A DNA stretch of 64,000 nt from Methylomonas aurea (GTDB lineage Bacteria > Pseudomonadota > Gammaproteobacteria > Methylococcales > Methylomonadaceae), in NCBI RefSeq assembly GCF_024505045.1, contig NZ_JANIBM010000002.1, forward strand, positions 248,001 to 312,000. The letters are read 5' to 3'. The position numbers and the translations under genes are program-made. This document shows, piece by piece, positions 1 to 64,000 of the stretch. A model generated the notes under the pieces. That model did no database searches. It saw only the letters and a program-made list of their open reading frames with translations, and was not told the DNA's origin. The number at the start of each line of letters is the position of its first letter. The first letter of the stretch is position 1.

Positions 1-54
1 GTTGTGGTTTTTTTGAGTTGGTTTGCGGCGGTCTGGGCCGAAAACAGGTCTAAC

Positions 55-291
55 ATGGTTTTACGTTACAGTCAGCAGCGCGGATGGTCGGTTCAAGAAG
101 GCCGCCACGATTCTCAGCCGATTCGTTTGCGGAATACGTGCGTAGTTACCCGGATGCTGGTGGCACTTCATTGGATCGGCGAAAGCGATATCCGGGGCGC
201 GCGGGTAGTGTTCCCAGATATGCTGAAGCCCGACGAATTTCGCAGATTGTTGGTTTGTTTGAAAATTACTGATATTGGCTACGACGCATGA
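55..291 (+). CDS. small unknown protein, coupled to the HDOD gene
   Basis: I do not recognise this protein. The reading frame is open to the left edge of the window, so the gene may begin upstream. ATG 55, preceded by AGG six bases before it, is the best start inside the window and gives 78 residues. The C-terminal part (FPDMLKPDEFRRLL) looks like ordinary globular protein with good codon use. The stop TGA overlaps the ATG of the next gene (ATGA), an arrangement that often means translational coupling, and this is the main reason to prefer this frame. Another open frame at 84-272 is less convincing. Function unknown. Confidence 0.45.
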   Translation: MVLRYSQQRGWSVQEGRHDSQPIRLRNTCVVTRMLVALHWIGESDIRGARVVFPDMLKPDEFRRLLVCLKITDIGYDA

Positions 292-1157
292 ATGGAAACG
301 CCCAGAGCATCCCTTTGCAGGTTGGTTCATTGAAGAATCTGCCGGCGCTACCCGAGGCGAGTATGCGGATACTGGCCGCCGTCAATACCCCCGACATATC
401 GATCGACAAATTGACCTCCATTCTGGCGCTATCGCCGGGTTTGGTTGCTAGGCTACTGGGTTTGGCAAATTCCGCTTATTTTGCCCGCGGCGCCGTTGTC
501 AGCGATTTGCGTACGGCCATTTTCCAGGTGCTGGGTTTGGATTTGGTCAAATCTCTGGCGTTGGGTATCGTGCTTAACGTGCAGTTCGACACTAGCAAAT
601 GCCAGCAATTCGATAGCGAACGGTTTTGGAGCGAATCCTTGTTGACCGCCGTTTCCGCACAAAAACTGGCGGTTGGCCGCCGGCAACTGCAAGGTTTCTC
701 CTCATCCACGGTTTACACTGGCGGCCTGTTGTTGAATATCGGCATGTTGGCTCTGGCGTTTCTGTTGCCAGACCAACTAAATAGCATACTGGTCAAGTGC
801 AGTGCCTCGGGCTTAGCGGTCGGCGAGGAGATAGCCCGGCAACTCGGGCATAGCCATCACCAGCTTGGTTATGTCCTGTTGAACAAGTGGCAACTGCCGA
901 CGGTGTACCAATCGTTACTGTTTAATTACGGACAGCTCGATTTTGTCGGCCACGAGCGAGCTCTGTTGGTTTTGCTCAGATTATCGCGCCAATTGAGCAG
1001 TAATATCTGTTCCGGAACGGCGATTGGCCAAGACGTTGTCGATGTGGCTTGCCATGAGTTGGAATTGTCCACAGAAGCCATTGAGAAAGTGATCGAATGG
1101 CTGGGGCAAAACAAACAAGCTGTGGACAGTTTGGCCGGCATCATGGGGGAGCGATGA
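288..1157 (+). CDS. HDOD domain protein
   Basis: A 289-residue protein made of one HDOD domain, a degenerate relative of HD phosphohydrolases used in signalling. The N-terminal LPALPEASMRIL and the SPGLVARLLGLANSAYF stretch are typical of HDOD, in which the metal-binding HD pair is usually lost. It overlaps the preceding small ORF and the following diguanylate cyclase gene by ATGA on each side, so the three are probably one translationally coupled operon. HDOD proteins commonly act in regulation together with cyclic-di-GMP enzymes; a role as partner or input for the cyclase is inference. A second HDOD gene lies at 36152-36982. Confidence 0.85.
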   Translation: MNGNAQSIPLQVGSLKNLPALPEASMRILAAVNTPDISIDKLTSILALSPGLVARLLGLANSAYFARGAVVSDLRTAIFQVLGLDLVKSLALGIVLNVQFDTSKCQQFDSERFWSESLLTAVSAQKLAVGRRQLQGFSSSTVYTGGLLLNIGMLALAFLLPDQLNSILVKCSASGLAVGEEIARQLGHSHHQLGYVLLNKWQLPTVYQSLLFNYGQLDFVGHERALLVLLRLSRQLSSNICSGTAIGQDVVDVACHELELSTEAIEKVIEWLGQNKQAVDSLAGIMGER

Positions 1158-2344
1158 GCCCGCAAGCCGCCGATACAAGCGCCGAACAACCCGGCGGCGT
1201 GCATGATCTGGTAATCGACTTGTTCAATGCCTTGTCGGCGATAAAACAATTGTCGGAACTCGATTGCCAGATTGACGACGAGACAAAATTGGTAAAACAG
1301 GCACTGGCCAGTTTGATTCAATACCAAGATATGGAGCGTTGTTCGTTTTTCATGTTGGATGATGCCGGGATGTTGACCAATTTGACCGGAATTAGCGTGG
1401 AAGAATCGCTGCAAGCGCCTGCGGTCCGCGGTAAGCCGTTGACGTTCAAAGTCGGAGAGGGGGTGATCGGTATGGCGGCTGCCAGCGGCGAGTTGCAGCA
1501 TTGCCGCAATTGCGCGGAAGATGCGCGTTTTGAAAAATCGTCGGCTGTGGCTTTGCCCGGATCGCTGATCAGCGTGCCGGTTTTTACCCTAAACCGGCAT
1601 CTGATCGGTGTATTGAACGTATCGCACCCGCAACCGTTTTACTTCACCGATTGGCATATCCGGTTGCTGGAAGTCTATAAAAACATCCTCGGCCAACTGA
1701 TCACCACGCGACGGTTGGTACGGCAAATGGAGCGACAAATCGCCTCGCGGACGGCGGAGCTGGAAACGCTGGTGGCCGAAACCAACCAGCTCAAAGAGCA
1801 TTTCGCCAGCATGTCGATGCACGATCAATTGACAGGCTTGCACAACCGGCGTTTTTTCTACGACCAAGTCGAAATTGCGATTGCCCAGCACACACGGTAC
1901 CGTACCAGCCTCTGCTTACTGGTGCTTGATATCGATCATTTCAAAGTCATCAACGACCGTTTCGGCCATTTGTTCGGCGACCAGGTTTTGGTCGGCGTCG
2001 CTTCGGCGTTGAAGCGGCAAGTCAGAAGCACCGACATTTTGGTGCGTTTCGGCGGCGAGGAGTTTGTGTTGATTTTTACCAATACCTCATGCAGCAACGG
2101 TAAAGCGTTCGGAGAGCGGATTCGGCAGGAAATCGGTAAACTCGAATGGAGCCTAGGTGGCGAAACGGTCAACGTGACTTTGAGTATCGGCCTTTTTTGT
2201 CTGAGTGCAGACTGCTATCCAGATAATCGGGCTCCTGACATCGACGAAATGATCAATTGTGCCGACGCGGCGCTTTATCAAGCCAAAGCGAATGGCCGCG
2301 ACCAATTGGTCGTCTTCGAGGACTTGAGAGTGCGCAGCGATTAA
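1154..2344 (+). CDS. GAF-GGDEF diguanylate cyclase
   Basis: Predicted to make cyclic di-GMP from two GTP. A GAF-type sensor domain spans about residues 35-185, a short coiled segment about 186-218 and a GGDEF domain about 219-390. The active-site motif is intact as GGEEF (300-304), and an RSTD product-inhibition site (RxxD) sits five residues before it, so the enzyme should be active and feedback-inhibited. There are no membrane segments, so it is cytosolic. ATG 1154 is chosen because it overlaps the HDOD stop as ATGA and has GGGGGAG just upstream. The GAF ligand is unknown. Confidence 0.9.
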   Translation: MSPQAADTSAEQPGGVHDLVIDLFNALSAIKQLSELDCQIDDETKLVKQALASLIQYQDMERCSFFMLDDAGMLTNLTGISVEESLQAPAVRGKPLTFKVGEGVIGMAAASGELQHCRNCAEDARFEKSSAVALPGSLISVPVFTLNRHLIGVLNVSHPQPFYFTDWHIRLLEVYKNILGQLITTRRLVRQMERQIASRTAELETLVAETNQLKEHFASMSMHDQLTGLHNRRFFYDQVEIAIAQHTRYRTSLCLLVLDIDHFKVINDRFGHLFGDQVLVGVASALKRQVRSTDILVRFGGEEFVLIFTNTSCSNGKAFGERIRQEIGKLEWSLGGETVNVTLSIGLFCLSADCYPDNRAPDIDEMINCADAALYQAKANGRDQLVVFEDLRVRSD

Positions 2345-2456
2345 CGTTGTCGGCTTAAAGCGGTTGTTCTGGGAAATTATCGATTCTAAAATCGGCAAGA
2401 CTGTCATCAAAACAAGGAACGGCGTTACGTTCCGTTGGTTTCTGGGAGAAGATCGA

Positions 2457-2774
2457 ATGAAACAAGTGTTACCGCATTGCGTTTTTTCGTTGGCATTGGT
2501 CTTGGCAAGTTGGATGGCGCAAGCCGACCAGGCCAGCGATATGCAAAAAATGCTCAACGATCAGGTTATGGCCAAGCCGTTTAGCGTCGAGGACGAAGCG
2601 AAACTGAACAGCTACATCGAAGAAGCGACGAAGAGGGGAACGCCGCCCAGATCAGAGCCCAGTAAGTACTGGCGACGCGGTTACACCTGCAACGATTTGC
2701 GGCGTTACTCCTGGAACGATTATAGGGATTGCAGCTATTACTACCGCTATTACGGCTATTATTGGCCTTACTGA
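2457..2774 (+). CDS. small exported Tyr-rich protein
   Basis: A 105-residue protein with an apparent signal peptide (MKQVLPHCVFSLALVLASWM, cleavage near AQA-DQ). The mature part has a helical, charged N-terminal half and an aromatic tail in which Tyr dominates (SYYYRYYGYYWPY), plus two Cys that could pair. ATG 2457 follows GGGAGAAG. A longer reading frame begins at 2364, but the signal peptide fixes the start. I do not recognise the family. It lies 41 bases upstream of the TraT-like lipoprotein gene, so both may concern the cell surface. Confidence 0.6.
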   Translation: MKQVLPHCVFSLALVLASWMAQADQASDMQKMLNDQVMAKPFSVEDEAKLNSYIEEATKRGTPPRSEPSKYWRRGYTCNDLRRYSWNDYRDCSYYYRYYGYYWPY

Positions 2775-2815
2775 TTTGCAGTTTTATTTTTGGATCATTT
2801 CATTTGGAGATATAG

Positions 2816-3577
2816 ATGGCTATTGCTCGAAACACATTCCTGAAACTTGCCGGTGCGGCGGCTGTGGCCGCAATGTTGGGCGGGTGTGCTGCCGTACACA
2901 CGTCGATTGCCAAAAAGGACCTGGACGTCCAAACTAAGATGAGCGACACGATATTTCTCGACCCGGTCGGGCCGGAACAGCGCACTATTTTTCTCGATGT
3001 GCGCAATACCTCGGACAAAGCCAATTTCGACGTGATGTTGCCGGTAAAACAGGCATTGCAGTCTAAAGGCTACATCATCTCCAGCGATCCGGAAGCCTCG
3101 CATTATTGGCTGAGAGCCAACGTGCTCAGCGTCGATAAAGCCAGCCCGACGGCGGCGGAATCCGCGCTGCATTCCGGATATGGCGGCTCGTTGGCCGGCG
3201 CGGCAGCCGGCGCCGCGATCGGCGGCGGCTTGGGTGGTTGGTCCGGCGCAGGAATCGGCGGTTTGGCCGGCGCGGCGGTCGGCGGTGCAATCGAAACTAT
3301 TGCCGATGCCGCCGTCAAAGACGTGACTTATATGGTGGTCACCGACATCGAAATCGCCGAAAAAGCCAAAAGCGGTGTCGTCATCAGACAGGACAGCCAA
3401 CAGGACGCCAAGCAAGGTATCGGTGGTTCGCGCCGGCAGACATCGTCAGAGGTCAGCGATCGGAAAAAATACCGCACGCGTATCGTCAGTACCGCCAACC
3501 AGGCCAATTTGGAATATGAAGAGGCGGCTCCTAGCTTGACTTCCGGTCTGGTCAGATCGATCTCCGGTTTGTTCTAA
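2816..3577 (+). CDS. traT: TraT-like outer-membrane lipoprotein
   Basis: A 253-residue lipoprotein with lipobox LGGC (Cys 24). Its Gly/Ala-rich central segment, roughly residues 120-165 (GGSLAGAAAGAAIGGG and GIGGLAGAAVGG), and the overall order match TraT, the surface-exclusion and serum-resistance protein of F-type plasmids (about 244 residues). Chromosomal TraT relatives are known in many Proteobacteria and need not imply a plasmid; no conjugation genes are nearby. The start is preceded by TTGGAGA. Its role in this organism, perhaps limiting DNA uptake by conjugation or stabilising the outer membrane, is inference. Confidence 0.8.
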   Translation: MAIARNTFLKLAGAAAVAAMLGGCAAVHTSIAKKDLDVQTKMSDTIFLDPVGPEQRTIFLDVRNTSDKANFDVMLPVKQALQSKGYIISSDPEASHYWLRANVLSVDKASPTAAESALHSGYGGSLAGAAAGAAIGGGLGGWSGAGIGGLAGAAVGGAIETIADAAVKDVTYMVVTDIEIAEKAKSGVVIRQDSQQDAKQGIGGSRRQTSSEVSDRKKYRTRIVSTANQANLEYEEAAPSLTSGLVRSISGLF

Positions 3578-3635
3578 ACCGTTTTTGCGTTATCCGATGC
3601 CTTTGCTGCGGCAACTGCCGAGGCGAGGGTATCGG

Positions 3636-3663
3636 TTCTCAATTCTTAAAATCGCTGTATAAT
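3636..3663 (+). promoter_or_regulatory. candidate sigma-70 promoter of ychF
   Basis: A perfect -10 TATAAT at 3658-3663 has a -35-like TTCTCA (4/6) at 3636-3641, with a 16-base spacer. The -10 is followed by CCGGCG, a GC-rich discriminator like those at the tRNA and gyrA promoters in this window. Confidence 0.55.
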
Positions 3664-3727
3664 CCGGCGCCTCTTCAACCCGGCCGCCTTGTGCCGGACG
3701 TCCCTGTCAAATTTCGAAACTATTGCT

Positions 3728-4819
3728 ATGGCACTTCATTGCGGAATCGTCGGCCTGCCCAACGTCGGCAAATCAACCCTGTTCAACGCGCTGACCAAAG
3801 CGACTATCGCCGCCGAGAACTATCCTTTTTGCACCATCGACCCCAATGTCGGGGTGGTGCCGGTACCCGATCCGCGGATGGATAAATTGGCCGAAATCGT
3901 CAACCCGGAGCGGGTTTTGCCCACCACCATCGAGTTTGTCGACATTGCCGGCCTGGTCGCCGGCGCATCTAAAGGCGAAGGTTTGGGAAACCAGTTTCTC
4001 GGTAATATCAGAGAGACCGATGCCATCGTGCATGTGGTGCGCTGTTTTCACGACGATAACGTGATTCACGTTGCCGGCAAGGTCGATCCGATCAACGATA
4101 TCGAAGTCATCAATACCGAATTGGCTCTGGCCGACATGGCGTCGGTGGAAAAGGCGTTGCAGAAATCGGCTAAAGCTTCCAAATCGGGCAATAAAGACGA
4201 GTTGGCCAGAAAGCAGGTATTGGAACGGGTCCTGGAACACCTGAATGCCGGCGAGCCGGTCCGCACCTTGGGGCTGAGCGAAGACGAAGCCAAATTGATC
4301 AAGGAATTGTGTTTGATCACGATCAAGCCTACCTTGTATGTGGCCAACGTGCAGGACGACGGGTTTGAAAATAATCCGTTGCTGGACAATGTCAAAAGTT
4401 TTGCCGAACGCGAAGGCTCTAAAGTGGTGCCGGTATGCGCCGCGATAGAGGCGGAAATCGTGCAATTGGACGACGCCGAGAAGGTTGAATTTCTCGCGGA
4501 TTTGGGGTTGGAAGAGCCCGGGTTGAACAGGGTGGTTCGAGCGGCTTACCAGTTATTGAATCTGTCGACCTATTTCACGGCAGGGGTCAAAGAAGTCAGA
4601 GCTTGGACGATCCCGGTCAATGCATTGGCTCCTCAGGCTGCCGGCGTGATTCATTCCGATTTCGAAAAGGGATTCATACGTGCCGAAGTGGTTTCTTACC
4701 AGGACTTTGTCAACTACAAAGGCGAGCAAGGTGCGAAAGACGCTGGCAAATGGCGTCTGGAAGGCAAGGAATATAAAGTGCAGGACGGCGATGTCATGCA
4801 TTTTAGGTTCAACGTTTGA
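3728..4819 (+). CDS. ychF: redox-regulated ATPase YchF (Obg family)
   Basis: A 363-residue P-loop NTPase of the Obg/YchF group, the same length as the E. coli protein. The family hydrolyses ATP rather than GTP, binds ribosomes and is linked to oxidative-stress responses. The G1 motif GLPNVGKST (residues 9-17), the [17 protein letters not shown] switch region and the C-terminal TGS-like domain ending VMHFRFNV are all present. ATG 3728 is chosen over an upstream in-frame codon at 3689 because MALHCGIVG aligns with family N-termini. The downstream tRNA promoter begins inside its stop codon. Confidence 0.96.
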
Positions 4820-4844
4820 CAAGGTTTTGGCGCGCCGTTATAAT
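4816..4844 (+). promoter_or_regulatory. consensus sigma-70 promoter of tRNA-Met
   Basis: TTGACA at 4816-4821, a 17-base spacer and TATAAT at 4839-4844 form a full consensus promoter. The -35 box overlaps the ychF stop codon (TGA 4817-4819). A GC-rich discriminator (GGCGTC) follows, as expected for stringently controlled stable-RNA promoters. Confidence 0.9.
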
Positions 4845-4873
4845 GGCGTCTTGTTTTGTTACGCAAGATTTGT

Positions 4874-4950
4874 GGCGACATAGCTCAACCGGTTAGAGCG
4901 CGGGATTCATAACCCCGAGGTTCCAGGTTCGATTCCCGGTGTCGCCACCA
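4874..4950 (+). tRNA. tRNA-Met (CAU), elongator type
   Basis: A 77-nt cloverleaf. The acceptor GGCGACA pairs with TGTCGCC, the D-arm is GCTC/GAGC, the anticodon loop is TTCATAA, the T-loop is TTCGATT, and the CCA is encoded. The paired first base of the acceptor argues against initiator tRNA. An A-C mismatch in the middle of the T-stem (CCAGG/CCCGG) is, from memory, shared with the E. coli elongator tRNA-Met. There is a further A-C mismatch at the bottom of the anticodon stem. A CAU anticodon could also be a lysidine-modified tRNA-Ile2, which I think less likely. Confidence 0.9.
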
Positions 4951-4958
4951 TTTAAAAC

Positions 4959-4991
4959 AAGCACTTAGGCCAAAAGCCAAGTGCTTTTTTT
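4959..4991 (+). terminator. rho-independent terminator after the tRNA
   Basis: AAGCACTT-A-GGC pairs with GCC-AAGTGCTT around a short A-rich loop and is followed by a T-run. It ends the tRNA transcript. The remaining sequence to nadB (about 4992-5282) holds no gene I can support. Confidence 0.9.
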
Positions 4992-5282
4992 ATGTCCGTT
5001 GGGCGCTTCAAAAAAAGTTTAACCAGTCAATTTTGTCGACGAGATGGCCAGGCAATGGGGGCGGTGGGTATGTGCGAATCCGGTTTCTAAGCCGCCTCGC
5101 ATAACGCTACAAGGTTCGGCATGTGGGAATCTCTAAAAAATCATGATTACTCATCCGGCACTGGAATCGGAAAAAATCGTTCCTTAAAAACAACGACTCT
5201 GCAATTTACAGCTTGCAATCCGGTGACGACTCTATCTATGGCGCCGACCGTTCTAAACAGCGATCAGCGGATAATTGCTCAG
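4992..5282. other. intergenic stretch without a supported gene
   Basis: Lies between the tRNA terminator and the 3' end of nadB, which is on the opposite strand. A 64-codon open frame (from 5121) has a low-complexity Ser/Thr-rich product, no clear ribosome-binding site, and overlaps the nadB tail antisense. I see no repeat, promoter or RNA structure of note. Confidence 0.5.
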
Positions 5283-6935
5283 TCATCGATTGGCGATAAA
5301 GTGCTCAGGGATTAGAACGGTATTGGTCGGCGTGTGGCTGTTGTCCGGTTCGGGATAATCTTTCGTGTAGTGCAGGCCACGGCTTTCCTTGCGCTGTTGG
5401 GCGCAACGAATGATGAGTTCGGCGACGATTACCAGATTACGTAGTTCCAATAGATCGCTGGTGATGCGAAACTGACCGTAATATTCCGCGATTTCCTCTT
5501 TCAGCAGTACCAGCCGATTCATGGCTCGCTCCAGGCGCTTGTTGGTGCGGACGATGCCCACATAGTCCCACATGAAGCGGCGCAATTCGTCCCAGTTGTG
5601 GGCTATCACCACTTCCTCGTCCGAGTCGCTGACTTTGGATTCATCCCAGCCGGGCAGCGCCATCGGTTCCGGCAGTTGGTCGAAAATCCGGCGGATGTCT
5701 CGGTTGGCTTGTTCGGCGAAAACCAAGCATTCCAACAACGAGTTGCTGGCCATGCGGTTGGCGCCGTGCAGGCCGGTGCAGGCGACTTCGCCGATGGCGT
5801 ATAAGCCCGGAATATCGGTGCGGGCGTTGGCGTCGGTAACGACGCCGCCGCAAGTGTAATGGGCGGCAGGAACCACCGGAATCGGTTGTTGGCTGATGTC
5901 GATGTCCAGTTCCAGACACTGCATGTAGATGGTCGGGAAGTGCTTTTGTATGAATTCCCGAGATTTATGGCTGATATCCAGATACACGCATTCGATACCG
6001 TGTTTCTTGATTTCGCTGTCTATAGCGCGGGCGACGATGTCGCGGGGTGCCAGCTCCATGCGGGCGTCGTAGCGGCGCATGAAGCGCTCCCCATCGGGTA
6101 AAATCAGATGGCCACCCTCGCCGCGTACCGCTTCGCTTATCAAAAACGAGCGGGCGGTGGGATGGTACAGGCAAGTCGGATGAAATTGCATGAATTCCAT
6201 GTTCGCTACTTTGCATCCTGCTCGCCAAGCTAAGGCGATACCGTCGCCGGTGGAAATATGCGGATTGGTTGAATATAGGTAGACTTTGTTCGCGCCTCCC
6301 GTGGCCAGTACCACAACTTTGGCAGCGATCGTCTTGATTTTTCCGGATATGTTATCCAAAACATAGGCGCCGCATATGCGTTGCCGGTCGGCGCCCAATT
6401 TGGCTGCCGTGATCAGTTCCACTACATTATGGTGCTCCAGCAGACTGATATTGGGGTGGGTCTGGGCGCGTTCGATCAGCGATAGCGATACGGCTTTGCC
6501 GGTAGCATCGTCGCTGTGTACGATACGCCGGTGGGAATGGCCGCCTTCTCGATTCAGATGTAACTGTTTGACGCCGTGGGCGTCGCGTTCTTCGGTAAAG
6601 TTGACGCCCTGGGAGCGCAGCCATTCGATGCTTCTTCGACCTTGAGCGACGGTCAGGCGAACAATGTCCGGATCGCACAAACCGGCGCCCGCAATTAAGG
6701 TGTCTTCGATATGTGATTCGATCGAATCGTAGCGGTCGTCGAACACTGCCGAAATCCCACCTTGGGCATAATAGGTGCTGCATTCGGTCAAAGCGAATTT
6801 GGCAAGTACTCCGACCTTGTACCGGTCTGCCAAGTGCAGTGCCAAGCTGAGTCCGGCGCCACCGCTACCTGCAATCAGCACGTCGTAATAGGGGTTGGTG
6901 TTTAAGGCGGTTTCGCTGTTAGTCAAGGTGGTCAA
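5283..6935 (-). CDS. nadB: L-aspartate oxidase
   Basis: Oxidises L-aspartate to iminoaspartate with FAD, the first step of de novo NAD synthesis. The FAD-binding [16 protein letters not shown], the [13 protein letters not shown] segment, REGGHSHRR and the active-site loop [17 protein letters not shown] region follow E. coli NadB closely to the C-terminus (HFIANR against HYINR). The start is uncertain. There is no ATG or GTG between the upstream gene and the FAD motif, so I chose TTG at 6935; TTG 6926 is also possible, and neither has a good Shine-Dalgarno sequence. An open frame continues to 7127 but runs antisense into rpoE. Divergent from rpoE. Confidence 0.93.
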
Positions 6936-7006
6936 GTCGGTCGGCGAGAGTGAAAGTTTAACCCGGCCGCGAATAATATCTCGTTTTACCGGCCCGGTAA
7001 TTTTTT

Positions 7007-7035
7007 TTGTATTGCCAGAACTAATAAGGTTTAAT
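7007..7035 (+). promoter_or_regulatory. candidate promoter of rpoE
   Basis: TTTAAT (5/6) at 7030-7035 and a weak -35 TTGTAT (3/6) at 7007-7012 with a 17-base spacer, 30 bases before the GTG start. A sigma-E-like autoregulatory site was looked for and not convincingly found. Confidence 0.35.
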
Positions 7036-7064
7036 TCTGTCCACTTCAGTAGAAAAATAGAGCA

Positions 7065-7655
7065 GTGAACGAACAAATAAGCACCACCGAAGATGTCGAT
7101 CAAAGCCTTGTGCAGAGGGTACAGCAAGGTGATAAAGCAGCCTTCGATCTGCTGGTTTTAAAGTACCAGCATAAGATCGTCCACTTGGTGAACCGATATG
7201 TCAAAGATCCCAGTGAAGCGCAGGACGTGGCGCAGGATACTTTCATAAAGGCATATCGGGCTTTGGGCGATTTCCGCGGTGAAAGCGCGTTTTATACTTG
7301 GTTGTACCGGATCGCGATCAATACCGCGAAGAACTACCTTTTATCGCGTTCCCGCCGCCACTTTGATTACGAGATCGACGTTCAGGATGCGGAGCAAGTG
7401 GAAAACGCTCCGCAGCTAAAAGATATTGAAACGCCCGAGCATCAGTTGATGAACGAGCAAATCGTTGCGGTGATTAAATCCGCAATCGAAAATTTACCGG
7501 AAGAAATGCGGATTGCAATCACGCTCCGAGAATTCGAAGGGATGAGCTATGAAGAAATTGCGGAGGCGATGGATTGCCCCATCGGCACCGTGCGTTCGCG
7601 GATTTTCAGAGCGCGCGAAGCCATTGACCAAAAATTAAACCCGTTGCTCGACTAA
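7065..7655 (+). CDS. rpoE: RNA polymerase sigma factor RpoE (AlgU-type)
   Basis: A 196-residue extracytoplasmic-function sigma factor directing envelope-stress transcription. Region 2 (about residues 25-95, with [20 protein letters not shown] and [13 protein letters not shown]) and region 4 (about 130-190, [19 protein letters not shown] and the [12 protein letters not shown] helix) are both complete. It starts with GTG at 7065; the sequence from there ([19 protein letters not shown]) matches the family N-terminus. Ten bases separate it from rseA. The order sigma, anti-sigma, RseB, MucD matches the Pseudomonas algU-mucA-mucB-mucD operon. Confidence 0.96.
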
Positions 7656-7665
7656 AGGTGTATCG

Positions 7666-8172
7666 ATGCAGGAACAAATTAACCAAAAACTATCGCAATT
7701 CATAGACGACGAATTAGATGCTGCGCAGTCTCTGGAGTTATTGGCAGCGATTCGCGAAGACGAAGCACTGCAGGATAAACTGAGGCGCTACCAAATCGTC
7801 AGCCAAGTATTGAAGAGTAACGAATACTCGGCAGTAAACCCCGAATTTGCCGATAAAATCCATCAACAACTCCGTCAGGAGCCGATTTATTTCATGCCGC
7901 GGCCGAAAACGCATCCGGTCAATTGGCAGAAGGCCGGGCTCGCGGTTGCGGCTTCCATCGTGCTTGCAGTGGTCTGGCTGGCCAGTAAAGTCGAGCCGAG
8001 ACAAAACAATCCTTTCAACTCGGTCGGTGTCGTAGCTCACAGCGGTGCCTCGGCCAACGACATACACGCCCGTTTCAAGGACTATCTGCAAGCTCACGAC
8101 AATACGCTGTATGTAAACACAGTGCAGGCGGCGCAACCTTATGCGCGGGTGGTCGGTTATCCGCAGGAATAG
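7666..8172 (+). CDS. rseA: anti-sigma-E factor RseA (MucA-like)
   Basis: A 168-residue single-pass inner-membrane protein. The cytoplasmic N-terminal domain (1-85) begins QINQKLSQFIDDELDAA, the sigma-binding signature. One transmembrane helix lies at about 89-108, followed by a periplasmic domain of about 60 residues. In the family, RseA holds RpoE inactive until DegS and RseP cleave it. The last codons overlap an unused upstream frame of rseB, and the real rseB start lies four bases after this stop. Confidence 0.92.
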   Translation: MQEQINQKLSQFIDDELDAAQSLELLAAIREDEALQDKLRRYQIVSQVLKSNEYSAVNPEFADKIHQQLRQEPIYFMPRPKTHPVNWQKAGLAVAASIVLAVVWLASKVEPRQNNPFNSVGVVAHSGASANDIHARFKDYLQAHDNTLYVNTVQAAQPYARVVGYPQE

Positions 8173-8176
8173 GGAC

Positions 8177-9118
8177 GTGAGAGTATTACTGGCAATTTTT
8201 ATCGGCTTGATCAGCGAAGCCGCTGCGGCCGAAAGTCTTACCGCGGTGCAATGGTTGGACAAGATGAATCTGGCGATGAAGACCCTCAATTACCAGGGTA
8301 CCGTGATTTTCATGAAGAACGGCCAGATAGAAACCATGAAATACCGTCATAGCGTCGACCATGGTGTCGAGCAGGAGCGCTTATCTTCCTTAAACTCGCC
8401 GATGCGGGAAGTCACGCGCAAATCCAACGAAGTGACGTGCGTATTTAAGGAAACCAGCGAAAAGGTGATCAACCACCATCCGCTGGACAGTTCGTTCATT
8501 ATCAACATGCCGAATAACCCGGCATCTTTGGAAAAGTCTTACAACTTGGAACTGGCCGGACAAGAATCTGTAGCGATGTTGCCGGCGCAAATCGTCGCGG
8601 CGCAACCTAGAGACGGACTGCGCTACCCCAGAAAAATCTGGATAAACACGCAAAACTTTCTGCCGTTGAAAATAGAAGTTTACGCTCTGGAAGGGCATGC
8701 CCTCGAACAGGTGATGTTCACCGAACTAAGCACGCAAACCGTTGCCGACGCGTCGGCGGGCAACGACGCCAGCGATAAGTTCCACACCAAACATATCCAT
8801 AGCGCTCAGGCCGAGCCTTTGGACCGAGCCACTTTTTTAGTGAAGCGCTGGCCGGAAGGCTTCGAGCCGGTGTTTTTTATCAAAAACTCGATCCAGCAAT
8901 CGCAAAAAGCCGTAGATCACCTGCTCATGAGCGATGGCTTTTCAACCGTTTCGGTGTATCTGGAGTCCAAAGAGTCGGAAGGCATCGAGGGTCTGCACAG
9001 CCTGGGATCGGTAAATTCTTTCAGCAAAGTGATAGACGACACGCAAATCACCGTGCTCGGCGAAGTGCCGGCGAAAACTGTCGAATTAATAGCCGACGGC
9101 ATCGCTTTGCGCCATTAA
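8177..9118 (+). CDS. rseB: sigma-E regulatory protein RseB (MucB-like)
   Basis: A 313-residue periplasmic protein that binds RseA and protects it from DegS; in the family it also senses lipopolysaccharide or lipid. A signal peptide (about residues 1-18) precedes the MucB/RseB N-terminal domain, which resembles the LolA/LolB fold, and a smaller C-terminal domain. Start GTG 8177 has AGGGA six bases upstream and lies right after the rseA stop. A longer frame from 8141 overlaps rseA and would bury the signal peptide. Third gene of the envelope-stress operon. Confidence 0.92.
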   Translation: MRVLLAIFIGLISEAAAAESLTAVQWLDKMNLAMKTLNYQGTVIFMKNGQIETMKYRHSVDHGVEQERLSSLNSPMREVTRKSNEVTCVFKETSEKVINHHPLDSSFIINMPNNPASLEKSYNLELAGQESVAMLPAQIVAAQPRDGLRYPRKIWINTQNFLPLKIEVYALEGHALEQVMFTELSTQTVADASAGNDASDKFHTKHIHSAQAEPLDRATFLVKRWPEGFEPVFFIKNSIQQSQKAVDHLLMSDGFSTVSVYLESKESEGIEGLHSLGSVNSFSKVIDDTQITVLGEVPAKTVELIADGIALRH

Positions 9119-9156
9119 CTGTTTTTTAAATTTCAATTCGTTTGTTTGGAGATTAC

Positions 9157-10560
9157 ATGCTTAACAGGCTGTTTTATGGATTTTTTCTCGTGTTGTTGGC
9201 AGTCAACCCGGGTTATGCCCAATTGCCCGATTTTACCGAAATGGTAAAAACCAACGGCGATGCCGTGGTAAATATCAGCACCACGCAAAAATCGCCCGAT
9301 CCGCAAGCCGGTGCCGATCCGCAGCAAATGCCGCAAGACATGCCGCCGGAGATGGAGGAATTCTTCCGCCATTTTTTCCAGGGGCCGGGCCGAGGCTTTA
9401 CGCCGCGGGAAACCAACTCGCTGGGTTCGGGGTTCGTCATCTCCCGCGACGGCTATATTCTGACCAACCATCATGTCGTCAACAATGCGTCTGAGATCGT
9501 GGTCAAGCTGAAAGACCGCCGCGAATTGATCGCCAAATTGATCGGTTCCGACGAAAGTACCGATGTGGCTTTATTGAAAGTCGAAGCTAAAGACCTGCCG
9601 GTGGTGGAAATCGGCGTGCCGGACCAACTACAAGTCGGCGAATGGGTGCTGGCGATCGGGACGCCGTTCGGTTTCGACCAGTCGGTCACCGCCGGTATCG
9701 TCAGTGCCAAGGGCCGCAGCTTGCCGGACGGCAACTATGTGCCGTTCATCCAGACCGATGTCGCGATTAACCCCGGCAACTCGGGCGGCCCGCTGTTCAA
9801 CATGCAGGGCAAAGTGGTCGGCATCAACTCGCAGATTTATAGCCGCTCCGGCGGCTACATGGGATTGTCGTTTGCCATCCCGATAGACGTGGCAATGAAC
9901 GTCGTCGAACAAATCAAAACCAAGGGCAAAGTCTCGCGCGGCTGGCTCGGCGTACAAATTCAGGACGTCACCCGGCAATTGGCAGAGTCGTTTGGCATGG
10001 ACCGTCCGCACGGCGCGTTGGTATCGAAAGTGATTCCCGGCGGGCCGGCCGAGAAAGCAGGCATCCAGATCGGCGACATCATCGTCGAATTCAACGGCCA
10101 AGTCATCGAAACTTCAGGCGAATTGCCGCCGCGGGTGGGCATGACGCCGGTCGACGAGAAAGCCAAAGTCAAAATCATTCGCCAGGGCGATAAACAAGAC
10201 GTAACGGTAAAAATCGGCTTGTTGCCGGCGCAGCAGAACATTGCGGCTGCGGGACCCTCAACTGCTTCGGAAACTGCCGTTAACCGTCTTGGGTTGGCCG
10301 TTGCCGACCTGACTGCTGAGCAACGCCAGCAATTACAGGTCGAAAAAAATGGCGTTTTGGTGCAGAAAGTCGGCAAAGGCATCGCGTTGGATGCCGGTAT
10401 TCAGCCGGGCGATGTGATTTTGCGGATTCAAAATACCGTGGTACGCGATGCCGCTGAATTCAACAGCATCGTTGCCAAATTACCGGTTGAAAAATCCATT
10501 GCGGTTTTGGTACAACGTAACGGCAGCCCGGTGTTTTTGGCTTTCAAAATCGAAAAATGA
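9157..10560 (+). CDS. mucD: periplasmic serine protease DegP/MucD
   Basis: A 467-residue HtrA-family protease and chaperone that degrades misfolded envelope proteins. Signal peptide about 1-21 (GYA-Q); trypsin-like domain with catalytic His 106 (TNHHVV), Asp 136 (STDVALL) and Ser 209 (GNSGGP); then two PDZ domains (about 260-350 and 380-465). ATG 9157 has GGAG nine bases earlier and gives an ordinary signal peptide. It is the last gene of the rpoE operon, as in Pseudomonas, and so probably sigma-E induced. I see no rseC/mucC gene between rseB and mucD. Confidence 0.95.
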   Translation: MLNRLFYGFFLVLLAVNPGYAQLPDFTEMVKTNGDAVVNISTTQKSPDPQAGADPQQMPQDMPPEMEEFFRHFFQGPGRGFTPRETNSLGSGFVISRDGYILTNHHVVNNASEIVVKLKDRRELIAKLIGSDESTDVALLKVEAKDLPVVEIGVPDQLQVGEWVLAIGTPFGFDQSVTAGIVSAKGRSLPDGNYVPFIQTDVAINPGNSGGPLFNMQGKVVGINSQIYSRSGGYMGLSFAIPIDVAMNVVEQIKTKGKVSRGWLGVQIQDVTRQLAESFGMDRPHGALVSKVIPGGPAEKAGIQIGDIIVEFNGQVIETSGELPPRVGMTPVDEKAKVKIIRQGDKQDVTVKIGLLPAQQNIAAAGPSTASETAVNRLGLAVADLTAEQRQQLQVEKNGVLVQKVGKGIALDAGIQPGDVILRIQNTVVRDAAEFNSIVAKLPVEKSIAVLVQRNGSPVFLAFKIEK

Positions 10561-10573
10561 TTGAGGTGACTCA

Positions 10574-11482
10574 ATGCCTGCCGCCAGTAATGTAACCCAA
10601 TTGATCGGCAACACCCCATTGGTTAAATTGCATAAAGTCGTGGAGGAAAACTCGGCGACGGTATTGGTCAAATTGGAGTCACGCAACCCTGGCGGTTCGG
10701 TCAAGGACCGTATCGGCCTGGCGATGGTGCAGGCAGCGGAAAAAAGCGGGCAGTTGCGCGGCGGTGGCATCATCGTCGAGCCGACGTCGGGTAACACCGG
10801 TATTGCCTTGGCGATGGTGGCCGCAGCGCGCGGCTACCGTTGTATTTTGACGATGCCGGAAACCATGTCGGTCGAACGGCGCCAACTATTGGCGTTGTAC
10901 GGAGCGGAAATCGTGCTGACTCCGGGAGCGGACGGTATGAAGGGAGCAATTGCCAAGGCCCAGGAAATCGTCGCCAATCATCCCGGTTCTTACATGCCGC
11001 ACCAGTTCGAAAATCCGGCCAATCCCGAGGTGCACCGGCAAACCACGGCGCAGGAAATTTGGTCTTCTACTGATGGTCAAGTCGATGCTTTCGTCTGCGG
11101 AGTCGGTACCGGCGGCACCATTTCCGGCGTGGCCGACGTGATTAAAAACCGCAATCCGCAGTTCAAGGCTATTGCAGTGGAACCGGCCGAGTCGCCGGTC
11201 ATTTCCGGCGGCAACCATTCGCCGCATAAGATTCAAGGTATCGGAGCCGGTTTCGTGCCGAAGAACTTGGAAGTGGATTTGTTGGACGGCATCGAACTGG
11301 TCAGTACCGATCAGGCCTTTGCGATGCGCAAGCGCCTGATCGAGGAGGAGGGTATCATGGCCGGCATCTCTTCAGGCGCCAGCGTCTGCGGTGCCGTCAG
11401 AGTGGCGGCGCAACTGGGCCCCGGGAAAACCGTTGTCACCATCGTCCACGACACCGGCGAACGTTATCTCAGCATGGGTTAA
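10574..11482 (+). CDS. cysK: cysteine synthase A (O-acetylserine sulfhydrylase)
   Basis: PLP enzyme making L-cysteine from O-acetylserine and sulfide. The PLP lysine is Lys 44 in SVKDR, the substrate loop is TSGNTG (71-76), the phosphate-binding loop is GTGGT, and GIGAGFVP is also present. At 302 residues it is about 20 shorter than E. coli CysK, mainly at the C-terminus, which is common in other genera. Start ATG 10574 follows GAGGTGA. It is close to mucD (13 bases) but functionally unrelated; the next gene starts 40 bases later. Confidence 0.93.
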   Translation: MPAASNVTQLIGNTPLVKLHKVVEENSATVLVKLESRNPGGSVKDRIGLAMVQAAEKSGQLRGGGIIVEPTSGNTGIALAMVAAARGYRCILTMPETMSVERRQLLALYGAEIVLTPGADGMKGAIAKAQEIVANHPGSYMPHQFENPANPEVHRQTTAQEIWSSTDGQVDAFVCGVGTGGTISGVADVIKNRNPQFKAIAVEPAESPVISGGNHSPHKIQGIGAGFVPKNLEVDLLDGIELVSTDQAFAMRKRLIEEEGIMAGISSGASVCGAVRVAAQLGPGKTVVTIVHDTGERYLSMG

Positions 11483-11522
11483 ACCCTCATTTCGTTCCTC
11501 GCTGGGCATTAGAACAATAATT

Positions 11523-12770
11523 ATGAACGACACCAGCAGCAAACACCCGCCCGGCGGGCCCGGCTATTTTCTGAATCGGATTCAGACCCTATTCGTCAGC
11601 ATGCTGCGCATCTGGACGATACCCATCGTTCTGATGCTGAGCGTTTCCTCCGGTTTTACCACCTATTACGGTCTGTCGCATTTCATCACACCATGGATTG
11701 CGCTGGTGATTACCGTGGCGATCCAATCCATCATTGTGATTTGTTCGCTGGAAATGGCCGGTATCCACTGGAAAGCCAACCGGGTCCGTTACTTTTCGGT
11801 AGTGGCTTCGTTGGCCGTGGCGATTGCCGCTTCGATCACGTTTTCCTATTTCAAGTTTTACGAAATATCCGAGCGAGAAACCCTGCATATAAACCGGCTG
11901 AACCAACTGCGTCAGCAGAGCAAAGGATATCTAGACGCCGTGCTGCAGATCAAGAGTCGAGTCTCGCTGCAGCAAAAGCAGGATTTGGACAAGGCCTCGC
12001 TCGACGCCAGTCAAGCCTATTTCGGTACCCATAACCAGATCGCCCCAGGCTACAAGAACCAGGTCGGCGAAGGCCCGTTCTGGCGGCATTACAATCAGAT
12101 TTATCAGGAAAAAAAGCAGGCGGTGCAACAGCAAGAGCAAGCGTTCCGCGAGTTGGACGAGCATATACGACAGTTGCAGATTAATTTGAATCAGTTGGAT
12201 GTCAGCAGCGACGAAGCTAGCTACGCTCAATTTTTGAAACATTACCAGGATATCCAACTGGGAGTGAACCAGTTGGCCAGCAGTATGGGAGTGAGCCCGC
12301 CGGATGCGCCGTTGCCGATGACCTACAAGCAATTCGTCGAGGACGTGAAACCGTCTTTTGCAATGTGGCGCGGCTTTTCCTGGTTCGCCTTCGTCTGCGC
12401 GGCCATGGTGGATTTTTTTACCGTGTTGCTGTCGTACCGGCTGGAGTTCACCGCGCCCGGGCCGTTGACGGTGCAGGAGGAAGAATTGGTGTTCGAATGT
12501 CTGCGCCAGTTTACCGAATTCCGCATCAACCAAAACGATGAGCTGGAAATGGTGATCGAGAAGTCTGATCTGGAAAAAGCCCGGCGCTATTCGGATTGGT
12601 CGCGAATGTTTGTGGTCGGCCTGTTATTGAGCCGGGGATTTTTGCGCAAGGTGGACCACCGCACCGTTGAATTCGCGCCAAATCTATATCCGTTGGTCGC
12701 CGAAAAAATGTCCGATAAAATCGCGGCTCTGAAACAAAAGGCGCTCGCCGCGCCGGCCGGCCATGAATAA
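11523..12770 (+). CDS. membrane protein with periplasmic or cytosolic coiled coil
   Basis: I do not recognise the family. The 415-residue product has three predicted membrane helices near the N-terminus (about 31-50, 58-78, 90-110), a Gln-rich coiled coil from about 120 to 250, a fourth helix at 285-305 (WFAFVCAAMVDFFTVLL) and a soluble C-terminal domain of about 110 residues. The start ATG 11523 has little Shine-Dalgarno signal. The stop overlaps the next gene by eight bases. The arrangement suggests a membrane anchor for a complex with the coiled-coil protein encoded next; that is inference. Confidence 0.7.
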   Translation: MNDTSSKHPPGGPGYFLNRIQTLFVSMLRIWTIPIVLMLSVSSGFTTYYGLSHFITPWIALVITVAIQSIIVICSLEMAGIHWKANRVRYFSVVASLAVAIAASITFSYFKFYEISERETLHINRLNQLRQQSKGYLDAVLQIKSRVSLQQKQDLDKASLDASQAYFGTHNQIAPGYKNQVGEGPFWRHYNQIYQEKKQAVQQQEQAFRELDEHIRQLQINLNQLDVSSDEASYAQFLKHYQDIQLGVNQLASSMGVSPPDAPLPMTYKQFVEDVKPSFAMWRGFSWFAFVCAAMVDFFTVLLSYRLEFTAPGPLTVQEEELVFECLRQFTEFRINQNDELEMVIEKSDLEKARRYSDWSRMFVVGLLLSRGFLRKVDHRTVEFAPNLYPLVAEKMSDKIAALKQKALAAPAGHE

Positions 12771-13824
12771 CCCGCTGTCGGAACTGGACGCCTGGCTCAC
12801 CGGCAGCGATCTGCAGGATGATGTAGGTGCCGATGACAGTTACTGGTTGGCCGGCTTCGATGCCGACCGCCAGGTGGTGCTGGTTAAGTTGGGGCCCTAC
12901 CAAAAGCTGTATTTGCGGCCCAAGCAATTCACCAAGCGCTTTTACCACACCGTTTATCCACTGCCGGTCGAGTCCTGGCCCTACCGCCGGCAGATAACGC
13001 TGTTCGAAGGATTTTGCACGCTGGACTTGGCGCTGGATTTGCGGTTTCAGGCAACATTTGATTACGCGCTGAAAAACTCCGAATTGTTGCCGGATATCAA
13101 CGCCCATATCCGCAATGTCTACACCGCCTTAGTCGACGATGCCGTCAATCTGGAATTGCAGGACCTGGCCGACGGTGCCTGGGTCAATACCGGTCTGGCT
13201 GAGGCCGAAAAACGCATTGCCCAGCGCATCAACGAGTTGCTGGCGCAACAGCAGATCCAGTCTTTGGCGGTTTGCACGTTGAGCGCCAGTTTTGCTGAGT
13301 TTCCCGATGTCCAGTTGGGCCGCGACGCCGTTTACGTTAACGTGCTGAAAAAAACCTTCGAATTGAACCAGACCAAAAATCTGGAATTGTCGCGTCAACA
13401 ACGTTTGATCGAAGAAGAGGAAATTCACGAAAAACGCCAGCAATTGGAACATTTGCGGCGGATGATCGATCTGGAACAACAGATGCAGGCGCTCGAGGCC
13501 GAAAAGCAGCGGCGTTTGGCGGAGGACAAATTCGAGCAGTTGACTCAGCAACTGGCAATCGAAAAACGGCTGCATGCCGAACAACTGCGGCACGATACCG
13601 AGTTACAGGAAATGCGCTTCGAAGCCGAACTGCTCAGCCAGGAAAAACGCCAGGCCCGGCAACGTAGCGCAGAGAGCCGGCAATTGACCGACCAATTGGC
13701 ACACCGGGCGGTATTGCATGAGCAAGAAGTCTTGGCCGAACTTCGTATGCAGCAGCGGGCGCAAATTTTGATGCAGGAACACGATTTGGCAGAGCCAACA
13801 GGAGGCGAGCATGGAGAAGCTTAA
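12763..13824 (+). CDS. coiled-coil protein with SPFH-like N-terminal region
   Basis: A 353-residue soluble protein. Residues about 30-190 form a globular region whose pattern (a beta-rich start, then DLALDLRFQATFDYAL, INELLAQQQIQSLAV and FPDVQLGR) recalls SPFH/band-7 domains, though I cannot confirm the family. Residues about 205-345 are a near-continuous charged coiled coil rich in Gln, Glu and Arg. It has no signal peptide or membrane helix. The gene overlaps both neighbours (8 and 14 bases), indicating a co-translated set of unknown function. Confidence 0.65.
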   Translation: MNNPLSELDAWLTGSDLQDDVGADDSYWLAGFDADRQVVLVKLGPYQKLYLRPKQFTKRFYHTVYPLPVESWPYRRQITLFEGFCTLDLALDLRFQATFDYALKNSELLPDINAHIRNVYTALVDDAVNLELQDLADGAWVNTGLAEAEKRIAQRINELLAQQQIQSLAVCTLSASFAEFPDVQLGRDAVYVNVLKKTFELNQTKNLELSRQQRLIEEEEIHEKRQQLEHLRRMIDLEQQMQALEAEKQRRLAEDKFEQLTQQLAIEKRLHAEQLRHDTELQEMRFEAELLSQEKRQARQRSAESRQLTDQLAHRAVLHEQEVLAELRMQQRAQILMQEHDLAEPTGGEHGEA

Positions 13825-14530
13825 TTCGACGCTATTGATCGTCGTATTCGGCGTATTGATGGCAATGTTGAGTGGTTGTAGTGTTAATTCGACGCTACAG
13901 TTCCGTACCGAAATCGATGCGATTGCCGCGCCCGGCGCAACGATCGGCAACCGTTTTCTAGTATTGCCCGGCAATCCGGGCGGTAACGAGCAGGATTTGC
14001 AATTCATCGAATTCAAAGGCTATATCGAAAAGGTACTGGCCAATCGCGGCTTCGTCAAAGCGGCGACTGCTCAGGATAGCGATCTGGTGGTTTTTCTCGG
14101 CTACGGCGTCGGCCTGCCGGAAGTACACCAATATGCTTATGACGTGCCGGTCTGGAACGATTGGGGCTACTATTACCCGTATAGAAGATCCTTTTATAAC
14201 CGTGGATTTTATCCGGGGTTTGCCGGCGCCGGATATACCCAACGTATCGACACATACACCACTTTTCGCCGCTATCTGACCTTGGAAGCCTGCGAAACCG
14301 GGCCTTATTTGACGCAGCAGCAACGCAAACAATTGTGGAAAACCAGCGTGCAGAGCAGCGGCGCCAGTAACGATTTGCGCTTGGTGTTTCCTTACATGGC
14401 TGCCGCGATGCAAGGCTATATTGGCGCCAATACGGGCCATATGGTGACGGTGGATATCGACGAAACCGATCCGTTGGCGCACAGTATATTGGGGCCGCTC
14501 CCGGCCGCCGCACCGCTGCCGCCGCGGTAA
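13811..14530 (+). CDS. DUF4136-like lipoprotein
   Basis: A 239-residue lipoprotein. Lipobox LSGC gives a lipidated Cys at residue 23; Ser at +2 predicts outer-membrane sorting. The layout, a small beta domain with FIEFKGYIEKVLANRGF and a Tyr/Gly-rich middle section (WGYYYPYRRSFYNRGFYPG), resembles DUF4136-type lipoproteins; this is a resemblance, not a firm assignment. The start lies inside the preceding coiled-coil gene (14-base overlap, with GGAGG upstream), tying it to that operon. Confidence 0.65.
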   Translation: MEKLNSTLLIVVFGVLMAMLSGCSVNSTLQFRTEIDAIAAPGATIGNRFLVLPGNPGGNEQDLQFIEFKGYIEKVLANRGFVKAATAQDSDLVVFLGYGVGLPEVHQYAYDVPVWNDWGYYYPYRRSFYNRGFYPGFAGAGYTQRIDTYTTFRRYLTLEACETGPYLTQQQRKQLWKTSVQSSGASNDLRLVFPYMAAAMQGYIGANTGHMVTVDIDETDPLAHSILGPLPAAAPLPPR

Positions 14531-14559
14531 AACACAATAATCACAGTCAGGAGCTCGCC

Positions 14560-15102
14560 ATGAACAGATCGAACCTTTGCCGATACGGATTGGCCGTCGC
14601 TATCGGCCTGCTGAGCGAAACCGCTTTTGCCGCCAAATACAATTTGGAACCGGGCGATGCGGTGCTGACCAATTGCCGCGACATTTACACCAAAGGCGAA
14701 ATCAAGGCCAAAGTCGACGACGGCTACACCGTGCATTTTCCGAAGAACAGCGGACCTATCCATTGCCCGCCGTTTCGCTGGCATGCGGAATTTGTATTGC
14801 CGTTCCAGTCGGTACCGGAGTACCGGCTGCAATTTCTGGGCGGGTTGAAACGCGATATCGTGTTCAAGGTCGGTGAGCCGGTGACGTTTCGGGTGGAAAC
14901 CGACAAGCGCGTCGTCAAAAACAGGAATTCGATCGATATCGACGCCCAAATCACCGATATCAGCGGCAACGGCGCGATTGCGGTCAAATTGCTCAGTACC
15001 GACCCGGAAGCGGCCGCGACCTTTTGGCAATGGATAGGCGGCAATTACGTCGACTTACGCCACAAATACCTGGAACCGGAGCGGGACAAGCGCTCGCGCT
15101 AA
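14560..15102 (+). CDS. secreted protein of unknown function
   Basis: A 180-residue protein with a signal peptide (about 1-24, cleavage near AFA-AKY). The mature part has two Cys (NCRD and HCPP) that may form a disulfide. I recognise no domain. Start ATG 14560 follows AGGAG. It is the last of four same-strand genes (from 11523) that together place products in the cytosol, inner membrane, outer membrane and periplasm. Its stop overlaps the stop of the convergent PfkB gene. Confidence 0.65.
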   Translation: MNRSNLCRYGLAVAIGLLSETAFAAKYNLEPGDAVLTNCRDIYTKGEIKAKVDDGYTVHFPKNSGPIHCPPFRWHAEFVLPFQSVPEYRLQFLGGLKRDIVFKVGEPVTFRVETDKRVVKNRNSIDIDAQITDISGNGAIAVKLLSTDPEAAATFWQWIGGNYVDLRHKYLEPERDKRSR

Positions 15103-16013
15103 GGCATCGGTTCGCTTTGCCACCGTTGCAACAGCGCGCGGTGGGCTGCCTTATCGGGTAAGCCGGGGCGGGCGCCCAAGCGGGTGCAACATAACGCGCC
15201 GGCGGCACTGGCATAACGCAGCAACTCGGGCCAGGCCAGACCGGCCGCCAAACCGGCGGCGAAGGCGCCGTGAAACGCGTCTCCGGCTCCGGTGGTATCG
15301 ATCGCCGTGACTGGCGGCGCGTTCAAGCGGCCCGTTTCCTGGCCTGTACGCCAAACCAAGCCGCGTTCGCCCAGCGTGATTACTACCCATGGCGCGATTG
15401 CGGCCAATGCCGACAGCGCCGCGTCAACGCCTCCGGAATGCTGAAGCGCAAATTTTTCCGAACACACCAAGTAGTCCATTTTGTCCAGCAAGGCTTCGGT
15501 GCCGGAGTGTAACGATCCGGCATCCAGAACGGTCGGAATCTTTGCCGCGGCGCGGCGTTCCAGCAAACGCGCTGAAATATGCGGCTCGTGGCCGTCGCAC
15601 AATACCACTCTGGGCCGAACCGCGCCGAAGTCCAAGCTGTCTGCCGGCAGCGCCCGCGTGTCGCCTTTGTAGTTGATCAACGCGCGCTTGCCGTCGGGCT
15701 TGACCAGTACCGCCGACAACGGCGTCGGCGATTCGCCGCGGACGATGCAGCGGGTATCGATCCCAAAGCGATGCAATTCGCTTAAATGGCTGTCGCCGTA
15801 GACGTCGTTGCCCAAATAGCCGCTGAATCCGGCGCGGTAGCCCAGTTTCGCCACGGTAACCGCGGCGTTTGCCGCCGGGCCGCCGCCGCAGCCGAGCAAA
15901 GCGTCGGCCACGGTTTTTTCGTCGGCTGCGGGATGGTGCGGCACGCTGAACACCAAGTCGTAGCTGGCATGGCCGACGCAGAGTACATCCAAATGAATCG
16001 CTGTGTTTTCCAT
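15099..16013 (-). CDS. PfkB-family sugar or nucleoside kinase
   Basis: A 304-residue ribokinase-fold kinase that would phosphorylate a small alcohol-bearing substrate with ATP. The N-terminal GCGGGPAANAAV (about 41-52) and the C-terminal DTTGAGDAFHGAFAAG are the two PfkB signatures; Asp 245 is the predicted catalytic base. The substrate cannot be read from sequence. It lies 21 bases downstream of the ATP-grasp ligase gene on the same strand, so the two are probably co-transcribed and the kinase may act on a substrate or product of that pathway. Confidence 0.85.
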   Translation of the reverse strand: MENTAIHLDVLCVGHASYDLVFSVPHHPAADEKTVADALLGCGGGPAANAAVTVAKLGYRAGFSGYLGNDVYGDSHLSELHRFGIDTRCIVRGESPTPLSAVLVKPDGKRALINYKGDTRALPADSLDFGAVRPRVVLCDGHEPHISARLLERRAAAKIPTVLDAGSLHSGTEALLDKMDYLVCSEKFALQHSGGVDAALSALAAIAPWVVITLGERGLVWRTGQETGRLNAPPVTAIDTTGAGDAFHGAFAAGLAAGLAWPELLRYASAAGALCCTRLGARPGLPDKAAHRALLQRWQSEPMP

Positions 16014-16034
16014 ATTGAATTTTGGTTATCGATG

Positions 16035-17510
16035 TCAATCCAGGCCTTTGCTGCGGTTCTCCATGCGCCGCAACAATTCGCCGATGATGGCTCGGTACAA
16101 TTCTTCGCCCAAATATTTGTCTTCGACGCCGCTGTCGATGCTGGGGTTGTCGTTGACTTCGATCACGTAGCCCTTGCCGTTGATTTCCTTGACGTCGACG
16201 CCGTACAGGCCGTTGCCGATCGGCTGGGTGGCTTTCAATGCCGCGTCCAGCACCGGCTTCGGTACTTCGAAGGTCGGCAGCGTGGCGAAATTGCCGCTGT
16301 CGGTGCGATTGGCGCCGTGGCGGTAAATCTGCCAATGGTTTTTCACCATGAAATAGCGACAGGCATACAGGGCTTTATGGTTGAAGATGCCGATCCGCCA
16401 ATCGAAATCGGTGTAGAGAAACTCCTGTGCCAGCAATAAAGCCGATTGTTCGAACAATTCGGCGACCTTGGTTTCCAGTTCGGCCCGGTTATTGACTTTG
16501 ACGATGCCGCGCGAAAAAGAGCCGTCCGGGACTTTGATGACGACCGGAAAGCCGGCAATGGCTTCCAGCTTGTCCAGGTGTTCGGTGTTGCCTTTATGCA
16601 GAATCCAGGTTTTCGGCGACGGCACTTTATGGGTACGGAATAGATCGGCCAGATACACCTTGTTGGCGCAGCGCAGAATCGAGGTCGGATCGTCGATCAC
16701 CACCAAGCCCTCCGCTTCGGCCTTTTTTGCGAAACGGTAGGTATGGTGGTCGATCGCCGTGGTTTCGCGGATGAACAGGCCATCGAACTCGGGCAGGCGG
16801 CCGTAATGATTCTGGGTGATCAATTCCACATCGACGCCCATTTGCCGGCCCACCGCAATGAACTTCTTTAGCGCGCCGCGGTTGCTGGGCGGCAGGGCCT
16901 CCGCCGGATTGATCAAGATCGCCAGATCGAAACGCGCATTCTTGCGGGCCCGGCTTTTGCGCCAGACTTTCTTGCTGAAGCGGTCCAGAGCCTCGGCAAA
17001 CAGGGTTTGCATGGCGTCGTCCAGTTGTCCGGGCGAAACCGCTTTCAGATCGGTGATTTGCCACTGCTGCTCCAAGCGCAACGTGATTTCCAGAATCGGG
17101 CAGGCGAAACGTTCGAACAGCAAGCGGGCCAGTTCCTGAAACGCCGGTTCCGGCGTCGTGCCGAAATAACTGTACAGCCGGTATTCGCCGTCCTTGTGCT
17201 GGTGTTTGAAGGCGCGGGCCAACGGCTGGTTCAAATCTTCCAACTGCAGCCGATACAGCGCATTTTTGCCCAGGTCGTTGATGATCTTCACCGAAGGAAT
17301 CACGTGGTGGCTACGGGCTTCCGCCAGCAGCGAACAGTAGTAACCGTCGGACAGATAGCTGTAACTGCTGCACAGATTGATGACCCGCACCCGCTGGTCG
17401 GGGTCGGTCTGTTCCATGGCGAGGTAGGTTTCGAAACTGACGACTTGCTCGCTGGGGTAATAAGGGTTCCAGTCGGAAAGATTGTCGACGACCAGCAGCG
17501 TACTTGCCAT
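16035..17510 (-). CDS. RimK-like ATP-grasp ligase with RLAN N-terminal domain
   Basis: A 491-residue protein. About residues 1-200 resemble the RLAN region found before RimK-like ATP-grasp domains. Residues about 270-485 are the ATP-grasp fold, with the nucleotide-binding FPVVIKVPDGSFSRGIVKV and the Mg-binding end VIEVNDNPS (Glu and Asn ligands). RimK relatives join carboxylates to amines, for example adding glutamate to a protein C-terminus or building short peptides; the substrate here is unknown. ATG 17510 is preferred to TTG 17519. Divergent from the DUF2817 and GNAT-C39 genes, which published comparative work on ATP-grasp amidoligases associates with such ligases. Confidence 0.85.
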   Translation of the reverse strand: MASTLLVVDNLSDWNPYYPSEQVVSFETYLAMEQTDPDQRVRVINLCSSYSYLSDGYYCSLLAEARSHHVIPSVKIINDLGKNALYRLQLEDLNQPLARAFKHQHKDGEYRLYSYFGTTPEPAFQELARLLFERFACPILEITLRLEQQWQITDLKAVSPGQLDDAMQTLFAEALDRFSKKVWRKSRARKNARFDLAILINPAEALPPSNRGALKKFIAVGRQMGVDVELITQNHYGRLPEFDGLFIRETTAIDHHTYRFAKKAEAEGLVVIDDPTSILRCANKVYLADLFRTHKVPSPKTWILHKGNTEHLDKLEAIAGFPVVIKVPDGSFSRGIVKVNNRAELETKVAELFEQSALLLAQEFLYTDFDWRIGIFNHKALYACRYFMVKNHWQIYRHGANRTDSGNFATLPTFEVPKPVLDAALKATQPIGNGLYGVDVKEINGKGYVIEVNDNPSIDSGVEDKYLGEELYRAIIGELLRRMENRSKGLD

Positions 17511-17617
17511 GTTGCTCAAACTCGGTGGGTTGGGGAGGCTGAATTTTGAAACCAGACAGGTTTTTAAACAAGGAGTAATATTTCTTCATTTACCCGATCG
17601 AGGCTGCTTGCTGCGAA

Positions 17618-18709
17618 ATGCCCTATTCCTACGCCGATATCGATGCCAGCGTTTTTCCCGCCAACTACGCCGAAGCCAGGCAACAGTGGTTGCAACGCGT
17701 GGCGGCACTCGATTGCCCGATGCAATTGCAAGCGTTTCCGTGTTCCGGCTTTGGGCCGGACGGCGAGGCGCTGGTAACCGATAGCGTCTGGTTGGGCGAT
17801 GCCGATGCCGCCAACCTCGTGGTGGTACTGGGTGCCACTCACGGTATCGAAGGTTTCGTCGGTAGTGCCGGCCAAATCGATTTGCTCGAATCGTTGCGGG
17901 CCGGTCGGGTAGTCATGCCGCAGACAAGCGCGGTTTTATTGGTACACGCATTGACGCCCTGGGGTTACGCTTGGTTGCGGCGTTGCGACCGGGACGGCGT
18001 GGATTTGAATCGGAACGCGCTGGACTTTTCGGCGCCGTTGCCGGAAAACCCTGATTACAACCGGCTTCGAGAAGCCATATTTCAACCAGATGCCGAGCAA
18101 CGCCGTCAGGCCTTCGCCGAATACGAGGCCCAACATGGCCGAGTGGCGTTGGAGCAGGGCATCAGCGGCGGTCAATACGCCGATCCGGAAGGCCCGTTCT
18201 ACGGCGGCCGAGCTCCGGCACATGGCCACCTGGTGTGCGAAGCGTTGATCAATAAATATGCCCTGCAGCAGCGGCGGTTGGCGGTCATCGATCTGCACAG
18301 CGGATTGGGGCCCTACGGTTACGGCGAAATCATTTGCGACCACGCGCCGGACAGTCCCGGTGCGGCAGTGGCCAAGCGCTGGTATGGCGATTCGGTGACC
18401 TTGCCGCTGGCCGGCACCTCGAGTTCGGTGCCGAAGCTGGGCCTGTTGGATTATCTGTGGCACGCGGCGATGACACCGGAGAGCTGCTATGTCACTTTGG
18501 AGTTCGGCACCTTCAGCACCGACCGTTTGTTCGAAACCCTGCTGCGCGACCACCTGATCTGGGCCCAGGGCGGGAACAGCACCGAACGGCAGGCGCACGC
18601 CCAAATCATGCTGGCGCATTTTTGCCCGGCGGCAACGGCCTGGAGAGAAATGGTGTTGTTCCGCATCCGTCAAGTGATAGGTCAGGCTTTGCAGGGAGTA
18701 TCGGTTTGA
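17618..18709 (+). CDS. DUF2817 zinc carboxypeptidase-like protein
   Basis: A 363-residue protein of the DUF2817 family, related to M14 metallocarboxypeptidases and deacylases. The expected catalytic residues are visible: zinc ligands His 75 and Glu 78 (THGIEG) and His 227 (DLHSG), the LNRN motif near 130, and the general base Glu 295 (TLEFGTF). It has no signal peptide, so it should act in the cytosol. Probable role: cleaving a C-terminal residue or an amide from a peptide or conjugate. Together with the divergent ATP-grasp ligase this suggests a make/break pair; that link is inference. Confidence 0.85.
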   Translation: MPYSYADIDASVFPANYAEARQQWLQRVAALDCPMQLQAFPCSGFGPDGEALVTDSVWLGDADAANLVVVLGATHGIEGFVGSAGQIDLLESLRAGRVVMPQTSAVLLVHALTPWGYAWLRRCDRDGVDLNRNALDFSAPLPENPDYNRLREAIFQPDAEQRRQAFAEYEAQHGRVALEQGISGGQYADPEGPFYGGRAPAHGHLVCEALINKYALQQRRLAVIDLHSGLGPYGYGEIICDHAPDSPGAAVAKRWYGDSVTLPLAGTSSSVPKLGLLDYLWHAAMTPESCYVTLEFGTFSTDRLFETLLRDHLIWAQGGNSTERQAHAQIMLAHFCPAATAWREMVLFRIRQVIGQALQGVSV

Positions 18710-19806
18710 ACATCCTATTGCGGCCGGCGCAAAACTCCGATTTGGCGGCCTTGGTTGCACTGGAAAACGCCAGTTTCAATACCGATAAATTGAGCCGGCG
18801 CAGCTTCAAGCACTGGTTGGTCAGCGATCACCGGGCATTGTTGCTGGCCGAATTCGAGGGTCGGGTGGCCGGCTATATCCTGATCATTTACCATCCAGGT
18901 ACCCGGTTGGCGCGGATTTATTCGTTGGCGGTCGCGCCGCAGTTGCGCGGTAACGGCATTGCCAAGGCATTGATGCAGGCCGGCGAGCAAGCGGCCGAAG
19001 CCGACGGCCGCCTTTATTTACGGCTGGAAGTCAGCGTCGATAATTTACCGGCAATCGGACTTTACGAAACCTTGGGATACAAAAAATTCGGCCTGTACCG
19101 CGACTATTACCAGGATCACAAAGACGCCTTGCGCTACCAAAAGCGCATTCGCCGTTACCACGACCAGCCGCAGCAGCGGCCGGTACACTGGCTTCGGCAA
19201 ACCACGCCGTTTACTTGCGGACCGGCCTCGCTGATGATGGCGTTGCACGCGTTGAACAAGCAGTATTTGCCGTCGCGGGAAGAGGAAATCGAAATCTGGC
19301 GCGAAGCGACGACGATCTTCATGACCTCCGGCCACGGCGGCTGCCATCCGCTGGGTTTGGCGTTGGCCGCAAAACGCCGGCAATTCGCCGTCGAGGTTTG
19401 GATTAACCAAAGCGGCCCGTTGTTTATCGACAGCGTGCGCAGCGAGGATAAGAAACAGGTCGTCGAATTGGTCGACAACCGTTTCAAACAACTGGCGGCC
19501 GAGCAGGGGGTCGCCGTGGTTTACGCCAATATCACCCAGAACGATTTGACCGCCGCCTTCGAGGCCGGAGCGATTCCGTTGATTTTGATCAGCACCTTCG
19601 CGATGGATCGTAAGAAAACCCCGCATTGGGTGGTCATGAGCGGTTTCGATAAAGACTGCCTGTACATGCACGATCCCGACCCGGAAGAAGGTCGGCAAAG
19701 CGAGCTGGACTGCCAATTCATTCCGGTCGCGCGCGAGGATTTCGACCGGATGTGCTGTTTCGGCAAGAGCCGTTTGCGCACGGCGGTAATTGTCAAAGCC
19801 CGCTGA
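18706..19806 (+). CDS. GNAT acetyltransferase fused to C39-like cysteine peptidase
   Basis: A 366-residue two-domain protein. Residues 1-150 are a RimI-like GNAT domain (acetyl-CoA loop VAPQLRGNGIAKALM). Residues about 155-365 are a C39-like papain-fold domain with an apparently complete active site: Gln 165, Cys 171 (QTTPFTCGPAS), His 307 (PHWVVMSGFD) and Asp 323 (MHDPD). It starts with TTG 18706, which overlaps the DUF2817 stop and has GCAGGGAG upstream, so it is translationally coupled to that gene. C39 domains usually cleave after double-glycine leaders; here the substrate is unknown and a cytosolic role is likely. Confidence 0.87.
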   Translation: MNILLRPAQNSDLAALVALENASFNTDKLSRRSFKHWLVSDHRALLLAEFEGRVAGYILIIYHPGTRLARIYSLAVAPQLRGNGIAKALMQAGEQAAEADGRLYLRLEVSVDNLPAIGLYETLGYKKFGLYRDYYQDHKDALRYQKRIRRYHDQPQQRPVHWLRQTTPFTCGPASLMMALHALNKQYLPSREEEIEIWREATTIFMTSGHGGCHPLGLALAAKRRQFAVEVWINQSGPLFIDSVRSEDKKQVVELVDNRFKQLAAEQGVAVVYANITQNDLTAAFEAGAIPLILISTFAMDRKKTPHWVVMSGFDKDCLYMHDPDPEEGRQSELDCQFIPVAREDFDRMCCFGKSRLRTAVIVKAR

Positions 19807-19905
19807 AAGGCGTTGATTTGCGAGGCAAGCGATTTGCAGCGCATTCTCTTCCGGCGCGGCAAAGGCTAAAATAGCCGATTTTCAGCTAGTGGAGCCGACA
19901 CCGAA

Positions 19906-20070
19906 ATGAATCCCTCCGATCGAGACGAACAGAAAAAAGTGAAGAACATTGCCGCCATTGTTTATCTGTTGGTGCTAGGGTTTCTGGTCGGCGGTTCCTA
20001 TCTGCAACAGCAACGCACGGAAACGGCGGACGCTAGTCCGGAACTTGCGGCGAAACCTCAGCCGCAATAA
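19906..20070 (+). CDS. small single-pass membrane protein
   Basis: A 54-residue ORF. A charged N-terminus (about 13 residues) is followed by one hydrophobic helix at about 15-32 (IAAIVYLLVLGFLVGGSYL) and a short polar, Pro/Ala-rich tail. GGAG lies upstream with an 11-base spacing. A weak -10-like TAAAAT lies at 19867-19872. I recognise no family. It could be the tail of the peptide-ligase locus or an independent small membrane protein. Confidence 0.5.
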   Translation: MNPSDRDEQKKVKNIAAIVYLLVLGFLVGGSYLQQQRTETADASPELAAKPQPQ

Positions 20071-20131
20071 ACCCTGAATCCCGGATATTGCCCGGCGAAT
20101 TGACATCGCCAGGCAACAACAGTAACTTAGC

Positions 20132-20151
20132 CGGCTTTCTCAAAAAAGCCG
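20132..20151. other. hairpin upstream of alaC
   Basis: CGGCTTT and AAAGCCG arms (7 bp) around a six-base loop, 30 bases before the alaC start. There is no T-run, so it is not a standard terminator. A perfect TTGACA at 20100-20105 lies upstream, but its -10 (TAACTT at 20123) is poor. Confidence 0.4.
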
Positions 20152-20181
20152 TTCGCAAAATCTGACCAACAAGAGCCGTTA

Positions 20182-21366
20182 ATGGAAGAATTTCACCGCA
20201 TCAGCCGTCTGCCGCCTTACGTATTCAACATCGTCAACGAACTGAAAGCCAAAGCGCGCGCCGCGGGCGACGACATCATCGACTTCGGCATGGGCAATCC
20301 CGACCAACCGACGCCGAAGCACATCCTGGACAAGATGGTGGAGGTGGCGCAACGCGGAGACACCCACCGTTACTCGGTCTCGAAGGGCATTCCGCGCTTA
20401 CGCAAGGCCATTTGCGGCTGGTACAAAAAGCGTTTCGACGTCGATCTGGACCACAACAGCGAAGCCATCGTCACGATCGGCTCGAAAGAAGGTTTGTCGC
20501 ATCTGGCCTTGGCAACCCTGGGGCCCGGCGACGTGGTATTGGTGCCGAATCCGGCCTATCCGATCCATCCCTACGGTGTGGTGATCGCCGGTGCCGACAT
20601 TCGTCACGTGCCGCTGACCCCCGGTGTCGATTTCTTCGCCGAATTGCAAAAAGGCATCGACGAGTGCTGGCCGAAGCCGAAGATGCTGATTCTGAATTTT
20701 CCGGGCAACCCGACCTGCCAATGCGTGGAATTGGACTTTTTCGAAAAAGTCGTCGCGATCTGTAAGGAACACAATATCTGGATCGTACACGACATCGCCT
20801 ATGCCGATATCGTGTTCGACGGCTATGTCGCGCCGTCGATCCTGCAGGTGCCGGGTGCGAAGGATATTGCCGTCGAGTTTTTCACCTTGTCCAAAAGCTA
20901 CAACATGCCGGGCTGGCGAATCGGTTTCATGTGCGGCAATCCGACCCTGGTCGCGGCATTGACCCGGATCAAGTCGTATATGGATTACGGCGCATTCACG
21001 CCGATTCAGGTCGCGGCGATCACCGCGCTGGAAGGCCCGCAGGATTGCGTGCAGGAAATCTGCGACATGTACAAATCCCGCCGTGACGTGCTGTGCGACG
21101 GCCTGAATGCGATGGGCTGGCAGGTCGACAAACCAAAAGCAACCATGTTCGTCTGGGCCAAGATCCCGGAAGCTTACCGCGAGATGGGCTCGATCGAATT
21201 TGCCAAAAAGCTGATCATCGACGCCAAGGTCGCGGTATCGCCAGGCGTCGGCTTCGGCCAATTCGGCGACGACCACATCCGTTTCAGCCTGATCGAAAAC
21301 GAGCAACGCACCCGCCAGGCGTTGCGCAGCATCCGCAATATGCTGAAAAAAGACAACGTTGTATAA
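20182..21366 (+). CDS. alaC: alanine transaminase AlaC
   Basis: A 394-residue class I/II PLP aminotransferase that interconverts pyruvate and alanine with glutamate. The PLP lysine is Lys 238 ([14 protein letters not shown]), and the [10 protein letters not shown] and NFPGNPTC motifs are typical of AlaC. Older databases often call this an aspartate aminotransferase-like protein. It directly precedes hom and thrC, an order seen in many Gammaproteobacteria. Its stop codon lies within a TATAAT box that could serve as an internal promoter for hom. Confidence 0.92.
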
Positions 21367-21367
21367 T
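21362..21367 (+). promoter_or_regulatory. possible -10 box for hom-thrC
   Basis: A perfect TATAAT spans the alaC stop and is followed by the GC-rich CGCCCGCC. No clear -35 box is visible 17 bases upstream, so an internal promoter is only possible. Confidence 0.3.
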
Positions 21368-21402
21368 CGCCCGCCGTTTTGGGTAAACAAAAGGAGTCGG
21401 AT

Positions 21403-22713
21403 TTGAAGCCGGTTAGAGTTGGAGTATTGGGGCTGGGCACCGTCGGCGGCGGTACCGTCAACGTGTTGAAACGCAATGCCGAAGAAATCGCCCGCCGCGC
21501 CGGCCGCGAAATCGTCGTGACGCGGGCGTCGGCGCGCGACTTGAATCGTGCCCGCATCTGCGACACCCAGGGCATTGCCTTGACGGACGATCCGTTCGAA
21601 ATCGTCAACGACCCGGATATCGACATCGTCGTCGAGTTGATCGGCGGCTACGACCTGGCGAAACAACTGGTTTTGACCGCGATCGCCAACGGCAAACACG
21701 TCGTCACTGCTAACAAGGCGCTGATCGCGTTGCACGGCAACGAGGTGTTCGCCGAAGCCAGCAAAAAAGGCGTGATGGTGTTGTTCGAAGCGGCCGTGGC
21801 CGGCGGTATCCCGATCATCAAAGCCATCCGCGAAGGCTTGGCCGGCAACCGGATAAAATGGCTGGCGGGCATCATCAACGGCACCGGCAACTTCATCCTC
21901 ACCGAAATGCGCGACAAAGGCCGCGATTTCGACGACGTATTGAGAGAGGCGCAAGCCCTGGGTTACGCCGAAGCCGACCCGACTTTCGACGTCGAAGGCA
22001 TCGACGCCGGCCACAAGCTAACGATTCTGGCCTCGATTGCGTTCGGCATTCCGCTGCAATTCGACAAAGTCTTCACCGAAGGCATTACCAAGATCACCCG
22101 GCTCGACGTGGAATATGCCGAGGCGCTGGGCTACCGGATCAAAAACCTGGGTATCGCCCGCAAAACCGACGACGGCATCGAGTTGCGCGTGCATCCGACC
22201 CTGATTCCGAAGCGGCGCCTGATCGCCAATGTCGACGGCGTCATGAACGCCGTGCTGGTTTGTGGCGATGCGGTCGGCCCGACTTTGTATTACGGTGCCG
22301 GCGCCGGCGCAGAACCGACCGCCTCGGCAGTCGTCGCCGACCTGGTCGACGTAGTCAGAGCGATGACCAGCGACCCGGAAAACCGGGTGCCGCATCTGGC
22401 ATTTCAAGCGGACGCGATCGCAGACATTCCGGTGTTGCCGGCCGACGCGATCAAAACCGCCTACTACCTGCGGTTGACCGCCGAGGATAAACCCGGCGTT
22501 CTGGCCGACGTCAGCCGCATTCTGGCGGCGCACAACATCAGCATCGAAGCCCTGATACAAAAGGAGCCGCCCGCAGGCGAAACTTCGGTCCCGATCATCA
22601 TGCTGACCCAACAGACTCTGGAACAAGAAATGAACGCGGCGATCGCCGACATCGAAGCCCTGGCCACCGTCAGCGGCAAAGTCGCGCGCATTCGCCTGGA
22701 AACCTTAGGATAA
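21403..22713 (+). CDS. hom: homoserine dehydrogenase
   Basis: A 436-residue monofunctional enzyme that reduces aspartate semialdehyde to homoserine, the branch to threonine and methionine. The NAD(P)-binding GLGTVGGGTV (10-19), the catalytic homoserine-dehydrogenase domain and a C-terminal ACT domain (about 345-436, DKPGVLADVSRILAAHNISIE), which usually mediates threonine inhibition, are all present. It starts with TTG 21403, six bases after AAGGAG; an upstream TTG at 21379 would place the Shine-Dalgarno inside the gene. Four bases separate it from thrC. Confidence 0.95.
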   Translation: MKPVRVGVLGLGTVGGGTVNVLKRNAEEIARRAGREIVVTRASARDLNRARICDTQGIALTDDPFEIVNDPDIDIVVELIGGYDLAKQLVLTAIANGKHVVTANKALIALHGNEVFAEASKKGVMVLFEAAVAGGIPIIKAIREGLAGNRIKWLAGIINGTGNFILTEMRDKGRDFDDVLREAQALGYAEADPTFDVEGIDAGHKLTILASIAFGIPLQFDKVFTEGITKITRLDVEYAEALGYRIKNLGIARKTDDGIELRVHPTLIPKRRLIANVDGVMNAVLVCGDAVGPTLYYGAGAGAEPTASAVVADLVDVVRAMTSDPENRVPHLAFQADAIADIPVLPADAIKTAYYLRLTAEDKPGVLADVSRILAAHNISIEALIQKEPPAGETSVPIIMLTQQTLEQEMNAAIADIEALATVSGKVARIRLETLG

Positions 22714-22716
22714 ATA

Positions 22717-23811
22717 ATGGCAAATCCCACACGCTACACCGGCCTGATTGATCGTTACCGCGACCGTTTGCCGGTCTCGGACGATACCCGGATCATTAGT
22801 CTTTGCGAAGGCGACACTCCGCTGATCCAACTGCAAAACATTCCGCGCCTGATAGGCAAGGATGTCGACATTTACGTCAAGTTCGAAGGCCTAAATCCGA
22901 CCGGCTCCTTCAAGGACCGCGGCATGACCATGGCCGTGACCAAAGCGGTGGAAGAGGGGAGCCAAGCCATTATCTGCGCCTCGACCGGCAATACCTCGGC
23001 CGCCGCCGCGGCCTATGCCGTGCGCGCCGGTATCCGCGCCTTTGTTCTGATTCCGGAAGGCAAGATTGCGTTGGGCAAATTGGCGCAGACCATGATGTAC
23101 GGCGCCAAGATCATTCAGATCAAAGGTAACTTCGACGCCGGCATGGCGATAGTCAAGGAAATTGCCGACCACGCGCCGGTGACGATCGTCAATTCGATTA
23201 ATCCTTATCGGCTGGAAGGCCAAAAAACCGCGGCGTTCGAAATCGTCGACGCCTTGGGCGATGCGCCGGATTTCCATTGCCTACCGGTGGGTAACGCCGG
23301 TAACATCACCGCGTATTGGAAGGGTTACAAGGAATATTCTAGCGATAGCGCGACGCATAAAGCCGTGACCAAAAAACGGCCGGTAATGTGCGGTTATCAA
23401 GCCGCCGGCGCCGCACCGTTTCTGGCCGGCCACCCGATCGAACACCCCGAGACCATCGCCACCGCGATCCGGATCGGCAATCCGCAATCCTGGGATGGCG
23501 CCTGGACCGCACAGAAACAATCCGGCGGCTGGTTTGCCTCTTTCAGCGACGAACAAATCCTGGCAGCGCAAAAAATGCTGTCCGCTTACGAAGGCATCTT
23601 CTGTGAACCGGCTTCGGCGACTTCGCTGGCCGGGGCTTTGTTCGACATCGGCAACGGCAACATCCCGGAAGGTAGCACGATCGTCTGCACCCTGACCGGC
23701 AACGGCATCAAGGACCCTGATACTGCGATCGCGCAATGCCGGGACGACCAGCCGGTCACGGTCGAAGCCTCTCTGGATGCGGTGAAAAGAGCCATTCTGG
23801 ATAATATGTGA
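22717..23811 (+). CDS. thrC: threonine synthase
   Basis: A 364-residue PLP enzyme that converts O-phosphohomoserine to threonine. The PLP lysine is Lys 66 (GSFKDRG), and the [14 protein letters not shown] and [12 protein letters not shown] loops bind phosphate. The short form (about 350-365 residues) differs from the roughly 430-residue E. coli type. I see no thrB (homoserine kinase) in this window, so that step is encoded elsewhere. A terminator follows. Confidence 0.95.
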
Positions 23812-23830
23812 TCCTGGCATTGTTCCCGCT

Positions 23831-23855
23831 AAAGCCGGCTGCCGCCGGCTTTTTT
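23831..23855 (+). terminator. rho-independent terminator after thrC
   Basis: AAAGCCGGC/GCCGGCTTT with a TGCC loop, followed by a T-run. The T-run ends ten bases before the recJ start. Confidence 0.85.
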
Positions 23856-23865
23856 ATTGGCTGAT

Positions 23866-25611
23866 ATGTATCTGCAAAGCGTTAAAAAAGTCATCGTTCC
23901 CCGTCCGGAGCTGGTGAAAAATCCGCATTTCGGTGAGATGGACCCGGTGTTGCAACGGATTTTCAACAGTCGCGGCATTCAAAATGCCGAACAACTCGAC
24001 CGCGGCTTGGCGCGTTTGCCGTCGCCGTGGTTGTTGTCAGGGATGAAAGCCATGGCCGAACACTTGCTTGCGGCCTTGGAGCGGCAAAGTAAAATCACTG
24101 TGGTAGCCGACTTTGATGCCGACGGCGCCACCAGTTGCGCATTGGCACTGAAAGGCTTGGCCTTGTTGGGGGCGGAAAATATCGATTTCGTGGTCCCCAA
24201 CCGCTTCGAGTACGGTTACGGTTTGACTCCGGAAATCGTCGAGCTGGTAAAACGGCAGAATCCGGAAGTCATACTTACCGTCGATAACGGCATTTCCAGC
24301 ATCGACGGCGTCAAAGCCGCGAAAGCCGCCGGTTTCACGGTACTGATCACCGACCACCATTTGCCCGGCGCGGAGCTGCCGGCGGCCGATGCCATCGTCA
24401 ATCCGAATCTGCCTGACGACAAGTTTCCGAGCCGGAATATCGCCGGCGTCGGCGTTATGTTTTATATTCTAATGGCGTTGCGCATCCGCCTGCGCGAGAC
24501 CCACTGGTTCGAAAAGCGCCGAATCGCCGAACCCAATTTGGCCCAGTTATTGGATTACGCAGCCTTGGGTACGGTGGCCGACGTGGTTGCGCTGGATCAG
24601 GTCAACCGGATACTGGTGCACCAAGGCCTTTTGCGGATTCGTTCCGGCCAATGCCAGCCCGGTATCAAGGCCTTAGTGGAAGTGGCCGGCAAGACGCTGT
24701 CAGCCATACACGCCAGCGATTTGGGTTTTGCCGTCGCGCCGCGCCTCAACGCAGCCGGGCGGATGGACGACATGACCCTGGGTATCCAGTGCCTGTTGAC
24801 CAACGACGCCGGCTTGGCGCGGGATATCGCCGAGCAATTGCATGCGTTGAATCAGGACCGCAAGGAAGTGGAAGGCCAGATGAAAACCGAAGCGATGGCG
24901 TTATTGGCCGAAATGAAGGCTTTGGACGAGCAGCATGTTCCGGCCGGCGTTTGCCTGTTCGACGCCAATTGGCACCAGGGTGTGATCGGTATTCTGGCGG
25001 CGCGGATCAAGGACCGCGTACACCGGCCGGTCATCGCGTTCGCTCCGGCGGAGAACGGCGATATCAAAGGCTCGGCCCGGTCGATTGCCGGCGTACATGT
25101 GCGGGATGTACTCAGCGATATCGCCGCCCGGCACCCGCAGATTTTGACCAAATTCGGCGGCCACGCGATGGCGGCCGGCTTGACCATAAAACTGCATGAT
25201 TATCCGCATTTTGCGTTGGCCTTTGCCGAAACGGTTGCGGGCAAGCTGGCAAACGTCGACTTGCAGCAGAAAGTTTATTCCGACGGCGAGCTCGACGAAC
25301 GCCATTTGACGTTGGAATTCGCCGAAACCTTGCGCCAGGCCGCAGTGTGGGGCCAGGCGTTTCCCGAGCCCGAATTCAACGGCGTGTTCGACGTCATCCA
25401 ATGCCGCATCGTCGGCCAGCAACACCTGAAATTTGTGCTGCGGTTACCGTTCAGCGGGCAATTGCTGGATGCGATTGCCTTTTTCGCCGATCATCCGGAA
25501 AAATGGCTCGGTTGCCGCAAAATCAATGCGGCGTATAAGCTGGACATCAACGAGTTTCGCGGCCAGCGCAGCCTGCAATTGTTGTTGCATTACTTGGAGA
25601 AATTGGAGTGA
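23866..25611 (+). CDS. recJ: single-stranded-DNA exonuclease RecJ
   Basis: A 581-residue 5'-3' single-strand exonuclease used in recombination and mismatch repair. The DHH-family motifs are complete: DFDADG (82-87), DNGISS, TDHHLPG and GTVADVV, followed by the DHHA1 domain with GGHAMAAG and the C-terminal OB-fold. Length and C-terminus (YKLDINEFRG) match E. coli RecJ. ATG 23866 directly follows a terminator T-run and has no clear ribosome-binding site, so expression may rely on a promoter inside thrC or on read-through. The stop overlaps the next gene's GTG (GTGA). Confidence 0.94.
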   Translation: MYLQSVKKVIVPRPELVKNPHFGEMDPVLQRIFNSRGIQNAEQLDRGLARLPSPWLLSGMKAMAEHLLAALERQSKITVVADFDADGATSCALALKGLALLGAENIDFVVPNRFEYGYGLTPEIVELVKRQNPEVILTVDNGISSIDGVKAAKAAGFTVLITDHHLPGAELPAADAIVNPNLPDDKFPSRNIAGVGVMFYILMALRIRLRETHWFEKRRIAEPNLAQLLDYAALGTVADVVALDQVNRILVHQGLLRIRSGQCQPGIKALVEVAGKTLSAIHASDLGFAVAPRLNAAGRMDDMTLGIQCLLTNDAGLARDIAEQLHALNQDRKEVEGQMKTEAMALLAEMKALDEQHVPAGVCLFDANWHQGVIGILAARIKDRVHRPVIAFAPAENGDIKGSARSIAGVHVRDVLSDIAARHPQILTKFGGHAMAAGLTIKLHDYPHFALAFAETVAGKLANVDLQQKVYSDGELDERHLTLEFAETLRQAAVWGQAFPEPEFNGVFDVIQCRIVGQQHLKFVLRLPFSGQLLDAIAFFADHPEKWLGCRKINAAYKLDINEFRGQRSLQLLLHYLEKLE

Positions 25612-27161
25612 ATCGGCCGTTGGCGGAGAAAGTTCTGGGTTGGATCGAGACCTATCCGGTTGCCGTGATGCTGGCGGCTATGGCGTTGCGCGGAGGATTT
25701 TTACTGACAAACGGTCTGGATCTGATCGGCGACGAAGCTTACTATTGGGAGTGGTCGCGGCGGCCGGATTGGTGTTACTACAGCAAGCCGCCAATGGTGG
25801 CCTGGCTGATCGGCCTCTCCACTTGGTTACTGGGCGATTACACGGTTGCCGTGCGAATGCCGACTCTGGTGTTGGGGACGGTATTTCTCTGGTTTTTTTA
25901 TACGACGGCACGTGCTTTCTACGGTGCTCGCGGCGGGGCCTTGGCGCTGTTGTTGATTTTGGCGACGCCGATCAATGTGCTGGCCAATTTTCTGATGACG
26001 ATCGATCCGCCGCTGTACTGCTTTTGGATCATCGCGATTTACTATCTGCGCCGCGCACTGTTCGATGGTCAAGCGCGGGCCTGGTTATGGGCCGGATGCG
26101 CCAGCGCTGCGGCTTTGCTCAGTAAGCAGGCGGCACTGGCCTTGCCGGCGATGTTGCTGATCTTTCTCGTCACCGATAGCCAGCGCCGCCATCTGTTGAA
26201 AAAAGAATTTCCGCTGTATTTGTTGCCGATTTTAATCGCTGCGGTGCCGATTCTGTGGTGGAACCAGCAACACGATTGGGTGATGTTCGGCCACAGCCGC
26301 AGCCATTTCGGCAATCATGAGCCAGTCACAATTGGTAAGCACCTGCAATGGGCGCGGGATTTTCTGCTTTATCAAATCCTGTTGATATCTCCGGGGGGTT
26401 TCGCTTTGCTGCTGCTCAGCAGCCTGCGGGCCGCATTCAAGTTCGGCAAACTTGGCGCCGAGCAGCGCTTTCTGTTGCTGATGGGGCCGGCCTTGCTATT
26501 AGGAGTGTTGCTGTTGAGTTTCCTGCAGAAAGCTCAGGGCAATTGGCCGATGCCGTTTTACTTTACCGGTCTGATATTATTAGCCGGCGATCGTGTCGCC
26601 GGTTACTGGAGACGCAGTTTCAAATATGCGCTGGCTTTCGGCTTTTTGATGGTCGTTACGACCTATGCCTTACCGATCCTGCTACAGGCGTTCAATCTGC
26701 AAAACACGGCGCTGGATCCGACCAAACGCTTCAAAAGCTGGCGAGAATTGGCGATCGATGTCCATTTCGAGCGGTTGATTAGTGTGCCGAATGTTGATGA
26801 CACGTTTTTGCTAGCTCTAGGCCACCGTTACCTTGCGAGCGAACTAGCGTTTTATTTGCCGGACCATCCGCGCACTTTCCGTTACGAAACCAGCGGCGAG
26901 GTGAGTAGCCAATATGAAGTCTGGCCGGGACCGCTGGAATACGTCGGGAAGAATGGCTTTGTTATTGCCGAGCAGACTGCAGACGCATTGCCGGTCGCGT
27001 TGACGACGGCTTTCGAACGCTTTCGGTTTTTGGCGGAAATCGCCAATCCCGAACGGCAGGGAGCCAAATATTATTTGTATCTGGGCGAAAACCTGAAATA
27101 CTGGCCCGACCCAATTAAGCGGAGAGCGAACAAGGAAGGCTATGTTGCATCGGACAATTAG
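25608..27161 (+). CDS. GT39-type integral-membrane glycosyltransferase
   Basis: A 517-residue protein with about 10-12 hydrophobic segments and the N-terminal DEAYYWEWS motif (42-50; Asp 42 and Glu 43 are the expected catalytic acids). It belongs to the PMT/ArnT clan, which transfers a sugar from a polyprenyl-phosphate donor to a protein or lipid A at the periplasmic face. A soluble C-terminal domain of about 130 residues follows. GTG 25608 overlaps the recJ stop. Its 3' end overlaps the PAP2 phosphatase gene by 20 bases, a pairing that fits recycling or modification of polyprenyl phosphate or lipid A. Confidence 0.83.
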   Translation: MNRPLAEKVLGWIETYPVAVMLAAMALRGGFLLTNGLDLIGDEAYYWEWSRRPDWCYYSKPPMVAWLIGLSTWLLGDYTVAVRMPTLVLGTVFLWFFYTTARAFYGARGGALALLLILATPINVLANFLMTIDPPLYCFWIIAIYYLRRALFDGQARAWLWAGCASAAALLSKQAALALPAMLLIFLVTDSQRRHLLKKEFPLYLLPILIAAVPILWWNQQHDWVMFGHSRSHFGNHEPVTIGKHLQWARDFLLYQILLISPGGFALLLLSSLRAAFKFGKLGAEQRFLLLMGPALLLGVLLLSFLQKAQGNWPMPFYFTGLILLAGDRVAGYWRRSFKYALAFGFLMVVTTYALPILLQAFNLQNTALDPTKRFKSWRELAIDVHFERLISVPNVDDTFLLALGHRYLASELAFYLPDHPRTFRYETSGEVSSQYEVWPGPLEYVGKNGFVIAEQTADALPVALTTAFERFRFLAEIANPERQGAKYYLYLGENLKYWPDPIKRRANKEGYVASDN

Positions 27162-27840
27162 GCGCGCCAAACGCGAGTTGGCGATATGGTTGATCCTGGC
27201 CAGCCTGACTACGCTGCCGTTTTGGGTTAGTGATCTGGACTTGCGCCTGGCCGCCTTGTTTTACCGTCCCGACTGTGCCGGCGACGTCTGGCCTTACCAG
27301 CATTGGGGTGTGTGGCAATTTCTTTACGATTACGCTTTTCCGTTTACCGTCTGGTCAGGTATCGTTGCGCTGGCAGTCTATATAATCGGCCATTTTCATG
27401 CCTATACCCGGCGCTTTCGTTTGCGAGCGCTATACATCCTGCTGGTGATTGCCATTGGTCCGGGCTTGGTGGTCAATTTGATTGTCAAAGACCATTGGGG
27501 CCGCGCCCGACCGGTGCATGTCACCCAATTCGGCGGTGAACACCAATATACCCCGCCGTTGCAACTCGGCCATACCCCAGACAAATCCTTTGTCTGCGGC
27601 CATTGTTCGGTCGGCTATACCTTTTTTGTGCTCTATTTTTTATCGCAAAGCCATAAACTGTTTTATTTCGGGTTGACCTTGACGCTGGCCTGGACCATGG
27701 GCTTTACCCGAATGACCTCGGGTGGCCACTTTGTTTCGGATATCTTATGGTCCGGTTACTTGGTGTTTCTGGTGGCTTACCTACTGTATTACGGCTGGTA
27801 CGTGCGGGCGGCGAAGTTGCATTTCGGTTCCAAGCATTGA
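27142..27840 (+). CDS. PAP2-family membrane phosphatase
   Basis: A 232-residue membrane protein with about six helices. All three PAP2 motifs are visible: KDHWGRARP, CGHCSVG (the usual PSGH reads CGH) and RMTSGGHFVSDI with the catalytic His and Asp. The family removes phosphate from undecaprenyl pyrophosphate, phosphatidylglycerol phosphate or lipid A. The pairing with a GT39 transferase suggests lipid A or undecaprenyl-phosphate metabolism; which of these is not determined. Confidence 0.85.
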   Translation: MLHRTIRRAKRELAIWLILASLTTLPFWVSDLDLRLAALFYRPDCAGDVWPYQHWGVWQFLYDYAFPFTVWSGIVALAVYIIGHFHAYTRRFRLRALYILLVIAIGPGLVVNLIVKDHWGRARPVHVTQFGGEHQYTPPLQLGHTPDKSFVCGHCSVGYTFFVLYFLSQSHKLFYFGLTLTLAWTMGFTRMTSGGHFVSDILWSGYLVFLVAYLLYYGWYVRAAKLHFGSKH

Positions 27841-27938
27841 GGCCGGTTGCATTTAGCCCGCGTCGGTTTCCGCCTGGCGCTGGCCGCTGCGCTTGGCCGA
27901 GCGGCCTGTATTAACAGGCTGAGTTTTCGAGGCCGGCT

Positions 27939-27947
27939 TGGTATAAT
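27939..27947 (+). promoter_or_regulatory. extended -10 promoter of dapA
   Basis: TGG-TATAAT is a full extended -10 element 35 bases before the dapA start. No good -35 lies 17 bases upstream, as is usual for extended -10 promoters. Confidence 0.6.
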
Positions 27948-27982
27948 GGATAGGTTTTAACTCATCTTAACGAGAGATTTGC

Positions 27983-28864
27983 ATGATTCAAGGTAGTATC
28001 GTTGCGCTGATTACCCCGATGATGGAAGACGGTGCGGTGGACGAAGCCAGCTTAAAAAAACTGGTGGAATTTCATATAGAACAGGGCAGCGACGCACTGG
28101 TGGCTGTCGGCACCACCGGCGAATCGGCAACTCTCGACGAAGACGAACATTGCGCCGTGATCAAATCCGTCGTCGATTGCGTAGCGGGCCGGATACCGGT
28201 TATCGCCGGCACCGGCGCCAACTGCACCCGCGAAGCGATCCATTTGACCGAGCGCGCCAAACAAGCGGGTGCCGACGCCTGTCTTTTGGTCACGCCTTAT
28301 TACAACAAGCCGACTCAGGAAGGCTTGTACCTGCATTACAAGGCTGTCGCCGAGGCGGTCGATATTCCGCAAATTCTGTACAACGTCCCCGGCCGCACCG
28401 GTTGCGATTTGTTGCCGGAAACAGTAGGTCGGCTAGCCAAGATCGACAATATCGTTGGCGTAAAAGAGGCCACCGGCAAACTGGAAAGGGTCAAGCAAAT
28501 CCGAGATTTAACGGACGAATCGTTTGCGCTTTACACCGGAGACGATGCCACCAGTTGCGAATTTTGCTTGATGGGCGGCAACGGCAGTATCACCGTGACC
28601 GGCAACGTGGCACCGCGACTTGTGCATCAGATGTTGGCTGCCGCGCTGCGCGGCGATCGCGCCGAAGCCGAAGCGATAGACGCCCGCCTGGCCGGTTTGC
28701 ATAGCGCTTTGTTCGTCCAATCCAATCCGATTCCGGTGAAATGGGCCGTCGCGGAAATGGGCTTGATCGGCAAGGGAATCCGCCTGCCGCTGACTTGGCT
28801 CAGCGAAGAGTGTTTCGATAACGTGCGGGCGGCAATGCGGCAAGCCGGCGTTTTGCCCTCATGA
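27983..28864 (+). CDS. dapA: 4-hydroxy-tetrahydrodipicolinate synthase
   Basis: A 293-residue lyase condensing pyruvate with aspartate semialdehyde in the lysine/diaminopimelate pathway. Schiff-base Lys 161 (VGVKEATG), Tyr 133 ([10 protein letters not shown]) and the GTTGES motif at 43-48 are at the E. coli positions. GAGAG precedes the start. It is coupled to bamC by an ATGA overlap, the same dapA-bamC pairing as in E. coli. Confidence 0.97.
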
Positions 28865-29598
28865 AATCAGCGAAATTTCCGCGGTTGGCGTTGGCAGGCG
28901 CCTTGGCCTGCGGTTTGCCCGCGTGCAGTTACGTTAAAAGCTGGTTTCCGGACAAAGAACGAGATTACCAATTTACTAACGAAATCCCGGAATTGGTAAT
29001 CCCCGAAGATCTGAAACAAAAGACACTGGCAACACGACCGGCGGCTAAGTCGGCTCCGACTACTACGGCCGAAGCGGCGGCCGCGGCAAATGTGGAACCG
29101 GCCCCTGCCAAAACCGAGGATCAAGTTAGCCAAAGCCGTAGTTCGTCAAATGCGGTAGCTTCTGCTGAAGCCGCGGCTCCGGCTCCGAATCAACGCCCGG
29201 CCGGTACTCCTGGCGTCAGCAGTCTGCAAATCGATCAATCCGCGCAACAAGCTTGGTGGTTGGTCGGCAAGGCCTTGAGTCGGCAAAAATTGGAGGTGGT
29301 CGAGCGCAACGTCGACAAACGCTATTTCTTCGTTAAATACGATCCGAACGCGATGAAACCCGAAGATGGATCGTTTTTGGACGAAATCAATTTCCTGTTC
29401 GGCGACGACCCCAGCCGCGAACTAGAATACAGAATAAGCGTCAGCGAGCTGGATGCCCAGTCGGCGGAAGTTACCGTCCAAGACGAAGCAGGCACCACCC
29501 TGTCCAACGACGTTGCCACCTCTTTGCTCAGATTAATCACCGACGGCATCAAACAGGATTTGTCGGCGGAACCCACGGAAGCGCCGGCGGAGAAATAA
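28861..29598 (+). CDS. bamC: outer-membrane assembly lipoprotein BamC-like
   Basis: A 245-residue lipoprotein with lipobox LPAC (Cys 22). The unstructured segment typical of BamC ([20 protein letters not shown]) is followed by a low-complexity Ala/Pro/Ser linker and one helix-grip domain (about 120-235). E. coli BamC has two such domains and 344 residues, so this is the shorter form found in many Gammaproteobacteria. It is an accessory member of the BAM complex that inserts beta-barrel proteins. The position after dapA supports the call. Confidence 0.87.
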
Positions 29599-29680
29599 CC
29601 GTCTGCGTTAAGCTCGTGGCCGACGATCAAGTCGACACGGCAAGCACATCCCTTTTGCGTTACAGACCTTCGAATTTACT

Positions 29681-32600
29681 ATGTTGATCCTCCCCGGCAC
29701 CTCCGCACTGTCCCGTTTCCGTATCGAAAAATTGCTCGGCGATTTACAGGCTATCGACGCCGGCATCGTCGGCTTCGATGCCCGCTTTCAACATTTCGTG
29801 CAGGTCGAAGGCGACCTGAGTGCGGCGGAACAGGCCATGCTGACACGCTTACTCGGCTACGGCGACGCCGCCGACCACCACGCGGCAACTACCGGCGTCG
29901 GCCAGCACTCGGCCGGAACGCTGTGGGTGGTGCCGCGTCTGGGCACCATTTCTCCATGGTCGAGCAAGGCGTCGGAAATCGCCGAACGTTGCGGCTTGAC
30001 TGCGGTGAAGCGGATTGAGCGTGGCATCGAATACCGTTTCTTTTCGGAAGCTGATCTGACTGATGCGGTTAAACAACGGTTGGCAACCGTTCTGCACGAT
30101 CGGATGACACAGCAGGTGGTGTTCGATCAGTCCGAACTGGATTTGTTCGTCAGCCACGCACCGAAACCGTTACAGACCGTTGCCATCATCGAACGCGGCC
30201 GCGTCGCGCTAGAGCAAGCCAACGGTGAACTGGGCCTGGCCTTGTCCGGCGACGAAATCGACTACCTGACCGACAACTTTACTCAACTGGGCCGCAACCC
30301 GACCGACGTCGAATTGATGATGTTCGCCCAGGCCAACTCGGAGCATTGCCGCCACAAAATCTTCAACGCCAGTTGGACCATCGACGGCGAGGAACAGGCC
30401 AAATCGCTGTTCGCGATGATCCGCAACACCCACAGCCTGCATCCCGACGGCGTGCTGTCGGCTTACAAGGACAACGCCTCGGTACTGCAAGGTCCGACCG
30501 CACAGGTGTTCATCCGCGACGCCGATAGCCACCGATACGGCTACGTCGAGGAAGCCGCGCATATCTTGATGAAGGTGGAAACCCACAATCATCCGACCGC
30601 GATTTCGCCGCACCCCGGCGCGGCGACCGGCTCCGGCGGCGAGATTCGCGACGAAGGCGCCACCGGTCGCGGCTCGCAGACCAAGGCCGGCCTGACCGGT
30701 TTCAGCGTGTCGCATCTGAGAGTTCCCGGTTTCGAACAACCCTGGGAGGCCGACAACGGCAAGCCGGAACGTATCGCCTCGGCGTTGGACATCATGCTGG
30801 AAGGGCCGATCGGCGGCGCGGCCTTCAACAACGAATTCGGCCGGCCCAATCTGGCCGGCTATTTCCGCAGCTTCGAACAACCGGCGGAAAACGGCGAGGC
30901 CAACCAGTACCGCGGCTACCACAAGCCGATCATGATCGCCGGCGGCATGGGCAACATCCGGCCAATGCTGGTGGAAAAACAGCCGATACCGGCCGGGGCG
31001 TTGATTGTGATTTTGGGCGGGCCGGCCATGCTGATCGGTCTGGGCGGCGGCGCGGCCTCGTCGCAAACTTCCGGCGCCAGCGCGGCGGAGCTCGATTTCG
31101 CTTCGGTGCAAAGGGAAAATCCGGAAATGCAGCGCCGCTGTCAGGAAGTGATCAACCACTGCAACTCGCTAGGCGAAAACTCGCCGATCGTGTCGATCCA
31201 CGACATCGGCGCCGGCGGCTTGTCCAACGCGGTGCCGGAAATCATTCACGACGCCGGCAAAGGCGGCCGCTTCGAACTGCGCAGGGTGCAGAACGCCGAC
31301 AAAAGCATGTCGCCGATGCAAATCTGGTGCAACGAGGCCCAGGAGCGCTACGTGGTGGCGATCAAGCCCGAGTCGCTGGAATTGTTCCAAAGCTTTTGCG
31401 AGCGCGAGCACTGCCTGTACGCGGTGATTGGCCACGCCACCGATGAAGAGCATTTGACCCTGAGCGACGAATGGTTCGGCCACTCGGCGCCCATCGATTT
31501 ACCGATGTCGGTGTTGTTCGGCAAGCCGCCGAAAATGCACCGCGACGTGCAACGACTGCACAAAGCCTTGCCGGATTTGGCTTTAGATCAAGTCGAGCTG
31601 GCCGAAGCAATTAAGCGGGTATTGGCGTTTCCGGCCGTCGCCGACAAGAGTTTCTTGATCCACATCGGCGACCGTTCCGTCACCGGTCTGGTCGCCCGTG
31701 ATCAGATGGTCGGCCCTTGGCAAGTGCCGGTGGCCGACGTCGCGGTCACCGCGTCCGGCTTTTACGCCTACACCGGCGAAGCGATGGCGATGGGCGAGCG
31801 CACGCCGCTGGCGTTGATCGACGCGCCGGCCTCGGGGCGGATGGCTATCGGCGAGGCTTTGACTAATTTGGCCGCCGCCCGCATCGGCAAGTTGAACGAC
31901 GTCAAGCTGTCCGCCAACTGGATGGCGGCCTGCGGCAGCCCCGGCGAAGACGCGGCCTTGTTCGATACCGTCAAAGCGGTTGGTATGGAACTCTGCCCGG
32001 AATTGGGCATCGCGATACCGGTCGGCAAGGACTCGTTGTCGATGAAAACGGTGTGGCAGGATGGCGACAAGCACAAGGTGATGACCTCGCCGCTGTCGTT
32101 GATCATCACCGCCTTCGCGCCGGTGCACGATGTGCGTAAAACATTGACGCCGGAATTGCGCGATGAGGACAGCGTCTTGTTGCTGATCGACTTGGGACTA
32201 GGCAAAAACCGCCTCGGCGGTTCGGTACTGGCTCAGGTTTATAACCAACTCGGCAGCCAGGCGCCCGACCTGGACGATGCCGGCCTGTTCAAACGTTTCT
32301 TCGACACTGTCCAAGCCCTGAACCGGCAAGGTCTGATTCTGGCTTACCACGACCGCGCCGACGGCGGCTTGCTGGCAACGGTTGCGGAAATGCTGTTCGC
32401 CGGCCGTAAGGGCGTCGATCTGGATTTGTCAGATTTACCCGGCGATACGCTTTCGGCCCTGTTCAACGAGGAATTGGGAGCGGTGTTGCAGATCAAAAAC
32501 AGCGACTTGAATCGAGTCGCCCGGCTGTTGGATCAGGTCGGCCTGGACGATGACAGCTATGTCATCGGTCGCGTAGTGGAGGGCCAGCAACTGCGTATCT

Positions 32601-33571
32601 TCAAGGCAGGGCAGCAGCTCTATAGCGCCTCGCGCACCGAATTGCAGCAAACCTGGTCGGAGGTCAGTTACCGGATGCAGGCCTTGCGCGACAATCCCGA
32701 TTGCGCCAAACAGCAATTCGAACGCATCGCCGACGATAACGATCCCGGTCTTACGGCGCAGCCGACTTTTGATCCGAACGACGACATCGCCGCCGGTTTT
32801 GCCGGGCTGGTAAGGCCGAAAGTCGCCATTCTGCGCGAGCAGGGCGTCAACGGCCACGTCGAAATGGCGGCGGCTTTCGACCGTGCCGGCTTCGACGCCA
32901 TCGACGTGCATATGACCGACATCATCGCCGGCCGGGTCAGCTTGAGCGCATTCAAGGGCCTGGTGGCCTGTGGCGGTTTTTCCTACGGCGACGTGCTGGG
33001 CGCCGGCGGCGGCTGGGCCAAGTCGATATTGTTCAATGCCAAGGCCCGCGACGAGTTCGCCGCCTTTTTCGCCCGCCCGGATACCTTCGGTCTGGGCGTT
33101 TGCAACGGTTGTCAGATGATGTCCGGCTTGAAGGAAATCATTCCAGGCGCCGAACACTGGCCGGCATTCAAACGCAACCTGTCCGAGCAGTTCGAGGCGC
33201 GGGTGGCGATGGTCAAAATACAGGCCTCGCCGTCTATTTTCTTTACCGGTATGGAGGGCTCGCTGCTGCCGGTGGTGGTCGCCCATGGCGAGGGCCGGGC
33301 GGAATTCGGCTCGGCCATTCCGGTGCAGGCGCAGGTGGCGGTCAGTTATGTAGACAATTACGGCCAGGAAACCGAAGTTTTTCCCGCCAATCCCAACGGT
33401 TCGCCAAACGGCATTACCGGCTTGACCACTGTCGATGGTCGTTTCACGATTATGATGCCGCATCCGGAACGCTGTTTCAGGACGGTGCAAAACTCCTGGC
33501 ATCCGGCGGAATGGCAGGAAGACGGCGCCTGGCTGCGGATGTTCAGAAATGCTAGAGCCTGGGTAGGCTAA
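29681..33571 (+). CDS. purL: phosphoribosylformylglycinamidine synthase
   Basis: A 1296-residue single-chain enzyme of purine synthesis that converts FGAR to FGAM with ATP and glutamine, the expected length for the large gammaproteobacterial form. In order it has an N-terminal domain, two AIR-synthase-like halves (substrate motifs [14 protein letters not shown] and [14 protein letters not shown]) and a C-terminal glutaminase domain with nucleophile Cys in GVCNGCQMM and the catalytic HPERCFR end. It stands alone. purE and purK lie about 20 kb downstream. Confidence 0.97.
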
Positions 33572-33590
33572 GGCTTCGCGGGAAGCGCGC

Positions 33591-34022
33591 TTATTTTGGA
33601 TCGAAGTCCGAAATGAGCCTTTTCCCCAGACTGACCACATCGTCTTGCACATAACCTAGGCTTTGGTAAAACGCCAGGGCGGCATCGTTACCGAAGCGAA
33701 CTTGCAGATTCAGTTTGGGGCAGCCGCGTTTTGTCAGTTCGGCTTCTGCGGCGTGCACCAACTGCCTGCCCAATGACGAACGACGCCTGTCCGGCGTAAC
33801 GGCAAGGTAGTTGACCCAGCCGCGGTGGCCATCGTACCCGGCCATTACACTGCCGATCAGGCTGTCCTCGGCATCGATGCCCACCAGAAACAATTCCGGC
33901 TGCACCGTTAGTTTGCGTTCGATATCCAGGTACGGGTCGTTCCACGGGCGCAGCAGTCCGCATGCCTGCCATAAACTTATGACAGCCGCTTGATCTTCAG
34001 GGCGGTAAGCGCGGATGTTCAT
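33591..34022 (-). CDS. ypeA: GNAT acetyltransferase, YpeA family
   Basis: A 143-residue GNAT protein that aligns from end to end with E. coli YpeA as I recall it: LRPWNDPYLDIERK, GYDGHRGWVNYLAV, KRGCPKLNLQV and SLGKRLI near the C-terminus are all conserved. It would transfer an acetyl group from acetyl-CoA to an amine; the acceptor is not known. It is convergent with purL, and its 5' end faces the histidine kinase gene. Confidence 0.88.
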   Translation of the reverse strand: MNIRAYRPEDQAAVISLWQACGLLRPWNDPYLDIERKLTVQPELFLVGIDAEDSLIGSVMAGYDGHRGWVNYLAVTPDRRRSSLGRQLVHAAEAELTKRGCPKLNLQVRFGNDAALAFYQSLGYVQDDVVSLGKRLISDFDPK

Positions 34023-34114
34023 GTCGATTTTGCCTCCGGTTGCCGATTATTGGCGAACCGGCGAATGGCGAATAGGTCGCTTGCCAGATGCGATCTAGAA
34101 AGTGAAATTTTCCT

Positions 34115-34134
34115 GTGGCTGCAACTCCAGCCAC
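34115..34134. other. hairpin in the kinase leader region
   Basis: GTGGCTG and CAGCCAC arms with a six-base loop, 36 bases before the histidine kinase start. There is no T-run. It could be a leader hairpin or the end of an upstream transcript. Confidence 0.35.
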
Positions 34135-34169
34135 GCCGGATAATATCCTGTTTTGAGCGTTACGGTGCA

Positions 34170-35480
34170 ATGAGTCTTCGCTACCAGATTATCTTTCGCG
34201 TGTTGTTGTCGTCGATCTGCATTTTACTGTTGGGTGGGGCGATTGCGATATGGCAGGCTCGGCAGGCAGTGGCAAAAGAAGTCGACGCTTCGATACATTT
34301 GGCGCTACAACTGATCACTTTGGGGATTGCCGACACACCGGTATTACAACAAAGCAATGCTTTATCGCGCTTCAGTGCATTACGCGAAACCCGCCATTTG
34401 ACGATCCAATTGCAAAAACCGGACGGGCAATTGATCCACTTTGCCGGCGAAACCGTGCCCAGCAATCCGGAGGAAATGCCGCCGGCCTGGTTCATCGGTC
34501 TCGTGAAAAGCGATTATCCGCAAGTCGAGCACCAGTTGAAAACCGAAGACGGCCAGCTGTTGAAGCTCATCATTCAAGCCCAACCTTTGGACGAGATTAC
34601 AGAAGTATGGGGCGAAAGTGTGGGGTTTTTAGCGTCGATTTCGTTACTGACCTTGTTGACTTTTTTGGCCGTTAATCTGGTATTCAACAAATCACTGCAG
34701 TCGATTGCAGTCATAGTCGACGCCTTGCGCGTCATAGAAACGGGCCAATACCGTAACAAGCTGCCGCCGTTTTCCACCCAGGAATTCGACGATATCGCCA
34801 ATGCGATCAATCATATGACCACCGAGTTGGAAAAAGCCCGCCAGGAAAACCGGGCGCTGACCCAGCATTCGTTGGCAATCCAGGAAGAAGAGCGCCGGCG
34901 CTTGTCCCAGGAACTGCACGACGAATTCGGCCAGTCGTTGACGGCAATCAAAGTAATGGCGGTAACCGCCAGTCACCAGAAAGCTGATACCGGCAAGATC
35001 AGCGCATCGATCAGCGAAATTTGCGATCATTTGATGACCGTAGTGCGCTCGATGATGCAGCAACTGCATCCTTTGGTGCTGAGCGAGTTAGGACTGAAAG
35101 CGACATTGGAAGAAATGGTGAATCACTGGTCCGAGCGGAACGCTAACTTACAGTTGAACATCCGTTGTAGCGACGAGGTCGACGGTCTGGATAAAAATTT
35201 AACGGTTCAGATATTCAGAGTGATTCAAGAATGCCTGACCAATGTGGTTCGCCATGCCGGCGCCCACCGGGTCGTCATCGATCTTGAGCGTTCGGAAGCG
35301 CCGACATCCTGTTTGCATCTTCGAGTTCAGGATGACGGTCAAGGCTGCGACTTGCAGGCAGTAAAGCGGGGGTTCGGATTGTTGGGGATAAAAGAGCGTA
35401 TCAAATCGTTGGATGGTGAACTCAAGGTCATATCCAGTCCAGGTGCCGGTATGATCGTAGATGCCAGGATTCCGTTGTGA
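34170..35480 (+). CDS. NarX/UhpB-type sensor histidine kinase
   Basis: A 436-residue inner-membrane kinase with two membrane helices (about 8-28 and 152-173) flanking a periplasmic sensor of about 120 residues, a HAMP-like segment (174-225), a HisKA_3 dimerisation region with phospho-His 250 (RRLSQELHDEFGQS) and an HATPase_c domain (VIQECLTNVVRHA, DDGQGC). The signal is unknown. ATG 34170 is chosen because upstream in-frame sequence from 33990 overlaps the divergent gene. The stop overlaps the regulator's ATG (TGATG), so they form a cognate pair. Confidence 0.93.
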   Translation: MSLRYQIIFRVLLSSICILLLGGAIAIWQARQAVAKEVDASIHLALQLITLGIADTPVLQQSNALSRFSALRETRHLTIQLQKPDGQLIHFAGETVPSNPEEMPPAWFIGLVKSDYPQVEHQLKTEDGQLLKLIIQAQPLDEITEVWGESVGFLASISLLTLLTFLAVNLVFNKSLQSIAVIVDALRVIETGQYRNKLPPFSTQEFDDIANAINHMTTELEKARQENRALTQHSLAIQEEERRRLSQELHDEFGQSLTAIKVMAVTASHQKADTGKISASISEICDHLMTVVRSMMQQLHPLVLSELGLKATLEEMVNHWSERNANLQLNIRCSDEVDGLDKNLTVQIFRVIQECLTNVVRHAGAHRVVIDLERSEAPTSCLHLRVQDDGQGCDLQAVKRGFGLLGIKERIKSLDGELKVISSPGAGMIVDARIPL

Positions 35481-36127
35481 TGAATACTAAAATCAAGATA
35501 TTGTTGGTCGATGACCATTTGGTGGTGCGAGCGGGATTCAAGATGCTTTTGGCCGCCGGCGACGCGATCGAAGTGATAGGCGAAGCCGAACGCGGCGAGC
35601 AGGCGATTCAGCTTTACCAGGAACTGAAACCCGATATGTTGGTAATGGATTTGTCGATGCCGGGCATTGGCGGCCTGGAAACCATCCGCCGAATTTGCCA
35701 GCGCGATCCAACTGCAAAAATTCTGGTATTCAGCGTTCACCACGAACAGGTCTACGTTGGCCGGGCGCTGAATGCCGGTGCGCAAGGCTACATTACTAAA
35801 AACAGTGCACCCGGCATCCTCGCGGAGGCGATTGCCGTGATTATGGAAGGGGGCTGTTACGTCGAACAGGGTTTAATCAAAAGCCAGCATCTGAACGATT
35901 CCCCGCGTACGGATCACCAGACGGCAATTGCCGGTTTTTCGCCGCGGGAGTTCGATGTTTTCAGTTTGTTAGCTCAGGGCATGACGGTGCATAAAATTGC
36001 CGACCAACTCTGTCTCGGCCATAAAACCGTTGCGAACTACGCCACGCAAATCAAGAAAAAATTGCAGGTCGATACCACGACGGAATTGGCGCATATTGCC
36101 GTCAATCTGGGCTTGACTCTGCGCTAA
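35480..36127 (+). CDS. NarL/LuxR-family response regulator
   Basis: A 215-residue regulator. The receiver domain (1-120) has the acidic pocket DD (11-12), phospho-acceptor Asp 57 (LVMDLSMPG) and Lys in ITKNS. The LuxR-type helix-turn-helix (about 148-210) reads SPREFDVFSLLAQGM and NYATQIKKKLQV. It is translationally coupled to the kinase before it, which should phosphorylate it. Target genes are not evident. UvrY/NarL-like rather than UhpA-like is only a guess. Confidence 0.93.
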   Translation: MNTKIKILLVDDHLVVRAGFKMLLAAGDAIEVIGEAERGEQAIQLYQELKPDMLVMDLSMPGIGGLETIRRICQRDPTAKILVFSVHHEQVYVGRALNAGAQGYITKNSAPGILAEAIAVIMEGGCYVEQGLIKSQHLNDSPRTDHQTAIAGFSPREFDVFSLLAQGMTVHKIADQLCLGHKTVANYATQIKKKLQVDTTTELAHIAVNLGLTLR

Positions 36128-36151
36128 GGCCTCAGCCGAGCCCGGAGCATT

Positions 36152-36982
36152 TCAATCCAGCAGTCCGTCGAGTTCCGATTTTTGCGCCATAACGGCGGGC
36201 ATTTTGTCGGCGAGTAGACCGGGGTCTAATCCCAGTAGGGCAGTGACGTTGGCAGGCAGGCCGGAAAGTATCTCTTCATGGACCATGCCTCGATCTTGCA
36301 GGCCGCTGATCCAGCCAGCCAGATATACCGCACCGCTCAATTTGTTCGGCGGTTCCGCCAGCCAGGGTTCGCCGGATTGTTCAAGCGTCTCGATCAAAAT
36401 ATCGGCGAATCGCCAGCGCCGGCAGAGTTCGGCGCAAACCTGCTGGCTGGTAAAACCCAGGCGATTTTTCTCGATGTCCGGGCGGGAAGCGCCGGCTTTG
36501 ACGTGTTGATCGATTTCGTTGGCTTCGCTCGGACAACCGATATGTATCAAAACGTTGCCCAAATTGGCGAGCAGGCCTGCGGTATAAGCGATATCGCCGG
36601 CTACTCCGGCTTGCTCCGCCAGCCATTTGCTATAGGCGGCGGTACGAAAGCTGTTTTGCCAACTGCGTTTTATGTCGAAATTTTTTATCTCGGGCGTGGC
36701 GCCGACGATTCCGGATGCAATGACCAAGGTTTTCAGTTGGTTGAGTCCCAGCATTGCCACGGCTTCGCTGATCGAGCCGATTTTTCGCGACAAACCGAAG
36801 TGCGCCGAATTGACCAAGCGCAGAATTCTCAGAGCGATGACCTGTTCTTTCTCGACATCCTTGGCGATGTTGAGCATATCCGCATGCGGATCGTTGAGTT
36901 GGTTGATGATGGATCTGACGACCTCGGGAACCTGAGGTATCTTGTGAAGTTGATCGAACAACTGGTTTATCGAAGTGGGCAT
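36152..36982 (-). CDS. HDOD domain signalling protein
   Basis: A 276-residue HDOD protein (LHKIPQVPEVVRSIINQL, LRILRLVNSAHFGLS, TAGLLANLGNVLIHIG). Its HD residues are largely lost, suggesting a binding rather than hydrolytic role. It is convergent with the response regulator and lies upstream of the haem chemoreceptor gene on the same strand, so a chemotaxis or motility signalling role is plausible. A nine-base inverted repeat lies just before its start codon. Confidence 0.85.
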   Translation of the reverse strand: MPTSINQLFDQLHKIPQVPEVVRSIINQLNDPHADMLNIAKDVEKEQVIALRILRLVNSAHFGLSRKIGSISEAVAMLGLNQLKTLVIASGIVGATPEIKNFDIKRSWQNSFRTAAYSKWLAEQAGVAGDIAYTAGLLANLGNVLIHIGCPSEANEIDQHVKAGASRPDIEKNRLGFTSQQVCAELCRRWRFADILIETLEQSGEPWLAEPPNKLSGAVYLAGWISGLQDRGMVHEEILSGLPANVTALLGLDPGLLADKMPAVMAQKSELDGLLD

Positions 36983-36993
36983 GTCCTAAATCC

Positions 36994-37024
36994 TTAGAGT
37001 GCTTTAATGGAATGTGCACTCTAA
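36994..37024. promoter_or_regulatory. inverted repeat upstream of the HDOD gene
   Basis: TTAGAGTGC (36994-37002) and GCACTCTAA (37016-37024) are perfect nine-base arms separated by 13 bases, eleven bases before the minus-strand start at 36982. The geometry suits an operator for a dimeric repressor or a leader hairpin. Confidence 0.5.
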
Positions 37025-37063
37025 AGTATAGCCCGCAGTTGCCGGATTTTTCGGGTTCCGTAA

Positions 37064-37086
37064 GCCGGGTTTGAGGCGAACCCGGC
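37064..37086. other. hairpin between HDOD and chemoreceptor genes
   Basis: GCCGGGTT and AACCCGGC arms (8 bp) with a seven-base loop. It has no T-run in either direction. Possibly a transcript-end or mRNA-stability structure for the chemoreceptor gene that ends at 37107. Confidence 0.4.
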
Positions 37087-37106
37087 GTAGGGAAACCAGG
37101 CCGGGG

Positions 37107-38858
37107 CTAGGTTTTGAAGTTGCCCACCATGGAACGCAATTGGTCGGCCAGGGCCAGCAATTCGTGACAGGCTTCGGCAGTATTTTTCGCGCCGATCGAG
37201 GTTTCCTCGGAAACCCGGCTGATATTGCTGATGTTGCGGTTGATCTCTTCCGCGACTGCGGTCTGTTCCTCGGCGGCGCTGGCGATCTGGTTGTTCATGT
37301 CGTTGATCGTGTCGATGCGTTCGCTGATTGAGGTAATCGAGCCGCCGGCCGACGCGGCTTGTTCGACACTGGAGGTGGCGCGGCTTCTGCCGTTTTCCAT
37401 TACGGCCACCGCTTGTTTGGCTCGGTCTTGCAAGCGTTCTATGGTTTTTTGGATTTCCAGTGTGGAGTTTTGGGTACGGCTCGCCAGGGTCCTGACTTCG
37501 TCGGCGACCACTGCGAAACCGCGGCCTTGTTCCCCGGCTCGGGCCGCTTCGATCGCGGCATTCAGCGCCAACAGATTGGTTTGTTCGGCGATACCTTGAA
37601 TCACGCCCAATACCTCGCCGATGCTATTGCTGTCGTTTTCCAGTTCGTGAATCACGTTAGCGGCGTTTTCCACTTCCGACGCCAAATTGTTGATGCCGTT
37701 TACGGCGTTTTTGACGATGTTTTTCCCGGAAGATGCCTCTTTGTCGGCGATTTCCGCGGCCTCGGAAGCGCGTACAGCGTTGCGGGCAACTTCCTGAACC
37801 GTGGCCGTCATTTGTTTCATCGCGTTGGCTACCAGCGTGGTTTCGTGCAATTGGCGCTTGACGCCGGATTGGGTGGATTGGGTGATATTGGCGAATTTGT
37901 GCGAAGCGCTGGCGAGTTTTTCGCTGGTCACGCTGATTTGGTCGATAGTTTTGGCTATCTTACGGACGAAGGAGTTGAAGCTGGAGGCGATCCAGGCGAA
38001 TTCGGACTTACCGCTGGCGTCCAAGCGGGCACGTAAATCGCCGTCCCCGCTACCGATGTCTTGCAGTTTCAGAGCCAGTGCCGTCAACGGCGCAATGATG
38101 ATTTTATTCATCATGAAATAACCGGTGGAGCCGATGATGACCAAAGTGATGAACAAAAAGCCGATGGCGTAATAGACGTGCTGTTTCAACTCGTTCAACG
38201 CGATGCTGAACGGCGTGATTATTTCGAATGCGCCGTGTAATTCGCCGGCGCGACGGTTTTCCATCGGATAACCGAGTAAATCGACGCCTTTGTCGTTTCT
38301 CCATAACGCTTGCGATGTTTTCGGGTCGCCGTGGCACAACTCGCATTGTTTAACCATTTTTACCGGGCGCAGATAGCGAATTTCTTCTTTCTCTTCATCG
38401 ATATAGCTGTAATCGCTGGCGCTCGGGTTGGTTCTGAAATAATCCAGGGCTTTGCGTTCGATCTCGTCAGCGGTATTGCGTGGATTGCGCGGATTCAGGC
38501 TCGGCGCTTTGAAACGGAAGCCGTGGTCTTTGGCTTCAGATTCGACCACGTCCCAAGCGTTTGCGGTAGGTACGGTCGCAACCACCAATTCCCGGGCTTT
38601 GGCTTGGCCGTGCTGTTCGATCAGACTCATCAACAGTTCCGGCGAGTAGACGCCGGTTTCCCATTTTTTGACGACGTTGTCGCGAATGGATTCGGATAGC
38701 ATCAATAGCTGGCGGGAAGAGGCTATCTCTCGATCGATCAGTTTTTGTTTTTCGGCACTCGAATACACGATCAATATTGCCACGCCGACGAGTGTGAGTA
38801 CGGACATCGTGATCGATACCACTTTTACCCCCACAGAATGCCAGTTCATCATTAACAT
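37107..38858 (-). CDS. methyl-accepting chemotaxis protein with DUF3365 c-haem sensor
   Basis: A 583-residue chemoreceptor. A first membrane helix (about 12-33) is followed by a periplasmic DUF3365/Tll0287-like domain (about 40-222) carrying a c-type haem site CELCHG (Cys 172, Cys 175, His 176), a second helix (about 226-250), a HAMP domain and a cytoplasmic signalling domain with the hairpin tip [18 protein letters not shown]. It probably senses redox state, oxygen, NO or another haem ligand and signals to CheA. AGGAG precedes ATG 38858. The ccm cluster at 54.9-61.7 kb would attach its haem. Confidence 0.92.
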
Positions 38859-38923
38859 CCTAAAGCTCCTAAAACATGTTGTATTTTTTATTAAGTTAGC
38901 TTGTATATGGTGGCTTGGCCTAC

Positions 38924-38953
38924 AAGACAGAAGCGGTGAGTATAGCTTACAAT
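38924..38953 (+). promoter_or_regulatory. candidate promoter of the tyrosine phosphatase gene
   Basis: TACAAT (5/6) at 38948-38953 with AAGACA (4/6) at 38924-38929, spacer 18, 34 bases before the start codon. Confidence 0.35.
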
Positions 38954-38986
38954 TTAGCGTCTACGACTCGGAAAACTTTATAACTT

Positions 38987-39469
38987 ATGCGGAAAATCAA
39001 GGTTTTGTTTGTTTGCATGGGCAATATTTGCAGATCTCCGACAGCTGAAGGGGTTTTTTCCAATATGGTGGCGGAAAGGAACCTGGCGGAGCGCTTTCAT
39101 ATCGATTCGGCCGGCACCCATGCGTACCATGTCGGCGATGCGCCGGACCTGCGCGCCCAAAAGGCTGCCAGGGAACGTGGTATCGAGCTGAAACATATTC
39201 GGGCGCGCAAAGTGGTGGCCGAGGACTTCGAGAATTTCGACCATATTTTGGCGATGGATGACGATAACCATGCAATATTGAGCGAAGTATGCCCGGAAGA
39301 TCATGCGCATAAGATCCGGCGCTTTCTTGAGTACGCTCCTCATTTGAACCAGCGCGAAGTTCCGGACCCTTACTACGGCGGCAGCTACGGCTTCGAGCGG
39401 GTCTTGGATCTGGTCGAACAGGCCTCGGAAGGTTTTTTGCAGGCATTGCAAACCAGAGGCGATTTGTAA
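38987..39469 (+). CDS. low-molecular-weight protein tyrosine phosphatase
   Basis: A 160-residue phosphatase. The P-loop CMGNICRS (Cys 10 nucleophile, Arg 16) and the general-acid loop VPDPYYGG are intact. Relatives such as Wzb/Etp control polysaccharide export kinases, but no such kinase is nearby; other relatives act on arginine phosphate or small molecules. It is followed by a dienelactone hydrolase on the same strand, 27 bases away, with no evident functional tie. Confidence 0.93.
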   Translation: MRKIKVLFVCMGNICRSPTAEGVFSNMVAERNLAERFHIDSAGTHAYHVGDAPDLRAQKAARERGIELKHIRARKVVAEDFENFDHILAMDDDNHAILSEVCPEDHAHKIRRFLEYAPHLNQREVPDPYYGGSYGFERVLDLVEQASEGFLQALQTRGDL

Positions 39470-39496
39470 CTCGGAATTTGGAAGGCGTTGATTAGT

Positions 39497-40216
39497 ATGG
39501 CAATAGTTTCGAACACGGTCGGTTATTTGGACGGCGACGTGGCTCTGGAGGGCTTATTCGCGTATGACGATGCGATTGACGGTCCGCGCCCGCTGGTTTT
39601 GATTCACCATGCTTGGGGCGGTCGTGACGGTTTTGTCGCCGAAAAGGCAAAGTGTTTGGCCGAATTGGGTTATTTGGGTTTTGCTGCCGACACATACGGT
39701 CGTGGCGTTCTTGGTAAGACTCCGGAAGAAAATGCCGGCCTGATGCAACCTTTTATGGCCGACCGGGCGCAATTGCAGCAACGCTTACATGCCGCATTAG
39801 CCGCCGCGAAATTGCTGCCTTGGGCCGATAATGGCAAAATCGCTGCGATCGGCTTTTGTTTCGGCGGATTATGCGCGCTGGATTTGGCCCGTTCCGGAGC
39901 CGATCTTCGTGGCGTGGTGTCGTTTCACGGCTTGCTGGTGCCGCCGGGCAATATTTCGAATCCGCAGATCAAAGCCAAAGTATTGGTGTTGCACGGTCAC
40001 GACGATCCGATGGCGCCGCCGGCTCAGGTGCAGGCATTGCAAGCCGAATTGACCCGAGCCGGTGCCGATTGGCAAGTCCATAGTTACGGCAACACGATGC
40101 ACGCGTTTACCAATCCGGTTGCCAACAATCCAGGCTTCGGCACGGTTTACCAACCGTTGGCCGATCATCGCTCCTGGCAGGCTATGCAAAACTTTTTGGC
40201 CGAGATTTTTGCCTGA
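39497..40216 (+). CDS. dienelactone hydrolase family protein
   Basis: A 239-residue alpha/beta hydrolase of the DLH family. The nucleophile is Cys in GFCFGG; the catalytic Asp lies in GHDDPM and His in MHAFTNP. Family members open dienelactone or act on other esters, and many have unassigned substrates. ATG 39497 is chosen over TTG 39488, which would lie only two bases after the GAAGG ribosome-binding site. Confidence 0.88.
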   Translation: MAIVSNTVGYLDGDVALEGLFAYDDAIDGPRPLVLIHHAWGGRDGFVAEKAKCLAELGYLGFAADTYGRGVLGKTPEENAGLMQPFMADRAQLQQRLHAALAAAKLLPWADNGKIAAIGFCFGGLCALDLARSGADLRGVVSFHGLLVPPGNISNPQIKAKVLVLHGHDDPMAPPAQVQALQAELTRAGADWQVHSYGNTMHAFTNPVANNPGFGTVYQPLADHRSWQAMQNFLAEIFA

Positions 40217-40257
40217 CGGTAAAGGGCGGCGTTTGCTATAATCCGCCGCTTTATAAT
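40213..40257 (+). promoter_or_regulatory. gyrA promoter region with tandem -10 boxes
   Basis: CTGACG (4/6 of -35) at 40213-40218, spacer 18, then extended -10 TGC-TATAAT at 40234-40242. A second TATAAT lies at 40252-40257. Both are followed by CCG and GC-rich sequence. GCGGCG (40226-40231) and CGCCGC (40244-40249) flank the first -10 as an inverted repeat. Confidence 0.6.
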
Positions 40258-40342
40258 CCGGCCAGCACCGAGTAAATGGAATTGATGCATCGGGCTGACC
40301 TGTCAACGGGTAAACCGTCGACTGCACCAGAATCACGGATCC

Positions 40343-42943
40343 ATGTCAGACTTCGCTAAAGAAATTATCCCTGTCAATCTCGAAGACGAGATGAAACAAT
40401 CCTACCTCGATTACGCCATGAGCGTGATTGTCGGTAGAGCGCTTCCCGACGTGCGGGACGGTCTGAAACCGGTTCATCGCCGCGTGTTGTACGCGATGAG
40501 CGAACTCGGTAACGATTGGAATAAACCCTACAAAAAATCGGCCCGCGTGGTCGGTGACGTGATCGGTAAATACCACCCGCACGGCGATACTGCGGTTTAC
40601 GATACCATCGTCCGGATGGCGCAGCCGTTCTCGTTACGCTACATGCTGATCGACGGTCAGGGCAACTTCGGTTCAGTCGACGGCGATTCGCCGGCGGCGA
40701 TGCGCTACACCGAAGTCCGTATGGCCAAAATCGCCCATGAACTTCTGGCCGATCTGGACAAGGAAACCGTCGATTTCGTCCCCAACTACGACGAATCCGA
40801 ATCCGAACCCAGAGTGCTGCCGACCCGGGTGCCGAACCTGCTGGTCAACGGCTCCGCCGGCATTGCGGTCGGTATGGCCACTAATATTCCGCCGCATAAC
40901 CTGGGTGAAATCGTCAGCGCCTGTCTAGCCTTAATCGAAAATTCCGATTTATCGATTTCCGAATTAATGCAAATCGTGCCCGGTCCGGATTTTCCGACTG
41001 CCGGCATCATTAACGGCGCATCCGGTATTTACGAGGCCTATGCCACCGGTCGCGGCCGGATCTATCTGCGCGCGCGCTGCCATTTCGAAGATATTGGCGA
41101 CAGCGGTCGTCAGGCCATCATCGCCACCGAATTGCCTTACCAAGTCAACAAAGCGCGGCTGTTGGAAAAAATCGCCGAGTTGGTCAAGGAAGGCAAGTTG
41201 GAAGGCATCTCGGGACTGCGCGACGAGTCCGATAAGGACGGCATGCGCATGGTCATCGAATTGCGCCGCGGCGAAGTGCCGGATGTAGTCCTGAACAACC
41301 TGTACAAACAGACCCAACTGCAAACTGTGTTCGGCATCAATATGGTGGCGTTGTACGACGGTCGGCCGCATTGCATGAACTTGAAGGACATTTTGCTGGC
41401 CTTCATCGACCACCGGCGCGAGATTGTTACCCGCAGAACCATTTACAACCTGCGCAAGGCGCGCGAACGGGCGCATATCTTGGAAGGCTTGGCGGTAGCT
41501 CTGGCCAACATCGACGAGATGATCGAACTGATCAAAACCTCGCCGAATCCGCAGGAAGCCAAAGCCGGCTTGTTAGCCAGGACCTGGAATGCCGGGCTGG
41601 TAGCCTCGTTGCTGGACCGGGCCGATGCCGACCGTTCTCGTCCTGAGGATTTAGGCGCCGAATTCGGTTTGGCGGACGGCGTTTACCGCTTGTCTGAGAA
41701 CCAAGCCCAAGCGATTCTGGATTTGCGCCTGCACCGCTTGACCGGATTGGAACAGGAAAAAATCGTCAATGAGTACCGGGAATTGCTGGCACTGATCGAC
41801 GAGTATCTGCATATCCTCGGCAGCGACGTGCGCTTGATGGAAGTGATCCGCGAGGAATTGGAAGAGATCCGTAACCAGTATGCCGACCAACGTCGCACCG
41901 AAATCGTGCAGGATTACTCCGACCTGTCGGCAGAGGATCTGATCACCGAAGAAGATATGGTGGTGACGATGTCGCACGAAGGCTACGTCAAGACCCAACC
42001 GCTCAACGATTACAAGGCTCAGCGCCGCGGCGGCCGCGGCAAATCGGCGACCGCGACCAAGGAAAACGACTTCGTCGAGAAATTGATCATCGCTAATACC
42101 CACGACACGATTCTGTGTTTCTCGTCGGCCGGTAAAGTCTACTGGCTGCGGGTATTCAACTTGCCGGTCGCCAGCCGGGCCTCGCGCGGCAAACCCTTCG
42201 TCAATCTATTGCCATTGGAAGAAGGCGAAAAAATCAACGCGATGTTGCCTGTGCGCGAATACAGTGCCGATAAATACATTTTCATGGCTACTTCGTCCGG
42301 TACCGTCAAGAAGACGCCGTTACCCGAATTCGAACGCCAACGCAGCAACGGCAAGATTGCGATCGACTTGAGCGAAAACGATACTTTAGTCGGCGTCGCG
42401 ATTACCGACGGCCAGCAGAACGTGCTGTTATTCAGCAGCGACGGCAAGGCGGTTTGTTTCAACGAAACCGACGTGCGCTCTATGGGTAGAACCGCGGCCG
42501 GCGTGCGCGGCATTCGGTTGCAGGACGGCCAAAAAGTCATTTCGTTGATCGTCGCCAGCGAAGGTACGGTCCTGAACATCACCGAAAACGGCTACGGCAA
42601 GCGCACCCGCCTAGAAGAATTCACTCAACATCGGCGCGGCGGCCAGGGCTTGATCGCAATTCAAACCTCGGAACGTAACGGCGCAGTAGTGGGTGCGGTC
42701 TTGGTCAACGATAGCGACGAAATCATGCTGATCACCGACGGCGGTACGCTGGTGCGGACCCGGGTCAAAGAGATTTCGGTCGTTGGCAGGAATACCCAGG
42801 GTGTGACCGTGATTCGACTGGACAAGGGTGAGAAAGTGGTAGGAGTAGATCGCATAGAGGGTTTGGGCGACGAAGACGGCGACGAAATCGGCGACCAGGA
42901 ATTGGAGGACGGCACCCCGTCCGCTGCGGGAGAGGAAGAATAA
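40343..42943 (+). CDS. gyrA: DNA gyrase subunit A
   Basis: An 866-residue type II topoisomerase subunit that introduces negative supercoils together with GyrB. The catalytic Tyr is Tyr 122 (AMRYTEVRM). The quinolone-determining region reads [11 protein letters not shown], with Thr 83 and Asp 87; Thr at 83 is a normal state in several genera such as Pseudomonas. The C-terminal beta-pinwheel carries the GyrA-box stretch QRRGGRGK, and an acidic tail ends the protein. It is the first gene of a supraoperon; its stop overlaps the serC start (TAATG). Confidence 0.97.
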
Positions 42944-44022
42944 TGGCAAGAATTTACAACTTTAGCGCCGGCCCGTCGATGTTGCCGGAAGCGGTGCTGT
43001 TGCAAGCCCAGCGGGAAATGCTGGATTGGCAGGGTAGCGGCATGTCGGTGATGGAGATGAGCCATCGCGGCAAACATTTCATGGCGATTGCTGAGCAAAT
43101 GAAGGCCGACCTGATCGAATTGCTCGCGGTTCCTGCCGGTTACCAGGTGTTGTTTCTGCAAGGCGGCGCCACCGCCCAGTTTGCGATGATTCCGCAAAAC
43201 ATACTGAACGGAAAAACCAAGGCCTGTTACGTCAATACCGGCGCTTGGTCTACTGCTGCGATCAAGGAAGCCGGCAAGTATTGCGAAGTGCAAATCGCCG
43301 CCAGCGCCGAAGCGGCCTCCTTTACCACGATTCCGGCTTACGCCGATTGGCAGATCGATTCCGGCGCCGCCTATTTGCATTACACCTCGAACGAAACCAT
43401 ACACGGCGTCGAATTCAACGATGTGCCCCAGGTAGGTGAGCTGCCGCTGGTTTGCGACATGTCGTCGAATATTTTGTCGCGGCCGGTAGACGTTAGCCGT
43501 TATGGCATCATTTACGCCGGCACTCAGAAAAACATGGGGCCGTCCGGCGTAACCGTCGTTATCGTTCGCGACGACCTGGTCGGGCTGGAAACGAAAAATA
43601 CGCCGGCGGTATTCAGCTACGCGCAACAGGCCAAAGCCGATTCGATGCTGAACACGCCCGCCACCTACAACTGGTACTTGTTGGGCTTGACTCTGCAATG
43701 GCTGAAAGGCGAGGGCGGCGTCGGCGCGATCGAGCAACGCAACATCCGCAAAGCCGGGAAACTGTATGATGCGATCGACAATTCCAGCTTATATCGAAAC
43801 CCGGTGGACAAGGCCTACCGTTCGCGGATGAATGTGCCGTTCGTGTTGAGCGACCCGGCGCTGGACAAAGAGTTTTTGGCACTTGCCGAGCGCAACGGTT
43901 TGAGCACTTTGGCCGGCCACCGGTCGGTCGGCGGCATGCGCGCCAGCATTTACAATGCGATGCCGGAAGCCGGCGTCGATGCGTTGATAGCCTTCATGGC
44001 CGAATTCGAGCGTACCCACTAA
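42943..44022 (+). CDS. serC: phosphoserine aminotransferase
   Basis: A 359-residue PLP aminotransferase of serine (and pyridoxine) synthesis. NFSAGPSMLPEAVL begins the protein, and the PLP lysine lies in AGTQKNMGPSG. Length and C-terminus (GGMRASIYNAMPEAGV) match E. coli SerC. It lies between gyrA and pheA, in the gyrA-serC-pheA order known from Pseudomonas. Confidence 0.97.
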   Translation: MARIYNFSAGPSMLPEAVLLQAQREMLDWQGSGMSVMEMSHRGKHFMAIAEQMKADLIELLAVPAGYQVLFLQGGATAQFAMIPQNILNGKTKACYVNTGAWSTAAIKEAGKYCEVQIAASAEAASFTTIPAYADWQIDSGAAYLHYTSNETIHGVEFNDVPQVGELPLVCDMSSNILSRPVDVSRYGIIYAGTQKNMGPSGVTVVIVRDDLVGLETKNTPAVFSYAQQAKADSMLNTPATYNWYLLGLTLQWLKGEGGVGAIEQRNIRKAGKLYDAIDNSSLYRNPVDKAYRSRMNVPFVLSDPALDKEFLALAERNGLSTLAGHRSVGGMRASIYNAMPEAGVDALIAFMAEFERTH

Positions 44023-44028
44023 GGCTTT

Positions 44029-45114
44029 ATGACACCGATCATTCCCTTGTCCGAACTGCGCGATCGTATCGACGCGATAGACCAACAGATTCTGGAACTG
44101 GTGAACCGGCGCGCGGAATGCGCGATTGAAGTCGCGCGTACCAAGCAGGCTGAAGGCGAGACCGGCAGTTTTTACCGTCCGGATCGGGAAGCGCAGGTAT
44201 TGCGGCGGATCAAGGAACTCAATCCCGGACCATTAGGCGACGCCGCCGCCGCGCATTTGTTTCGCGAGCTGATGTCGGCTTGCCTGGCTTTGGAAAAACC
44301 GCTGGAAGTGGCGTTTCTAGGCCCTGCCGGCACCTTTTCCCAACAGGCGACGTTCAAGCATTTCGGTCACGCGGTCAAAGATATTCCGGTACCGACCATT
44401 CACGAAATCTTTCAGGCGGTCGAGACCGGCCATTGCCAGTTTGGCGTGGTGCCGGTGGAAAATTCCACCGAAGGCGTGATTGCCCACACTCTCGACCGCT
44501 TCATGGATAGCCCGCTACAGATTTGCGGCGAAGTCGAGATTCGGGTACACCAAAATCTGCTGGGCAAGATGGATAGCTTGGTCGGCATTAGCGAAGTGTT
44601 CTCGCATCAGCAATCGTTGGCCCAGTGCCGGCAATGGCTGACCGCGAATCTGCCCGGCGTGCCCTGTACTGCGGTGAGCAGCAACGCCGAGGCCGCCCGC
44701 TTGGCTTCGCTGGACCACAGTAAAGCGGCGATTGCCGGTCTAACCGCCGCCGAATTGTACGATTTGAACGTCATCGAAAAGCATATCGAGGACGAAGCCA
44801 ACAACACCACCCGTTTCATTGTAATCGGCCGCTTGCAACCGGTTTCGACTGGTCTGGACAAGACTTCCATTCTGGTTTCCACCGGCAACCAGCCAGGCGC
44901 CTTGCACCGTATTCTGCAGCCGTTCGCCCAGTACGGCATCAGCATGACCCACATCGAGTCGCGACCGTCGCGGCAAGGCTTGTGGGAATACGTGTTTTTT
45001 ATCGACATCGAAGGCCATCGCGAAGACGAAGATGTGGCCAAGGCGCTAAAAACATTGGAACAAAACGTCAAGATGCTGAAAGTACTGGGTTCCTATCCTA
45101 AAGCCGTCATTTAA
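44029..45114 (+). CDS. pheA: chorismate mutase / prephenate dehydratase
   Basis: A 361-residue bifunctional P-protein that converts chorismate to prephenate and then phenylpyruvate. The AroQ mutase domain (about 1-90, LRDRIDAIDQQILELVNRRAE), the dehydratase domain (about 93-270, with ENSTEGV and NNTTRF) and a C-terminal ACT domain (about 280-355, GALHRILQPFAQYGI and ESRP) for phenylalanine feedback are all present. Confidence 0.97.
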   Translation: MTPIIPLSELRDRIDAIDQQILELVNRRAECAIEVARTKQAEGETGSFYRPDREAQVLRRIKELNPGPLGDAAAAHLFRELMSACLALEKPLEVAFLGPAGTFSQQATFKHFGHAVKDIPVPTIHEIFQAVETGHCQFGVVPVENSTEGVIAHTLDRFMDSPLQICGEVEIRVHQNLLGKMDSLVGISEVFSHQQSLAQCRQWLTANLPGVPCTAVSSNAEAARLASLDHSKAAIAGLTAAELYDLNVIEKHIEDEANNTTRFIVIGRLQPVSTGLDKTSILVSTGNQPGALHRILQPFAQYGISMTHIESRPSRQGLWEYVFFIDIEGHREDEDVAKALKTLEQNVKMLKVLGSYPKAVI

Positions 45115-45126
45115 ACCGTTTGCTTC

Positions 45127-46230
45127 ATGAATCAATTTTTACAACTTGCCTTGGAAGGCGTTCAGCAATTGATGCCTTACGTGCCGGGTAAACCGGCTGA
45201 AGAATTGCAGCGCGAGCTGGGTTTGAGCGAAGTCATCAAATTGGCGTCTAACGAAAACCCGCTCGGTACCGGCCGCAAGGTAGCCGAAGCGATCCAAAAT
45301 ACCTTGCCGGAAATTGCCCGTTATCCTGACGGTAGCGGATACAACTTGAAAACCGCGATTTCAGCCCGCTGGGGTGTGGATTTAGCACAGATCACGCTGG
45401 GTAACGGTTCCAGTGAGATTCTGGAACTGGTCATGCGCACCTTCGTCGCACCAGAACACGAAGTCGTATTTGCCCAACATGCTTTTGCCTTATATCCGAT
45501 TCTGACCCAAGCGGTTGGGGCCAAGGCCGTGGTGGTGCCAGCCAAGAATTACAGCCATGATCTGGACGCAATGCGCGCAGCGGTTACCGATAAAACTCGA
45601 GTGGTATTCATCGCCAATCCGAACAATCCGACCGGTACTTTGCTGGCTTCGCAAGCCGTGGAAGATTTTATCGCCTCGTTGCCCAAATCCGTGTTGTGCG
45701 TGCTGGACGAAGCCTATTACGAGTTCGTCGATCCGGCCGTTCGCACCGAGTCGATGCAATGGCCGATCCAATATCCGAATCTGGTGATTGCCCGCACTTT
45801 TTCCAAGGCTTACGGCTTGGCCGGCTTGCGGATCGGCTTCGGTGTGTCGTCGCCGGAAGTGGCGGATTTGCTGAATCGGGTGCGGCAACCGTTCAACGGC
45901 AATATGTTGGCCTTGGCGGCGGCGGAAGCGGCGATGACCGACGCTGAATACTTGGCCGAGACCGTTTCAGTCAACAACGCCGGCATGGCGCAATTGACGG
46001 CAGCGTTCACAGCCCTGGATTTGCCTTGGATCCCTTCGTCCGGCAATTTCGTGTCGGTCGATATGAAACAACCGGCGTTGCCGGTTTACCAAGCCCTGCT
46101 GCAAAAAGGCGTCATCGTTCGCCCGGTCGCCAATTACGAAATGCCTAATCACTTGCGGGTCAGTATCGGTACCGAGCGGGAAAACCAAATTTTCATCGAT
46201 GCATTAGCCCAGGTGCTGCAAAGTGTTTGA
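45127..46230 (+). CDS. hisC: histidinol-phosphate / aromatic aminotransferase
   Basis: A 367-residue PLP aminotransferase of the HisC family. PLP lysine in TFSKAYGLAGLRIG; SNENPLG and NPNNPTG are conserved. In the supraoperon this copy usually serves phenylalanine and tyrosine synthesis as well as, or instead of, histidine synthesis. Overlaps tyrA by eight bases. Confidence 0.94.
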   Translation: MNQFLQLALEGVQQLMPYVPGKPAEELQRELGLSEVIKLASNENPLGTGRKVAEAIQNTLPEIARYPDGSGYNLKTAISARWGVDLAQITLGNGSSEILELVMRTFVAPEHEVVFAQHAFALYPILTQAVGAKAVVVPAKNYSHDLDAMRAAVTDKTRVVFIANPNNPTGTLLASQAVEDFIASLPKSVLCVLDEAYYEFVDPAVRTESMQWPIQYPNLVIARTFSKAYGLAGLRIGFGVSSPEVADLLNRVRQPFNGNMLALAAAEAAMTDAEYLAETVSVNNAGMAQLTAAFTALDLPWIPSSGNFVSVDMKQPALPVYQALLQKGVIVRPVANYEMPNHLRVSIGTERENQIFIDALAQVLQSV

Positions 46231-47104
46231 ACGCCTGTGCATCATCGGCATCGGTCTGATCGGCGGGTCGATCGCCAAGGCTGCCCGTGCCGAAGGTTTG
46301 TGCCAGCAGGTGGTGGCATTGGGTCGGGAAAAGAATCTACCCAATATGCAACGCGCTCTGGAATTGGGTGTGGTCGATGCGGTTTATACCGACACCGCGC
46401 GGGCCATGGCCGGAACGGATTGTGTGATTATTTGCACGCCGGTCGGCAGCATGCAGGCCATCTTTACGCAACTGAAACCCTACTGGAATCCGCAAACCCT
46501 GTATAGCGATGCCGGCAGCACCAAGGGCAGTGTGGTCGAGGCGGCGCGGGCAGTGTTCGGCGATGTACCGAGCAATTTCGTACCGGCACATCCGATTGCC
46601 GGTGCCGAGCGTAGCGGCGTCGAAGCGGCGAAAGTGGATTTATACAAGAATCGCCGCTTGATTATGACACCTTTGTCTTCAACCGACGCCGGAGCCGTCG
46701 ATAAACTTGGTGAGTTCTGGCGGCGTATCGGTTCCAGCGTATCGGTGATGACGGTCGAGCATCACGATACCGTGTTGGCGGCGACCAGCCATTTGCCCCA
46801 CATCCTGGCTTTTGCGTTGGTCGGTATGCTCGGGCGCAAGGACGAGCAGCGCGAAATCTTCAAATATGCCGCCGGCGGCTTCAAGGACTTTAGCCGAATC
46901 GCTTCCAGCGACCCGACCATGTGGCAGGATATTTGTCTGGCCAACAAGCAGGAAATCATTCCGCTGATTCAACAATTTCAAGCCGAACTTGGCCGTATCG
47001 AACAATTGCTGCTGCGCGACAACGCGTCAGGATTGTTCGACGCCTTCAGTTACGCCAAGCAAGCCCGGCAACGTTTTCTCGAAACTTTTGACGATCCAAC
47101 TTAA
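46223..47104 (+). CDS. tyrA: prephenate / arogenate dehydrogenase
   Basis: A 293-residue NAD(P)-dependent dehydrogenase of tyrosine synthesis. The Rossmann motif GIGLIGGSIAK is at the N-terminus, and the catalytic region includes HPIAGAERSGVEAA. It starts with GTG 46223 inside hisC. It lacks the chorismate mutase domain fused to E. coli TyrA, as expected for this operon type. Confidence 0.95.
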   Translation: MFERLCIIGIGLIGGSIAKAARAEGLCQQVVALGREKNLPNMQRALELGVVDAVYTDTARAMAGTDCVIICTPVGSMQAIFTQLKPYWNPQTLYSDAGSTKGSVVEAARAVFGDVPSNFVPAHPIAGAERSGVEAAKVDLYKNRRLIMTPLSSTDAGAVDKLGEFWRRIGSSVSVMTVEHHDTVLAATSHLPHILAFALVGMLGRKDEQREIFKYAAGGFKDFSRIASSDPTMWQDICLANKQEIIPLIQQFQAELGRIEQLLLRDNASGLFDAFSYAKQARQRFLETFDDPT

Positions 47105-47109
47105 CCACT

Positions 47110-48429
47110 ATGTCTTCATCCATTAACGTCATTTTCCAAGTCCAACCCGGCGGCAGCCTGAACGGCGAAATCCGCGTACCCGGCGATAAATCCATGTCGC
47201 ACCGCTCGATCATGCTCGGTTCGCTGGCCGAGGGCGTCACCCACGTCACCGGTTTTTTGAACGCCGAAGACGCGATTTCCACTTTGGAAGCGTTTCGGGC
47301 CATGGGCGTTAAGATCGAAGGTCCGGTCAACGGCGAAGTGACGATCCACGGCGTCGGCAAACACGGTCTGAAAGCGCCGGACAAGCCGCTGTATCTGGGT
47401 AATTCCGGTACCTCGATGCGATTGTTGTCCGGCTTACTGGCCGGCCAAGCGTTTGACACCGTGTTGACCGGCGATAAGTCGCTGGAGTCGCGGCCGATGA
47501 AACGCGTCACCGTGCCGCTGGCTGAAATGGGGGCGGAAATTGAAACCCAACCCAACGGTACTGCACCGCTGCACATCAAAGGTAAGGCTGGCAAGCTGAA
47601 AGGCATGCATTATGACATGCCGATTGCCAGCGCTCAGGTAAAATCCTGTTTGTTACTGGCTGGTATGTACGCCGAAGGCGAAACCAGCGTCACCGAACCG
47701 GCGCCGACCCGCGACCATACCGAGCGCATGCTGGCGGGTTTCGGTTATCCGGTCACCCGCGACGGCGCTACGGCGAAAATCAGCAGCGAAGGCAAGTTGA
47801 CCGCGACCAATATCGACGTACCGAGCGACATTTCCTCGGCGGCATTTTTTCTGGTCGGCGCCAGCATTGCGCCGAATTCCGACGTGACTTTGAAGCACGT
47901 CGGCATCAATCCGACCCGCACTGGGGTGATTGACATTCTGCGTTTGATGGGCGCCAACATTGAAGTCTTGAATGAGCGCGAAGTCGGCGGCGAGCCGGTC
48001 GCCGATTTGCGTGTGCGATCAGCGCAACTGAAAGGCATCAACATTCCGGAACATCTGGTGCCGCTGGCGATAGACGAGTTTCCGGTGTTGTTCGTCGCCG
48101 CATCCTGTGCCGAGGGCCAAACTGTGTTGACCGGTGCCGAAGAATTGCGCGTCAAGGAATCCGACCGCATCCAAGTCATGGCGGACGGCTTGCAAATTTT
48201 GGGCATAGACGCGCAACCGACCAAAGACGGCATGGTCATCAATGGCGGCCAATTGGGTAGCGGCGAAGTCGATTCTCACGGCGATCACCGCATCGCCATG
48301 TCGTTTTCGATTGCCGGCCTGCGCGCCAGCGGCCCGATCACAATTAACGATTGCGCCAACGTCAATACCTCGTTTAAAGAGTTTCCGGCTCTGGCGACGC
48401 AATTGGGTTTGAAATTAGCCACTCTGTAA
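47110..48429 (+). CDS. aroA: 3-phosphoshikimate 1-carboxyvinyltransferase (EPSP synthase)
   Basis: A 439-residue shikimate-pathway enzyme. Substrate motifs PGDKSMSHRSIML and LGNSGTSMRLL and the C-terminal DHRIAMSF are clear. The LGNSGTSMRLL loop is of the type often seen in class II, glyphosate-tolerant enzymes; that class assignment is tentative. It lies between tyrA and cmk with gaps under six bases. Confidence 0.96.
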   Translation: MSSSINVIFQVQPGGSLNGEIRVPGDKSMSHRSIMLGSLAEGVTHVTGFLNAEDAISTLEAFRAMGVKIEGPVNGEVTIHGVGKHGLKAPDKPLYLGNSGTSMRLLSGLLAGQAFDTVLTGDKSLESRPMKRVTVPLAEMGAEIETQPNGTAPLHIKGKAGKLKGMHYDMPIASAQVKSCLLLAGMYAEGETSVTEPAPTRDHTERMLAGFGYPVTRDGATAKISSEGKLTATNIDVPSDISSAAFFLVGASIAPNSDVTLKHVGINPTRTGVIDILRLMGANIEVLNEREVGGEPVADLRVRSAQLKGINIPEHLVPLAIDEFPVLFVAASCAEGQTVLTGAEELRVKESDRIQVMADGLQILGIDAQPTKDGMVINGGQLGSGEVDSHGDHRIAMSFSIAGLRASGPITINDCANVNTSFKEFPALATQLGLKLATL

Positions 48430-48432
48430 CTT

Positions 48433-49089
48433 ATGTCGATTCCGGTTTTAACGATAGACGGTCCTAGCGGGGCCGGTAAAGGCACTGTCAGCCGAGCGGT
48501 TTCCAAAATTTTGGGTTGGCATTATCTGGATAGCGGATCGATATACCGTTCGCTGGCGGTTGCGGTTTTGGACGCTGGTCTGGACTTGAACGACGTTACC
48601 AAGATTTGCGCTGTCGCTGAAGCGATGTCGTTAGAATTCGAGTGCGGCGACGAATTGGTTGTTCGGCTCAACGGCGGCGACATTTCCGGCCGTTTGGCGA
48701 CCGAAACCACCGGCAATGCCGCCTCGATTGTCGCGGCTTATCCGGAAGTTAGAGCAGTCTTGCTGCAAAAACAAAAGGATTTTCAACAACTTCCGGGGCT
48801 GGTCGCGGACGGGCGCGACATGGGTAGCGTGGTGTTTCCGGACGCCCAGTTCAAGGTTTACTTAACCGCCAGTGCCGAAGAAAGGGCGTTGCGCAGATAT
48901 AAACAGTTGATTGAAAAGGGAATTGATGCTAACCTTCCGCAAATCACTCGGGAGATAGAGGAGCGCGATCGTCGCGATACTCAGCGGGCTTCAGCGCCGC
49001 TCACCGTGCCGGAAGGTGCGCATTTTATCGATTCGTCGAGCTTGTCTATTCAACAGGTGATTGATCAGGTAGTAAATCTAGTCGAATGA
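48433..49089 (+). CDS. cmk: cytidylate kinase
   Basis: A 218-residue kinase that phosphorylates CMP and dCMP. The P-loop is GPSGAGKGT; the NMP-binding segment and DGRDMGSVVFPDA and the LID region with RDRRDTQR are present. The aroA-cmk-rpsA-ihfB order is conserved in Gammaproteobacteria. Confidence 0.96.
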   Translation: MSIPVLTIDGPSGAGKGTVSRAVSKILGWHYLDSGSIYRSLAVAVLDAGLDLNDVTKICAVAEAMSLEFECGDELVVRLNGGDISGRLATETTGNAASIVAAYPEVRAVLLQKQKDFQQLPGLVADGRDMGSVVFPDAQFKVYLTASAEERALRRYKQLIEKGIDANLPQITREIEERDRRDTQRASAPLTVPEGAHFIDSSSLSIQQVIDQVVNLVE

Positions 49090-49186
49090 GACTTTTGGCA
49101 GTTATCGGCGCTAGCCGGTAGCTTTTATTAATTTTTTGATAATTGTTAAAACTTGCTGGTGTTTGGGCAAGTTTGGGAAAGTAAAG

Positions 49187-50848
49187 ATGGGCGAAAGCTT
49201 TGCAGAGTTGTTTGAAGAGAGTTATGCCAAGACCGAAATGCGTCCTGGCGCGATGTTGATTGGTACCGTTGTCGACATCGAAAACGAATTTGTCATCGTC
49301 AGTACACAGGCGAAATCAGAAGGTGTCATTCCGAAATGGCAATTCCTGAATGCCGACGGCGACTTGGAAGTCAATATCGGTGACGAGATCGAAGTTGCTC
49401 TCGATCTGTTTGAAGACGGCCTGGGCGCCACGCTTCTTTCCCGTGACAAAGCCAAGAAAAGCAAGGCGTGGGCTGAACTGGAAAAAGCCTTCGAAACTCA
49501 AGAAACTGTTATCGGCCGTATCAACGGCAAAGTTCGCGGCGGCTTCACTGTGGCGGTTGGCGCATTGCGCGCGTTCCTGCCGGGTTCACTCGTTGACGTG
49601 CGTCCGATTCGTGATACCGCATTCCTGGAAAACCGCGACCTGGAATTCAAAGTCATCAAAATCGACCAAAAACGTAACAACGTCGTCTTGTCACGCCGCG
49701 CTGTCGTCGAAAGCGAATACAGTGCAGAGCGCGAAGAGTTGGTCAAAACCTTGCAAGATGGCGCGATCGTTACCGGTATCGTTAAAAACCTCACCGATTA
49801 CGGTGCGTTTATCGACCTGGGCGGCGTTGACGGCCTGTTGCACATCACCGATATGGCATGGCGCCGCGTGCGTCACCCGTCCGAGTGCGTAGAGATCGGT
49901 CAGGAAGTCAAAGTTAAAGTCCTGAAATTCGACAAAGACAAAACCCGCGTCTCGTTGGGCATGAAACAAATGGATGAAGATCCATGGCAAAACATTGCTC
50001 GCCGCTACCCAGCCGGCACCCGCGTGTTCGGTAAAGTCAACAACCTGACCGACTACGGTTGCTTCGTGGAAATCGAAGAAGGCGTCGAAGGTTTGGTGCA
50101 CGTTTCCGAAATGGATTGGACCAACAAAAACGTCAACCCTTCCAAAGTAGTTCAGTTGGGCGACGAAGTCGAAGTCATGGTTCTGGAGATCGACGAAGAA
50201 CGCCGTCGTATTTCGCTGGGCATGAAACAATGCAAATCCAACCCCTGGGACGAATTTGCAGCGACTCATAACAAAGGCGACAAAATCACCGGCAAAATCA
50301 AATCGATCACCGATTTCGGTATTTTCATCGGCCTGGAAGGCGGCATCGACGGTTTGGTGCATATGTCCGACATTTCCTGGAACGAGAACGACGAAGAAGC
50401 GATTCGCAACTACAAGAAAGGCGACGAAGTCGAAACCGTTATCTTGGCAGTGGATTCCGAGCGCGAGCGTATCTCTCTCGGCATCAAACAGCTGGAACAA
50501 GACCCTTTCCAAAACTACATCGCGCTGCATGAAAAAGGTAGCTTGGTCAAAGGCACGGTCAAGGAAGTCGATGCCAAAGGCGCTGTCGTCACCTTGGCGG
50601 ACAATGTCGAAGGCTACTTGCGTGCTTCCGAAATCCAGCGCGACCGCGTCGAAGATGCCAGCAAATTGCTGAAAGCAGGCGACGAGATCGAAGCTAAATT
50701 CGTCGGTGTCGATAAGAAAACCAAGTCTATTTCTTTGTCCATCAAAGCGAAGGATGCTGAAGAAGAGTCCAACGCGATTAAAGATTACTCGCAACAAAAT
50801 GCAGGCACTGCAACATTGGGCGATATCTTCAAACAAATGGATAAGTAA
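49187..50848 (+). CDS. rpsA: 30S ribosomal protein S1
   Basis: A 553-residue protein with six S1 OB-fold repeats (three of them carry the DYGAF/DYGCF/DFGIF core) that binds mRNA on the 30S subunit. The 97-base leader after cmk probably carries a promoter or translational autoregulation site, but I can point to no clear element beyond a GATAAT at 49138. ATG 49187 matches the [13 protein letters not shown]-terminus; an open frame from 49136 is an artefact. A strong terminator follows. Confidence 0.97.
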
Positions 50849-50861
50849 TAAAACCATCTAC

Positions 50862-50898
50862 AAGGGTGGCATGGGCTTAACCCATGCCACCCTTTTTT
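50862..50898 (+). terminator. rho-independent terminator after rpsA
   Basis: A 14-bp perfect stem (AAGGGTGGCATGGG with its complement, loop CTTAA) followed by a T-run. It lies between rpsA and ihfB and covers a spurious ATG at 50884. Transcripts reaching ihfB must read through or start after it. Confidence 0.92.
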
Positions 50899-50916
50899 GA
50901 TTATTCAGGGCTGGAT

Positions 50917-51222
50917 GTGACGAAATCAGAATTGATAGAGATGCTGGCGAGAAAACAGCCGCATCTCGCGCTTAAAGATGTGGAATTGGCGGTCAGATGT
51001 GTTGTCGATCACTTGAGCGATACATTGGCCAGTGGCGAACGAATCGAAATTAGAGGTTTTGGCAGTTTTTCATTGCACCACCGCTCCGCCCGCTTGGGCC
51101 GGAATCCGAAAACCGGAGACTCGGTCTCGTTGACGGAGAAGCACGTACCCCATTTCAAACCCGGAAAGGAATTGCGGGACATGGTCGATGCTTCCAGGGA
51201 AAAATACAAAATCGTCGATTAA
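50917..51222 (+). CDS. ihfB: integration host factor beta subunit
   Basis: A 101-residue nucleoid protein that bends DNA as a heterodimer with Ihf[11 protein letters not shown] begins it and [25 protein letters not shown] matches E. coli IhfB, including the DNA-intercalating Pro in RNPKTG. The GTG at 50917, with AGGG six bases upstream, is chosen; an in-frame ATG at 50884 lies inside the rpsA terminator. Confidence 0.95.
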
Positions 51223-51360
51223 TCCTTTATCCGGAACGGGGCGCTTGGCTTCGTTCCTCCCACACCAGGGCTTATGCACAACGCAAGGCAATACCACCGG
51301 CACTGCATCGCCTGAACTGATCCCGGTCTTGGGTCGCCAATCCGTTTACAGATATCGTCA

Positions 51361-52320
51361 GTGAGTTTATTCCACCATAACTACAACTACGATCCTGGAT
51401 ACGGCTGTAGCCTCAGCGATTTGTTGGCAATTCCGGCACCGGAAGAAATTCCGGATTTTTGCCGGTTCTGGCGCGACAAATACCAACAAGCCGTTAAAAG
51501 CTCAGCGGATTATTCGCTGGCCTACCAGTGCTCGCGGGCCGGTTACCGGGTCTACGATCTGAGTTACCGCTCCACCGGGGATTTCGCGATTGGCGGTTGG
51601 CTGTTGGAGCCTGAGAATCAAGCCGTAACGCAGGCCATCGTCGTCGGCCACGGTTATGGCGGCAGAGACCAACCGGATTACCATCTGCAAATTGGCGGAG
51701 CCGCTTTGTTGTTTCCGTGCATGCGCGGTATCTCGCGCAGCCGCAACGGCCGTTTGCCGGAACAGCCGAACCAGCACGTATTGCATGCGATAGACGATCC
51801 GCACCAGTACGTGATCGGCGGTTGCGTCGAGGATATCTGGCTGGCCGTGACAGTTTTGGCCGCTATTTACCCGCAATGCGCGGAAAGTATCGGCTATATG
51901 GGAATCAGCTTCGGCGGCGGGCTCGGCGCGTTGGCCGCGCCGTGGGATCAAAGAATCAAACGGCTGCATTTGAACGTACCCACGTTCGGCAACCAGCCTT
52001 TGCGCCTGAGCCTGCCCAGCAGCGGCAGCGCCGCCGCGCTGAAGGCGCATAGCCAATATCACCCTCGCATTTTTGACACATTAGCCTATTACGATGCCGC
52101 GATTGCGGCGCGCCATGCCGTGCAGCCGTTACACGCGGCAGTCGCATTATTCGATCCGGTCGTCGCCCCCCCCGGACAATTTGCAATTTACAACGCCTGG
52201 TCCGGCGAGAAGCAATTGTTCGTACTTGAAGCCGGGCATTTCGAATACCCGCGTCAACACGAACAGGATCGGCAACTGGTTGCCGAATTGCAGCAGTTTT
52301 TCGGAGTATTGCCCGAATAG
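51361..52320 (+). CDS. acetylxylan-esterase-like alpha/beta hydrolase
   Basis: A 319-residue hydrolase resembling the AXE1/cephalosporin-C deacetylase family. Predicted triad: Ser 183 (GISFGG), Asp 265 (LFDPVV) and His 293 (EAGHFEY). The family removes acetyl groups from polysaccharides or small molecules. It has no signal peptide, which argues for a cytosolic substrate. It starts with GTG 51361. The 138-base gap after ihfB has no clear promoter or terminator. The next gene, another hydrolase, follows after three bases. Confidence 0.8.
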   Translation: MSLFHHNYNYDPGYGCSLSDLLAIPAPEEIPDFCRFWRDKYQQAVKSSADYSLAYQCSRAGYRVYDLSYRSTGDFAIGGWLLEPENQAVTQAIVVGHGYGGRDQPDYHLQIGGAALLFPCMRGISRSRNGRLPEQPNQHVLHAIDDPHQYVIGGCVEDIWLAVTVLAAIYPQCAESIGYMGISFGGGLGALAAPWDQRIKRLHLNVPTFGNQPLRLSLPSSGSAAALKAHSQYHPRIFDTLAYYDAAIAARHAVQPLHAAVALFDPVVAPPGQFAIYNAWSGEKQLFVLEAGHFEYPRQHEQDRQLVAELQQFFGVLPE

Positions 52321-52323
52321 GTT

Positions 52324-53052
52324 ATGAACCGCGAATACCACCACTGGTACAGCCCGCGATTGGGCAGAGACATGGAGTTTCTGGTATTCGGCCACGCCGG
52401 TGCCAAAGTGCTGATTTTCCCGACTCGCGACGGCCGTTTCTTCGAATACGAAAATCTCGGTATCGTCGAGCGGCTGCGCAATAAGATAGAAGCTGGTTAC
52501 CTGCAACTTTACTGTATCGACAGTATCGACCACGAAACCTTTTACTGTTTTTGGCGGAAACCGGAGGACCGGATTCAACGGCACATGTATTTCGAAGATT
52601 ATGTGCTGAATGAAATCATGCCTTTTATGGCGCTGAAAAACCCGCATCCTTGCGTGATCGCCCACGGTTGCAGTTTGGGAGCTTTTCATGCCGCCAACAT
52701 CGCCTTTCGCCATCCGCATTTGTTCAGAAAATTGGTGGCGTTTTCCGGCCGCTTCGATTTGACCCTGGAAGTCGAATGTTTCAAAAATCTGTTTGACGGC
52801 TATTACGACGAAAACATCTATTTCCATACGCCGAGCCATTTTTTGCCGAATCTGGTCTGCGAGGCGCAATTGTCGGCCATCCGGCGCATGGATATTACGT
52901 TGGTAATCGGCAAACAGGACCCGTTTCTGGCGAACAATCACGCATTGAGCCGTGTTTTGGCCGACAAAGGCGTGCCGCATGCGTTATACGAGTGGGAAGG
53001 ACGGGCACACCAAGGGCACTATTGGCGGCGCATGGCGCCGCTATATCTGTGA
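52324..53052 (+). CDS. esterase-family alpha/beta hydrolase
   Basis: A 242-residue protein of the esterase D-like fold. The nucleophile elbow is HGCSLGA (Ser 117), and a C-terminal His lies in GRAHQGHYW. The N-terminus REYHHWYSPRLGRDMEFLVF resembles proteins annotated as putative esterase family. Substrate unknown. It is co-transcribed with the preceding AXE1-like gene (three-base gap) and convergent with purK. Confidence 0.82.
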   Translation: MNREYHHWYSPRLGRDMEFLVFGHAGAKVLIFPTRDGRFFEYENLGIVERLRNKIEAGYLQLYCIDSIDHETFYCFWRKPEDRIQRHMYFEDYVLNEIMPFMALKNPHPCVIAHGCSLGAFHAANIAFRHPHLFRKLVAFSGRFDLTLEVECFKNLFDGYYDENIYFHTPSHFLPNLVCEAQLSAIRRMDITLVIGKQDPFLANNHALSRVLADKGVPHALYEWEGRAHQGHYWRRMAPLYL

Positions 53053-53166
53053 TCTTCGGGCGGCTCTCGTTCCGAAATTTCGACTCAAATGGCGCCATCG
53101 CCGCCAATTCGGTTGCCAAAGGTACCCGTTTCGGCTAACGGCCGAGCGGTGTCGCGGGCGCCAAAA

Positions 53167-54261
53167 TTAGGAATCGTCGGCGGCAGCGGCCAGATGGGCT
53201 AACTGTTGCAAGCCGGCAAGATAAGCTGCTTCCGAGTCGGTGCGTATGGTTGCGTGCGCCACTTTGCGGCCCTTGCGCGGCGCCTTGTCGTACAAATGCA
53301 GATGAGCGTTGGCAATGCCCAGCAATTCGGCGTTGTCGGCAAGGCCGCCGATGAAATTCACCATGGCGGCGTAACCGCGCGGTGCAGTCGAGCCCAGCGG
53401 CAGGTTTAAAATCGCGCGCAAGTGGTTTTCGAACTGGCTGGTTTCGCTGCCTTCGATGGTCCAATGGCCGGAATTGTGCACCCTGGGTGCGAATTCGTTA
53501 GCCAGCAATGCGCCGCCGGTATCGAACAACTCCAACGCGACGACGCCGACATAATCGAGTTTCTCCAGCAGGCGCCTGACGTAGTCTTCAGCGAGGGTTT
53601 GTGACGGATCCTTGTCGCGGCATTCGGCGATGCGCAGAATCCCGCCGCGGTGCTGGTTTTCAGAAATAGGATAATAGGCGATTTCGCCGGAGGGGCTGCG
53701 GGCGGCGATAATCGATATTTCGCGGCTGAAATTGACGAAGCCTTCGACGATAGCAGCCGCGCCTTGCATGCTGTCCCAGGCAGCGGCCAGATCGGCTTCC
53801 GACCGCAACACGGCCTGGCCTTTGCCGTCGTAGCCCATGCGCCGGCTTTTCAAAATAGCGGGGTAGCCGATATCCGCCATCGCCGCTTGCAAATCGGTTA
53901 GGCTATCGATCGCGGCAAACGGCGCGGTACCGATACCCAATTCGCGGAAGAAGTTTTTTTCCAGCAAACGGTCTTGCGCCACCGCCAAGGCGCCGGCCGG
54001 TGGATAGACTAGCGTGTGGCTGGATAAAAATTCGGCAACGTGGGCCGGCACGTTCTCGAATTCGTAGGTCACCACATCGGCTTTTTCGGCCAATTCGGCC
54101 AACAGGGCAGGGTCGTCGTAAGCGCCAAGCAAATGCTCGCTTAAGCCGCCGGCGCCGGCGTTGGTATCCGGGTCGAGGACGATGAACTTCAGGCCTAGCG
54201 GATATCCCGCCAGTGCGATCATTCTGGCGAGTTGGCCGCCACCCAGAATACCGACCTTCAT
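53167..54261 (-). CDS. purK: N5-carboxyaminoimidazole ribonucleotide synthase
   Basis: A 364-residue ATP-grasp enzyme that carboxylates AIR with bicarbonate and ATP in purine synthesis. The N-terminal [20 protein letters not shown], the ATP-grasp core ([16 protein letters not shown]) and [17 protein letters not shown] are diagnostic. It overlaps purE by four bases; together they form the purEK operon. Confidence 0.96.
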
Positions 54262-54755
54262 CCGGCCACCTGCCGCGGGTCGGGAGTAGCGATAACGCTG
54301 TCGGTTTGTTGTTGGCGGTAGGCATCCAACGCGGCCCGGTATTGCGGGTGCTTGTTGCTGATAATGGCAGCGGCCAGCAACGCGGCATTGATGGCGCCGG
54401 CTTTGCCGATTGCCAGGGTACCGACCGGAATCCCGGCTGGCATCTGCACGATGGACAACAGCGAATCCATGCCGTTCAAGGCTTTCGATTGGACCGGGAC
54501 GCCCAGCACCGGCAATGCCGTTTTTGCCGCGGTCATGCCCGGCAAATGTGCGGCGCCGCCGGCGCCGGCGATGATGACTTCGAGGCCTTTGCTTTCGGCT
54601 GCTTCGGCGTAGCGGAACAGTTTGTCGGGAGTCCGGTGCGCCGATACCACTTCCACTTCATGCGGAATATCCAGATGTTCCAGGGTCTGCGCAGCATGCT
54701 GCATGGTTTCCCAGTCGGACGTGGAACCCATGATGATGCCTATCAATGCGGTCAT
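54258..54755 (-). CDS. purE: N5-CAIR mutase
   Basis: A 165-residue class I PurE that moves the carboxylate of N5-CAIR to C4. [23 protein letters not shown] and [11 protein letters not shown] are the family signatures. GGAG precedes the ATG. First gene of purEK. A GATAAT preceded by TG lies upstream on this strand and may be an extended -10. Confidence 0.96.
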
Positions 54756-54908
54756 GCAAAATCTCCGGTGTTTGCCATAAATCGTATCCGGGCGATTATC
54801 GCATAATTAGCGGGATTTTCTCGGTCGCCAAGTTGGGAAGCCGGCCGTTGTTAGTGTTAAGATAGCGCCCCTCTTATGACTCGAACCACCGAACCTAGGG
54901 ACAGTAGA

Positions 54909-55541
54909 ATGGAAAACGTGCAACATGCGACGCTGGAAGTCAGGGATTTATCCTGCTTTCGCGACGAACGCTTGTTGTTTTCGGCATTGAACTTCGAGGT
55001 AGAGGCCGGGCAATCGTTGTTACTGGAAGGTGCCAACGGCAGCGGCAAGACCACGCTGCTGCGCATCCTGTGCGGATTGCGCGAAGCCGATTCCGGCCGG
55101 ATCATCTGGTGTGGCCAGCCGGCCGAGGCTAGCAATTATTACCGGGATATGGCCTACGTCGGTCATGCCGACGGCACCAAAAAGGAATTGACGGTATTGG
55201 AAAATCTAAAATTCGCCCTGGCCCTGGGCGTACCGGGCAAGTATCAAATCGACCAGGCCTTGGACAAGGTCAAACTGGCCGGTTTCGACGACAATCCGGT
55301 GCACACGCTGTCCGCCGGGCAAAAACGGCGCCTGTCTTTGGCTCGCTTGTTGATCACCCAAAACGTGTTATGGATACTCGACGAACCTTTCACTTCGCTG
55401 GATAAACAGGGTATCGCCTTGATCGAGTCGCTGATCACCGACCACATCAGCCACGGCGGCATGGCGGTACTGACCTCGCACCACGATCTGCGCATGGCGG
55501 ACCTGAATCTGAAACGTATCCATCTGCAAGCATGCCACTGA
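54909..55541 (+). CDS. ccmA: cytochrome c maturation ABC transporter ATPase CcmA
   Basis: A 210-residue ABC ATPase with Walker A GANGSGKTT (41-49), signature LSAGQKRRL and Walker B LWILDEP. With CcmB and CcmC it drives release of haem-loaded CcmE. ATG 54909, eight bases after AGGG, is preferred to ATG 54876. First gene of the ccm cluster; it overlaps ccmB by ten bases. Confidence 0.95.
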   Translation: MENVQHATLEVRDLSCFRDERLLFSALNFEVEAGQSLLLEGANGSGKTTLLRILCGLREADSGRIIWCGQPAEASNYYRDMAYVGHADGTKKELTVLENLKFALALGVPGKYQIDQALDKVKLAGFDDNPVHTLSAGQKRRLSLARLLITQNVLWILDEPFTSLDKQGIALIESLITDHISHGGMAVLTSHHDLRMADLNLKRIHLQACH

Positions 55542-56206
55542 TACGCGCCTTTCTGGCCATCATTCGCCGCGATTTGCTGCTGGCGTTCCGGCGCCGCGCC
55601 GAAATGGCCAATCCGTTGTTTTTCTTTGTGCTGGTGGTCACCTTGTTTCCGCTGGCAATCGGTGCCCAACCCAATCTGTTGCAAGCCATGGCGCCGGGCG
55701 TAATCTGGGTGTCGGCGTTACTCGCGACCTTGCTGTCGCTGGATAGCCTGTTCCGCAGCGATTTCGAAGACGGCTCGTTGGAGCAAATGCTGCTTAGCCC
55801 GCATGCCTTGTCGGTGTTGGTGTTGGGCAAAATCGTCGCCCATTGGCTGGTCAGCGGGCTGCCGCTGTTGCTGGTCGCGCCGCTGCTGGCCTTGTTCTTG
55901 GGGCTTCCCGAGCAGGCGATGGGAACTTTATGGCTGACATTGATCTTAGCTACTCCGTTATTGAGCCTGATCGGTGCTATCGGCGTGGCCTTGACGGTCG
56001 GTCTGCGCCGCGGCGGTATGTTGTTGTCTTTGCTGGTGTTGCCGTTATACGTGCCGGTGCTGATTTTCGCCAGCGGCGCGGTCGATCGTGCCGCCGGCGG
56101 ATTGCCGGTCGGCGCCCAATTGAATATTTTGTTGGCGATGTTGCTGGCGGCGCTGGCCCTGGCGCCGTTGCCGACCTCCATTGCGTTAAAAATGAGTGTT
56201 AATTGA
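55532..56206 (+). CDS. ccmB: haem exporter subunit CcmB
   Basis: A 224-residue inner-membrane protein with six predicted helices. FRSDFEDGSLEQMLLSP, FLGLPEQAMGTLWLTL and LPLYVPVLIFASGAV are typical. It is the membrane partner of CcmA. Confidence 0.95.
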   Translation: MPLIRAFLAIIRRDLLLAFRRRAEMANPLFFFVLVVTLFPLAIGAQPNLLQAMAPGVIWVSALLATLLSLDSLFRSDFEDGSLEQMLLSPHALSVLVLGKIVAHWLVSGLPLLLVAPLLALFLGLPEQAMGTLWLTLILATPLLSLIGAIGVALTVGLRRGGMLLSLLVLPLYVPVLIFASGAVDRAAGGLPVGAQLNILLAMLLAALALAPLPTSIALKMSVN

Positions 56207-56967
56207 TGTCCTGGATACCCGCGCCGGTCAGCCGGTTTTTTCACCGTACTTCCTCGCCGCCGCATTTTTATGCGCTGGCCGACCGTTTCATCCCTTGGCT
56301 GACGGCCATTTTTCTGCTGTTGCTCGGCGCCGGCCTTTACGGCGGCTTGTATCTGGCGCCCACCGACTACCAACAGGGCGACAGCTACCGGATCATTTAT
56401 ATCCATGTGCCGGCGGCCTGGATGTCATTGTTCGTCTACGTGATGATGGCAATAATGGGCGGCATTGCCCTGGTTTGGCGGATGAAACTGGCCGAGGTAA
56501 TGCTGATCAGCAGCGCCCCGATCGGCGCCGGCTTTACCTTCGTCGCGCTGGTCACCGGATCGCTGTGGGGCAAGCCGATGTGGGGCACCTGGTGGGTTTG
56601 GGATGCCCGTCTGACCTCGGAGCTGATTCTGCTATTCCTGTATCTGGGCGTGATCAGTTTGTACGGCGCGATCGAGGACAAACGCAGCGCCGCCCGAGCG
56701 GTGTCTATCCTGGCTTTGGTCGGCGTGGTCAATATTCCGATCATCCACTATTCGGTGGAATGGTGGAATACGCTGCACCAGCCGGCGACGGTCAGCAAAC
56801 TGGATAAACCGTCGATTCACATTACGATGCTGGTGCCGCTGTTGCTGATGGCGATCGCGTTCAAGTTTTACTACCTGATTGCCGTATTGCAGGCGGCCAA
56901 GCTGGAATTGCTGAAACGGGAAACGTCGTCGCAATGGGTGAAAAACATGTTGGAGAAACAGGCATGA
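56206..56967 (+). CDS. ccmC: haem delivery protein CcmC
   Basis: A 253-residue protein with six membrane helices and the periplasmic tryptophan-rich motif WGTWWVWDARLTSELIL, flanked by conserved His residues (HVPAAW and HYSVEWWNTLHQ). It loads haem onto CcmE. ATG 56206 overlaps the ccmB stop (TGATG). Confidence 0.95.
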   Translation: MSWIPAPVSRFFHRTSSPPHFYALADRFIPWLTAIFLLLLGAGLYGGLYLAPTDYQQGDSYRIIYIHVPAAWMSLFVYVMMAIMGGIALVWRMKLAEVMLISSAPIGAGFTFVALVTGSLWGKPMWGTWWVWDARLTSELILLFLYLGVISLYGAIEDKRSAARAVSILALVGVVNIPIIHYSVEWWNTLHQPATVSKLDKPSIHITMLVPLLLMAIAFKFYYLIAVLQAAKLELLKRETSSQWVKNMLEKQA

Positions 56968-57131
56968 GTTGGGAAAGCTTTTGGTACATGGGCGGTTACG
57001 CCGCTTATGTCTGGCCGGCATACGGCGTCACGGCGCTGGTGTTGGCAGCGAATTTGGTGTGGCCGGTCTGGCAACGCAAACAACTATTCCGGCAACTGGC
57101 CATCAAACAAAAACGCGCGCAGTCCAAATGA
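56964..57131 (+). CDS. ccmD: haem exporter protein CcmD
   Basis: A 55-residue single-pass protein (helix about 14-34) needed to release CcmE from CcmABC. ATG 56964 overlaps the ccmC stop as ATGA. MGGYAAYVWPAYG and the Arg/Lys-rich C-terminus are typical. Confidence 0.9.
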   Translation: MSWESFWYMGGYAAYVWPAYGVTALVLAANLVWPVWQRKQLFRQLAIKQKRAQSK

Positions 57132-57562
57132 AACCGATCCGCAAACAGCGCCTGCTGTTAATCCTGTTAATGTTGGCCGGCCTGAGCTTGGCGGCTTTTT
57201 TTGCGTTGAAGGCATTCAACGAAAATCTGATGTATTTCTTCTCGACCAGCGACGTCGTCGCCGGTAAGGCGCCAAACAATACGGTATTCCGGCTGGGCGG
57301 CATGGTCGTCAAAGGTAGCGTGCAGCGGCCCAACGCCGACTTGCTGGTGCGTTTCAAACTGAGCGATTTCAGCCAGGAGGTCGCGGTGGAATATTCCGGC
57401 ATCTTGCCGGACTTGTTCCGCGAGGGGCAGGGCATCGTCGCCAAAGGCCGGCTGGATGGCCGCGGCGTATTCGTCGCCGAGGAAGTCCTGGCCAAACACG
57501 ACGAGAATTACATGCCGCCGGAAGTGGCCGGTAGTCTGAAAAAACCGGCGGAGCAGCCATGA
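57128..57562 (+). CDS. ccmE: haem chaperone CcmE
   Basis: A 144-residue protein, anchored by one N-terminal helix (about 7-29), with a periplasmic OB-fold. The haem-attaching His 124 and Tyr 128 (LAKHDENYMPPE) are intact. ATG 57128 overlaps the ccmD stop. Confidence 0.95.
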   Translation: MKPIRKQRLLLILLMLAGLSLAAFFALKAFNENLMYFFSTSDVVAGKAPNNTVFRLGGMVVKGSVQRPNADLLVRFKLSDFSQEVAVEYSGILPDLFREGQGIVAKGRLDGRGVFVAEEVLAKHDENYMPPEVAGSLKKPAEQP

Positions 57563-59505
57563 TCCCGGAAATCGGCCATTTCGCGCTGATCCTGGCGCTA
57601 TGCATGGCGTTGGTTCAAGGCACGCTGCCCATCGTCGGGGCCGGCAAGGCGGTTAGCGGCTGGGTCCACGTCGCCCGGCCGGCCGCATTCGGCCAGTTGG
57701 CGTTCATGGCGCTGGCCTACGGCTGTCTGACCTATGCCTTCATCAGCCACGACTTTTCGGTGGCCTATGTCGCCCAAAACTCCAATACCGAACTGCCGTT
57801 TTTGTACCTGATCTCCGGCGTATGGGGCGCACACGAAGGCTCCTTGCTGCTGTGGGCATTGGCCTTGTCGATCTGGACCGGCTTGGTCGCCGCCTTCAGC
57901 GCCCGGATTCCCGATCCGACCCGGGCCCGGGTGCTGGGCGTGATGGGCTTGGTCAGCGTCGGCTTCATTTTGTTTTTGCTGTTGACTTCCAATCCGTTCG
58001 AACGCCTGTTTCCGGCACCGGCCGAAGGTCGCGACCTGAATCCGTTGTTGCAGGATCCCGGCTTGGCGATTCATCCGCCGATGCTCTACATGGGCTATGT
58101 CGGCTTTTCGGTAGCCTTCGCTTTTTCCATTGCCGCGCTGCTGGAGGGACGCCTGGATTCGGCCTGGGCGCGCTGGTCGCGGCCCTGGACCAATGTGGCA
58201 TGGATGTTTTTGACGCTGGGTATCACGCTAGGCAGTTGGTGGGCTTACTACGAACTGGGCTGGGGCGGCTGGTGGTTTTGGGATCCGGTCGAGAACGCCT
58301 CGTTCATGCCCTGGTTGGTCGGTACTGCATTGATCCATTCCTTGGCCGCCACTGAAAAACGCGGAGCATTTAAGACCTGGACCGTGCTGCTGGCGATTTT
58401 CGCCTTCTCGTTGAGTCTGCTCGGTACCTTTTTGGTACGCTCCGGCGTGTTGACCTCGGTGCATGCCTTCGCCAGCGATCCTGCCCGCGGTTTGTTCATC
58501 CTGATTTTTCTGGGCGTGGTGGTCGGCGGTTCGTTGCTGTTGTACGCGATCCGCGCGCCGCAAGTGAAAAGCTACGCCCGCTTCGAACTGGTTTCGAAAG
58601 AGTCGGTATTGCTGGTCAATAACGTTTTGCTGGTCGTAACCGCCGCCAGCATTCTGCTCGGCACGCTGTATCCGCTGGTGGTCGATGCCTTGGGTCTGGG
58701 TAAATTGTCGGTCGGTCCGCCGTATTTCAATGCGGTGTTCATCCCGTTGATGGCGCCGCTGGCGTTGGTGGTCGGGATCGGCGTGTTGCTACGCTGGAAG
58801 AGCGACGATATCAAAACGTTGGGCGCGCGCCTGCGCGGTTTGATTGCCGGCTGCATCGGCATCGCGTTGCTGGCACCGTTGGCGATGCCGTTTTATTCGT
58901 GGGGCGCCGCGTTGGGTGTGGCCTTGGCCTTGTGGACTCTGGCGGTCAGTGCTTTTGCCTTTAAACAACGCCTGCAAAGCTGGTCCTGGCAACGCTTGAA
59001 GCAAATTCCGGCCGGTTTTTACGGCATGACCTTGGCGCATATCGGGATTGCGGTGTTCGTAATCGGCATCAGCTTCACGTCGGTCTACAGCATCGAACGC
59101 GACGTGCGTCTGGCGCCGGAGGAAACGCTGGATCTATTCGGTTACGTGTTCCAGTTTCACGGCGTCACCGCGAGCGACGGCCCGAACTACCGCGCCGAAC
59201 AAGGCCATTTGAGCGTCAGCCATAACGGAGAAACCGTCGCCGAGTTGGCGCCGCAAAAACGCGTGTACCGGGTGCAAACCATGCCGATGACCGAAGCGGC
59301 GATCGACGCCGGCCTGTTTCGGGATTTGTTCGTGGCCCTCGGCGAACCGTTGGGCGAGCAGGGCGCCTGGAGTTTGCGAGTCTATTATAAAGCCTTCATC
59401 CGCTGGATCTGGCTGGGCGGCGTGTTGATGGCATTGGGCGGGTTGCTGGCTGCCTGCGATCGCCGCTATCGGTTGCCGAGTAAACAAACCGCTGAAAATC
59501 GATGA
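57559..59505 (+). CDS. ccmF: cytochrome c haem lyase CcmF
   Basis: A 648-residue, about 15-helix protein that attaches haem to apocytochrome c. The WWD domain (WGGWWFWDPVENASFMPW) and the conserved His positions around it (GAHEGS, LLQDPGLAIHPPMLY) are complete. It overlaps both neighbours as ATGA. Confidence 0.96.
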   Translation: MIPEIGHFALILALCMALVQGTLPIVGAGKAVSGWVHVARPAAFGQLAFMALAYGCLTYAFISHDFSVAYVAQNSNTELPFLYLISGVWGAHEGSLLLWALALSIWTGLVAAFSARIPDPTRARVLGVMGLVSVGFILFLLLTSNPFERLFPAPAEGRDLNPLLQDPGLAIHPPMLYMGYVGFSVAFAFSIAALLEGRLDSAWARWSRPWTNVAWMFLTLGITLGSWWAYYELGWGGWWFWDPVENASFMPWLVGTALIHSLAATEKRGAFKTWTVLLAIFAFSLSLLGTFLVRSGVLTSVHAFASDPARGLFILIFLGVVVGGSLLLYAIRAPQVKSYARFELVSKESVLLVNNVLLVVTAASILLGTLYPLVVDALGLGKLSVGPPYFNAVFIPLMAPLALVVGIGVLLRWKSDDIKTLGARLRGLIAGCIGIALLAPLAMPFYSWGAALGVALALWTLAVSAFAFKQRLQSWSWQRLKQIPAGFYGMTLAHIGIAVFVIGISFTSVYSIERDVRLAPEETLDLFGYVFQFHGVTASDGPNYRAEQGHLSVSHNGETVAELAPQKRVYRVQTMPMTEAAIDAGLFRDLFVALGEPLGEQGAWSLRVYYKAFIRWIWLGGVLMALGGLLAACDRRYRLPSKQTAENR

Positions 59506-60032
59506 AATATTTATTGCCGTTACTACTGTTTATCGCCTTGTCGGTATTTCTGGCGATCGGTTTGAAATTGAACCCGCGCGAAATCCCGTCGCCGTTGATC
59601 GACAAACCGGCGCCGGCTTTCACGTTGCCGATTCTGGCAACGCCGGACAGGAGTCTGAGCCAAACCGACATGAAAGGCAAAGTCTGGCTGCTCAACGTCT
59701 GGGCCTCCTGGTGCGTGTCGTGCCGGGAAGAACATCCGCTGTTGAACCAGTTGGCCAGACTGAACAAGGTCACGCTGGTCGGTCTGAATTATAAAGACCA
59801 GGCCGACGCTGCCCAGGGCTGGCTGGCAAAGCAGGGCAACCCGTACACCGTCAGCGTCATGGATAGCGAAGGTCGTACCGGCATCGATTACGGCGTTTAC
59901 GGCGTGCCGGAGACTTTTGTTATCGATAAGCGCGGTGTGGTGCGTTACAAACATACCGGACCGATTCAACCCGGCGATCTGGAAAAACTGTTTTTACCGC
60001 TGATTCAACAGTTGGAGGCGGAAAGCGCATGA
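59502..60032 (+). CDS. ccmG: thiol:disulfide interchange protein CcmG/DsbE
   Basis: A 176-residue membrane-anchored thioredoxin-fold protein. The N-terminal helix is about 4-21; the active site is WCVSC (Cys 71 and Cys 74), followed by the GVYGVPETFVID loop. It reduces apocytochrome c thiols before haem attachment. Confidence 0.95.
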   Translation: MKYLLPLLLFIALSVFLAIGLKLNPREIPSPLIDKPAPAFTLPILATPDRSLSQTDMKGKVWLLNVWASWCVSCREEHPLLNQLARLNKVTLVGLNYKDQADAAQGWLAKQGNPYTVSVMDSEGRTGIDYGVYGVPETFVIDKRGVVRYKHTGPIQPGDLEKLFLPLIQQLEAESA

Positions 60033-60487
60033 AATATTGGTTTATCCTGATGTTGTTGTCGTTGCACCTGGTCCAGGCCAGGGCCGAAATCGAATACCGC
60101 GACTTTAAGCAACCGGAACAGGAGCAGGCCTACCAGAGCCTGATCAACGAGCTGCGCTGCCTGGTCTGCCAAAACCAGACCATCGCCGACTCCAACGCCG
60201 ACCTGGCCAAGGATCTGCGCCGTCAAGTCTACGAAATGCTGCAACAAGGCAAATCGCGCCAGGACGTGGTCAATTTCATGACCGAGCGTTACGGCGATTT
60301 CGTCATGTATAAACCGGCGTTCAAACTGAAAACATTTTTGCTCTGGCTGGGGCCGGTGCTGTTCCTGTTCGTCGGTCTGGCCGTGGTTTGGACCTTGCGC
60401 GCCAAAGGCGCCAGTGCGGATAAGGAATTGTCGGCCGCGGAGCGGGAGAAATTGAAAAAAATTCTGGAACAGGGTGACGACGCGTGA
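60029..60487 (+). CDS. ccmH: cytochrome c maturation protein CcmH
   Basis: A 152-residue protein with signal peptide, redox motif LRCLVC (Cys 44 and Cys 47) in a three-helix domain, and a C-terminal membrane helix (about 104-125). It is the CcmH/CcmL form; the TPR half is encoded separately as ccmI. Confidence 0.94.
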   Translation: MKYWFILMLLSLHLVQARAEIEYRDFKQPEQEQAYQSLINELRCLVCQNQTIADSNADLAKDLRRQVYEMLQQGKSRQDVVNFMTERYGDFVMYKPAFKLKTFLLWLGPVLFLFVGLAVVWTLRAKGASADKELSAAEREKLKKILEQGDDA

Positions 60488-61701
60488 CTATCGAGTTTTG
60501 GCTGGCGATAGCCGGATTAGTGGCCGTGGCTTTGGCCATTTTGTTGCCGCCCTTATTTAAAACTGCGCCCTTGCATGACGCCGACGGCGAAACCCGCAAT
60601 AAAGCCATCGCCCGGCAACAATTGGCCGAACTGAAACAGCAACTGCAAGACGGCGTACTGACCCAAAGCCAGTTCGATGCTCAGTACCAGGAATTGCAAC
60701 TGGCTTTATTGGATGAAATCCAGCAAGACGCACCGGCTCAGGCTGCGCTCAGGCCCGGAACCGGGCGCTGGGTGATTCCGCTGCTTGGCCTGGCGGTGCC
60801 TGTATTGAGCTTGTTTCTCTACCTGACGCTGGGCGAGCCGCAAGCCCTTGCCAAGGCTGAACTGGCGCAAAATCAGGCTAAAGCAGCCGATAATGTGCAG
60901 AATCTGGTCGCCGCGTTGGCGCAGCGCCTGCAACAACAACCGGACGATCTTGAGGGCTGGATGATGTTGGGTCGGGCCTATTTGTACATGCAACAATACG
61001 ATAGCGCCGCGCAAGCGTTTGCCGAATTGAACCGGCGTAAACCGAACGATCCGGCAGTAATGCTGCACTATGCCGACGCGTTGTCGATGGCGCGTAACGG
61101 CCAGATGCGCGGCGAACCGGCCGCACTGGTCTATCAGGCATTGAAACTGGTGCCGGAAGACCACACCGCGCTATGGCTGGGCGGTATGGCCAAGGCCGAG
61201 GAAGGCGACTTTGCCCAAGCCATCGCCTATTGGCAAAAACTGTCGGCCATGTTGCCGGAGCAAGACGAAACCCGGCAGCAATTGCAGAAAATGATTGCGA
61301 TGGCGGAAGCCGAAAGCCAGCAAGGCACTTCCAGTACGTCTGCCGCGGCTCCGGTCGAAATCAAAGTCGATGCCGCCCTCGCTGACGAGCTGAAAACCAA
61401 GGCAAAACCGGACGACACGCTATTCGTTTATGCCCAAGCGTTGACCGGTCCGAAAATGCCGTTAGCCATCGTCAAGCAACAGGTAAAAGACCTACCGCTG
61501 CAAGCCGTACTCAACGACAGCATGGCCATGCAGCCGCAAACCCATCTGGCCGATTTCAAACAGCTGCGTATCGTCGCCCGCATATCCAAATCCGGTAACG
61601 CGATGCCGCAACCGGGCGATCTGCTCGGCAGTGCCGAAGTCAATCTGGACGGATCGCAGACGGCGGCCGTAAGCGTGACCATCGATCAGGAACTGAAATG
61701 A
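60484..61701 (+). CDS. ccmI: cytochrome c maturation TPR protein CcmI
   Basis: A 405-residue protein. Two N-terminal membrane helices flank a cytoplasmic loop. Then come TPR repeats (about 130-265, such as LEGWMMLGRAYLYMQQYDSAAQAF) that bind apocytochrome c tails, and a C-terminal beta domain. It is fused to CcmH in E. coli but separate here. It starts with GTG 60484. Confidence 0.92.
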   Translation: MTIEFWLAIAGLVAVALAILLPPLFKTAPLHDADGETRNKAIARQQLAELKQQLQDGVLTQSQFDAQYQELQLALLDEIQQDAPAQAALRPGTGRWVIPLLGLAVPVLSLFLYLTLGEPQALAKAELAQNQAKAADNVQNLVAALAQRLQQQPDDLEGWMMLGRAYLYMQQYDSAAQAFAELNRRKPNDPAVMLHYADALSMARNGQMRGEPAALVYQALKLVPEDHTALWLGGMAKAEEGDFAQAIAYWQKLSAMLPEQDETRQQLQKMIAMAEAESQQGTSSTSAAAPVEIKVDAALADELKTKAKPDDTLFVYAQALTGPKMPLAIVKQQVKDLPLQAVLNDSMAMQPQTHLADFKQLRIVARISKSGNAMPQPGDLLGSAEVNLDGSQTAAVSVTIDQELK

Positions 61702-63080
61702 TGGATCAATCGATAAAATTCGATCTGGACTTGATCAAACGCTACGACAAGTCAGGCCCGCGCTATACCTCGTATCCGACCGCGTTGGAGTTGCACGAAG
61801 GCTTCGGCGAGGCCGAGTACCGTCGGCACATCGAAAAATCCAATGCCGCCGGCGGGCCGCTGTCGCTGTACTTCCATATTCCGTTCTGCGACACCGTCTG
61901 TTTCTATTGCGCCTGCAACAAGATCGTCACCAAGAACCGCGCCCATGCCGTGCCGTATCTGGACAATCTGTGCCGGGAGATCGAGATGCAGGGGGCTCTG
62001 TTCGACCGGAGCCGGCCGGTCAACCAATTGCATTGGGGCGGCGGTACGCCGACCTTTTTGAACGCCGAGCAAATGCGGCGGCTGATGGACACGACTCGGG
62101 CCAATTTCAATCTGCACAGCGACGACAGCGGCGAGTATTCGATCGAAGTCGACCCGCGCGAAACCGACGACCGCACCATTGCCGAGCTAAGAGCCTTGGG
62201 GTTCAATCGCATCAGCCTCGGTTTGCAGGACTTCGATCCGGACGTGCAAAAAGCCGTCAACCGGCTGCAGAGCAAGGAACAAACCTTCGCGGTGCTTGAA
62301 GCGGCGCGCAAGGAAGGCTTCCGCTCCACCAATATCGATTTGATTTACGGCTTGCCGTTACAAACCGTGCACAGCTTTGCCGATACCCTGGATCAGGTGT
62401 TGGCCTATGCCCCGGCCCGGTTTTCGATTTTCAATTACGCCCACATGCCCAGCCGTTTCAAAACGCAGCGCCAAATCGACGAAGCGGCCTTGCCGTCGCC
62501 GGCGGCGAAACTGGAGATTTTGCAAATGGTCGGCCAAAAGCTGACCGATGCCGGTTATGTCTACATCGGCATGGACCATTTCGCCAAGCCGGACGACGAA
62601 TTGGCCGTGGCCCAACGCGAGGGCAAGCTGTACCGCAACTTCCAGGGTTACTCCACCCATTCCGACTGCGATTTGGTCGGCTTGGGCGTGACCTCGATCG
62701 GCCGGGTCGGCGACGCCTACATGCAAAATTACAAGGAACTGGACGAATACGACGCAGCCATCGCGCAAGGTAAATTGCCGGTGTTTCGCGGCGTGGATCT
62801 GGACGACGACGACAAACTGCGCCGGGCCGTGATTACCCAACTGATTTGCCATTTCGAACTGAGCTTCGAACACATCGAACGGGAATTCGGTATCGTCTTT
62901 AACGACTATTTCGCCGCGGAATTGGCAAACCTGCAGCCGATGAAAACGGACGGTTTGTTGGATTTAACAGCCGCCGGCATTCAAGTATCCAGCGCCGGCC
63001 GCCTGCTGATCCGCAACATCTGCATGGTATTCGATAAATACCTGGCGCAAAAACAGCAGCAGTTTTCAAAGGTGATATAA
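61698..63080 (+). CDS. hemN: oxygen-independent coproporphyrinogen III oxidase
   Basis: A 460-residue radical-SAM enzyme that decarboxylates coproporphyrinogen III without oxygen. The iron-sulfur cysteines are Cys 64, 68 and 71 (FCDTVCFYCAC), with the extra Cys 73; RYTSYPTAL and GLGVTSIG follow. Coupled to ccmI by ATGA, so haem synthesis and cytochrome c assembly may be co-expressed. An upstream FNR site was not found. Confidence 0.95.
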   Translation: MMDQSIKFDLDLIKRYDKSGPRYTSYPTALELHEGFGEAEYRRHIEKSNAAGGPLSLYFHIPFCDTVCFYCACNKIVTKNRAHAVPYLDNLCREIEMQGALFDRSRPVNQLHWGGGTPTFLNAEQMRRLMDTTRANFNLHSDDSGEYSIEVDPRETDDRTIAELRALGFNRISLGLQDFDPDVQKAVNRLQSKEQTFAVLEAARKEGFRSTNIDLIYGLPLQTVHSFADTLDQVLAYAPARFSIFNYAHMPSRFKTQRQIDEAALPSPAAKLEILQMVGQKLTDAGYVYIGMDHFAKPDDELAVAQREGKLYRNFQGYSTHSDCDLVGLGVTSIGRVGDAYMQNYKELDEYDAAIAQGKLPVFRGVDLDDDDKLRRAVITQLICHFELSFEHIEREFGIVFNDYFAAELANLQPMKTDGLLDLTAAGIQVSSAGRLLIRNICMVFDKYLAQKQQQFSKVI

Positions 63081-63103
63081 ACATCGCCGCGGATTTTCCA
63101 GCG

Positions 63104-63721
63104 TTAATTATTCTGCCGCAAACGAATACCAAGTTGATTTAGGCGGCACCTGGCTTTCCTCAAACTGGGTGAAAGTTGCGCTGCTCGTTCAGGGCTCCAA
63201 TCATTAGCTACCATTTCCGTCAGACGGGCGTTGTAACCGATACCTTGGCTCGCCACTGATCCGGTTTTTTTGACTAAATCTGCGCGGATATCGCGCTTGG
63301 CGGATAAGGCCAGCTTTAACAATTGCTGTTTGGGGTCGAACAAAGTGTCGGGTTCCGCAGGTAGCTTGCCTTTTTCGCCGAGCAGGTTACGCATGGCTTT
63401 ATGGTCAGCGAGTAGCCACGACTCGACTTCTCGGACCGCGATTCGTATGATCAAATTTTCGGGTCTGGCTAGTTTGCCGTACCATGCATCGAGTAATGTT
63501 TTTGGACATGCCAGTTTATCAAGGTCCGTAATAATTACGACTGGTTGTTGTTGGGCTAACTGACACCAATTCGACATTTTCGACTGTAAATAGCCGAAAC
63601 CATTTTTGCGGAGTAATGGTTCAATTTGAACGGGCAACGACAGTTCATTGATAAGCCGTTGGCCCACGGCTTCACTCAAAGCATCTTCGGTTGCAAGTGC
63701 TATGGGGCGGAGTATTACCAT
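63104..63721 (-). CDS. DUF4276-like TOPRIM-family protein
   Basis: A 205-residue protein with features of DUF4276, a TOPRIM-like family: Glu 12 (ATEDAL), an acidic DLD at 66-68 (VVIITDLDKL) and the hallmark REVESWLLADH (97-107). These acidic positions suggest a metal-dependent nuclease, as in OLD-type enzymes. It overlaps the end of the AAA ATPase gene upstream by seven bases, so the two are one operon. AAA/DUF4276 pairs are often found near phage-defence genes; a defence role here is inference. Confidence 0.7.
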   Translation of the reverse strand: MVILRPIALATEDALSEAVGQRLINELSLPVQIEPLLRKNGFGYLQSKMSNWCQLAQQQPVVIITDLDKLACPKTLLDAWYGKLARPENLIIRIAVREVESWLLADHKAMRNLLGEKGKLPAEPDTLFDPKQQLLKLALSAKRDIRADLVKKTGSVASQGIGYNARLTEMVANDWSPERAAQLSPSLRKARCRLNQLGIRLRQNN

Positions 63722-64000
63722 AAGCCAAGTTGATTAACTGACGCTGGCCGAGTTTTGGGTAACACGACTTCGGCAACTGAAAATCCCGAATCAAGAGCAT
63801 TCATTTCTGTGTCTTGCAGCGTTCTGGCCTTTGTGCCTTCCGCACTGCTCTCCAGTAACAAAACTCCCCGCCCATCGATACCCGGATTACTCAATAATGC
63901 TTCGCTATGTGTACTTAAAATAATTTGCCGTTTTACTTTTTTATTTCGCTGGAGGCGGTGCAGAATTAACGGTATTTCTTTTACTATCGCATCGTTCAAC
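63715..64000 (-). CDS. AAA family ATPase, 3' end only
   Basis: The last 95 residues or so of an ABC-like AAA ATPase that continues beyond the right edge of the window. The switch-His region IILSTHSEALL, after a LHRL helix, is the only nucleotide-binding motif left, and the tail (ALDSGFSVAEVVLPKTRP) is typical of AAA_21 ATPases with TOPRIM partners. Walker A and B must lie outside. The gene is presumably intact, not truncated biologically. Confidence 0.7.
   Translation of the reverse strand, partial: LNDAIVKEIPLILHRLQRNKKVKRQIILSTHSEALLSNPGIDGRGVLLLESSAEGTKARTLQDTEMNALDSGFSVAEVVLPKTRPASVNQLGLW

Follow-up and report, generated by a model that had tools for sequence, protein, structure and literature searches.

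The analysed window, a 64,000-nucleotide stretch of the Methylomonas aurea genome, carries four open reading frames between positions 15099 and 19806, and ORF and Pfam checks recovered all four at the coordinates given in an initial annotation of this DNA. On the reverse strand lie a PfkB/ribokinase-type kinase gene (15099-16013; Pfam) and a gene for an RLAN-RimK ATP-grasp ligase (16035-17510; ORF, Pfam and alignment). On the forward strand, a gene for a 363-residue DUF2817 protein with the fold of M14 zinc carboxypeptidases (17618-18709; Pfam, alignment and structure comparison) is followed by one for a GNAT domain of the N-alpha-acetyltransferase type fused to a C39-like cysteine peptidase domain, DUF3335 (18706-19806; Pfam and alignment). 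With the ligase starting at ATG 17510, the divergent gap between the ligase and DUF2817 genes measures 107 bases (17511-17617), as annotated, and a simple scan of positions 17400-17720 returned no match to a sigma-70-type promoter or terminator.

A Pfam search with the ligase matched an RLAN domain at about 16989-17432 (PF14401; 8.8e-52, 175.2 bits, cut-off 25) and a RimK-like ATP-grasp domain at about 16131-16664 (PF08443; 1.6e-07, 31.6 bits, cut-off 21), both on the reverse strand. The RLAN domain is N-terminal to the ATP-grasp domain, the arrangement that marks membership of the RLAN-RimK / GNAT-DUF3335 systems. The protein is 491 residues long from ATG 17510, which matches the start position in most aligned relatives, or 494 from an alternative TTG at 17519; the RLAN domain takes up residues 1-190, and the fold matches span residues 193-494. 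We observed that K329, E366, R375, D442, E454 and N456, whose likely catalytic roles we assume from the parent family, are invariant in 22/22 aligned relatives. The enzyme thus belongs with the ATP-grasp ligases typified by RimK, LysX and ArgX.

Compared with RimK itself, the glutamate ligase of ribosomal protein S6 that is grouped with RimB/RimA, the ligase shares the RimK-type pre-ATP-grasp and ATP-grasp domains and three of the seven reported glutamate-contact residues, but carries the extra RLAN domain. The RimK glutamate contacts R64, R189 and N262 align with the invariant R251, R375 and N456 of the ligase, whereas the glutamate-chain contacts S7, R8 and S68 are replaced (N, P, and A or N in a six-sequence alignment) and S14 faces a proline at a point where the alignment is uncertain; because of these replacements, glutamate as the donor is a guess. 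The ligase falls below the curated RimK cut-offs (TIGR00768, 67.0 vs 143.4 bits; NF007764, 34.6 vs 331 bits), and the same genome encodes a separate true RimK that scores 468.8 bits against the cut-off of 331. It likewise departs from LysX/ArgX, the ligases of amino-group carrier proteins, with a LysX score of 73.8 vs 275.6 bits.

The DUF2817 protein matched its Pfam family at 3e-87 and has the M14 carboxypeptidase fold. H75, E78, N131-R132, H227 and E295 are invariant in 18/18 aligned relatives; we take H75 and E78 (HxxE) together with H227 to be the zinc ligands, N131-R132 to bind a carboxylate and E295 to be catalytic. Foldseek alone gave query TM-scores of 0.30-0.49. Its matches include aspartoacylase/desuccinylase-type relatives and a cyanophycin dipeptide hydrolase, and both carboxypeptidase and deacylase kinds of M14 protein appear among them. 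A DUF2817 protein of the aspartoacylase/desuccinylase type would be expected to cut an acyl-amide rather than a C-terminal residue.

The GNAT-C39 gene most likely starts at TTG 18706, overlapping the DUF2817 stop by four bases (TTGA, 18706-18709). This overlap recurs in 33 of 40 loci, suggesting translational coupling from DUF2817 to GNAT-C39. The GNAT domain (PF00583; 1.3e-19, 71.0 bits, cut-off 20.7) is nearest to N-alpha-acetyltransferases, and DUF3335 (PF11814; 7e-89, 297.2 bits, cut-off 25) covers about 19183-19797 of the forward strand. In the C39-like domain, Q164, C170, H306 and D322 are invariant in 17/17 aligned relatives, so that a Gln/Cys/His/Asp site is present, with residue roles that we carry over from the parent family. 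The kinase retains GAGD, presumably its active-site motif, and as a description of the locus the initial annotation was confirmed.

Iyer et al. in 2009 reportedly predicted neighbourhoods that join RLAN / RimK-like ATP-grasp proteins to GNAT-papain-like peptidases, and the ligase and GNAT-C39 core matches this kind, sharing the RLAN-RimK ligase and the GNAT-DUF3335 fusion. The locus differs in that an M14-fold DUF2817 gene is coupled to the GNAT-C39 gene. This coupling appears to be new as far as the literature searched shows, in which DUF2817 turned up in one unrelated paper and DUF3335 in one paper. According to excerpts of a 2023 paper (PMC10318531), which cites the work of Iyer et al., fusion to a GNAT domain is frequent among DUF3335 proteins.

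We followed the neighbourhood across genomes. RLAN is present in 81 of the 397 Pseudomonadota genomes drawn; a system of this kind, uncharacterised, intracellular and peptide-modifying, would on that count be common. Among the same 397 genomes, 62 of the 63 that bear DUF3335 also bear RLAN, at most 10 kb away in 60 (related genomes being treated as independent), which contradicts the idea that the neighbourhood is not conserved. The linkage of ligase, DUF2817 and GNAT-C39 genes is far beyond chance. Where RLAN genomes lack DUF3335, a free GNAT gene lies near RLAN in 18/19 loci, so we regard the ligase and the acetyltransferase as the core; a GNAT within 3.5 kb is absent in 10 of 101 well-covered loci. 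DUF2817 is optional, with no full-length copy in 55 of the 81 RLAN genomes and a copy at most 3.5 kb from RLAN in 41/80 and 4/56 loci. Overall, ligase, DUF2817 and GNAT-C39 make up a conserved, uncharacterised cassette, and the kinase is simply its neighbour. The cassette is absent from 10 of 37 members of the genus, some of whose genomes are incomplete, and its small size together with this absence should make deletion and comparison easy. Separately, a crude clustering of neighbouring ORFs (at least 110 residues, 77 loci) listed mostly shadow ORFs and Microbulbifer-only synteny; it missed a DUF155 gene that was later spotted by eye, and may have missed other partners.

The initial annotation had proposed a system that makes and removes amide bonds, and a RimK/LysX/ArgX-type ligase tied to a GNAT, a cysteine peptidase domain and an M14-fold protein supports this idea. 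Our preferred reading, which we put just short of an even chance, is an intracellular writer-eraser cycle in which the products of the three genes, working in the cytoplasm, form amide bonds on a peptide or protein and break them again. The ligase would spend ATP to attach an amino acid through its amino group to a C-terminal carboxylate; this amino acid would most likely be acidic, glutamate or another, and the RLAN domain presumably selects the acceptor. The GNAT domain would acylate an alpha-amino end, the DUF2817 protein, as an M14-type zinc carboxypeptidase, would take off the added C-terminal residue, and the C39-like domain would cut the acylated peptide or its parent; we infer that all of them act on one molecule and in these directions. 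The coupling of DUF2817 suggests a testable job for an unnamed family, that of eraser of the ligase product. ATP-grasp ligases are paired with proteases in writer-eraser cycles such as tubulin TTLL/CCP and RimK/RimB, and the cassette would operate in the manner of these pairs. The cassette differs from the tubulin cycle in being bacterial and in having an additional GNAT and cysteine peptidase, and we claim no membership of it.

The same enzyme classes occur in the mammalian N-acetylaspartylglutamate cycle (the GNAT NAT8L, the RimK-like RIMKLA and the M14 aspartoacylase) and in the bacterial system for N-acetylglutaminylglutamine amide (NAGGN). It is possible, if doubtful, that the cassette runs a small-molecule cycle of this sort, in which an N-acyl amino acid produced by the GNAT is joined to a second amino acid by the ligase, and the two hydrolases degrade the resulting N-acyl dipeptide, an osmolyte or store. 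Small-molecule substrates are also known for RimK-type ligases, and the MptN and CofF models score on our ligase in profile searches; the aspartoacylase-type and cyanophycin dipeptide hydrolase matches of DUF2817 point the same way. The GNAT domain matches the NAGGN synthetase model weakly (2.5e-07), which says little because such weak matches occurred in 14/14 control genomes. However, the affinity of the GNAT domain for N-alpha-acetyltransferases argues against a small-molecule cycle, and to our knowledge a cysteine peptidase has no role in the N-acetylaspartylglutamate or NAGGN cycles. The NAGGN synthetase TIGR03103 is partnered by an amidotransferase and an M42 peptidase; the cassette likewise combines a GNAT, an ATP-grasp ligase and a peptidase, but its ligase is of another subfamily, and the best TIGR03103 score in the genome was 37.3 against 569 bits. 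We therefore rejected membership of the NAGGN system.

An RMND1-family (DUF155) gene was found in 7 of 140 loci; in L190, L192 and L224 it runs in the same direction as a cassette gene that lies 24, 39 and about 51 bases away, respectively. DUF155 is present in 15/40 RLAN genomes vs 1/40 without RLAN (p 6e-05), a sample that was partly chosen with this knowledge, as it included five genomes already known to carry DUF155, and in which related genomes count as independent; with the five genomes set aside, the counts were 10/35 vs 1/40 (p 0.0016). The literature search found no paper combining DUF155 and ATP-grasp, and the link appears to be new as far as that search reaches. An unlikely alternative is a translation-linked modification, with DUF155 and in some genera beside RimB-RimK, of a ribosomal or membrane-associated translation protein. 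The ligase and GNAT resemble RimK and RimI, and RimK lies near the cassette in four loci, alone in L107 and with an ORF that we call RimB-like from a remembered motif in L108, L109 and L228. RLAN and RimK genomes also overlap above chance (64/81, p 9e-12, with related genomes treated as independent). Excerpts of PMC7564844 report that RMND1 supports mitochondrial translation. Against this stands the DUF155 copy of M. aurea itself, which sits on another contig, and DUF155 was adjacent in none of the scanned loci labelled methanotroph; it is also absent from 25/40 RLAN genomes and present in 4/8 RLAN-less members of the genus. RimK is absent from 17 of the 81 RLAN genomes, and a comparison by eye, covering the RimK matches listed for the 81, found none at a distance of 10 kb or less from RLAN, so neither RimK nor RimB-RimK is supported as a general partner. 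More speculative still, and improbable in our estimate, is one bacterial pathway in which RMND1-type membrane proteins would hold the ligase, acetyltransferase and peptidases at the membrane, where these enzymes would tag a translation-associated protein and take the tag off again; in that case, the part that human RMND1 plays in mitochondrial translation would have its origin in a bacterial system for modifying peptides. The linkage offers this disease-related mitochondrial family a testable bacterial gene context.

ATP-grasp ligases, peptidases and acetyltransferases also co-occur in RiPP clusters, and the combination seen here recalls a graspetide-like cluster for a secreted peptide natural product with a small precursor. 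We consider this very improbable: no recurrent exporter or further partner appeared among the clusters listed in the crude clustering of 77 loci, the cassette proteins showed no signal peptide by eye, and comparison of small ORFs (20-110 residues, 14901-20300) revealed no conserved precursor peptide following the cassette, in agreement with the annotation. The only clearly conserved small ORF (19906-20070, forward strand; 54 residues, one hydrophobic stretch by eye) was rejected as a precursor, as it is also found in Methylomonas without RLAN (G001, G003, G004, G019, G021, G022). It goes with the aminotransferase gene next to it, which it precedes in six loci without a cassette beside them (L232, L233, L234, L235, L238, L035), the count covering loci without an adjacent cassette where both were found.

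That all four genes are neighbours by chance is scarcely credible for ligase, DUF2817 and GNAT-C39, which are linked across many families, but holds for the kinase. The four-gene set of the annotation, and its conservation across genomes, accordingly stood for these three genes and not for the kinase, which adjoins RLAN in part of one genus. The kinase matched PfkB at 2.7e-44 and reached no curated single-function model (ribokinase TIGR02152, 129.8 vs 299.65 bits); its best solved relative is a sulfofructose kinase (1.5e-35). An orthologue is kept in 18/30 relatives without RLAN, and we rejected it as a cassette member. We defined the cassette-less site by the right flank (20182-22713), which comprises an aminotransferase gene (20182-21366) and a homoserine dehydrogenase-like gene (21379-22713), both on the forward strand and named by reading the sequence. 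In two of the 18 RLAN-less genomes, the kinase directly faces the genes that in M. aurea come after the cassette.

In the Methylomonas aurea genome, where the window lies at G000:C2:248001-312000, the four ORFs of the initial annotation were present as described. By Pfam matches these are a PfkB kinase (15099-16013, minus strand), an ATP-grasp ligase with RLAN and RimK domains (16035-17510, minus strand), a DUF2817 protein (17618-18709, plus strand) and a GNAT-C39 fusion of GNAT and DUF3335 (18706-19806, plus strand). The DUF2817 protein has an M14 fold. The ligase, up to 91% identical to its Methylomonas relatives, starts at ATG 17510, a start shared with most aligned relatives, and the divergent gap therefore stands at the 107 bases originally reported. 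A TTG at 18706, in frame for GNAT-C39, overlaps the DUF2817 stop as TTGA. Such a 4-base overlap of an in-frame GNAT start with the DUF2817 stop recurred in 33 of 40 loci with both genes (two of the 40, L033 and L225, are one contig); five further loci overlapped by 1 to 8 bases, and the remaining two, L192 and L194, had a different gene order. The GNAT start codon varied (ATG, GTG or TTG) and the overlap stayed constant, as expected for coupling, suggesting that DUF2817 and GNAT are translationally coupled.

The neighbourhood proved to be conserved, both within the genus and more widely. Among 37 genus members (G000-G036), RLAN and full-length DUF2817 occurred in exactly the same 27, and DUF3335 in these 27 plus a fragment in G029; the three cassette genes are thus co-present. 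Judged from coordinates, the cassette was compact in 20 of the 27, and DUF2817 and GNAT-C39 were still together in six of the seven others (G005, G008, G015, G017, G027 and G034), G032 alone having them apart. The ligase of G016 is split across two contigs. We also observed ∼7.6 kb of other DNA between DUF2817 and RLAN in G017 (L245:6362-13961), at a locus that is otherwise syntenic.

Across 397 Pseudomonadota genomes, we found RLAN in 81, DUF3335 in 63 and full-length DUF2817 in 55 (97 at E 0.001 if short weak matches are included); the respective counts in 14 well-known control genomes were zero, one and zero. RLAN was found in 62 of the 63 DUF3335 genomes (Fisher p 3e-54, kinship ignored) and lay less than 10 kb from DUF3335 in 60, the exceptions being G066, G068 and G229. 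Orientation in those 60 varied: DUF3335 came first in the same direction in 28, the genes were divergent in 22, RLAN came first in seven and three were convergent. The association of RLAN with DUF2817 was weaker (26 of 55 DUF2817 genomes; p 1e-06, kinship ignored). DUF3335 was missing from 19 of the 81 RLAN genomes, and a free GNAT lay within 3.5 kb of RLAN in 18 of 19 loci of this set, all except L188; in one genome (L205) GNAT is fused N-terminally to RLAN-RimK. When both sets were pooled, 101 loci extended 3.5 kb or more to either side of RLAN, and 10 of them lacked a GNAT within that distance. From the linkage and free-GNAT counts, the core is therefore RLAN-RimK and GNAT; GNAT is frequently fused to the C39 domain, and DUF2817 is accessory. 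Three DUF3335 genes (L219:3136-4260, L219:12186-13394 and L189:6114-6818) had no RLAN in the stretch covered and no GNAT by profile, Pfam having been run on two of them. G118, G122 and G199, which belong to the same genus, each have two RLAN genes.

The kinase, previously counted as a fourth member, is only a neighbour of the cassette. At E up to 1e-40, an orthologue was present in 48 of 61 relatives, 30 of 31 with RLAN versus 18 of 30 without. By coordinates, 17 of the 31 have it next to RLAN, every one in the window's genus. In the cassette-less G001 and G003, PfkB and the right-flank genes (small ORF, aminotransferase and homoserine dehydrogenase-like) face each other directly, and thus the cassette was either discretely inserted or cleanly lost there. 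In three RLAN-less genus members (G004, G019 and G021), PfkB is located elsewhere.

A DUF155 gene (PF02582, RMND1 family) was first spotted by eye in the gene lists of the loci, and a profile search of 140 loci placed it in seven, which come from several lineages (L190, L221, L103, L104, L215, L224 and L192). It follows RLAN and GNAT-C39 after ∼51 bases in L224, GNAT-C39 and DUF2817 after 39 bases in L192, and GNAT-C39 and RLAN after 24 bases in L190, where DUF2817 comes next on the opposite strand. We compared 40 of the 81 RLAN genomes, hand-picked to thin repeated families, with 40 RLAN-less genomes, taken in order from the top of a 61-genome random draw. DUF155 occurred in 15 versus one (p 6e-05), and in 10 of 35 versus one of 40 once five carriers known beforehand were removed (p 0.0016), both without kinship correction; controls had none (0/14). 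Six of the 15 carriers (G066, G069, G073, G096, G278 and G354, three being of one family) have it within ∼3 kb of a cassette gene. Within the window's genus, 16 of 17 RLAN-bearing and four of eight RLAN-less members carry DUF155. Elsewhere in the order it was present in three of 16 members, including one with RLAN; the window genome's copy is on a different contig from the cassette. Human RMND1, a mitochondrial translation disease gene, is described in PMC7564844 as part of an inner-membrane complex supporting mitochondrial translation; data on what precisely it does are described there as limited.

We tentatively favor a cytoplasmic writer-eraser cycle that would act on a peptide or protein end. 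The main rival, a small N-acyl dipeptide cycle, seems rather unlikely; the cassette enzymes are compatible with either, and the substrate is what separates the two. We liken the cassette to tubulin TTLL/CCP and to N-acetylaspartylglutamate metabolism, as a likeness and not as membership. PMC10318531, citing Iyer et al. 2009, notes that DUF3335 proteins commonly carry a fused GNAT domain, which might be a peptide ligase or acetylate, and PMC4431377 links ATP-grasp ligases of another clade (R2K) to GNAT, which perhaps adds an acyl cap. Among the papers searched, DUF2817 occurred in one unrelated paper, and none had DUF155 and ATP-grasp together. Because of these papers and negative searches, we rated the locus as varying on a kind of system that has been predicted but is uncharacterised, its core being already known as a prediction; the coupling of an M14-fold protein and the association with DUF155 seem to be new, if not certainly so. 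RLAN was reportedly introduced by Iyer et al. in 2009.

We sought a conserved precursor peptide near the cluster, as initially proposed, and found none tied to the cassette. The only clearly conserved small ORF (19906-20070) was rejected, as it goes with the right flank; it encodes a conserved 54-aa protein 5' of the aminotransferase in Methylomonas, whether the cassette is present or absent. With crude ORF calling, no other neighbor recurred across genera among the matches listed. RimK or RimB-RimK as a general partner was likewise not supported, since the matches listed held no RimK less than 10 kb from RLAN in the 81 RLAN genomes and 17 of the 81 lack RimK. At individual loci, canonical RimK behind a RimB-like ORF adjoins the cassette in L109 (5306-6663) and twice in L108 (2986-6276, with a DUF3335 fragment between the copies), and lies ∼3 kb off in L228 (11465-12921); RimK adjoins the cassette in L107 (1-675), and in L071 and L074 its distance is ∼4 kb.
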